From positions 1 to 36,206 of the forward strand of contig JAJQCV010000053.1 of NCBI GenBank assembly GCA_021202525.1: DNA of 36,206 bases, read 5' to 3'. This DNA is from Akkermansiaceae bacterium. GTDB taxonomy: Bacteria > Verrucomicrobiota > Verrucomicrobiia > Verrucomicrobiales > Akkermansiaceae. The notes below the pieces were generated by a model. It was given only the letters and a program-made list of their open reading frames with translations, searched no databases and was not told the DNA's origin. Positions 1-36,206 of the stretch are shown in pieces; within the stretch, counting starts at the first letter, position 1; each line of letters starts with the position of its first letter. Made by a program: the position numbers and the translations under genes.

Positions 1-113
1 TCAAAATAAAAATATGGATGTTCCGCGGATGACGGCGGGAACCCGGTGGACAGGCTCCATGCATCGGCCGGGTGGTGGATATGAAAAACGACTGGCTGTG
101 AAGGGAAAACGGC

Positions 114-145
114 AAAAAAAGACCGCGCCGGCTGCGGGCGCGGTC
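114..145 (-). terminator. Rho-independent terminator of the LOG-prepilin peptidase operon
   Basis: A perfect 9-bp GC-rich stem (121-129 pairs with 137-145, 7-nt loop) is followed on the minus strand by a run of seven T (A at 114-120 on plus). It lies 26 nt beyond the stop of the prepilin peptidase gene. The remaining bases 1-113 show no gene I can support. Confidence 0.85.
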
Positions 146-170
146 CTGAATGTGTCATGGAGGAGAAAAT

Positions 171-1286
171 TTATTCTCCGGAAATGAACCTGATGTATAG
201 GAACCACCACCGGTCGCCCCCCAGAAGCCAGATAAAGGCGGCGCTGAGCAGGGCGGGGCCGAAGGGGAGGTTTTTACCGAAGCCCATGCGGGAGACGACC
301 GCCTGGGCAATTCCCAGCAGAGAACCGATGAAAAGACAGAACACGGCCCCCTGCCAGCCTCCCACGCAGCCGGCCATCATCAATATCCAGGCGTCTCCGG
401 AGCCCATGGCCTCCCGCCTTGCGTGAATGTCCGTCAGGATTCCTTCCACGCTTTCCACGTCTTCCAGGGGAAAAACGTCCCCGTTTTCCAGTTCTATTCT
501 GTCCCGGTACAGGGTGACGTCGCCGGGGGGCTGCTCCTCTCCGTCAATGACGGCGGAACCGCCGGAAAGCACGGCCCTGTCCGCGGTGCGGTGGAAAAGC
601 ATGGACCAGTCGTGGGGCTGGCCGTTGATCACCAGCTGCAATTCCTCCCGGTCGGATTCCGGTTCTTTCAGGCTCCATGCGGCGGGGGTGTCGAAATGCT
701 CCTTCCATGAACCGAAGAGCAGTTTGCCCAGTTCAATGACCAGCCTGATGATGGCATAGCCTGCGGCCCCGCCCAGGACGGCTCCCTGGAAGGCGTCCGT
801 CCAGGTCATGATCTCCTTGTCCGGCAGCAGGAAGGGGAAGAAGCAACAGGCGCCCACGCCCGCGGCGGCGGCGGCCAGCGCCTGGGAGCGGTAAACGATG
901 AGATGTTCCGCGTCAATGAAGATGATGACGATGGCCAGGGCGCTCCACACGCAGAGCAGGACGGCGGCGCCCAGAGATGCGTCCGCGTATTTCCAGGCCA
1001 TGGCCGCGAAGATCAGCGCCGTCAGCAGTTCCACCAGCCAGTAGCGGAAGCTGATGGGTGTCCGGCAGCATGCGGATTTTCCCCTCAGGAACAGCCAGCT
1101 GAAGACCGGAATGTTCAGGTACCAGGGAATGGGTTCATCGCATTCCGGGCAGAAGGAGCGCGCCGGATCATTGATGGAAATGCCCAGCGGAACACGGTAA
1201 ATGACCACGTTCAGGAAGGAGCCTATGCAGGCTCCGACCATCCCGAAGACCAGGGGGATGAGCCACGCCGGAAACAGTTCAGGCAT
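171..1286 (-). CDS. Prepilin peptidase (type IV prepilin leader peptidase, A24 family) with a soluble insertion
   Basis: Inner-membrane aspartyl protease expected to cleave the short positively charged leader of prepilin-like proteins, and possibly to N-methylate the new N-terminus. The N-terminal part matches the family well: GSFLNVVIYRVP near residues 22-33, a CPEC pair at 46-49, and the PISFRYWLVELLTA region near 77-90. The two catalytic aspartates are apparent as D125 (in FIDAEH) and D299 (in the GSGD version of the GxGD motif). Oddities: the second zinc-type CxxC is altered to Ser-Ala-Cys-Cys (71-74), and about 95 residues of hydrophilic sequence (roughly 195-290) sit just before the GxGD helix, where most family members have only a few residues. 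The start overlaps the stop of the upstream LOG gene by 8 nt, implying translational coupling. Likely substrates in this window are the three prepilins at 25554-28219. Confidence 0.88.
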   Translation of the reverse strand: MPELFPAWLIPLVFGMVGACIGSFLNVVIYRVPLGISINDPARSFCPECDEPIPWYLNIPVFSWLFLRGKSACCRTPISFRYWLVELLTALIFAAMAWKYADASLGAAVLLCVWSALAIVIIFIDAEHLIVYRSQALAAAAAGVGACCFFPFLLPDKEIMTWTDAFQGAVLGGAAGYAIIRLVIELGKLLFGSWKEHFDTPAAWSLKEPESDREELQLVINGQPHDWSMLFHRTADRAVLSGGSAVIDGEEQPPGDVTLYRDRIELENGDVFPLEDVESVEGILTDIHARREAMGSGDAWILMMAGCVGGWQGAVFCLFIGSLLGIAQAVVSRMGFGKNLPFGPALLSAAFIWLLGGDRWWFLYIRFISGE

Positions 1287-2403
1287 GGGGGGCGGGGGTG
1301 TAGGTCCTGCTGGGGGCCTCGTTGATGCGGTCGATCAGCAGGCGCAGCCTGCCGTAATTGCCGCGCCGGATGGGAAAGGCAATGCGCGGCAGTTTGTCCA
1401 GATGGGGCTCGTCCGCTTCATCCGGCAGGGGACCGGTCTGGACCATGCGGCCTCCGGGCAGGATCAGGTCCGCAAAGTCCCGTTCCAGATGTTCCACCCA
1501 CTGGGCCGGAATGGGGGCGTTCAGGCGGATGGCGATCGTGTCCCCGATGAAACGGTAGGAATGGAAAATGCGGTAGAACCGGTCGATGTGGTCGATGGCT
1601 TCCGCCGGATTCTTGGTGACGTGGATCAGGTGCAGGTCGTCTTCCGAAATGAGGCCGGCGTCCACCAGCTCCACGCGGATGAAGGCCAGCCAGTTCAGCC
1701 AGAAGGTCTTGCCGGGGGAGTCCAGCAGCACGATCGGGTAAATGGTGGCTTTCCCGGTCTGGATCAGCGTGAGGGTCTCGAACACTTCGTCCATGGTGCC
1801 GAAGCCGCCGGGGAACGCTACCATGGCGTCGCTTTCCGCCACGAAGTTCAGCTTTCTGACGAAGAAGTAGTAAAAGTTGATCAGCTTGTTGCTGTTGGCC
1901 ACCACATGGTTGGAGGTCTGTTCATAGGGCAGCGTGATGTTCAGGCCGAAGGAGCGCTCCTCCCCGGCCCCTTCATTGGCCGCCTGCATGATGCCGGGAC
2001 CGCCGCCCGTGATGACCATGTAGCCGTGTTCGTTGGCTTCCCGGGCGAATTCCCGCGCCGTTTCATAGGCCGGTTCGTCGTGCCGGATGCGGGCGGAGCC
2101 GAAAATGGATACCTTGCGGATGTGGCGGTACGGCGCGAACACGCAATTGGCGCGGTACATCTCCCGCCCGGCGCGGATCAGGACGGTGAAATCGTGGTCG
2201 GAAGCGTCCGACTGCGCCATGTTGATGCCCGTTTTGATATATTCCTGCAAATAGCGGGGGTCATGCCGGGTGGATGCTGTTTCCGAAAGTCTTTTTACGT
2301 CCCCTTCCAGGGCCTTGTAGCTGGTGTCCATGTGCAGGGTGGAGGGGTGCTTCTTGTCTTCCCCCGTAAAATCCCTGTTGTCCAGAAAATCAGGATGCTT
2401 CAT
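1279..2403 (-). CDS. LOG-family protein (nucleoside 5'-monophosphate phosphoribohydrolase-like)
   Basis: Cytosolic Rossmann-fold enzyme of the LOG/lysine-decarboxylase-like family, whose characterised members hydrolyse nucleoside monophosphates (cytokinin ribotides, AMP) to free base plus ribose 5-phosphate. Signature motifs are intact: GGGPGIMQAAN at about 133-143 and PGGFGTMDE at 198-206, with a FGSAR segment at 101-105 that starts the Rossmann domain. At 374 aa it is longer than minimal LOG proteins (about 180-220 aa). Roughly 95 extra residues precede the domain and an extension follows it, as in the long bacterial TIGR00730-like relatives. The ATG at 2403 is the obvious start. It is divergent from rpoA (211 nt between starts) and overlaps the downstream prepilin peptidase by 8 nt. 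Substrate specificity cannot be deduced. Confidence 0.85.
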   Translation of the reverse strand: MKHPDFLDNRDFTGEDKKHPSTLHMDTSYKALEGDVKRLSETASTRHDPRYLQEYIKTGINMAQSDASDHDFTVLIRAGREMYRANCVFAPYRHIRKVSIFGSARIRHDEPAYETAREFAREANEHGYMVITGGGPGIMQAANEGAGEERSFGLNITLPYEQTSNHVVANSNKLINFYYFFVRKLNFVAESDAMVAFPGGFGTMDEVFETLTLIQTGKATIYPIVLLDSPGKTFWLNWLAFIRVELVDAGLISEDDLHLIHVTKNPAEAIDHIDRFYRIFHSYRFIGDTIAIRLNAPIPAQWVEHLERDFADLILPGGRMVQTGPLPDEADEPHLDKLPRIAFPIRRGNYGRLRLLIDRINEAPSRTYTPAPHA

Positions 2404-2558
2404 TGGTTTGTGTGTGCGTTTGCCCCGTCACTATGCCAGATGACACACGGTAAGTCACAGAAAAATTGCCGGCATGCGTGAAAAGAGTTGATTGTTGGAA
2501 GCAGATCGTTAAATTGCTCCCCGCACGAGCGTTCCCAAAACATGCCGTTGGTCCTTCA

Positions 2559-2615
2559 GGCGGGTCGCCCCGCCGTGTTCGTGTTGAGGGGAAACCCGGT
2601 ACATTACATTACATT
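2559..2615 (+). promoter_or_regulatory. rpoA leader: GC hairpin and tandem ACATT repeats abutting the start codon
   Basis: A perfect 6-bp GC hairpin (2559-2564 with 2569-2574, 4-nt loop) is followed by three tandem copies of ACATT (2601-2615) directly preceding the rpoA ATG. No Shine-Dalgarno sequence sits at normal distance; the nearest purine run (GAGGGGAA) is over 20 nt upstream. Whether the repeats carry a -10 element or act on translation is open. Confidence 0.35.
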
Positions 2616-3740
2616 ATGTCGGAAAACGAAACCACTACTGCAGAAGAAACGGCCGTTACCACGCTGGCCCGCTTTGAAGTCCCCAGCCGCCTGGAAAAGA
2701 TTGAGGATCCGAACGATCCGAACCATCTGACCTTTGTGGCGGAACCGTTTGAAAACGGTTACGGACACACGCTTGGCAACTCCCTGCGCCGCGTTCTTCT
2801 GGGCTCCCTTGAAGGGGCTGCCATCACCTCCGTCCGCATCGCCGGCGCCCAGCATGAATTCTCCTCCCTTCCCGGGGTGGTGGAAGATGTCACGGAAATC
2901 GTGCTGAACCTGAAAAAAGTCAAGTTCAAGCACCATGGCAAGGAACCACGCCTGCTTTCCCTGCGCGTGCACAAGCAGGGCGTCGTGACCGCCGCCGATA
3001 TTGCCGACGATACCACTTACCAGGTCGTCAACCCCGACCAGATCATCTGCACCCTGGACCAGGACACCATGTTTGAATGCGAGTTCCAGGTGCGCGTCGG
3101 CCGCGGCTTTGCCACCGGCGACGAAAACAAGGTGCCGGACATGCCCATCGGCGTGATTCCGATTGATTCCATTTTCTCCCCGGTCACCCGTGTGAAGTAT
3201 TCCGTGCAGAATACCCGTGTGGGCCAGATGACCGACTACGACAAGCTAACCCTTGAAGTCTGGACGGACGGCCGCATCAGCCCGGCAGACGCCATGCTCC
3301 AGGCCTCCGCCATTCTGCGCCACCACCTGGACGTGTTCGTCAACTACGACGACAACCAGGTCAACTTCGAGGAAGCTCCCTCCGCCGTCCAGGACGAGGA
3401 AACGGCCCGCCTGCGCAAGCTGCTCAACATGAGCGTCAACGAAATCGAGCTTTCCGTACGCGCCGCCAACTGCCTCAACAACGCCAACATCACCACTGTT
3501 GGACAGCTTGCCATGAAGAGCGAAAGCGAAATGCTCAAGTACCGCAACTTCGGCAAGAAGTCCCTCAACGAGATCAAGGACAAGCTGCTGGAACTGGGCC
3601 TTTCCCTGGGCGTTCAGGTGGACCCCTCCCTGCTGACCGGCCCCGTGCCGCAGGCCAAGCCGCGCCTGGGCCTGGAAGAGGAAAGCCCCGTGGGCTTGGC
3701 GGACCTGATTGCCGCCAACATCGAAGACGACGACGACTAA
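2616..3740 (+). CDS. rpoA: DNA-directed RNA polymerase alpha subunit
   Basis: Alpha subunit of RNA polymerase: the N-terminal domain dimerises and nucleates core assembly, and the C-terminal domain contacts UP elements and activators. Seen here: the NTD signature FVAEPFENGYGHTLGNSLRR, the central insert domain, and a helix-hairpin-helix CTD (LSVRAANCLNNANITTVGQL followed by NFGKKSLNEIKDKL). The open frame extends upstream to 2466, but similarity begins with MSENETTT at 2616, which I take as the start (374 aa). That is about 45 residues longer than typical alpha, mostly because of a tail after the CTD ending in an acidic run (EDDDD). It is followed after 36 nt by rplQ. Unlike many bacteria, no rpsM/rpsK/rpsD precedes it; the upstream neighbour is a divergent LOG gene. 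Confidence 0.97.
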   Translation: MSENETTTAEETAVTTLARFEVPSRLEKIEDPNDPNHLTFVAEPFENGYGHTLGNSLRRVLLGSLEGAAITSVRIAGAQHEFSSLPGVVEDVTEIVLNLKKVKFKHHGKEPRLLSLRVHKQGVVTAADIADDTTYQVVNPDQIICTLDQDTMFECEFQVRVGRGFATGDENKVPDMPIGVIPIDSIFSPVTRVKYSVQNTRVGQMTDYDKLTLEVWTDGRISPADAMLQASAILRHHLDVFVNYDDNQVNFEEAPSAVQDEETARLRKLLNMSVNEIELSVRAANCLNNANITTVGQLAMKSESEMLKYRNFGKKSLNEIKDKLLELGLSLGVQVDPSLLTGPVPQAKPRLGLEEESPVGLADLIAANIEDDDD

Positions 3741-3776
3741 ATCTCACAAAACCAACACACATAGAAAAATATCATC

Positions 3777-4187
3777 ATGAGACACGGTGTAAAAACCTCC
3801 AAGCTTCAGCGCAATGCCTCCCACCGCAGGGCTTTGCTCGCCAACCAGGCATGCAGCCTCATCCTCAATGGCCGGATCACCACCACCCTGGCCAAGGCCA
3901 AGGCCCTGCGCCCCTATGTGGAAAAGCTCATCACGCTTGCCAAGCGCGGTGATGTGCATTCCCGCCGCCAGGCTATCGCCACCATTCACAACACGGCGGC
4001 CGTCAAGCGCCTGTTTGATGAAATCGCCCCTCTCTGTGCGGAACGCAAGGGCGGTTATACCCGCATCATCAAGCTTGGCCAGCGCATGACCGACTCCGCC
4101 CTCGTGGCCATGATCGAAATCATCGATCTGCCCCGCGAAACGGCTGAAACGGAAGAAGCTCCCGCTACGACGGAAGCCACTGCCTAG
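3777..4187 (+). CDS. rplQ: 50S ribosomal protein L17
   Basis: Component of the large ribosomal subunit near the peptide exit tunnel. The N-terminus MRHGVKTSKLQRNASHRRALL and the internal segment NGRITTTLAKAKALRPYVEKLITLA are diagnostic. The core L17 domain ends at about residue 118 with ALVAMIEIID; the last 18 residues form a low-complexity Glu/Ala/Thr tail. It is co-transcribed with rpoA (36-nt gap), the usual alpha-operon end, and followed by a strong terminator. 136 aa. Confidence 0.97.
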   Translation: MRHGVKTSKLQRNASHRRALLANQACSLILNGRITTTLAKAKALRPYVEKLITLAKRGDVHSRRQAIATIHNTAAVKRLFDEIAPLCAERKGGYTRIIKLGQRMTDSALVAMIEIIDLPRETAETEEAPATTEATA

Positions 4188-4216
4188 GGCGTTTCCCTCA
4201 TTGATCCCGTTCCATC

Positions 4217-4260
4217 TCCGCCCCGGCCTGCAAGGAAGGCCGGGGCGGATTTATTTATTA
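4217..4260 (+). terminator. Rho-independent terminator of rpoA-rplQ
   Basis: A perfect 13-bp stem (4217-4229 with 4237-4249), 7-nt loop, then a T-rich tail (tttatttatta). It lies 30 nt after the rplQ stop and separates the alpha operon from fabD. Confidence 0.9.
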
Positions 4261-4309
4261 TGGCTGAAAGTCAAAGGATTGCATCTTTCTCAAGGCCGTG
4301 AGATCGCTC

Positions 4310-4338
4310 TTGCTTCTTTCCAGTGCGGGCGGTATACT
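4310..4338 (+). promoter_or_regulatory. Predicted sigma70-type promoter of fabD
   Basis: TTGCTT (4310-4315), 17-nt spacer, TATACT (4333-4338). The predicted transcription start (about 4345) falls only about 6 nt before the fabD ATG at 4351, so the message would be essentially leaderless. There is no Shine-Dalgarno sequence upstream of the ATG, which fits. Confidence 0.6.
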
Positions 4339-4350
4339 GCCGCCTCAACT

Positions 4351-5277
4351 ATGGACGCAGTATTATTGTTTTCCGGACAGGGTGCCCAGAAAGTGGGCAT
4401 GGGCAAAGATTTGTATGACAAGTATCCTACCGCCAAAGCCCTGATTGAGCAGGCCGACAAGGCCTTGGGGGAATCTCTCTCCTCCGTCATGTTTGAAGGC
4501 CCCGGCGAAGAACTGACCCGCACCTGCAATTGCCAGCCGGCCCTGTATGTGCATGGCCTGGCCTGTCTGGCCGTTCTCAAGGAACTGGTTCCTTCCCTGA
4601 ATCCCGTAGCCGCCGCCGGCCTCTCCCTGGGGGAATTCACGGCTCATGCCGCCGCCGGTACCTATTCCTTTGAAGAAGGGCTGCGCCTGGTTCAGAAACG
4701 CGGAGCTTTCATGGAGGAAGCCTGCAACGCCACCAAGGGCACCATGGCCGCCATGATCGGCGGTTCCGATGAGAACGTCATCAAACTGGCGCAGGAGTGC
4801 GATGTGGACGTAGCCAATTTCAACTGTCCCGGCCAGACCGTCGTTTCCGGCACGGAAGAAGGCGTGGACAAGGCCATTGCCGGAGCCAAGGGCGCCGGAT
4901 GCAAGATCGCCAAAAAGCTCAACGTGGCGGGCGCCTATCACTCCCGCCTGATGCACAGCGCCATGGTGAAGCTGGCGGAAGAGCTCAAGAATGTTTCCTT
5001 CGGTACTCCGTCAATGCCCGTGTACTGCAATTATGAAGCGCGCGTGGTGGAAGGTCCCGACGATATCCGCAGCATGCTGGAACACCAGGTGTGCGGTTCC
5101 GTGCGTTGGACGGCCTCCATGCAGAAGCTTGTGGACCAGGGCCACCGCCTCTTCATTGAGCTGGGGCCGGGCAAGACCCTGGCCGGCATGATGGGCCGTA
5201 TCTGCAAGGATGCCACTGTTATTTCCATTGAAGACGTGCCCAGTCTGGAAGCCGCCGTTGCGGAACTGGGCAAGTAA
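4351..5277 (+). CDS. fabD: Malonyl-CoA:ACP transacylase
   Basis: Transfers malonyl from CoA to acyl carrier protein, supplying extender units for type II fatty acid synthesis in the cytosol. Hallmarks: N-terminal LLFSGQGAQKVGMG, nucleophile Ser92 in GLSLGEF, substrate-carboxylate Arg117 in LVQKRG, catalytic His197 in GAYHSRLM, and the ELGPGKTLAGM segment near the C-terminus. The 308-aa length is normal. The frame is open upstream to 4201, across the rplQ terminator, but family similarity starts at MDAVLLFSG, and a -10 box ends 12 nt before this ATG. It is monocistronic here, between two terminators; no other fab gene is adjacent. Confidence 0.96.
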   Translation: MDAVLLFSGQGAQKVGMGKDLYDKYPTAKALIEQADKALGESLSSVMFEGPGEELTRTCNCQPALYVHGLACLAVLKELVPSLNPVAAAGLSLGEFTAHAAAGTYSFEEGLRLVQKRGAFMEEACNATKGTMAAMIGGSDENVIKLAQECDVDVANFNCPGQTVVSGTEEGVDKAIAGAKGAGCKIAKKLNVAGAYHSRLMHSAMVKLAEELKNVSFGTPSMPVYCNYEARVVEGPDDIRSMLEHQVCGSVRWTASMQKLVDQGHRLFIELGPGKTLAGMMGRICKDATVISIEDVPSLEAAVAELGK

Positions 5278-5296
5278 TTGCCGGATTATTGTTTTT

Positions 5297-5333
5297 AAAC
5301 CGCCGGATCCGTTGGAGGTTCCGGCGGTTTTTC
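5297..5333 (+). terminator. Rho-independent terminator of fabD
   Basis: A perfect 11-bp stem (5297-5307 with 5320-5330) and a 12-nt loop, with the final T run continuing past the stem. It begins 20 nt after the fabD stop. Confidence 0.85.
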
Positions 5334-5747
5334 TGTTTCAGGTTTTTCTCCCTATTTCCTGCGATAGAGAGGGCTACTCCGGAGAATGGGTTTTTGACGA
5401 GAGGCCGGGCCTGTTATTACTGTTTGCATGGAACATCCGGGCGCCCGCATCAACTAGAAGACGGATGGAAGGCAGGACGTTCTTCCCCTGAAAGAACTTG
5501 ATTTTTATCCGGCTTTGTTGGATGGCGCATGGAGGCATTCCCCGTGGGGAGACCTTCTTGCGGTTATGGCTGTGAAAAACGGAATGCCGCAGGTCCTTCC
5601 GTGTCCAGGAACATATCCATGCGGACGGGTTGCGCTATTTCTCCATGGCCCGGTAACAGTTCAGTGATGCTCTACGGGGTATGGTATACAACGCATTCTT
5701 TTTCAGTAGAAAAAGAACGTTAGGGGTATGAAAATACCGGGACGTTT
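5334..5747. other. Intergenic stretch without a supportable gene
   Basis: About 410 nt between the fabD terminator and the convergent GYF_2-domain gene. Short open frames exist on both strands, but none has a recognisable domain or start signal. The only structure I see is an AT-rich 9-bp inverted repeat (5696-5704 with 5709-5717, 4-nt loop) 30 nt downstream of the minus-strand gene end. It could weakly serve that gene as a terminator, but it lacks a T tail. Confidence 0.5.
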
Positions 5748-6179
5748 TCAGCGGTCCGGGGTGTCCAGGGGAATTTTTCTGATTCCGCCGGTGAGCAGGT
5801 GCATGTACGCCAGCATCTTGCCCATGAAAAACGCTATGGAAGGCAGGAACAGCACTTCCATGTACAGGAAGTAGTCCACCATCACGGAGTGAACGATGCC
5901 GCAGGCCAGGCTGAGGAGGGCAATGGCGTAGAACAGGAGGCTGCTTTTCGGAGGACGGCAGGCGAGCAGGGCGGCCGACGTTCGGGGACGGGCCAGGCGC
6001 TCCTGGCGACGGAATTCCGCCGTGAGGGGCATCCATGTCTGGCAATGCTCTTCACGGATCATGGTATCCGGAGGAATTTTTTTGGAAGTGAGCAGAACAT
6101 GAAGGTCGGCCAGACTGACGGGGCCGACGACCTTGTCCTTGACGCGATAGTGATATAATGGGCAATGTTGGGAGGGCAT
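5748..6179 (-). CDS. GYF_2 (DUF4339)-domain small membrane protein
   Basis: The N-terminal half carries the GYF_2/DUF4339 pattern: an aromatic start (YHYRVKDKVVGPVSLADL), then an IPPDTMI strand and a W-pl ending (CQTWMPL). This domain is thought to bind proline-rich peptides and is common at the N-terminus of bacterial membrane proteins of unknown function. The C-terminal half holds two or three hydrophobic segments (LLFYAIALLSLACGIVHSV and a segment around YMEVLFLPSIAFFMG). I place the start at ATG 6179 (143 aa) because a promoter-like TTGACG (6214-6209), 17 nt, TATGTA (6191-6186) lies directly upstream. An in-frame ATG at 6197 lies between those boxes, and a further start at 6221 would be TTG. 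Function unknown; possibly an envelope scaffold. Confidence 0.65.
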   Translation of the reverse strand: MPSQHCPLYHYRVKDKVVGPVSLADLHVLLTSKKIPPDTMIREEHCQTWMPLTAEFRRQERLARPRTSAALLACRPPKSSLLFYAIALLSLACGIVHSVMVDYFLYMEVLFLPSIAFFMGKMLAYMHLLTGGIRKIPLDTPDR

Positions 6180-6185
6180 TCTCCC

Positions 6186-6214
6186 TACATAAGGCATGAA
6201 AGGAATTCCGTCAA
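6186..6214 (-). promoter_or_regulatory. Predicted promoter of the GYF_2-domain gene
   Basis: Reading the minus strand: TTGACG (6214-6209), 17-nt spacer, TATGTA (6191-6186), then six bases to ATG 6179. The predicted start of transcription coincides with the A of the ATG, that is a leaderless message. Confidence 0.5.
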
Positions 6215-6270
6215 GAAACAAGAGCGGGAGAAATCCTGCGGGAAAGAGTTTTCATTTTTGAACGTCCCTG

Positions 6271-6300
6271 TTGACCGAACGAATATTTTCTGCATGATAC
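6271..6300 (+). promoter_or_regulatory. Predicted promoter of the secreted protein gene at 6317
   Basis: TTGACC (6271-6276), 18-nt spacer, TGATAC (6295-6300). Predicted initiation around 6307 leaves a leader of about 10 nt. Confidence 0.5.
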
Positions 6301-6316
6301 AGAAAACTATCCTGTT

Positions 6317-6793
6317 ATGAAGTTGTTTTTCTGTTTGTGCGGTTTGCTTGTGGGGACGTCTGTCTGTAGCATTTCTGCGGCGGCTGACAGTGAGGATCGC
6401 CAGTCTGTTCCGCCTGAGTGGGTGCAGATGCGGGCCCAGGAACATGTTTTGGCGGAAGTGAACCAGGTCATGGGTGCGGCTATTCCCATGCACGTGTTCT
6501 TTCTGAAGTGTGATACAGTGGAAATGCCTGATCCGAAGCCTTTCGTACTGGGGAAAGAGATGAATGTCCGCTGCGTCATTTGGATTCAACTGGATGGCCA
6601 GTGGAGCAGGCTTGGTTCCATTTTTCTGATTTGTCCCCAGGAGGAGTTGTATTATGAAGCCTCCTGTGTTGATGGAATCCTGTGTGTCGAGGCAGAGGGA
6701 GTTGGTTGGGAAAATGGCGAGGATATTGCAGGCTGGAAGACGAAAACAGCGTACTCCTTCTTATTGCCTAATGATTGCCGCGATCTTCCGTAA
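6317..6793 (+). CDS. Hypothetical exported protein
   Basis: 158 aa, not recognised. It begins with a canonical Sec signal peptide (MKLFFCLCGLLVGTSVCSI, probable cleavage after the Ala run near residue 23), so it is likely periplasmic or outer-surface. The mature part is soluble with four Cys that could form disulphides (in FLKCDT, VRCVIW, LICPQ and ASCVDG or ILCVEA) and a WIQLDGQWSRLGSIF strand-rich core. No catalytic motif is visible. It is divergent from the GYF_2 gene and carries its own promoter-like sequence; no terminator is obvious downstream. Confidence 0.65.
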   Translation: MKLFFCLCGLLVGTSVCSISAAADSEDRQSVPPEWVQMRAQEHVLAEVNQVMGAAIPMHVFFLKCDTVEMPDPKPFVLGKEMNVRCVIWIQLDGQWSRLGSIFLICPQEELYYEASCVDGILCVEAEGVGWENGEDIAGWKTKTAYSFLLPNDCRDLP

Positions 6794-6885
6794 AAAAAGA
6801 TAGAGTAATGCTCCGTTTGATGTAGAAGGATGCGTGGTTGCGGTAATATCCACAGGTGTAAAAATACGCCATGGGCCGCAATCTG

Positions 6886-7581
6886 TCAAAGGAGTTCCTT
6901 CAGGGAAGCGATTTTGACGCTTGCATGGGAAAAGTCCGCCCGGGCCGTCACCCGGTTCGGGATGGAAATGACGGGCATGCCCGCACGGAACGCCGCCGTG
7001 GTGCCGTTCTGGGAGTCTTCCAGCACCAGGCACCCGGAGGGAGGCATCTCCAGATTTTCCGCCGCTCTGAGGAACAGGGCGGGATTCGGCTTGACGGGCA
7101 GATTGTCGTCCCGGCAGACGACGGTTTTGAAATAGGGCATGATGTCCAGCTTGTCCAGCCAGCCGTCCACCCAGCGATGGGAGGAACTGGAGGCCACGGC
7201 CATGGGAATTCCCTTTTCCGCCAGGCTGCGGATGAGTTCGCCGGCTCCGGGCAGCAGCCCGGCATGTTCCAGATCGCGTACGATTTCCTTCTGGCGGAGC
7301 GCATTGATTTCGTCCCAGTCGAATGTCCTCCCCGTCAGTTTTTCCAGATGGTCGCCGGGGTTCCAGTGCGTGTAGCCGCTGCCCAGGCACTGGTTGAAGA
7401 GGTCCAGGGGCAGGGGATGACCGCAGGAGTCGAAAACGCGCAGCCATGAAGCGTAAATGGCGTATTCCGTGTCCACCAGCAGGCCGTCGAAGTCGAAGAT
7501 TACGGCGCTTGCCCGGCGCAGCAGGTTCCGCGCCTTTTCAACATTTGCACGGTCTTCAGGAATTGAGTCAGGGGTGGTCAT
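6886..7581 (-). CDS. HAD-superfamily hydrolase (beta-phosphoglucomutase/phosphatase-like, subfamily IA)
   Basis: Mg2+-dependent phosphohydrolase or phosphomutase of the haloacid dehalogenase superfamily. All four motifs are present: I, DFDGLLVDTE (nucleophile D30, acid/base D32); II, VASSSS; III, the Lys in VKPNP; IV, LEDSQNG. An alpha-helical cap follows motif I, as in the beta-PGM/GPP/DOG1 group. A large-cap HAD of this type may hydrolyse a small sugar phosphate; the sequence does not fix the substrate. 231 aa. Its start overlaps the 3' end of the upstream permease gene by 14 nt, so the two are probably one transcript, though a functional link is not evident. Confidence 0.88.
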   Translation of the reverse strand: MTTPDSIPEDRANVEKARNLLRRASAVIFDFDGLLVDTEYAIYASWLRVFDSCGHPLPLDLFNQCLGSGYTHWNPGDHLEKLTGRTFDWDEINALRQKEIVRDLEHAGLLPGAGELIRSLAEKGIPMAVASSSSHRWVDGWLDKLDIMPYFKTVVCRDDNLPVKPNPALFLRAAENLEMPPSGCLVLEDSQNGTTAAFRAGMPVISIPNRVTARADFSHASVKIASLKELL

Positions 7582-8956
7582 GGGCGGGCATTTTTTCCAG
7601 GCCTTTCAGCATTTCCAGGAAGCTTCTGTGTGCCAGCCTCGTCTGGAACAGGCGGATGGCGATGATGGTGTAAATGATGTTGGGCATCCAGGCGCCCAGC
7701 CAGGTGGGCAGGTACCCGGCGGATGCCAGGGTGGGGAAGAATTCATACAGGAACAGCATGGCCGCCGCCAGGAACAGCGCAATGCCTATGCCGGACATCG
7801 TGGAGCGTCTCTGGAACGTGATGGCGGAGGGAATGGCGATGAACGTCAGGATGATGCAGGAAAACATGCGCGCAATTCTTACGTGCCACTCCGTTTCCAG
7901 GCTTCTGAGCTGCTTGGCGTTCGTGGAGCCCGCCCTGATGATTTCCTGCAGGGCCGGTGTTCCCTGGGTATCTACCCGGACATTGGGGGAGATTAGCTGC
8001 CACGGAGTTTCGGAATAAGGTTTCTTCCGCGTTTGATACCCGTCTCCGGAGAATAGGGGGACCTCGTTCAGTTCCCTGGGTTGCTGGGGATAGGCTCTTT
8101 CAATGGCATGGAGGAAGGTCCACGTTCTGGAATGCGGGTCCCAGGAGGCTTCGTCCGCGAACAGTTCGTATTCCATTTTTCCGGGGGCGCCGAATTGTTC
8201 TACGCGCACCTGCCTGAACGGTTCGCCCGGGGAGTCTATGTCGGGAGGATCGCCAATGTACCAGATTCGGGATTCGGCGTCGTTCTTGTAAATAATGCTC
8301 CGGGAGTCGTCATTGTTGTTCTGGCTCAGGGAGGAGAACATGAGTCTTCTGTACAGTGTGGAATTCGGCGCCCAGTGAAACCCGAAGATGCCGAAGTAAA
8401 TGGCAGCGAAAACGGCTCCGATGATGACCGGGGAGTTGATCCGGAGGAGGGACCTGCCGGATTGCAGCATTCCGGTGATTTCCGAGGAGGAGGAAAGCTT
8501 GGTAAGCGCCCACAGCGTGCCCAGCAGCAGTGTGTAGGGCAGGATGAGGTTCAGGATCATGGGGAGCTGGCTCAGGTAAAAGCGGAAAGTCCCTTCCAGA
8601 GGGGATTCCAGATTCATCAGGTTCCCCACATTGTCCGAGAAGTCCCCGATGATGTAAATCAGGGTCAGGATGGCCGTGCACATCATGAATGCCGTGAACC
8701 AGGTGCGCGCCACGTACCTGTCCATGATACCGGAGCAGTTGTAGAGGAACATGCCCGCGGCGGGGAGAAAGCAGCCGAGGAGAATCAGCCAGGGGCGCAG
8801 AAGCTGTGCAAGAGGATATTCGGAAGGCGTGCCGGGGATTTCCCATTGCATCTGGGACCATTCCCGCGGCATCAGGAACCAGGCCGCCACGCCTCCCAGC
8901 ACAAGCAGGGCAAGGAATGTGAACCATTGGCGGAGATGTTGTGCCGGGTTTGCCAT
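7568..8956 (-). CDS. LptF/LptG (YjgP/YjgQ)-family permease
   Basis: Inner-membrane subunit type that, with LptB and partners, extracts lipopolysaccharide from the membrane and passes it to the periplasmic bridge. The family layout is clear: a membrane block with MDRYVARTWFTAFMMCTAILTLIYIIGDF and ILPYTLLLGTLWALTKLSSSSEITGMLQSG, a periplasmic beta-rich domain (about 215-350), and C-terminal helices (MFSCIILTFIAIPSAITFQRRS, then two further hydrophobic segments). 462 aa is long for LptF/G (about 350-400). The excess is an N-terminal block of two hydrophobic helices ahead of the usual first helix. A HAD hydrolase is coupled downstream. A second LptF/G paralogue is not in the window, so F versus G cannot be assigned. 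Confidence 0.85.
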   Translation of the reverse strand: MANPAQHLRQWFTFLALLVLGGVAAWFLMPREWSQMQWEIPGTPSEYPLAQLLRPWLILLGCFLPAAGMFLYNCSGIMDRYVARTWFTAFMMCTAILTLIYIIGDFSDNVGNLMNLESPLEGTFRFYLSQLPMILNLILPYTLLLGTLWALTKLSSSSEITGMLQSGRSLLRINSPVIIGAVFAAIYFGIFGFHWAPNSTLYRRLMFSSLSQNNNDDSRSIIYKNDAESRIWYIGDPPDIDSPGEPFRQVRVEQFGAPGKMEYELFADEASWDPHSRTWTFLHAIERAYPQQPRELNEVPLFSGDGYQTRKKPYSETPWQLISPNVRVDTQGTPALQEIIRAGSTNAKQLRSLETEWHVRIARMFSCIILTFIAIPSAITFQRRSTMSGIGIALFLAAAMLFLYEFFPTLASAGYLPTWLGAWMPNIIYTIIAIRLFQTRLAHRSFLEMLKGLEKMPAHDHP

Positions 8957-8988
8957 GAAAAAAAGTGTGGGCTAAGGATGCCAGATCA

Positions 8989-9020
8989 CGGAAGGGAAAT
9001 AAAGCGTTATTTCCCTTCCG
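8989..9020. repeat. Perfect 14-bp inverted repeat in the permease/hydrolase divergent region
   Basis: 8989-9002 pairs exactly with 9007-9020 around a 4-nt loop. It lies 33 nt upstream of the LptF/G-type permease start and within the 276-nt spacer shared with the divergent gene at 9233. It lacks a T tail for either gene, so it is more likely a leader hairpin or operator than a terminator. Confidence 0.6.
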
Positions 9021-9232
9021 GAAGTTGCGGAAAGCGGCTCAATCTCCGGTGGCGGCAGGAGAAGCGGTGCCTGCCGGTGCGTTCACGGTGCGGACGCACG
9101 CCTCCGGAAATGCCGGAGATGCCGCATTTTGCGAGGTCCCGGGAATCTCCCGATAGAAGTTGGTGGTTGTCAACGTAGTCTGGATGGGATAAAAGTTTTC
9201 CCGTCAACAATTTTCCGGGTGCTTCCTTTTCC

Positions 9233-10345
9233 ATGTTCAAGCGTCTTGTTCAACTATTCTTCCTGCTCGTGCTTGTTGCGGTGGCCGGGCTGGTGTGGTT
9301 TTCCTGGTACGCCTCCACGCCGCTGCTGGTTCCGGTGGGAGCGGCGGAAAGTTCTGTTCCCGCTTCCGGAGAGTCCATGATTATGGAGCCTGTGGAGGCC
9401 GTTTCCGCCGACGGTACGGCGATTTCCGGCTATCTGGTGCGCCCCCGCCTGTCCGGCGCGCTGACGCCGCGCCAGAACCGCGTGAGGGACGCCCTGAAGC
9501 TGCGGGGCAACATGCCGCATCTGGATGAAAAGCCGGAACTGGTGGTGATTTGCACCTCCTGGGACAACGGCGTGCAGGGTTCCCTTCCTCTGGCGGAAGG
9601 CCTGACCGGAGCCGGATATTCCTGCCTGGTCTGGAATCCCCGTGGCAGGGACAATGCGCGGCCATACTGCACGTACGGATTGAAGGAGTATGCCGACGTT
9701 ACCGCCCTGCTTGACGCCGTGGGAGAGAAAACGGGAGGTTTGCCGCCCGTGGCCGCCGTGGGGCAGGGGTTCGGGGCGGCCGTGCTGTTGAAGGCCGCTT
9801 CCGAAGACCCCCGCATCCGCTGCATGGTGTCCATGGACTGCTTCCCCTCCTTGAAGACGGTGGCGATGCGGGAGATGGAGCAGGAGTGGGGGAAACCGCT
9901 GTGCTATCCCGCTTTCTGGCTCATGGATGCCGGGGTGGCGTGGCGTGCGGATTTCAGCACGTTTGACGTGGCTCCGGTGGATTATGCCCTGAAACTGGAT
10001 TATCCGGCCATGGTCGTCTGTACCAACCAGTATTTTTTTTCCACCCTGGAAGATTCCTTGAGCATTTACGATTCCCTGAAGGACGACAAGAAGCAGCTTT
10101 ATGAATCCATCCGGGAAGGGGAGCCCTACGGAACGAAGGAGCGGACCTTCCTCCATGTCATTGAAGGAAAGAAGGGTGAGAAATTTGAGAAAACCTATAA
10201 AGTCAACGTGTATGATGGGGATGACGAGCTGCAGGCTGGCATTGCGGAGTGGATTCATGACAATACCCGCATGCCCATGCCCAGGGTGCTGATGAATGAA
10301 TCCTACCGTTTTCCCGTGACGGCTGCGGCCCCGTCCGGCAGATGA
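9233..10345 (+). CDS. Membrane-anchored alpha/beta-hydrolase-fold protein lacking the nucleophile serine
   Basis: 370 aa with an N-terminal hydrophobic anchor or uncleaved signal (residues 4-26) and an extracytoplasmic alpha/beta-hydrolase-like domain. The strand-turn patterns LVVICTSWDNG, YSCLVWNPRGRDNA and PPVAAVGQGFGAAVLLKAAS follow the fold. The nucleophile elbow, normally GxSxG, reads GQGFG with Gly179 where the catalytic Ser should be, so ordinary esterase or peptidase chemistry is unlikely. A late segment (YDGDDELQAGIAEWIHDN) contains no clear catalytic His. It is the first gene of an apparent operon with the OmpA-domain gene (22-nt gap) and a HAD phosphatase. A structural or binding role is an inference. 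Confidence 0.65.
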   Translation: MFKRLVQLFFLLVLVAVAGLVWFSWYASTPLLVPVGAAESSVPASGESMIMEPVEAVSADGTAISGYLVRPRLSGALTPRQNRVRDALKLRGNMPHLDEKPELVVICTSWDNGVQGSLPLAEGLTGAGYSCLVWNPRGRDNARPYCTYGLKEYADVTALLDAVGEKTGGLPPVAAVGQGFGAAVLLKAASEDPRIRCMVSMDCFPSLKTVAMREMEQEWGKPLCYPAFWLMDAGVAWRADFSTFDVAPVDYALKLDYPAMVVCTNQYFFSTLEDSLSIYDSLKDDKKQLYESIREGEPYGTKERTFLHVIEGKKGEKFEKTYKVNVYDGDDELQAGIAEWIHDNTRMPMPRVLMNESYRFPVTAAAPSGR

Positions 10346-10367
10346 GCCGTGCTCCCCGTTTTGTTTC

Positions 10368-11801
10368 ATGGTGCAGCATAGTGAATATCCCGTGAGTGAG
10401 TATCAGGACAACAGCGGAGAACTCCGCGAAAACCGCCGCAGGCGCAGCCGTTTCATTCTGCCTGCGCCGCGCCATTTGGCGGCTGTGGCCGTGGGGGGCG
10501 TTCTGGCGGCGCTGCTGGTGCATTATCTCGGATTTATTGTTCTGAGCTGGTTCGACCTGGGGATTCATGTCCACAAGACTGTCGCGGAGGAGCCGGCTTC
10601 AAAGCCGCTTCCTGAGAAAATCGTTCTGAAGGCGGACGACCGTCCGGCTCCGGACGTGACGGAAATTCCTGAAATGCCGGTGGTTGAGCAGATCAAGGAA
10701 TTGCCCCCTCCGGAACTGCCCGATCTGGAGGACATGCTTCCGGAACAGGTGGTGATTGCACCGGGAGAAACCAGTTTTTCCGCTGATCCCGTCTCTCCGT
10801 CCCCTCCGGAATCCCTCTCCCCCCAAATGCCCCTGGTGGACATGAAATCCATTGCCCAGGGGCTTCCGGAGCTTTCCCCTCCGGAAGCGCTGAAGCCTTC
10901 CGCCAGTCCGGCGACTGTCAAGACAGCGGAGCCGGAGATGGTCAATCCGGATGAATGGTACAATAACAAGCTGAAGGGCGCAGGCGGCCAGGACGATTCC
11001 CATTTGCCGGATGGCAGCAAGTCCCTAGCCCAGCTGATGGCCCAGTCCAATTTGGGGAAGGACAGCGGGTACAGCAGGCTGGGGGCGGATCTCCTGTTTG
11101 AGTACAACAAGGCGGTAATGAAGAATTCCGCCCGTCTCAGCATGCTCCAGCTTGCGGGGCTGATGATGAAGAATCCGGACACGATTTTCATTGTGGAGGG
11201 GCACACGGACAGTTTCGGCTCCGAGGAATATAACGCCGTGCTTTCCCTCATGCGGGCGAACGCGGTGCGCCAGTGGCTGCTGGATAACGGCATTTCACTG
11301 ACGCGGCCCAACGGGGAATGCAGGCTGTACATCAGGGCTTGCGGGGCTTCCCGCCCCGTGGTGTCCACCAGGGGGGACCAGAATGCGCAGGCCGCCAACC
11401 GGCGCGTGGAAATCCACATGCGCAAGCCGGGAGAGGAGATTCCCGCCGGCAGTCTTCCCGTTACCCATGCCGTGGACATGAACACGCCCATCGCCCGCCA
11501 GGTGCGCGCGGGCGTGGGGGCCAAAGCGAAGATTCCCGCCGCGGCGGAAGGCCGTCCCGCCGTTTCCTCTCCGCCCGCCCGTCCTGCCGCTCCTGCCGCT
11601 CCTGCCGTGAAACCTCCGGCAAGCCCCCAGCCGCAGAAGGAACGGATTCCCGTGGCAGAGCCTGTGCCTGAAACCATCCCGTCCGCGGAACCGGTGGAGG
11701 AGGATATTCCCAATGCCGAACCGGTGGAAGACGACATTCCGCTGGCGGAACCCGTGGTGGAAGCGAGCGGTGCTGTGGGAATGAAGGGAGGACTGGCCTG
11801 A
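10368..11801 (+). CDS. OmpA-domain protein with inner-membrane anchor and Pro-rich linkers
   Basis: 477 aa. A cytoplasmic basic stretch (ENRRRRSRF) precedes one transmembrane helix (about 37-60). A long Pro/Glu-rich periplasmic linker follows, then an OmpA-C peptidoglycan-binding domain (about 240-350) with LLFEYNKAVMK, IFIVEGHTDSFGSEEYNAVLSLMRANAVRQWL and NRRVEIHM. OmpA-C domains bind the diaminopimelate of peptidoglycan. The C-terminus is low complexity: an Ala/Pro block, then a degenerate tandem repeat with the unit I-P-x-A-E-P-V (about four copies). The topology (anchor, linker, OmpA-C) resembles MotB/Pal-like cell-wall tethers rather than an outer-membrane barrel. It ends one base before the next ATG, so it is clearly operonic. 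Confidence 0.8.
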   Translation: MVQHSEYPVSEYQDNSGELRENRRRRSRFILPAPRHLAAVAVGGVLAALLVHYLGFIVLSWFDLGIHVHKTVAEEPASKPLPEKIVLKADDRPAPDVTEIPEMPVVEQIKELPPPELPDLEDMLPEQVVIAPGETSFSADPVSPSPPESLSPQMPLVDMKSIAQGLPELSPPEALKPSASPATVKTAEPEMVNPDEWYNNKLKGAGGQDDSHLPDGSKSLAQLMAQSNLGKDSGYSRLGADLLFEYNKAVMKNSARLSMLQLAGLMMKNPDTIFIVEGHTDSFGSEEYNAVLSLMRANAVRQWLLDNGISLTRPNGECRLYIRACGASRPVVSTRGDQNAQAANRRVEIHMRKPGEEIPAGSLPVTHAVDMNTPIARQVRAGVGAKAKIPAAAEGRPAVSSPPARPAAPAAPAVKPPASPQPQKERIPVAEPVPETIPSAEPVEEDIPNAEPVEDDIPLAEPVVEASGAVGMKGGLA

Positions 11802-11802
11802 G

Positions 11803-12711
11803 ATGGAATTGATGCGTTTTCTTCCGGTCCGGGCACTTCCGCTGCCCGAAGAGTCCCGGTACCTTTTTTCGTTCGATTTTGACGATACCCTGTTCACCCT
11901 GGGCGGTCCTGCCGGGGAGCGCCGCAGTTTTTTCCGCCTCATGCGTGCGCTCCGGGCGCGCTACGGCGTGCTTTGGGGCATCAATACGGGACGTGACCCG
12001 GTTTACCTGAGGGAGGGCCTGATGGACATGTTTCAGGATGATCCGGAAGCGTTTGCTCCGGATTTTACCGTGACCATGGAACGCAACGTCCATCTGGCGG
12101 ATGCGGAAGGCCGCCTGATGCCCGGCGTGTGCTGGAACGATGCATGTGCGGTTGCCCATGATTCCCTGTTCAGCCGGTATGGCCGCATGCTGGAGGAGCT
12201 GATGGAGCATTTGGAAAAGCAGTTTTCCGGGCTGGAGCTCCAGAGGCAGCAGCATGACGCCTTTTCCCTGGTGGTGAACGATGCCCGGGGTTTGGATGCC
12301 GTGTCCGGCGTGATTCATGGAACGGTGGCCCCTTACGAGGAAATCGTCACGCAGAGGGCGGGGCCTTACCTGCGTTTCAGCCACCGAGATTACAACAAGG
12401 GAACGGCTCTGGCTTTTGTAGCGTCCCGGTTCGGCATTCCGCATGCTCATGCGGCCATTTTCGGCGACGGGCACAATGACCTGGACGCCATGAGGAATTT
12501 GCCGGAAGCGTTCCGTTGCTGTCCGTCCAATGCGGCGGATGAAGTGAAGGCCATGGTCGTTTCCGGCCACGGCTACATCAGTTCAAAAGCGCGAACCATG
12601 GGAGTTCTGGACGGTCTGGTGAACGGGGCTCTTCTGCATTTCGGCATGGGGCCGGATGTCTTGAAGGCGGCGGAACGGAAACGGGGTGCGGATGAACCGC
12701 TTGGCGAATGA
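11803..12711 (+). CDS. HAD-superfamily phosphatase (Cof / sucrose-phosphatase-like, subfamily IIB)
   Basis: 302 aa. Motif I is SFDFDDTLF (D25 and D27 flank the phosphoryl site), motif II NTGRD, motif III the Lys in NKGTALAFVASRFGI, motif IV FGDGHNDLDAM. The C2-type cap (about 90-200) and the NKG...GDGHND spacing place it in the IIB group, which dephosphorylates sugar phosphates and other small phosphates. The start lies one nucleotide after the stop of the OmpA-domain gene, so it is translationally coupled. Its place at the end of an envelope-gene operon hints at a cell-surface saccharide pathway, but this is only context. Confidence 0.85.
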   Translation: MELMRFLPVRALPLPEESRYLFSFDFDDTLFTLGGPAGERRSFFRLMRALRARYGVLWGINTGRDPVYLREGLMDMFQDDPEAFAPDFTVTMERNVHLADAEGRLMPGVCWNDACAVAHDSLFSRYGRMLEELMEHLEKQFSGLELQRQQHDAFSLVVNDARGLDAVSGVIHGTVAPYEEIVTQRAGPYLRFSHRDYNKGTALAFVASRFGIPHAHAAIFGDGHNDLDAMRNLPEAFRCCPSNAADEVKAMVVSGHGYISSKARTMGVLDGLVNGALLHFGMGPDVLKAAERKRGADEPLGE

Positions 12712-12827
12712 GCTTCTTTGCCGGGGATTGAGACGCGGTGCATTATATTGTGCAAGGGACGGAAAGAATCCTGTTGACAAGGTCCTTTTCCCATGCAGGA
12801 ATAATGTAAATCTTTATTTCTAATTCC

Positions 12828-14768
12828 ATGCATGTTTCTTCGTTGGCCCGCAAGGCAGGCAGGGGCTCTGCCGTAGGATGGTTCCTGGTATTGCTGTTGA
12901 TTTGCGGCGTCGGCGCTGGGTATTATCTGTATCAGGACAACCAGGAAAAGAAAAGGGTGGCGCAGGAGTTGACCGCTGAACGCCAGGCAAAGGAGAAAGC
13001 CATGAAGGCCGCCGCTGAAAAACAGAGAAAGCAGCGGGAAAAGGAAATAAGGGAACGCCGGGAGAAGGAGCGGCAAGCCGCCGAACTGGCCAGGGAGGAA
13101 GCGAGGAAGAAGAAGGAGGCCCTGGAACGGGAGGCGGCGCAAAAGCTTCAGGAGCAGGCCAGGCGGGAGGAAGCGGAAAAGAGGAGGAGGGAAGAGCTGG
13201 AACGCCGTGAGCGGGAGGAACAGGAGCGCCGGCAGGAAGAACCCGCCGAGGAGGAAGAGCCGGAACCCGAGGGGCGCTTTCCGCAGCCCGTCAAGAATCC
13301 CATGCCGGATCTTTCCGTGTACGCCACCGTTTGCAAGGATGAAATACCGATGGATGCCGACAAGCCCTTGGAAACATGGTCATGGGACAAGACTGAAAAA
13401 TTGGCCGGCATGGAGGAATTCCCTTCCGGAAGTACACCGTGGAAAAGAGGGACGGATGACAAGCGCATGGATGACCTGCTGGAAAGGTGCCGTTCCTGGA
13501 AGGACGACAAGCCTTCCTCCCTGAAGGCCTGCCCGGCGGCAAAGGATTTTCCCGGAGCTCCGGAGGACGGCGCTCCGCTCGTGAGGCGCACGGTGGAGAT
13601 AGATTCCAACATCACGGGCTGGCACAGCACGGGTCTGTATGCCCCGCCGGGAGCGGAAATTTCATGTTCCCTGTCCGGGGCGCCCAAGGAGAGTTCTCTC
13701 GGAATCCGCATCGGGTGCCATACGGACAGCCTGCACAAGCTGGATGCCTGGAGAAGGGTTCCGGAAATAACGGTGCAGGTTCCGGCGGACCGGGGGCGCG
13801 TGAAGCTGGTGAACCCGATGGGCGGCCTGGTGTATGTGAACGTGGGCAAGCGTTCCAAGAGGGGACGGACCTTCAAGGTGCAGATTTCCGGAGCTACTCC
13901 GGCGCCTCTCTTTATTCTGGGGGTGACCACTCCGGAACAGTGGGCGGCTCAGTTGGAAAATTGCAAGGCCCCGTGGGGGGAAATCCGCATGCCGCGCCTG
14001 GTGATGACCATGCCGGTGGAGCAGTTGAAACGCTGCCCCGACGTTCAGAAGGTGGCGGAATTCCTGCAAAAGAACATGGCGCTCCAGGATTGGATCATGG
14101 GGTGGGATACCAAGCCGGACCGCCTTCATCATCCCATGCGCTTTGTCGTGGACAGGCAGATTTCCGCAGGGGCCGGGCACTCCGGCTATCCCGCCATGGC
14201 GACGACCGACTGGACGAATTCGATCGCCAGCGGCGCCATCGTCAATTCCGGAAGCTGGGGGCTTTGGCATGAACTGGGGCACAATCATCAGGCGCCTCCG
14301 TTCACGATGGAGGGGCAGACGGAAGTTTCCGTCAACATTTTCTCCATGCTCTGTGAAGTGATGGGGACGGGCAAGAATTATGAGTCCTGCTGGGGTGGGG
14401 GCATGGGGCCGTACGGCATGAGCTCCGAACTGAAGAAATATTTTACCGGAAGCCAGACTTACAGGGACGCGCCCAACAAGGTGCAGCTCTTCTTCTGGGT
14501 GGAGCTGATGTACCATCTGGGGTTTGACGCCTTCCGGCAGGTGGCCCTGCAATACCATGACAAGCCTTACGACAACGGCAAGTTGAGCGATGAAAAGAAA
14601 TGGGAATGGGTGATGTCCGCCTTTTCCAAGGTGACGGGGAAGAACATGGGACCCTTCTTTGAAATCTGGCGCATGCCGGTTTCCGAACACGCCCGGGCCA
14701 AAATGAAAAGTCTGCCTGTCTGGCTGCCTTCCGGTGATTATCCCGCCTGCTATACTCGGGAGGAATAG
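12828..14768 (+). CDS. M60-family (enhancin/mucinase-like) zinc metallopeptidase with membrane anchor and coiled-coil stalk
   Basis: 646 aa. One transmembrane helix (about 17-36) is followed by a very long, highly charged Lys/Glu/Arg helix (about 38-150, a predicted coiled coil), an acidic Pro/Glu spacer, a beta-sandwich region (about 250-365, the M60 N-terminal domain) and the catalytic domain. Zinc site: HELGHNH with His481, Glu482 and His485, and Glu499 in TEVSVNIFS as the third ligand, matching the gluzincin HExxH-x(8-28)-E pattern of PF13402. Family members, including several from Akkermansia, cleave mucins and O-glycoproteins. The anchor and stalk would hold the enzyme in the periplasm or project it outward rather than release it. 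Upstream, TTGACA at 12774-12779 is 20 nt from AATAAT, too far for a standard promoter. A native mucin-processing role is inferred. Confidence 0.87.
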   Translation: MHVSSLARKAGRGSAVGWFLVLLLICGVGAGYYLYQDNQEKKRVAQELTAERQAKEKAMKAAAEKQRKQREKEIRERREKERQAAELAREEARKKKEALEREAAQKLQEQARREEAEKRRREELERREREEQERRQEEPAEEEEPEPEGRFPQPVKNPMPDLSVYATVCKDEIPMDADKPLETWSWDKTEKLAGMEEFPSGSTPWKRGTDDKRMDDLLERCRSWKDDKPSSLKACPAAKDFPGAPEDGAPLVRRTVEIDSNITGWHSTGLYAPPGAEISCSLSGAPKESSLGIRIGCHTDSLHKLDAWRRVPEITVQVPADRGRVKLVNPMGGLVYVNVGKRSKRGRTFKVQISGATPAPLFILGVTTPEQWAAQLENCKAPWGEIRMPRLVMTMPVEQLKRCPDVQKVAEFLQKNMALQDWIMGWDTKPDRLHHPMRFVVDRQISAGAGHSGYPAMATTDWTNSIASGAIVNSGSWGLWHELGHNHQAPPFTMEGQTEVSVNIFSMLCEVMGTGKNYESCWGGGMGPYGMSSELKKYFTGSQTYRDAPNKVQLFFWVELMYHLGFDAFRQVALQYHDKPYDNGKLSDEKKWEWVMSAFSKVTGKNMGPFFEIWRMPVSEHARAKMKSLPVWLPSGDYPACYTREE

Positions 14769-14860
14769 AAAAGGGGAAATTGCCTGAAAACGGGCTTCTC
14801 CCCGGTGCCATATTCGCGTCTGGACGGTTCCGGCGGCGGAGATTAGGATGCCGGAGTTGA

Positions 14861-16111
14861 ATGAAATTGCTGAATGACTGGCTGGGCTTTTTCAAGCCCC
14901 TTCAGGTGAAGAACCTGCAAATTTTCTGGTCCGGGCAGGCGTGCGCCCTGATCGGAATGTGGCTGCAGGTTACGGCTATGGGCATTCTGGTTTACAGCAT
15001 TTCCGGCGGTTCCGCCACGGCGGTGGGTCTGCTGGCCGCCCTGAATGCGCTGCCCTTCTTTTTAGGGGGCATGTTGCTGGCCGGACTGGGCGACCGCTTT
15101 GACCGCCGCAAGCTGCTGATTGCCGTGCAATCCGTGCAATGGCTGGTGGCGGCGGTCCTGTTTCTTCTGACGTTTCTGGATGCCCTGCAATTGTGGCATT
15201 TGTATGCGGCGGGGCTGGTCATGGGCATCAACCAGACAGTGGGCTTTCCCACGCAACAGGCGTTTGTGGGGGACCTGATTCCCCGGAAGCAGCTCCAGGA
15301 GGCGGTGGGAATGTACTCCCTGGTCTTCAATACATGCAGGGCGGTGGGTCCGGCGCTGGCAGGCTACATCATTGCGGAATGGGGGGCGGCCACCGCTTTC
15401 GGCGGCAATGTCCTGGCCAGTCTTCCGCTGATCGGCTGCCTGGTTTCCCTGAAAGGCCGCATTTCCGAAGCTGCCGCGCCGAAAAAGCAGCGCGGTTCCG
15501 GCAGAAAGGGTTCCGGTCTCAAGGCGGTATTGTCCACCCGCAGCCTGCTGTTCATCATGATCAGCGCCTTGATCCAGAATATTTGCGGGCAGTCCCTCTA
15601 CCAGATCGTTCCAGCCCTGATGCACGGGAATCCCCGCAATACCGGACTGATACTGGGAGCGGTGGGGGCCGGAGCCATGGTCAGCATCCTGCTGGTAATG
15701 CCCTTTGCACGCAAGAGCGACAGGGTGGGGGCCAAGCTTTCTTCCGGCACCCTGTGGATGGGAAGTGCCCTTTGTGTGGCCGGCATTGTCAACGTGGTGG
15801 AGGTGCAGGCCCTGTGCTTCTTTTTTGCGGGCCTGGCTACCTCCACGCTGTTTGTCACTTCCTCTTCCGCCGTTCAGCTTCTGGCGCCTCCGGAAAGAAA
15901 ATCCGCCATTCTGGGGCTTTTCAGCATCGTCACGATCGGCGTGCAGCCGTTGGCCGCCATGGGCTGGGGTGCCATAGTGGATTCCCTGGGAGTGCAGGCG
16001 ACGATCATCATGGCCGGAGGGCTGGAAGCCCTGTTCTCCGTCTGGATGCTCAGCGTGCCTTTCTGGCGCAATTTCAGGTTTACTCCGGATGACTGTCCGG
16101 AAGGAGCGTGA
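14861..16111 (+). CDS. MFS transporter (EntS/MFS_3-like exporter)
   Basis: 416 aa with about 12 hydrophobic segments. It contains the family marker between helices 2 and 3 (GLGDRFDRRKLLIAVQ), the early IFWSGQACALIGMWLQVTAMGILVYSISGG and the FPTQQAFVGDLIPRKQLQEAVGMYS loop. These features are typical of the MFS_3 group, which includes the enterobactin exporter EntS and many uncharacterised drug or metabolite exporters. A basic cytoplasmic loop (KKQRGSGRKGSG, about 206-217) separates the two six-helix halves. It follows the M60 gene by 92 nt in the same direction and converges on the phosphatase gene at 16363. Substrate unknown. Confidence 0.85.
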   Translation: MKLLNDWLGFFKPLQVKNLQIFWSGQACALIGMWLQVTAMGILVYSISGGSATAVGLLAALNALPFFLGGMLLAGLGDRFDRRKLLIAVQSVQWLVAAVLFLLTFLDALQLWHLYAAGLVMGINQTVGFPTQQAFVGDLIPRKQLQEAVGMYSLVFNTCRAVGPALAGYIIAEWGAATAFGGNVLASLPLIGCLVSLKGRISEAAAPKKQRGSGRKGSGLKAVLSTRSLLFIMISALIQNICGQSLYQIVPALMHGNPRNTGLILGAVGAGAMVSILLVMPFARKSDRVGAKLSSGTLWMGSALCVAGIVNVVEVQALCFFFAGLATSTLFVTSSSAVQLLAPPERKSAILGLFSIVTIGVQPLAAMGWGAIVDSLGVQATIIMAGGLEALFSVWMLSVPFWRNFRFTPDDCPEGA

Positions 16112-16362
16112 CGTATCATTGCTGTGCGCCGGCGGTGTTCCCTTTCATGTTCCGCCTGGGGATTTTCCATGGAGAAAGATACTCGCATTTCTTTGAAGGA
16201 AAGGCGTGCAGGGGGGAATATGGGGAAATGGCTCCCTTCACTGCGGGAGGCCGTGAAGATACCGGGCAGGATGCCGGCTTTTCCGCGGACGGTTCCATGA
16301 CCGCGCGGGCACAGGGAAGAAACCCGGGTTTGAAAAGTATCCGGAAACGGAGAGTCCGGCAA

Positions 16363-18000
16363 TTAATGCCCGGTTTCTTCCTCCTGCTCGGAGTAGCTGA
16401 TGCCCAGCATGCAGATGTCGTCCGCCTGGTTGGTGCATCCCGTGAATTTGGCTACGCAGGTAAGGGCCTGATGCACGAAGTCCTTGGTGGTCTTGGCCGT
16501 GGAATTGTTGAAGTAATCCATCAGGCGTTCCACTCCCATTTCCTCTCCTTCCGCATTGGCGGCTTCCGTCAGGCCGTCCGTGTACATCAGGATGCGTGAA
16601 CCCGGAAGGAGGGGAAACTGGGCATTCTGGTAGGCGGCGTCATCCAGCAGGCCCATGGCGATGCCGCGGGGCAGGGGCATCTTGCGTGCGATTCCGTCCG
16701 GTCCCAGCACGATGGGATGCGGGTGGCCCGCCGTGGAGGCGGTCATGACGCCCGTTTCCAGGTCCAGGTAAATATAAACGGCGGAGGCGAACATGGTGGT
16801 GTTGGCCCTTTGCAGTATTTTGGAAAGCTGGTGGTTGAGGGAAGTGAGGAATGCGGCGGGATTGTCCGCCAGATTGGAGAGCTGTTCCATGAGACCCCGG
16901 AGCATGGAGGCGATCAGGGCGGCGCGGATGCCGTGCCCCATCACGTCGCAGACGATGGCCCCTACGCCGGAGTCGCCTACGGGGAAGGCGTCGAACCAGT
17001 CGCCCGCCACCCCTTCGGAAGGGGTGAAAATGTGGTGGAAGTCCGCCTTTCGGGTCACTCCGTGTTCCGTGCGGGAACGGGAGGGGAGCTCGTAGGGGAG
17101 CAGGGCGAACTGGATTTCACGGGCCAGGTCGATTTCCTTTTCCAGGGACTTGTTCCGTTCTTCCAGGATGCGGGCCGTTTCCCTCGCCTTGATCTCCGTC
17201 TTGACCAGTTTGGTGACGTCGCTGGAAATGCCCACGATTCCCTTGAGGTCCCCGTTGCGGCCATACCACGGGAATTTGCTGATCTGGCTCCAGGTATCGT
17301 CCCTGTGCAGCCATGTCTCATGATGGAGCCGGGCGCGGATGGGGCGGCCGGTTTTCATGATGTCCAGTTCCTCCTTCCGGGAGATGTCGGACATGGTTTT
17401 GTCAAAGAAATAGGCGTCCGTCCGTCCGGTCAGGTCCGCCGGAGTGGGGACGCCCAGCTTGTTGGCCGTGGCCGAGTTGGCCAGAACGAAGCGCGATTCC
17501 CGGTTCTTGAAATAAATGCTGTCCGGAATGTGCTCAATCAGGGTATGGAACAGGTCCCGGTCCTCCGCGGCGCGCAGTTCCGCCGTCTTGCGTCTGGTGA
17601 TGTTGACCCAGACGCCTATGAGCATGACGGGGCGGCGCTGCTTGTCCCGGCGTGCGATGCCGTTGACCCGGACCCAGCTCCAGCTTTTGGAGTTGAGCTT
17701 TTTCAACCGGATCTCGATGCGCATGGGCATGTGGGAATGCCCGTCAAGGTACCGCCGAACTTCCTGGGAGAAAAAGGCCTGGTCCTCCTCATGGATGGTG
17801 AGTTCCGGCTGGGTGAAAATATTGGGGGCCTTTTCCTTGCGGCTGGCCCCCATCATGGTCAGGCAGCGGTCCGTGTAGTGGATGACGCCCGTCTTGATAT
17901 TCCAGATGTAGAATCCCTCTTCCGCTGCCGACAGGGCCATTTTGATCTTGTCCCAGGTGAACACCTTCTGGGCGGAATGTCTGTTGCGTGAGGGCGGCAT
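16363..18000 (-). CDS. PAS-PAS-PP2C (SpoIIE/RsbU-type) serine phosphatase
   Basis: 545 aa, cytosolic, no membrane helix. Two N-terminal PAS domains (about 15-135, ending LIGVWVNITRRK; about 145-270, ending GIVGISSDVTKLV) are joined by a coiled-coil signalling helix (KARETARILEERNKSLEKEIDLAREIQ) to a PP2C/SpoIIE phosphatase domain. Metal-binding and catalytic motifs are intact: GDWFDAF, VCDVMGHG, GHPHPIVLG, MYTDGLTEA and QADDICMLGI. Such proteins dephosphorylate anti-sigma-antagonist (STAS) proteins in partner-switching cascades in response to a ligand or redox state sensed by PAS. It lies downstream of an ECF-like sigma gene in the same direction, but no STAS or anti-sigma kinase gene is nearby, so the link is only suggestive. 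Confidence 0.9.
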   Translation of the reverse strand: MPPSRNRHSAQKVFTWDKIKMALSAAEEGFYIWNIKTGVIHYTDRCLTMMGASRKEKAPNIFTQPELTIHEEDQAFFSQEVRRYLDGHSHMPMRIEIRLKKLNSKSWSWVRVNGIARRDKQRRPVMLIGVWVNITRRKTAELRAAEDRDLFHTLIEHIPDSIYFKNRESRFVLANSATANKLGVPTPADLTGRTDAYFFDKTMSDISRKEELDIMKTGRPIRARLHHETWLHRDDTWSQISKFPWYGRNGDLKGIVGISSDVTKLVKTEIKARETARILEERNKSLEKEIDLAREIQFALLPYELPSRSRTEHGVTRKADFHHIFTPSEGVAGDWFDAFPVGDSGVGAIVCDVMGHGIRAALIASMLRGLMEQLSNLADNPAAFLTSLNHQLSKILQRANTTMFASAVYIYLDLETGVMTASTAGHPHPIVLGPDGIARKMPLPRGIAMGLLDDAAYQNAQFPLLPGSRILMYTDGLTEAANAEGEEMGVERLMDYFNNSTAKTTKDFVHQALTCVAKFTGCTNQADDICMLGISYSEQEEETGH

Positions 18001-18015
18001 ATGCAGTTGCCGCTA

Positions 18016-18044
18016 ATCTAACGACAAAACAGCACCCTTGGCAA
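18016..18044 (-). promoter_or_regulatory. Predicted promoter of the PAS-PP2C phosphatase gene
   Basis: On the minus strand: TTGCCA (18044-18039), 17-nt spacer, TTAGAT (18021-18016), then 15 nt to the ATG at 18000. It implies that the phosphatase can be transcribed separately from the sigma-factor gene upstream. Confidence 0.45.
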
Positions 18045-18168
18045 GAGACAAAATAAGGGAATCTTATCCCGGCTGAAAGGACGGCCCGGAAAAGACATGC
18101 CGGGAGGTTTCCGGACGGCTTTTTTGAAATCTTCCGGGACCGTAAAACGTTGAACGTTGCGGAAAATG

Positions 18169-18855
18169 CTATTTCCGGTGTTCTTCCTCCTGGGACTGGA
18201 GGAATTGCAGTTCCTTTTTCAGAACACTGCCCACGCGGTGCTTGGCAAGGTACACCTGGGCGATGGTGACGCCAAGCTGCCTGCGGACCTTGGCCGCATC
18301 CCATTCCCTCAGCACGTAGTAGTCGAAAATCTGGAACTGCTTGGGAGACACCTTGGCCTTGACGCGTTCCAGCGCGGCCTGCAGAAGGTTGTTCTGCCAT
18401 TCCCGTTCCCATACCTGGTCGAAGTTGTTCTTGCCTTCGTCCGGAATCTTGTCGATGGGGTGTTCCTGGGATTCTCCGGCGTCCGGATTCATCAGCATGG
18501 CCGTGTCCTTCTTCCGTTTGCGGAACTGGTCGTTGATGCGCCAGCGGGTCATGTTCCAGAGCCAGAGCTTGAAAGAGCCCTGTTCCGGGTTGTAGATGTT
18601 TTTCTTGCTCTGCTTGGCGATGGAAAGAATGGTCTCTTGCACCACGTCCCAGGCTTCGTCTTCCCTTAATCCGGCTTTCAGGGCCACGGAGTAAATGAGC
18701 CGCCAGTACGTGCGGTAGAATTCATCCCAGGTGCGCTGGTCTTCCCAATTTTCCAGACGGGCAATCAGACTTTTCCTGGTATGTTCCGCATACTGGGAAA
18801 GCGTATTCTCGTCGGGCAGGGACTCGTTCTTGGGTTGCAATGGGGGCACATTCAT
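18169..18855 (-). CDS. RNA polymerase sigma factor, ECF-like (sigma70 family)
   Basis: 228 aa. Region 2 is recognisable from TWDEFYRTYWRLIYSVALKAGL through DAWDVVQETILSIAKQ to the promoter-melting segment SFKLWLWNMTRWRINDQFRKR. Region 4 is a helix-turn-helix (VSPKQFQIFDYYVLREWDAAKVRRQLGVTIAQVYLAKHRV). The linker between them is long and polar. Such group IV factors are usually held by an anti-sigma factor, yet no anti-sigma gene adjoins. The closest candidate regulator is the PAS-PP2C phosphatase 168 nt downstream. A -10-like GATAAA lies within 10 nt of the ATG, consistent with a very short leader. Confidence 0.87.
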   Translation of the reverse strand: MNVPPLQPKNESLPDENTLSQYAEHTRKSLIARLENWEDQRTWDEFYRTYWRLIYSVALKAGLREDEAWDVVQETILSIAKQSKKNIYNPEQGSFKLWLWNMTRWRINDQFRKRKKDTAMLMNPDAGESQEHPIDKIPDEGKNNFDQVWEREWQNNLLQAALERVKAKVSPKQFQIFDYYVLREWDAAKVRRQLGVTIAQVYLAKHRVGSVLKKELQFLQSQEEEHRK

Positions 18856-18975
18856 GTTTTATCATGAATTACGGATGAAAGTGAAGTGAAAGCCGAGTAA
18901 TGGGAGCGGAATTTTCACGGCGGTGTTATTCATTCACTACGCTTTCACGGGAAAAATTCTTTCAGGGAAACGGAT

Positions 18976-19989
18976 ATGATCAGGAAAACGTCCAGGAGCA
19001 GGGGGTCTTCGGTAATTGCCGCCCTGATTGTGCTGTGCGCCCTGATAGGCTACGGCCTGTCGGAATGGAAACTGCTTCCGGACACGATGGAGGCCGTGCC
19101 CGCCTCCCGGCAGGCGGCGGAGCAGGGAATGGCGCCGGAAAAGATCACCCTCCCGGAGAAGGGGGAGCCCGTCAGGCTGCTGACCATGAACGCGGGCAAC
19201 TATTTTGTGCCGGAAGACCCGCGAAGAAGCAATTTTCAAGTGAAGTACAAGCCCGTGGAAGCACGGGAGGCCATAGCGGAACTCATCAGGCAATCCGGTG
19301 CTGAAATCGTGGGCCTGTCCGAGATGGGCGGGGAAGCCGCCGTGCGCGACCTGCAAATGCGGTTGAAAAGAAAGGGCGTGCAGCTGCCGCACAAGGTGCT
19401 GGTCATGCGGGACGGTGAAGACCGTGGACTGGCCCTCTTGTCGAAGTACCCCATCGTCAGCAACCGTTCCGTGACGGACATGCCCGTATCGGGAGAAGCC
19501 AAACGGCGTAAAACGATGCTCCGCGGCATTCTGGACGCTACCGTAAAAACGCCGGATTCCCGCCAGTTCCGCCTGATAGGCGTTCATTTGAAATCCCGGC
19601 TGAGCCGCGACGGCTCCGCGGAGGAAACCCGCAGAAGGGAAGCCTATGCCCTGCGCGACTACCTGAACGGCGTCATGGCCTCCCAGGACGGCATGCCCCT
19701 GTTGTTATACGGAGATTTCAATGACGGCCCTGCCGACAGTTCCGTGCAGGTCATCCAGGGACCGGCGAAAACGGACTCCCGCCTGAACCGTCTGAAACCC
19801 AGGGATTCCCGCGGAGAAACGTGGACCATCTATTACGAAGACGGCGACACCTACCATTCCTTTGACCACATCTTCATCAACAACACCTTGAAAAAACGGC
19901 TCGGCCGCAAGCCCCCCATGGGCGTCCTCGACACTCCCCCCTCCCGCCAGGCCAGCGACCACCGCGGCATATGGGTGGAATTGAGATAG
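18976..19989 (+). CDS. Endonuclease/exonuclease/phosphatase-family protein, exported or membrane-anchored
   Basis: 337 aa. An N-terminal hydrophobic segment (about 13-28) follows a basic start and would anchor or export the protein. The catalytic EEP fold is complete: RLLTMNAGN (Asn), VGLSEMGGE (metal-binding Glu), IGVHLKSRL (His), LLYGDFND (Asp and Asn) and the terminal ASDHRGIWVEL (Asp-His pair). The superfamily includes DNase I-like nucleases, sphingomyelinases and phosphoinositide phosphatases; the sequence alone does not decide the substrate. An extracytoplasmic location argues for an external nucleic acid or phosphodiester substrate. This gene is GC-rich; the composition changes right after its stop, where the AT-rich accessory region begins. 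Confidence 0.87.
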   Translation: MIRKTSRSRGSSVIAALIVLCALIGYGLSEWKLLPDTMEAVPASRQAAEQGMAPEKITLPEKGEPVRLLTMNAGNYFVPEDPRRSNFQVKYKPVEAREAIAELIRQSGAEIVGLSEMGGEAAVRDLQMRLKRKGVQLPHKVLVMRDGEDRGLALLSKYPIVSNRSVTDMPVSGEAKRRKTMLRGILDATVKTPDSRQFRLIGVHLKSRLSRDGSAEETRRREAYALRDYLNGVMASQDGMPLLLYGDFNDGPADSSVQVIQGPAKTDSRLNRLKPRDSRGETWTIYYEDGDTYHSFDHIFINNTLKKRLGRKPPMGVLDTPPSRQASDHRGIWVELR

Positions 19990-20031
19990 ATATATCCAGG
20001 ATACTCATTTGCATAGAGTTATTCAGGATAT

Positions 20032-20054
20032 TTCACAATATGTTAGATTGTGAA
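20032..20054. repeat. 8-bp dyad with 7-nt spacer upstream of the island
   Basis: TTCACAAT (20032-20039) and its exact inverse ATTGTGAA (20047-20054) flank the 7-nt spacer atgttag. It lies a few bases upstream of a promoter-like TTGAAT, so it may be an operator or activator site. The arm/spacer geometry would also suit a recombinase core, but no second copy was found in the window. Confidence 0.55.
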
Positions 20055-20059
20055 TAATG

Positions 20060-20087
20060 TTGAATATGGGGAAATTATTGATATAGT
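20060..20087 (+). promoter_or_regulatory. Predicted promoter outside the left inverted repeat, reading into the island
   Basis: TTGAAT (20060-20065), 16-nt spacer, TATAGT (20082-20087). Initiation near 20094 would give a leader of about 65 nt crossing the left 18-bp repeat into the PLP-enzyme gene. The AT-rich background makes chance matches more likely. Confidence 0.4.
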
Positions 20088-20127
20088 AAATTAATTGGAG
20101 GTAACGGTTATACCACTGTAGAACCAT

Positions 20128-20145
20128 TGATAACTATTTATTATC
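20128..20145 (+). repeat. Left copy of the 18-bp inverted repeat flanking the two-gene module
   Basis: The sequence TGATAACTATTTATTATC is the exact reverse complement of 23834-23851. Internally it is GATAA, 7-nt spacer CTATTTA, TTATC, that is two inverted 5-bp arms around an asymmetric 7-bp centre. It ends 15 nt before the ATG at 20161. It also contains TATTAT (20139-20144), which could serve as a -10 box. Confidence 0.9.
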
Positions 20146-20160
20146 CAGAGAAATTAACAA

Positions 20161-21432
20161 ATGAATGGTAATTTAGAAGAGTTTCAGAAAATTTGTCAGG
20201 AACTACAGTATGAAGAAAAGCGCCTTCTACCTTTGTGTGCAGCGGAAAACGCCATATCGCCGTTCGGAAAAATTCCGTTAGATTCCTTTATTCAGGAGAA
20301 ATACATTATGGGAGGTATTATCAGGCTGGAGACCGAACATAATTTTATGGAAGCGGAAAATTTATTTAAGTTCTACAGTCTCCTCAATCGACAATGTTTT
20401 GACTTATTCCACAGTAATTATTCAGATGCAAGGACATTATCAGGTGTCAATGCCGTTATGATCCTCCTGATGAGTCTCTTTCAACCGGGTAGCACTTTGC
20501 TTATATCATCGGAAGATAGTGGAGGTCATGGTTCCATGCCTCTTATATGCCATCGGCTTGGTATAAAATTTATATATGCGCCGTTTGATTATGAGATAAT
20601 GGACTTTGACTATGAAAAAATCAAAGCATTACGTAAAAAGGAAAAAATTGACGGTATGCTTATATGTCCATCTGACATCTTGTTTCAACCATCTTTGCAA
20701 AATCTGGAAGTATTAGAAGATTTTATAATTATTTACGATGCAACTCAAACTTTAGGTTTAATAGCTGGCAAATCCAATTCCAATCCCTTCCATTTTTTCA
20801 GCAATGAAGTTCCATTTGTTTTAATGGGCGCCACTCACAAAACGCTTCCCGGGCCGACTAGCGGATTAATCATGACGAATAATCAGAAACTGATGAATCT
20901 CATTGATACAAAGATTAATCCGGATTATCTACGAAATGTGCAATTTCATCAGATTCTTAGTCTCATTCTTGTTCTTATCGAGATGGAAATGTTTGGTGAA
21001 CAATATAGTAAGCAAATTATAAACAATGCCAACAAACTAGGGCGTTATCTTGAGAAATTGGGAGTGCAAGTAATTCGAACCCGCAATGATTTGTATACAG
21101 ACACTCATCAAATATTTATATCCATGAAAGAAAATGAGATAACAAGATTTCTTCACAGAAGTCATTCACATGGGATAAGTTTAAACGGAAGGTATAAAAG
21201 GCTCTATCGCGATTCAGGAATACGGATAGGAGTTCAGCAAATTACGCGTCATGGTTGGGAGGAAAATGAATTTGAGCAACTTGCTGATGTTTTTTATCAG
21301 CTCACGCAGGATATATACAACTATGACGAAGTAGAGAGAAAACTTAATATCTTGCGTTCAAAGAAAGATGTCCATTATACTTTTTCAGAGCAAACGTATC
21401 ATGATGTTTTCAACTGCTTACATGACGGTTAA
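20161..21432 (+). CDS. PLP-dependent enzyme of the serine hydroxymethyltransferase fold, divergent active site
   Basis: 423 aa, fold type I. The PLP Lys is K227 in MGATHKTLPGPTSGLIM, matching the THKTL-GP motif of GlyA. D193 in IYDATQTLGLIAG pairs with the pyridine nitrogen, R355 in IRIGVQQITRHGW matches the substrate-carboxylate Arg, and SSEDSGGHGS corresponds to the cofactor-stacking loop. Departures from true SHMT: the conserved AEGYPGKRYYGG segment is replaced by EKYIMGGIIRLE, so the Tyr and Glu used for C-C cleavage are missing, and the His of VDMAHVAGL is Gln196. Folate-dependent serine/glycine exchange is therefore unlikely; a transaldolase, aldolase or other side-chain chemistry is possible. 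The gene is AT-rich, preceded by the left 18-bp repeat, and overlaps the convergent ATPase gene by 15 nt. True substrate unknown. Confidence 0.8.
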   Translation: MNGNLEEFQKICQELQYEEKRLLPLCAAENAISPFGKIPLDSFIQEKYIMGGIIRLETEHNFMEAENLFKFYSLLNRQCFDLFHSNYSDARTLSGVNAVMILLMSLFQPGSTLLISSEDSGGHGSMPLICHRLGIKFIYAPFDYEIMDFDYEKIKALRKKEKIDGMLICPSDILFQPSLQNLEVLEDFIIIYDATQTLGLIAGKSNSNPFHFFSNEVPFVLMGATHKTLPGPTSGLIMTNNQKLMNLIDTKINPDYLRNVQFHQILSLILVLIEMEMFGEQYSKQIINNANKLGRYLEKLGVQVIRTRNDLYTDTHQIFISMKENEITRFLHRSHSHGISLNGRYKRLYRDSGIRIGVQQITRHGWEENEFEQLADVFYQLTQDIYNYDEVERKLNILRSKKDVHYTFSEQTYHDVFNCLHDG

Positions 21433-23823
21433 TTTAACTGGTCCGTCATGTTGAGCGGCGTACGTCAAGTCGGCATATTGCATTTTTTCCCAATATCTAA
21501 TTTGATTTTGATCAATTTCCCCGCCTCGAAGCAGTTTCTCGACATAACATGCACAAGCATAGTTTATTGATAGTACGTGATTGTGAGCATCATCGGATAA
21601 ATCAGTCATTATTTTTTGTACTTCATTTAATTGTTCACTCTGGATGGTGTCATGGAACTGGTGTAATGTTAAAATTTTACCTAGCTGGGACATTGTCCGC
21701 AGATTGAGATCACCGTTTTCATCAGCAAATGCAATAGCCTGATTATAAAGAAAAAGAATTTCATTTTTTACTTTTTCATTCTGATTTTCTGCTATATAAG
21801 ATTTTATTCGTAAAAGTTCAGCTTTTTCAAAGTAGAAATCATAAATAATTCTGTACTGAGTTTTTTCTAGACTGCGCAAAGCATTATCTACAATAGTAAG
21901 AGCAGATTCTATGTCTTTAAGTTTCTTCAGTGTGTAAATTGCTCGATGCCGCTGCGCATGCATTATGACGGGAGATTCTCCAATCTCTTTGGCAAGCGTG
22001 TCTATCCTGTTAAATGATGCCTCGTAATCGAATGGCGTATCCCAGAATAGATAGATAGCGATACGCGAATAGAGAATTTTTATTTGCAACTCAGGGTTTT
22101 GTATATTAGTGTTCTCATCCAAGCCTGCAAGAATATTTTCAGCCAAAAGCAAGTCGCTTCCCTGATGCTTTAATATGTGAGCCTTTAAATATAAAAGCTT
22201 GGCCTCTTGTATTTGGCTCTTGAAAACCTTGGGGAGATGTTGCACAAACGCGTCGATTTCGCTTATGGCAAAAGAAAACCGATTGCTTAGATGATGCAAA
22301 TCGATAATGAGAAATAGCATATCAAAATCTTCTGTATTCATATTCTCTGTGGGCCTCAAAGTTGGCAGAGCAGAATCTATTTCCTCCAAACGAGCTAATT
22401 CCGAGTATGCCCTTCGGTATTGTCCCAGGTGCAACAAGGAGTTTAAATAACAGTAATTAAAATACTGATTATTCGAATGGCTTTCTTTAAGTGACGAATT
22501 GAGATAACCGATTTGCTCATATTGCCACAGACGTTCGAGAAATAAATACTGTTTGCCGTCCAAAAGATTTTTTAGAATTTCGCGACCAGTTTCTTCTGAA
22601 AAATGAGTGTCGCTTAACATCAATAAAGAAACATTCAAAGTGCCATCAAAAATATTTTCCAGATGTTGATGCGAATTTTTAATCATTTCCACAGCTTGAT
22701 TTTTGTTGCAGCATTTACGACAGGATTCTGCTACTAAATCATTCATCCGTATAATTCCATATTTTGTATCATTTTCTCGATATATCAATGAAGAATCTAG
22801 GACTGCACATACATGGTGAGGTGTGCTATCAGGAATAATATCGTATATTTTCCGTTCAGGAAGCGAGTCAACTCCCATAAGCTTTAAGTAAGCCATTAAC
22901 ACCACAATCTTTTTTGACTCATTACTGAAACAAGAGTATTGCTGCCATATTATTTCATCAATAGTTTCAATATTAGAAAGATTTAGAGCCCTATTTTGAT
23001 GTTCCAAATCTATTAATATGCGTACATAGGTTGGAATGCCGCTTGACAAACGAAGAATCTTTTCAGGATCAGTTATTGAAATGTTGTAAACTTTTTCCAA
23101 CTCATGCAAATGGAGGCACCCAAATATATCTGGTTTCAAATTTCCATATAACGTGATAGTTTGGCTGTATACTAGTGATTCTATTGTAATTCCAATAATG
23201 ATAGAGATGTTTTTGGATGAATTTGTCAGTATTTCGGAAAACTTGTCAGCATCTCTTTTCCTGTTTCTATCAATGCCATCCAGGATAAATACGATTTTGG
23301 GGTAACGAGATGCTTGATCAAGATATGCAGCCAGGGATGCAGCTGTTCCAATTTTTTTGTCTGGGGGAATCCCTATCATTTCAAGACACTTATGTAATAT
23401 AGAAGAATCTTTGCCTTCTATTTCCACGTAGTACACTGTTGTGCATATTTTTTTCTCTGCCAAGTCATTGGCAAGACGAAGAAGTAATAGTGTTTTTCCT
23501 ATTCCTTTCCTGCCGGTAACATAAAAAATCCTGCGTCGCTCGCTGCTATCGTTGATGAATTGCATAAGCGTACAGCGTTCATCTTCACGGTCGACAAAAA
23601 AATTGTCGCAGTAACATTTTGTTGAAGACAAAACGACGGGATATTTAATTATTTTCAGAATCAAACCCGATATAACCAACCCCGGGGCGAATAGTTTCCA
23701 AGAATCGAAGTTTATAGCTCCTGATATTACGAGTATGATACCGATGGGCATCACTCCGCATATGTAAAACCAGGCCAATCTGTGCAGCCAGAGGGCGAGA
23801 GTCTTTTTTGTTTGGTTGCGCAT
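21418..23823 (-). CDS. Membrane-anchored STAND-like P-loop ATPase with helical-repeat C-terminus
   Basis: 801 aa. Two N-terminal hydrophobic helices (about 15-35 and 44-62) are followed by a short linker with the FVDREDE signature often preceding STAND/ORC-type NTPases. The Walker A is GRKGIGKT (104-111) and the Walker B IVFILDGID (ending D182-D185); a sensor-like strand follows (SIIIGITIES). A winged-helix-like segment (about 290-370) leads to about 400 residues of paired amphipathic helices resembling TPRs (for example YLNSLLHLGQYRRAYSELARLEEI). The architecture, sensor repeats plus a STAND switch plus membrane helices, recalls signal-transduction ATPases including some phage-defence proteins, but no known effector domain is identifiable. 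AT-rich; its ATG lies 10 nt after the right 18-bp repeat, and its gene follows the recombinase by 32 nt in the same direction. Confidence 0.75.
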   Translation of the reverse strand: MRNQTKKTLALWLHRLAWFYICGVMPIGIILVISGAINFDSWKLFAPGLVISGLILKIIKYPVVLSSTKCYCDNFFVDREDERCTLMQFINDSSERRRIFYVTGRKGIGKTLLLLRLANDLAEKKICTTVYYVEIEGKDSSILHKCLEMIGIPPDKKIGTAASLAAYLDQASRYPKIVFILDGIDRNRKRDADKFSEILTNSSKNISIIIGITIESLVYSQTITLYGNLKPDIFGCLHLHELEKVYNISITDPEKILRLSSGIPTYVRILIDLEHQNRALNLSNIETIDEIIWQQYSCFSNESKKIVVLMAYLKLMGVDSLPERKIYDIIPDSTPHHVCAVLDSSLIYRENDTKYGIIRMNDLVAESCRKCCNKNQAVEMIKNSHQHLENIFDGTLNVSLLMLSDTHFSEETGREILKNLLDGKQYLFLERLWQYEQIGYLNSSLKESHSNNQYFNYCYLNSLLHLGQYRRAYSELARLEEIDSALPTLRPTENMNTEDFDMLFLIIDLHHLSNRFSFAISEIDAFVQHLPKVFKSQIQEAKLLYLKAHILKHQGSDLLLAENILAGLDENTNIQNPELQIKILYSRIAIYLFWDTPFDYEASFNRIDTLAKEIGESPVIMHAQRHRAIYTLKKLKDIESALTIVDNALRSLEKTQYRIIYDFYFEKAELLRIKSYIAENQNEKVKNEILFLYNQAIAFADENGDLNLRTMSQLGKILTLHQFHDTIQSEQLNEVQKIMTDLSDDAHNHVLSINYACACYVEKLLRGGEIDQNQIRYWEKMQYADLTYAAQHDGPVKLTVM

Positions 23824-23833
23824 ATCTACAATC

Positions 23834-23851
23834 GATAATAAATAGTTATCA
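23834..23851 (-). repeat. Right copy of the 18-bp inverted repeat
   Basis: Exact inverse of 20128-20145. On the minus strand it reads TGATAACTATTTATTATC and ends 10 nt before the ATPase ATG at 23823, so both copies have the same orientation relative to the gene they precede. Its outer end is 4 nt from the recombinase stop codon (23856-23858). Confidence 0.9.
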
Positions 23852-23855
23852 CTCT

Positions 23856-24815
23856 TTAGGAGAAGATTCTTAACCTTCTCCTTGGATGAAAATTTTGGAG
23901 AATGACTTTTTGTTTGGCGGTGCTGACGTGGGTGTAGATTTGGGTGGTGGCGAGTGAGCTGTGGCCGAGAATGGTTTGGATATATTTGATGTCTACACCT
24001 TCTTCCAAGAGGAGGGTGGCGAAGGTATGGCGGAATGTATGGGGTGTTACGGGTTTGAGGATGCCGGATTTCAAGGCCAGTTTTTTGACCATGATTCTTA
24101 CCGACTGGGAGGAGAGATTATGGCCCCTCCGGTTGATGAAGAAGCATGTGTTTGGCCGCGATGAGGACAGGCAAAGGCGCTGGTATTCCCGCAGGGCTTC
24201 CAGAATGGCTTCCTGGCATATTTGGATGACACGCTCCTTGCCGCCTTTTCCATAGACTTTGATGAAGCCGTTGGCGAGGTTTACGGAGGAGAGGTGCAGG
24301 GCACATAGTTCCGATACCCGGATGCCGGTGCCGAATAAGAGTTCTACTACCGCAATGTTGCGGATGATTTCCTGATAGTGGTATCCCGTTTTGCCGGAAC
24401 AGGCGTTTTTTTCCCGGTAGAGTGTCGTCAGGATGGAAGTTACTTCCATGGAGTCCATCACGGGAGGGAGCAGGAAGGGGACCTTGATGTTGATTTTGAG
24501 TTTCCGCATGGGGTTGATGAAGTCGTCGTCTTCCATTTCAATGAAGTTCAGCATGGCCTTGAGCGTGGCCATTTTTCTTTTCATGGTTTTGGGCTGGAAG
24601 CATGACAGCGATTTGACGTATTGCTTCAAGTCTTCCGCAGAGATGGAAGGCAGGGAGCAGACCGCCCTTTGATTGATCATGAAGCCTGCAAATTGCCGCA
24701 AGTCGGTTGCGTAGGCTTTCAGGGTCTTTTCACTGAGGTTTTTTTCATATTGGGAATGGAACAGGAATCGTTCGATGGTTTTTTCCAATAGCGATGAGTA
24801 TGATGTATTTGGCAT
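23856..24815 (-). CDS. Tyrosine recombinase (XerC/D-like phage-integrase family)
   Basis: 319 aa. An N-terminal SAM-like core-binding domain (about 8-95: FLFHSQYEKNLSEKTLKAYATDLRQF) precedes the catalytic domain. Active-site residues are complete: Arg166 (GTGIRVSEL), Lys in YGKGGKER (190 or 193), His259 and Arg262 (PHTFRHTFA), His285 (LGHSSLATT) and nucleophile Tyr294 (QIYTH). It should therefore cut and rejoin short dyad sites with a 6-8 bp spacer, as in XerCD, integrases or DNA invertases of this family. Base composition is close to that of the chromosome, unlike the AT-rich genes next to it. It is transcribed toward the two-gene module and ends 4 nt from an 18-bp repeat with a 7-bp spacer. 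The last codons include an 8-bp hairpin (23858-23865 with 23875-23882). True XerC or XerD is less likely given the context. Confidence 0.9.
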   Translation of the reverse strand: MPNTSYSSLLEKTIERFLFHSQYEKNLSEKTLKAYATDLRQFAGFMINQRAVCSLPSISAEDLKQYVKSLSCFQPKTMKRKMATLKAMLNFIEMEDDDFINPMRKLKINIKVPFLLPPVMDSMEVTSILTTLYREKNACSGKTGYHYQEIIRNIAVVELLFGTGIRVSELCALHLSSVNLANGFIKVYGKGGKERVIQICQEAILEALREYQRLCLSSSRPNTCFFINRRGHNLSSQSVRIMVKKLALKSGILKPVTPHTFRHTFATLLLEEGVDIKYIQTILGHSSLATTQIYTHVSTAKQKVILQNFHPRRRLRIFS

Positions 24816-24823
24816 GACGGAAC

Positions 24824-24852
24824 GGAATAGTGAGAGTGCCGCACGGGTGCAA
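24824..24852 (-). promoter_or_regulatory. Predicted promoter of the tyrosine recombinase
   Basis: On the minus strand: TTGCAC (24852-24847), 17-nt spacer, TATTCC (24829-24824), then only 8 nt to the ATG at 24815. The message would be nearly leaderless. Confidence 0.5.
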
Positions 24853-24863
24853 GGTCCTTTTTG

Positions 24864-24878
24864 TGCCTGAATCAGGCA
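24864..24878. promoter_or_regulatory. Palindrome upstream of the recombinase promoter (candidate operator)
   Basis: TGCCTGA, one central A, TCAGGCA: perfect 7-bp arms, centred about 22 bp upstream of the predicted -35 element of the recombinase gene. It could bind a dimeric regulator controlling recombinase expression. Confidence 0.4.
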
Positions 24879-25553
24879 GGGGCGTTCAGGTCATGGGACA
24901 GGAGCAGTAAAAAAGCGGGAAATAAAGGGGAAAGGGCGGGTTACAGAGTCGGGGAGAAGCGGTTTTCATGAATAGGGTATAAAAGAATATGGCGGGCGGA
25001 TTTTTACGTTTCGTAGTGGGTGGTTTGTCGTAGACCATCGGAGGCATTCGGCGCCCGGTCCAGATGCGTTTGAGTTTATTTCCCCTGTTCTGCGTTTTCC
25101 GATGGATGAAAGGCTGCCTTCTTGTCCGGAAGAGAGTTGGGTAAATTAACTTCTTTAAAAACTGTTGTTGCCATAGGGGAAGGCGTTGCTTTCATCCGAT
25201 TGCAGGAAAGGAAAAAGGGAGTTCCAGGGAGGGCTTCACCGGGTGCCGTTGAGGGGATTGTTATTCCTCCCGGGCTGATTTCTTTTATCCGGTTTTTTAC
25301 GGGAAGATAGTAGTGTGAAAGGAGCGGCGGAATTCCCGGAGAGGCCACGTTAGGGGATATTGGAGAACTTTTCTTTCCTATCCCCCTTGGAATGTGTGGA
25401 TTGACCCAGCCGGAGATTTTGTTTTTCCGGACGGATGATGCCGGCAGGAGTTGCCGGGTGATGAATACCCTGTGGAATTTTATTGGAGTGCGGACATTTT
25501 CGGCCTCCCCGTTTCTCAAAAAATGATTGCCGTGGCCGTGTGAAATGGGTAGC
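24879..25553. other. Long intergenic stretch without a supportable gene
   Basis: About 675 nt between the recombinase regulatory region and the first prepilin gene. A minus-strand frame (25076-25555) and a short plus-strand frame (25122-25310) are open, but their translations are Pro/Ser/Gly-rich without recognisable domains. I see no tRNA, no repeat array and no convincing terminator. It may hold remnants of insertion events or an uncharacterised RNA. Confidence 0.45.
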
Positions 25554-26297
25554 ATGCCAAAAATCGTTGTTCAATCCTGCATGACCTGTATGAGAAATTT
25601 TTCCGCACATTCCAGAGCTGCACATTTTCGTTTTTCCGCAGGGGGCAAGGGGTTTACCCTGGTGGAATTGATCGTCGTCATCACCATCATGGTTGCCATG
25701 ATGGCTCTTGCCGCCAGCATGCTGAGAGGCGGCGGCCGGGCGCAGGGGCTCCAGTCCGCCGTTGAAATGGTGGACGGCATGGTGCAGGAGGCCCGGCTGG
25801 ATGCCATGGGCAAGGGAACCTGGAGCCGCCTGATTATTGTCAGCACCCCCGACGACGCGAGCCGGAACATGCGCACCCTGGGCGTGATGTCCAAGAATAC
25901 GCGCACCGGCAAGTGGCACCTTGTCAACCGCCTGCAGACGCTCCCCGCCGGATTTTATATCAGCCCCACCTACAGCACCCTGCTGGAAGGTTCGGGCAAG
26001 TCCAGGGCCAAAAGCACCCACAAGAGCTTTTCCAGCCGGGACGGACAGGATACCGTCAATCTGCCCGGCAATGGTCTGACCGATATTTATTTCATTGAGT
26101 TTGACGAGGAGGGCCGCATGTCCCAGCCGAATGCTCCCACCCGCCTGGTGGTGGTTTCCGGCTCTGCCGGGGACGGCAAGGAGGAACGCCCCGCCCCCAT
26201 GACGGACGGCAAGCCGGGGCTGGCTGGCGGCATCGTGATTTATCCCAAGGGCAATATAAGCCGCCTGAGGACGGATGAGCAGGTGATTCCCCAATAA
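25554..26297 (+). CDS. Prepilin-like (type II pseudopilin) protein 1
   Basis: About 247 aa. A basic leader ends in GGKG, followed by FTLVELIVVITIMVAMMALAASML: the class III signal with Gly at -1, Phe at +1 and Glu at +5, cut by prepilin peptidase. After the hydrophobic helix comes a soluble domain with LVVVSGSAGDG and IVIYPKGNISRL strands, similar in plan to GspH-like minor pseudopilins. The start is uncertain: the frame is open from a TTG at 25527, with ATGs at 25545, 25554, 25581 and 25590. I list 25554; 25590 would give a more typical short leader. It is the first of three prepilin genes with 20- and 27-nt gaps. The trio could belong to the Verrucomicrobia-specific Verru_Chthon cassette families, which I cannot verify here. 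Confidence 0.8.
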   Translation: MPKIVVQSCMTCMRNFSAHSRAAHFRFSAGGKGFTLVELIVVITIMVAMMALAASMLRGGGRAQGLQSAVEMVDGMVQEARLDAMGKGTWSRLIIVSTPDDASRNMRTLGVMSKNTRTGKWHLVNRLQTLPAGFYISPTYSTLLEGSGKSRAKSTHKSFSSRDGQDTVNLPGNGLTDIYFIEFDEEGRMSQPNAPTRLVVVSGSAGDGKEERPAPMTDGKPGLAGGIVIYPKGNISRLRTDEQVIPQ

Positions 26298-26317
26298 TTT
26301 TACAGGATTTTACTACC

Positions 26318-27121
26318 ATGTTGATCAATCGTATGAAACAGGTTCGTTCCAAAGGGTTTACCCTGACAGAAGTGGTGCTTGCCATCGGCGTGGTCGGGGT
26401 GCTGATCGTGGTGTTTATGGCCATGTTCATTCCGGCCAGGAGAACGGTCCAGGCCGCCCTGACCATTCGTGAGGCGGACCGCATCGTGCATGCCCTGACG
26501 GCGGAGCTTGGAGAGCTCCGTAATTCGGAACGGGCGGCTGGCAATGCAAAGAAGTCTTCCCCCGGCAGGTATGTTTCCGCCTTTGACAAGGCTTTTTACT
26601 GGATGCAGTTTACGGCAAAGCCCGCCACCACCATTCTGGTGTACAATTACCGGGCGGATTTGTCCAAGCCCGTGCGCAAGGACGGCACGCCCCAGCCCTG
26701 GCTGGAGGACGGCGGCAGCATTCCTGGCAGGAATTCCGCCGTGGTGACGGGCGTATGCCTGGCGAACAACAAGGACCGCTGGAATGATTTCAAGGCCCTG
26801 GTGGGGCCCGTGTTCGCGGTGCGCATGACCCAGCTTGTGGTGGAGCGCATGGATTCCAACGCCTACGGCTACAAGCTGGCTCCCAAGTACGCCGTGATTT
26901 CCAACCCCTACAACCGTGGACGGATCATTACGGACCCGTCCCAGTACGTGTACACGGCGGAGAAGGGGGGCGGCGGCCTGAACCTGCCCTGGGGGGCGGA
27001 AGTGCTGTACCAGGCGGAGTTTTTCCAATTGCTGAATACGGACCCGGAACGTTTGCAGAACACGACATGGGAGAATTTGAAGACGCCCGTGTTCACGCGC
27101 AACCTCGCCTTCCGCCGTTAA
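26318..27121 (+). CDS. Prepilin-like (type II pseudopilin) protein 2
   Basis: 267 aa. A leader of 13 residues (MLINRMKQVRSKG) precedes FTLTEVVLAIGVVGVLIVVFMAMF, with Gly at -1, Phe at +1 and Glu at +5. The pilin helix is followed by a soluble domain of about 220 residues with alternating strands and the segment LTAELGELRNSERAAGNA, but no motif I recognise. The ATG at 26318 is well placed, 20 nt after the previous stop. It is presumably assembled with its two neighbours into a pseudopilus tip-like complex, by analogy with minor pseudopilins of type II secretion. Confidence 0.82.
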   Translation: MLINRMKQVRSKGFTLTEVVLAIGVVGVLIVVFMAMFIPARRTVQAALTIREADRIVHALTAELGELRNSERAAGNAKKSSPGRYVSAFDKAFYWMQFTAKPATTILVYNYRADLSKPVRKDGTPQPWLEDGGSIPGRNSAVVTGVCLANNKDRWNDFKALVGPVFAVRMTQLVVERMDSNAYGYKLAPKYAVISNPYNRGRIITDPSQYVYTAEKGGGGLNLPWGAEVLYQAEFFQLLNTDPERLQNTTWENLKTPVFTRNLAFRR

Positions 27122-27148
27122 CCGCACCATCAAGATACTGAAAGAATC

Positions 27149-28219
27149 ATGAAGACATTTGCCAAAATCAAGTCCGGCGCGTTTACTCTGATTGAGCTGC
27201 TGGCGGCCATGACGATCACGACGATTCTTGTGCTTGTGATCGTGGCGCTGACGTCCCGCGGAGTGGATATTTGGAGATGGGTGCTTCAGGACGTGCGGAC
27301 GACGACCCTCGCCCGTACGGCGATGGATACCATGACCAAGGATTTTGAGAGCATGCAGTTCCGTCCCGGAAATCCCTTTGAATGGATGCTCGTGCAGAGG
27401 GACAGCGATCTTGCCGGCCGCGGCGCCCGGACCGCCTCTTCCTCCCAAGCCAGAGGGCGCAGGCCTTCCGCCGGAGAGTCCCGCGTCAATATGATGACCA
27501 TGGGGCCGGAAGGCGCCAAGATTACGAATGCCTCCCAGTTGATTTTCTTTACCACGCCCACGGACCGCAATCCTGCCAAGTCCAGCATGGACATGCGGAA
27601 CGACCGCATCATCGGCGACGTGAATTGCGTGGGCTACAAGCTGCTTTACCGTGACCAGATTCTGGACCGGGACGCCTCGTCCGAGTCCGACGGGTTCCCC
27701 GTGTACGCCCTGTACCGCAATCTGGTCAATGCGGCGGATACCGTGCGGGATCTTCTGGGCAAGGAGGACCTTTGGGCCGCCTATTCCCGTTTTCAGCAGG
27801 ATGAAACCGTCCCTTCCAATTTCCTGGTGGAGAATGTGGTGGAAATGACCCTCATTTTTGAAGTGGACTACCAGAAGAAGATCGGCAGTTCCGGCAGCAA
27901 CAAGTCCGACAAGGATGCGACGCAGAGGGCATCCGTCCTGATCCCCGTCATGACGACAGGCGCCAACCGCCTGGGGTCCTGCTCCCAGATGGACGTGTAC
28001 GGCAACCGGCTGGACGTGATCGGCAGCGGCATGGATATTGACGATTTGAAGTCGGGCCGCGTCACCGGAGTGACCATTTCCATGACGGTGGTGACGGATG
28101 AAGGCATGGCCCTGGTGGACCAGATACGCAAGGGGCGTCCCGCTCCCTCTCCGGAAGAGTTTTTCGAACGTTACACCAGATCCTTCACGCAGCGCGTTTC
28201 TCTTCCGCTGAGCCATTAG
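27149..28219 (+). CDS. Prepilin-like protein 3, atypical cleavage site (GspJ-like size)
   Basis: 356 aa. The leader MKTFAKIKSGA precedes FTLIELLAAMTITTILVLVIVALTS. Glu at +5 is conserved, but the residue at -1 is Ala rather than the near-invariant Gly (Gly is at -2). The long soluble part includes LQDVRTTTLARTAMDTMTKDFESM, a Ser/Arg/Gly-rich loop (about 92-112) and strand-rich C-terminal sequence. Its size and position as the third pseudopilin suggest a GspJ/K-like tip role or the Verru_Chthon protein C family; both are guesses. It follows the second prepilin by 27 nt. No secretion ATPase or secretin gene is in the window. Confidence 0.8.
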   Translation: MKTFAKIKSGAFTLIELLAAMTITTILVLVIVALTSRGVDIWRWVLQDVRTTTLARTAMDTMTKDFESMQFRPGNPFEWMLVQRDSDLAGRGARTASSSQARGRRPSAGESRVNMMTMGPEGAKITNASQLIFFTTPTDRNPAKSSMDMRNDRIIGDVNCVGYKLLYRDQILDRDASSESDGFPVYALYRNLVNAADTVRDLLGKEDLWAAYSRFQQDETVPSNFLVENVVEMTLIFEVDYQKKIGSSGSNKSDKDATQRASVLIPVMTTGANRLGSCSQMDVYGNRLDVIGSGMDIDDLKSGRVTGVTISMTVVTDEGMALVDQIRKGRPAPSPEEFFERYTRSFTQRVSLPLSH

Positions 28220-28317
28220 GCCCAAGTCCGGAACAGCCGGCAGCCGCCTGTTTTCACGGCGTCCCGCCTTGTCCGGAACGGCATTCCCGATCTTGTTTTT
28301 AACCCCGTTTCCGATCT

Positions 28318-29055
28318 ATGCCGGGATTTGCAGATGTTGTGGGCAATTTGCCTCCGTTGCCGGAGCTGATCCTGTGGCGCGATCCCGTGGCCAGAAGCGC
28401 AGCGGAAGCCATGGCCGTGGATGAGGCCCTTCTGGAATGGGGGGAATCCCCCGTTCTGCGGATATACCGGTGGGGGGAGCCTGCCGTGACGTTCGGCTAT
28501 TTTGACGAGGAGAGCACGGCCAGGAGGATTTTCCCCGGAGGGGAGTTGCATTTTGTCCGCCGTTGGACGGGCGGGGGCATCGTGGATCACCGGCAGGATA
28601 TTCCCTTTACCCTGGCCATGCACCGCAGAGACGGGCAGGGACGCCCTTCCAGCGCCACCTTGTACCGGTGGATTCACGGGGCGCTGGCCCGCGTGCTGAA
28701 GGATTGCGGCGTGGAGTGTGTGATGCTGGCCGGGGACGCTCCCGATGGAGGCCGCGCCTGTTTTTCCAGCCCCGTGACCAGTGACCTGGTGCTGCCTTCC
28801 GGGGAAAAGCTGGCGGGCGGGGGCCAGAGGCGCGTGCGCGACGGCGTCCTCCACCAGGGCAGCATCCAGAATTGCCGCCTGCCTGACGTCTGGGACGTGA
28901 TGCTTGCCTCCCGCCTGGCGGATACGCATGTGCTGCGTACGGATTCCTCCCTTTTCCCCGGCATGGCCGCCCGCGTGGCGGACCTGCTAGCATCCAAGTA
29001 TTCCACTGAAGAGTGGAGAAACGGCGTCCGTCACGGCCGTTCCGCGCATTCCTGA
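28318..29055 (+). CDS. Lipoate-protein ligase A / octanoyltransferase family protein (BPL_LplA_LipB)
   Basis: 245 aa. The fold is identified by LRIYRWGEPAVTFGYF, the nucleotide or lipoyl loop VRRWTGGGIVDHRQDIPFTL (family RR-x-GGG) and the active-site Lys segment SGEKLAGGGQRRVRDGVLHQGSI. Family members attach lipoate or octanoate to the lipoyl domains of 2-oxoacid dehydrogenases or the glycine cleavage H protein. The adenylate-forming and transferase branches share these motifs, so ligase versus transferase cannot be settled. The C-terminal accessory domain of E. coli LplA is absent, as in short LplA-like or LipM-type enzymes. It is followed after 24 nt by an aldo/keto reductase in the same direction. 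Confidence 0.83.
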   Translation: MPGFADVVGNLPPLPELILWRDPVARSAAEAMAVDEALLEWGESPVLRIYRWGEPAVTFGYFDEESTARRIFPGGELHFVRRWTGGGIVDHRQDIPFTLAMHRRDGQGRPSSATLYRWIHGALARVLKDCGVECVMLAGDAPDGGRACFSSPVTSDLVLPSGEKLAGGGQRRVRDGVLHQGSIQNCRLPDVWDVMLASRLADTHVLRTDSSLFPGMAARVADLLASKYSTEEWRNGVRHGRSAHS

Positions 29056-29079
29056 TTAATCCCATTGAATTGAAAAACC

Positions 29080-30066
29080 ATGAGTTATTTGCCTGATCCG
29101 GAACGTTATGCCGGTACCGACTACCGCCGCTGCGGTCGGTCGGGATTGCTGCTACCCCCCGTGTCGCTGGGGCTGTGGCACAATTTCGGCGCGGAGTCCG
29201 ATTACGAGAATGCGCGCCGTCTTGTTCACGGCGCTTTTGATTCCGGCATTACCTATTTTGACCTGGCAAATAATTACGGGCCGCCCCCCGGCTCCGCGGA
29301 AGAGTGCTTCGGCCGCATTTTCATGCAGGATTTGTCCCGTTACCGCGATGAACTCGTGATTGCCACCAAGGCGGGGCATTTGATGTGGGAGGGACCGTAC
29401 GGGGACTGGGGCTCCCGCAAGCACATGCTTTCCAGCCTGAACCAGTCCCTTTCCCGGATGAAGCTGGATTATGTGGATATTTTTTACGCGCACCGGCATG
29501 ATCCGGAAACTCCGCTGGAAGAGACGGCGGGGGCTCTCGTCACGGCAGTTCAGTCCGGAAAGGCCCTGTATGCGGGCATTTCCAAATTCCCGGCGGAACA
29601 GACCCGGCAGATATGCGCCATGCTCCGGGAAGCCCGCGTGCCATGCCTGGTGCACCAGCTCCGGTACAATATGTTCAACCGGGAGCCGGAGGCGGGAGTT
29701 TTTGCCGCCATCCGCGAGGAAGGGCTCGGCTGCGTGGCATTTTCCCCTCTGGCGCAGGGGATGCTGACGGACCGTTATCTGGAGGGCATTCCCGCGGATT
29801 CCCGCGCGGCGGGGGCTTCCGTCTTCCTGACGGAAGAACGCGTGCAGCAGCATGGGGACAGAGTCCGCCGCCTGGCAGCCCTGGCGCGGGAGCGCGGCCA
29901 GAGCCTGGCGCAGATGGCCCTGGCCTGGGTATTGAGGGATCCGGTCGTGACTACCGCCCTTATCGGGGCCAGCCGCCCCGCCCAGATCAGGGATTGCCTG
30001 GGTGCGTTGAAGAATACGCGGTTTTCTCCAGAGGAACTGGCCGTCATTGACAGCATGGCCGATTGA
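29080..30066 (+). CDS. gpr: Aldo/keto reductase, YghZ/Gpr type (L-glyceraldehyde 3-phosphate reductase-like)
   Basis: 328 aa NADPH-dependent (beta/alpha)8 reductase. The start MSYLPDPERYAG-TDYRRCGRSGLLLPPVSLGLWHNFG, the catalytic Asp-Tyr region FDLANNYGPPPGSAEE, the Lys in IATKAGHLMWEGPYGDWGSRKH and the VDIFYAHRHDPETPLEET segment closely follow the E. coli YghZ (AKR14) pattern. The C-terminal IGASRPAQI supplies the NADP-phosphate pocket. The E. coli enzyme reduces L-glyceraldehyde 3-phosphate and methylglyoxal, so a detoxifying role is plausible. It is probably co-transcribed with the lipoate-ligase-like gene (24-nt gap), although no pathway joins them. Confidence 0.88.
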   Translation: MSYLPDPERYAGTDYRRCGRSGLLLPPVSLGLWHNFGAESDYENARRLVHGAFDSGITYFDLANNYGPPPGSAEECFGRIFMQDLSRYRDELVIATKAGHLMWEGPYGDWGSRKHMLSSLNQSLSRMKLDYVDIFYAHRHDPETPLEETAGALVTAVQSGKALYAGISKFPAEQTRQICAMLREARVPCLVHQLRYNMFNREPEAGVFAAIREEGLGCVAFSPLAQGMLTDRYLEGIPADSRAAGASVFLTEERVQQHGDRVRRLAALARERGQSLAQMALAWVLRDPVVTTALIGASRPAQIRDCLGALKNTRFSPEELAVIDSMAD

Positions 30067-30420
30067 CGGATGGGGCTTCTCCTCCCGCGGTTTTGGGCTT
30101 TGCCTGCCGGGGGAAGAATGAACAGGATGCCTCAGGGGAGCGGAATGTCCCCGGAAAATGGCTGGCAGGAATGCCCCCATGCCCGGTGCGGGATGGCTTT
30201 TTGCCGCCTCGGGGGCGATGGCGGAGGGAACCGCCAGGTCCGGGCGCGCGTCCTGGGAGCAGAAGCGGCGGAAGCTTGGAAAAACAGCCTTCACGGAGGC
30301 AGGCCGCGCTTTGGATTAATCCTTGCAGAACTTGCTTCTTCCTTGTTCCGTTCCGGTTTCGCATCCGTCCTGGTCTTTCCGCAGGAAGGTGAATTTTCCG
30401 TCCCGGACAGCGGTTTTTTC
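30067..30420. other. Intergenic stretch without a supportable gene
   Basis: About 350 nt between the reductase and the pyrophosphatase promoter. Overlapping open frames exist on both strands (for example plus 30070-30429, minus 30044-30364), but their translations carry no domain and look like GC-driven artefacts. No clear terminator for the reductase was found. Confidence 0.5.
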
Positions 30421-30449
30421 TTGGAGTAAAGCCGGGGGAGTGCTATTTT
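30421..30449 (+). promoter_or_regulatory. Predicted promoter of the membrane pyrophosphatase gene
   Basis: TTGGAG (30421-30426), 17-nt spacer, TATTTT (30444-30449). The predicted start is near 30456, at the left edge of the palindrome described next, giving a leader of about 25 nt. Confidence 0.45.
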
Positions 30450-30454
30450 CCTAC

Positions 30455-30471
30455 CACTTTAATTTAAAGTG
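30455..30471. promoter_or_regulatory. 17-bp palindrome at the pyrophosphatase transcription start (candidate operator)
   Basis: CACTTTAA, one central T, TTAAAGTG: perfect 8-bp arms. It spans the predicted +1 to about +16 and ends 8 nt before the ATG at 30480. The position suits a repressor operator or a stem that shields the ribosome-binding region. Confidence 0.55.
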
Positions 30472-30479
30472 TACTGACA

Positions 30480-32708
30480 ATGATAACCATCCAGGATTTA
30501 TTTTGGCTCATCCCATCGGCTTCCGTGCTGGCCCTCGTTTTCGCGGGCGTGTTTTTTTACCGCATGAAGGCCCAGGATGAGGGGAACGAGGTCATGAGAA
30601 TGATCGCCAAGCATGTTCGCAGCGGTGCGATGGCCTACTTACGGCAGCAATACAAGATTGTTGCCATTTTTTTCGTGCTGATCACGGTCGTTTTCGCCTT
30701 TCTGGCTTACTGCCTGCACATTCAGAATCCCTGGGTGCCTTTCGCGTTTATTTCCGGCGGCTTTTTCTCCGGCCTTGCCGGGTATATCGGCATGAAGACG
30801 GCCACGTACGCTTCCGGCCGCGTGGCGAACGCCTGTCGCCATTCCCTGGACGCCGGCCTCCAGATCGCCTTCCGTTCCGGAGCCGTTCTCGGCCTGACCG
30901 TGGTGGGCCTCGCCATGCTGGACATCGGCGCCTGGTACTGGATTCTGGACTGGTTTTATGAGGACATGGAGCTTTCCACCCGCCTGGTGGTGATCACCAC
31001 GACGATGCTGACCTTCGGCATGGGCGCCTCCCTTCAGGCCCTGTTCGCCCGCGTGGGCGGCGGCATTTTTACAAAGGCTGCGGACGTAGGCGCGGACCTG
31101 GTGGGCAAGGTGGAAGCGGGCATTCCTGAAGACGACCCCCGCAACCCCGCCACCATCGCGGATAACGTGGGCGACAACGTGGGCGACGTGGCCGGCATGG
31201 GCGCGGACCTTTACGAGTCCTATTGCGGTTCCATCCTGGCTTCCGCCGCCCTGGGCGCGGCGGCCTACATAGCCGTGCCGGACATGGCGATCAAGGCCGT
31301 TCTCACTCCCATGCTGATTGCCGCCCTCGGCACCATCCTTTCACTTCTGGGCGTGTATGCGGTGCGCGTGAAGCGCGGCGCTTCCCAGACGGAACTGATG
31401 GCCGCCCTGAACCGCGGCATCAACCTCAGCTCCTTCCTGATCGCCATTGCCTCCGCCTTCCTGCTCCAGCTCATCGGGCTGGACAACTGGGCCGGCATCT
31501 GGGGCGCGATCGTGACCGGCCTGGCGGTGGGCATCATCATCGGAAAGAGCACGGAGCATTACACCTCCCATGATTCCTACCCCTGCCGCAAGATCGCCCA
31601 CAGCGCGAAGACCGGCCCCGCCACCGTCATCATTTCCGGCATCGGCATCGGCATGATTTCCACCTGCATTCCCGTAATTACGATTGTGGTGGGCACTGTC
31701 CTGGCCTACGGCATGGCCTCCGGGGACTGGCATTTCACCGGGGCCGAGATGAGCAAGGGCCTGTACGGCATCGGCATCGCCGCCGTGGGGATGCTTTCCA
31801 CGCTGGGCCTGACGCTGGCTACGGACGCCTACGGTCCCATTTCCGACAACGCCGGGGGCAATGCGGAGATGAGCAAGCTGGACCCGGAAGTGCGCCGCCG
31901 CACGGATGCCCTGGACGCCCTGGGCAATACGACGGCCGCCACGGGCAAGGGATTCGCCATCGGCTCCGCCGCCTTGACCGCCCTGGCCCTGCTGGCTTCC
32001 TATATTGAGGAACTGAAGATTTCCATCCTGCACTGGAGCGAGGCCACTGGAAATACCATGTACAAGATCAATGACGCCGTGAGCGTGGAGGTGTCCAAAA
32101 TCACCACCTGCACCCTGTCCGAGTTCATGGGCTATTTCCAGGTGACCCTGATGAACCCGAAAGTGCTCATGGGGCTGTTCGTGGGCGCCATGATGTCCTT
32201 CCTGTTCTGCGGCTTGACCATGAACGCCGTGGGCCGTGCCGCTGAAAAGATGGTGAAGGAAGTGCGCCGCCAGTTCAAGGAAATCAAGGGCATCCTGACC
32301 GGGGAGGCGGAACCGGATTACGTGCGCTGTGTGGAGATTTCCACGGCGGGCGCCCAGCATGAAATGATCTGGCCGTCCATCCTGGCGGTGATTACTCCCA
32401 TTTGCATGGGGCTGGTGTTCGGCGTTCCCGGCGTGTTCGGCCTGCTGGCCGGCGGCCTGGCCTCCGGCTTCGTCCTGGCCGTGTTTATGGCGAATTCCGG
32501 CGGCGCGTGGGACAATGCCAAGAAGTACATTGAGCAGGGCCATGTGGGCGGCAAGGGCTCGGAAAGCCACAAGGCCGCCGTCATCGGCGATACGGTGGGC
32601 GACCCCTTCAAGGATACGTCCGGTCCCTCCCTGAATATCCTGATCAAGCTGATGAGCATGGTGGCCATCGTCACCGCCGGCGTCAACATCGCCGTGACCC
32701 TGTTCTAA
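30480..32708 (+). CDS. hppA: Membrane-bound ion-translocating pyrophosphatase, K+-dependent type (probably Na+-pumping)
   Basis: 742 aa, about 16 transmembrane helices. It couples hydrolysis of cytosolic pyrophosphate to export of Na+ and/or H+. The catalytic loops are intact: [46 protein letters not shown] in the first half, [40 protein letters not shown] in the middle, and [12 protein letters not shown] through [20 protein letters not shown] at the end. In the subtype-defining motif the residue is Ala (A486 in [10 protein letters not shown]), not Lys, marking the K+-dependent class, most of whose members pump Na+. The start is ATG 30480, just downstream of the palindrome. The gene is monocistronic and ended by a terminator. 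Confidence 0.95.
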
Positions 32709-32732
32709 GCCGGGAGCTGATTGCATCACTAT

Positions 32733-32772
32733 AACGGGAGTGCCGCGGAAACCAGTGGCGCTCCCGTTTTTT
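32733..32772 (+). terminator. Rho-independent terminator of the pyrophosphatase gene
   Basis: A 12-bp stem with one G-U pair (32733-32744 with 32757-32768), 12-nt loop and a T run (32767-32772). It begins 24 nt after the stop and ends directly before the next gene's in-frame ATG. Confidence 0.85.
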
Positions 32773-32774
32773 AT

Positions 32775-33263
32775 ATGGGGGAAAGTATTTGCCGTTCAGG
32801 AGGGAACGCTTGTTTTTTTCTTCTTGATTCGGTTTTCCTGCGGTGTAAAAAGGCAATCACGAGAACTACCCTGCTTTTATTGCTGACGGCATGCCTTGCT
32901 TCCATCTCTCCGGGGGAGGAAACGCTGCAATCACTCCTTCAGGAACGGGAACAAATCCTGGTCAGGATGGATGACCTGATGAAAGAGCGCTACAAGTCCG
33001 GGCTGTGCCATTGGACGGAGACTATTCCCGCCAGATTGCAACTTCTGGAGTTCCGGCGCGACCATGCCCTTTCCCCCAGGGAGGGGATAGCCTTTCAAAA
33101 GGAAATTGTAGCCCTCCGTGAAGAGGAATGCCGTGTGTTTCAGAAATCGCTGGAGGCGGATCCTTCCCTCCGGCTGGAGGCCTACCGCTCACGGGAGGCA
33201 TGCCTTGCCGCCAAATGCCGTCTTCTGGAAATGGAAAGCCGTGCGCGGGGAGAGAAGCTGTAG
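32775..33263 (+). CDS. Small putative lipoprotein, helical, unknown function
   Basis: 162 aa from ATG 32775. The segment KKAITRTTLLLLLTAC ends in a lipobox-like LTAC, after which the protein is polar and strongly helical (QSLLQEREQILVRMDDLMKERYK, then a second Glu/Arg-rich helix), so an outer- or inner-membrane lipoprotein with a coiled coil is likely. The start is uncertain: from 32775 the lipobox Cys is residue 40, long for a signal peptide, and no later ATG precedes it. A good AGGAGG (32798-32803) with TTG at 32810 lies nearer but is out of frame by one base, separated by a T7 tract. No family recognised. It lies alone between the pyrophosphatase terminator and the trp leader. Confidence 0.5.
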   Translation: MGESICRSGGNACFFLLDSVFLRCKKAITRTTLLLLLTACLASISPGEETLQSLLQEREQILVRMDDLMKERYKSGLCHWTETIPARLQLLEFRRDHALSPREGIAFQKEIVALREEECRVFQKSLEADPSLRLEAYRSREACLAAKCRLLEMESRARGEKL

Positions 33264-33430
33264 CCGGTGCATCCGGGGCGGAAACCGGCGTTCCCTGCCT
33301 GTGGAGCGCCCGGCGGCCGGTTCTTCCGTTTTTTGACGTTCCTTTTTCGCATCCTGGGGAAAGGGCCCTCTTTCGCCGGCTGGCAGGAAGGGCTGCCTGT
33401 ATTTTTTTCTGCCATTGACGAAAAGTTTTT

Positions 33431-33459
33431 TTGACAAGGGCGGGGGAGAGGAGTAATAA
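33431..33459 (+). promoter_or_regulatory. Promoter of the trp operon
   Basis: TTGACA (33431-33436), 17-nt spacer, TAATAA (33454-33459): the best promoter match in the window. The predicted start is near 33466, two bases before the leader-peptide ATG. Confidence 0.75.
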
Positions 33460-33467
33460 ACGCGCAG

Positions 33468-33575
33468 ATGCCATTCAGCACAGTACAGCCCTTTTTTAGC
33501 AATACCCGTTATTACGGCAACGGGTATTGGTGGCGTGTACCCATGTCCGGACGGGGGAATCCCGATGTGCAGTAG
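33468..33575 (+). CDS. trpL: Tryptophan operon leader peptide
   Basis: A 35-codon frame (ATG 33468, TAG 33573-33575) lies between the promoter and an intrinsic terminator ahead of trpE. It is rich in aromatic residues: Phe-Phe at 9-10, Tyr-Tyr at 15-16, and Tyr-Trp-Trp at 20-22 (Trp codons 33528-33533). Two adjacent Trp codons in a short frame ahead of a terminator and trpE are the hallmark of ribosome-mediated attenuation: scarcity of charged tRNA-Trp would stall the ribosome there and change downstream pairing. The ATG is almost at the predicted transcription start, so translation would be leaderless. Frame, composition and position are seen directly; the regulatory role is inferred. Confidence 0.75.
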   Translation: MPFSTVQPFFSNTRYYGNGYWWRVPMSGRGNPDVQ

Positions 33576-33641
33576 TGGCGTTCAGCTATGATAATTTTCT
33601 AGAACTGCTTTGATTCCTCCGAGAGTCAAAGCAGTTTTTTT
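33500..33641 (+). promoter_or_regulatory. trp attenuator region: pause hairpin, alternative pairings and terminator
   Basis: A perfect 11-bp hairpin (33500-33510 with 33519-33529) ends at the first Trp codon and could act as the pause structure. The terminator is a perfect 11-bp stem (33603-33613 with 33626-33636), 12-nt loop and T-rich tail to 33641. A modest antiterminator is possible between GCAGT at 33569-33573, at the leader stop codon, and ACTGC at 33604-33608 in the left terminator arm. A ribosome at the stop codon would mask it, while one stalled at the Trp codons would leave it free. The antiterminator is short, so this pairing is the least certain part. Confidence 0.65.
33603..33641 (+). 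terminator. Intrinsic terminator of the trp attenuator
   Basis: A perfect 11-bp stem (33603-33613 with 33626-33636), 12-nt loop, and a run of seven T at 33635-33641. It lies 27 nt upstream of the trpE start and 27 nt downstream of the leader-peptide stop, so it controls entry into the operon rather than ending a gene. Confidence 0.85.
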
Positions 33642-33668
33642 ATTTTCAACTTACACAATGATCCATCC

Positions 33669-35058
<1,390 letters not shown>

Positions 35059-35075
<17 letters not shown>

Positions 35076-36206
35076 CAATTACGATTCCTTCTCGTGGAAT
35101 CTGGTGCAGGCGTTTTATTCCCTGGGCCGCAAGCCCGTGGTGTACGCGAACGACGATCCGCGCATTCTGGACCTGGCAACCAGCCCGGAACTGGAAGCCG
35201 TGTGCATTTCCCCCGGCCCCAGCCATCCGCGCAACGCGGGGCTTTGCCTGGAGTTCCTGAAGCGCCTTCCCGCCGCCGTTCCCGTGCTGGGCGTGTGCCT
35301 GGGCCACCAGCTCCTGGGTTATTTTGCCGGGGCGGAGGTGTCCCGCGCCCCGTACGTGATGCACGGCAAGAGCTCGGACATCATCCACGACGGCGCCGGA
35401 CTGTTCACCGGGCTTCCCAACCCCATGACCGTGGGCCGCTACCATTCCCTGGTGGTCCAGTCCAAGGAGGACGAGCCGAATCCCCGGTTCACCGTCACTT
35501 CCCGCGGTCCGGAAGGGGAGGTCATGGCGCTGCGCTACAACGACCGCCCGTGGGTGGGCATCCAGTTCCATCCGGAATCCATCCTGACGCCGGACGGCCT
35601 CCAGCTTCTGGGCAATTTCCCGGACAACATCGTTCCCGCGGGCCAGAAGGAGAAGCGGATCAACCGCATTCTGGATACGCTGGCCGCCGGGCAGGATCTG
35701 ACGGCGGACATGGCCGCCGCCGGTTTTGCGGATATCATGGACGGCCGCATGACGCCGGCCCAGGCGGGCTGCTTCCTGATGGGCCTGCGCATGAAGGGGG
35801 AAACCCCGTTGGAAATGGCCCACGCCGTGGGCATCGCCCTGGGCCGCGCCAACCGCGTGGAAGGGCTGGAAGGCGACTGCATCGACGTAGTCGGCACGGG
35901 CGGCGACGGCCGCAGCTCCTTCAACTGCTCCACCGCCACGTCCCTGACGCTGGCGGGCATGGGCTACAAGGTGGTGAAGCACGGCAACCGCGCGGTGTCC
36001 TCCTCCTGCGGGTCCGCGGATGCTCTGGAAGGGCTGGGATTCCCGCTGGACGTGGCTCCGGAGGACGTGCAGCACCTGCTGGACGAACGGAATTTCGCCT
36101 TCCTGTTCGCGCCGAATTTCCATCCCGCCTTCCGCAACGTGGGGCCCATCCGCAGGGAACTGGGAATCCGCACCCTGTTCAATCTGCTGGGCCCCCTGAT
36201 CAACCC
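35059..36206 (+). CDS. trpGD: Fused anthranilate synthase glutaminase (TrpG) and anthranilate phosphoribosyltransferase (TrpD), 3' truncated by window end
   Basis: An uninterrupted frame of 382 codons runs off the window. Residues 1-190: class I glutamine amidotransferase beginning MFLFIDNYDSFSWNLVQAF, with CISPGPSHP, nucleophile Cys80 in LGVCLGHQLLG and the catalytic His in GIQFHPES; it supplies ammonia to TrpE. Residues from about 200: TrpD, which joins anthranilate to PRPP, with the PRPP loop VVGTGGDGRSSFNCSTATS and KHGNRAVSSSCGSADALEGLG. The fusion resembles E. coli TrpGD and arises in several lineages. The gene overlaps trpE by 17 nt, ensuring coupled synthesis of the two anthranilate synthase subunits. 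About 150 further residues are expected beyond the edge. Confidence 0.95.

Follow-up and report, generated by a model that had tools for sequence, protein, structure and literature searches.

A putative ribosome-mediated trp attenuator of Akkermansia, predicted to be leaderless and probably acquired together with trpE-trpGD from a relative of the Desulfovibrionaceae

Introduction

The trp attenuator of E. coli is built on a Shine-Dalgarno-led leader of 14 amino acids, in which tandem Trp codons, an antiterminator opposed to a terminator, and a leader stop lying near segment 2 are combined with a 1:2 hairpin that acts in pausing and protection. Leaderless trp leaders have also been described. 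In S. meliloti, the message of trpL (rnTrpL) starts at the ATG, and trpE(G) is under ribosome-mediated attenuation with a Trp leader peptide and a terminator before trpE (PMC7298713). The trpL1 leader of Streptomyces lividans is likewise leaderless and has a WWW motif and a Rho-independent terminator before trpE (PMC8079986). The Akkermansia attenuator described here shares with that of E. coli the tandem Trp codons, the antiterminator opposed to a terminator, and the leader stop near segment 2, and it resembles the other two in the features listed, its leaderless start being predicted. However, the leader peptide of S. meliloti has 14 aa and comes from a different phylum (PMC7298713), and that of S. 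lividans has 18 aa and precedes a monocistronic trpE in Actinobacteria (PMC8079986).

No published trp attenuation in Akkermansia or Verrucomicrobia was found in the literature we searched, and within that literature the present one appears to be the first trp attenuator described in Verrucomicrobiota. Its host is a gut bacterium that has been the subject of much study. The attenuator is ordinary in kind but unexpected in its history, as neither leaderless mRNA nor a leaderless trp leader is new in kind.

Results

We analyzed a 36,206-nt stretch of DNA (the window) whose genome belongs to Akkermansia, its TrpE being up to 96% identical to entries carrying that genus name. The features upstream of trpE (Table 1) very probably form a ribosome-mediated trp attenuator, predicted to be leaderless and probably acquired with trpE-trpGD from a Desulfovibrionaceae relative. 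Ribosome-mediated attenuation, which the earlier note had proposed, is strongly supported by the recurrence of tandem Trp codons, terminator, and antiterminator in the genus.

Table 1. Features of the trp locus in the window
Feature	Position	Strand	Details
Sigma-70-type promoter	33431..33459	+	TTGACA 33431-33436, 17-nt spacer, TAATAA 33454-33459
trp leader ORF, predicted leaderless	33468..33575	+	35 aa + TAG; stop TAG 33573-33575
Hairpin CAATACCCGTT/AACGGGTATTG, tentative RNA polymerase pause hairpin	33500..33529	+	z -4.3 in the window
Segment 2, antiterminator 5′ side	33552..33573	+	CGGGGGAATC 33552-33561 + GCAGT 33569-33573; within the end of the leader ORF
Intrinsic terminator	33602..33640	+	15-bp stem 33602-33637, then T run
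trpE, anthranilate synthase component I	33669..35075	+	Pfam Anth_synt_I_N + Chorismate_bind; Desulfovibrionaceae-like by tree
trpGD fusion, glutamine amidotransferase + anthranilate phosphoribosyltransferase	35059..36206	+	Pfam; overlaps the end of trpE, truncated at the window boundary

The aromatic-rich frame of 35 codons with tandem Trp, first noticed in the earlier note, was confirmed as an ORF encoding MPFSTVQPFFSNTRYYGNGYWWRVPMSGRGNPDVQ, with the tandem Trp codons at 33528-33530 and 33531-33533. Our genus sample comprised 76 genomes, 35 of which had trpE, and 30 leaders were analyzed for structure. A Trp-rich leader ORF was found upstream of trpE in 34 of the 35 congeners, and a terminator in all 30 leaders, so both the Trp codons and the terminator are conserved among relatives. 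The one exception, L012, lacks a leader; immediately upstream of trpE it carries a tRNA-Ala gene together with a hairpin resembling a terminator (L012:1343-1415). The Trp motif varies by clade (WW, WWW, WRWR, WSWR, WYWYRH, and WAWGWYW), and the peptide sequences are strongly divergent between clades with the spacing preserved, the first Trp codon lying 48 to 63 nt from the ATG in 30/30 leaders. Of the aromatic pairs pointed out earlier, only tandem or near-tandem Trp proved universal in the congeners' leaders; Phe-Phe was confined to leaders of the A. muciniphila-like clade. A comparison of eight near relatives gave a pN/pS of 0.44 in the leader frame versus 2.6 to 3.0 in the other two frames, indicating that the leader frame is selected as protein.

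Both the promoter and a predicted start two bases before the leader ATG, as described previously, could be read in the window. No other promoter in the 110 nt preceding the leader ATG scored as well, its TAATAA lacks the usual last T of a -10 element, and a gap of 8 nt separates it from the ATG (33468-33470). The predicted +1, approximately A33466, is a canonical start (C-1/A+1). When the 30 leaders were searched over a region reaching from 110 nt upstream to 20 nt into the ORF, the best sigma-70-like promoter ended 7 to 10 nt before the ATG, usually 8, in 27 of them, which predicts a 5′ UTR of 0 to 4 nt for these leaders; promoter evidence was weak in L005, L006, and L041. As a background sample we used twenty 20-kb stretches (400 kb) of a close congener with 99% TrpE identity, where an equally good promoter 7 to 9 nt upstream was present at 0.26% of 14,409 ATGs. 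The trp leader was the sole short ORF in this sample with such a promoter and a terminator after it, and no second leaderless attenuator was found in the twenty stretches.

A 5′ UTR of ordinary length would nevertheless arise if transcription started further upstream, with GGAGAGGAG (33445-33453) acting as a Shine-Dalgarno sequence at the long spacing of 14 nt. Most members of the A. muciniphila-like clade retain a GGAGG-like sequence, with a hybrid energy of -5.9. However, GGAGAGGAG sits within the promoter spacer, a GGAG likewise falls inside the promoter in the window's clade, and many of the other Akkermansia leaders show weak Shine-Dalgarno pairing, leaders to which the promoter 7 to 10 nt before the ATG is common; we therefore consider this alternative unlikely. 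A leaderless start of the trp leader mRNA is thus predicted, with good support from the promoter position across the genus. Leaderless initiation also suits the organism, since a promoter-then-ATG pattern had 154 matches genome-wide versus 51 for a reversed-pattern control, and a Cappable-seq study of A. muciniphila found 10% of start sites to be leaderless versus 0.4% in E. coli (PMC4782308). With approximately 10% of A. muciniphila start sites leaderless and leaderless trpL known elsewhere, such a start is less exceptional than the earlier note supposed.

The perfect terminator reported between the leader stop and trpE was also recovered (Table 1). Its 5′ arm and loop constitute segment 3 (ACTGC at 33604-33608 and GATTCCTCCG at 33612-33621), which it has in common with an antiterminator, the part that the earlier note did not name and that was found here. 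In the window, CGGGGGAATC pairs with GATTCCTCCG, and GCAGT pairs with ACTGC in a second helix, giving a fold energy of -23.8 kcal/mol while the 3′ arm of the terminator is still to be transcribed; the whole leader fold has a z of -6.05 against dinucleotide shuffles. We folded the RNA beyond a ribosome placed at the Trp codons, leaving out the terminator 3′ arm, and found that 30/30 leaders were able to form an antiterminator. Segment 2 begins 78 to 90 nt after the ATG in these leaders, at a near-fixed distance from the Trp codons, and the terminator lies approximately 118 to 149 nt from the ATG. Antiterminator pairing exceeded that of dinucleotide shuffles with a mean z of -2.8 over 27 leaders, which are related and do not amount to 27 independent tests.

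Between clades, the antiterminator helix changes on both sides, as in CGGGGGAAUC/GAUUCCUCCG, CGGGAAGC/GCUUCCCG, CCGGUUGCC/GGCACCGG, and GGGGAUC/GGUCCCC, and pairing is kept, for example, when AAUC/GAUU becomes AAGC/GCUU. This covariation is based on the individual fold of each sequence; a count of antiterminator pairs by MAFFT columns was rejected as proof of covariation because the alignment is out of register between clades.

An antiterminator could in principle work without ribosome stalling, through binding of a protein or a tRNA (TRAP-like or T-box), with the ORF being incidental. Even when folded without a ribosome, most leaders form the antiterminator as long as the 3′ arm of the terminator is still missing, as this alternative would have it. 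It is nonetheless very improbable, given the Trp-rich ORF in 34/35 genomes, the purifying selection on its frame, the near-fixed distance from the Trp codons to segment 2, and the lack of a T-box or other Rfam match. The window and eight related loci gave no Rfam match at the gathering score, including to Trp_leader, and at E values up to 10 there were chance matches only, with nothing relevant. Even less credible is a constitutive terminator of an upstream transcript, with the leader ORF and antiterminator being coincidental. The terminator is indeed strong and lies between genes, but the locus has its own promoter, and the coding constraint and the antiterminator are seen across the genus.

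These observations favor ribosome-mediated attenuation, and in the window a fold with the ribosome at the stop codon hid segment 2 and let the terminator alone form. The extent of masking differs by clade. The stop lies 21 to 26 nt after segment 2 begins in the A. muciniphila-like clade, where masking is full or nearly so, and 3 to 11 nt before segment 2 in the other clades, where masking is partial. In the L008, L010, L013, and L014 groups (stop 7 to 11 nt before segment 2), a large part of the antiterminator is still present when the leader is folded with a ribosome at the stop; with segment 2 only partly covered, termination in these groups needs more than simple masking. Segment 2 was sequestered upstream, wholly or partly, in only 4/30 folds without a ribosome; a 1:2 protector like that of E. 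coli is thus not predicted in most Akkermansia leaders and does not seem to be general among them.

The window has a strong form of the hairpin that was said to end at the first Trp codon: 33500-33510 pairs with 33519-33529 in an 11-bp stem extending into that codon (33528), but it is imperfect even in near relatives. Its mean z across 18 leaders was -1.2, and it is weak in several relatives. It may be a polymerase pause signal.

The earlier note placed the attenuator in an apparent verrucomicrobial lineage. It is unlikely to be native there, as both trpE and the attenuator have their closest relatives in the Desulfovibrionaceae, sulphate-reducing bacteria of the gut. The nearest TrpE proteins outside Akkermansia belong to this family (identities reaching 60% across almost the whole protein), whereas those of other Verrucomicrobiales are approximately 42 to 43% identical over the full length and reach 55% over the C-terminal part only. 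In a maximum-likelihood tree, Akkermansia TrpE is nested in the Desulfovibrionaceae (support 100/98) with a sister clade that includes Mailhella (100/98), and the other Verrucomicrobiales form a separate clade. The trpGD fusion of Akkermansia is common to the sister Desulfovibrionaceae, with 62 to 65% identity; other Verrucomicrobiales have trpG and trpD as separate genes, with 38 to 49% identity. Transfer of the trp genes from Desulfovibrionaceae to Akkermansia is thus well supported by phylogeny and gene arrangement.

Putative attenuators are also present in the Desulfovibrionaceae (L119-L122, L126, L131, L134, L138, and L154), where a Trp-rich (WWW) leader, a G-rich antiterminator segment 2, and a terminator are positioned as in Akkermansia. 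Unlike in Akkermansia, their promoter is mostly 30 to 70 nt upstream of the leader, giving a 5′ UTR of that length, usually with a Shine-Dalgarno sequence. In two of the Desulfovibrionaceae leaders, L124 and L131, the promoter is 6 to 8 nt from the leader ATG and they look leaderless, so that changes in either direction, and more than one of them, are conceivable. An nhmmer search with a profile of the Akkermansia leader against the other loci gave no significant DNA match to the Desulfovibrionaceae leaders, and homology of the attenuators is therefore deduced from position, architecture, and gene phylogeny.

The same lack of DNA similarity would be expected if the attenuator were native to Verrucomicrobiota or had evolved afresh in Akkermansia once the genes had been acquired. 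However, no comparable Trp leader upstream of trpE was recognized in 24 other Verrucomicrobiales loci, and the Desulfovibrionaceae share the WWW leader, the G-rich segment 2, and the position of the terminator, making such an origin quite improbable. Transfer of the attenuator along with the trp genes is likely.

In several deeper Desulfovibrionales, a WWWR leader forms the C-terminal tail of an upstream ORF, with an antiterminator and a terminator just after it. Such tail-type leaders were found upstream of trpE in L113-L115, L128, L137, L139, L148, L149, L151, and L153, and the upstream ORF in L137 (L137:2045-2890) is a prephenate dehydrogenase (TyrA) by Pfam. Judged by sequence, these would be attenuators whose leader codons form the close of a full-length gene. 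In the Akkermansia window, the nearest recognizable upstream gene encodes a membrane H+-pyrophosphatase (H_PPase; 30480-32708), which is not of the aromatic pathway.

Discussion

We propose that the attenuator senses charged tRNA-Trp and controls trpE-trpGD as follows. Transcription would begin 0 to 4 nt before the leader ATG, and the ribosome would load directly on the 5′ end of the RNA, with no need for a Shine-Dalgarno sequence. When tryptophan is scarce, it would stall at the tandem Trp codons approximately 60 nt in, leaving segment 2, which starts just past the stalled ribosome, free to pair with the terminator 5′ arm and loop before the 3′ arm is made; with the antiterminator formed, RNA polymerase could enter trpE. 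When tryptophan is plentiful, the ribosome would reach the leader stop and cover segment 2 wholly or partly, and the terminator would form. Because most leaders have no predicted protector hairpin between segments 1 and 2, this would mainly be a two-state switch.

As for its history, trpE, the fused trpGD, and the attenuator would have entered an ancestor of Akkermansia from a Desulfovibrionaceae relative, and a leader with a longer UTR would have become leaderless in Akkermansia. The full scenario, in which the operon crossed phyla with its attenuator and the leader went from Shine-Dalgarno-led to leaderless in a lineage rich in leaderless mRNAs and stayed so through the radiation of the genus, the switch remaining functional, mostly without a 1:2 protector, is slightly favored by the present comparisons. 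It suggests that a cis-acting, coupling-dependent regulator can function after transfer between phyla. Leaders in the tail of an upstream gene, free leaders with a Shine-Dalgarno sequence, and leaderless leaders make up a natural series that is useful for studying how ribosome loading and transcription-translation coupling set the timing of an attenuator.

Some minor observations concern trpE itself. Its ATG has no evident Shine-Dalgarno sequence upstream (window 33640-33669). No trpE match at an E value of ≤1e-100 was obtained in 41/76 genomes of the genus, many of them >90% complete, and these Akkermansia are probably tryptophan auxotrophs. The TrpE matches in L009, L016, and L043 span one in-frame stop (TGA or TAA), which may lie at the C-terminal end or be an assembly error.
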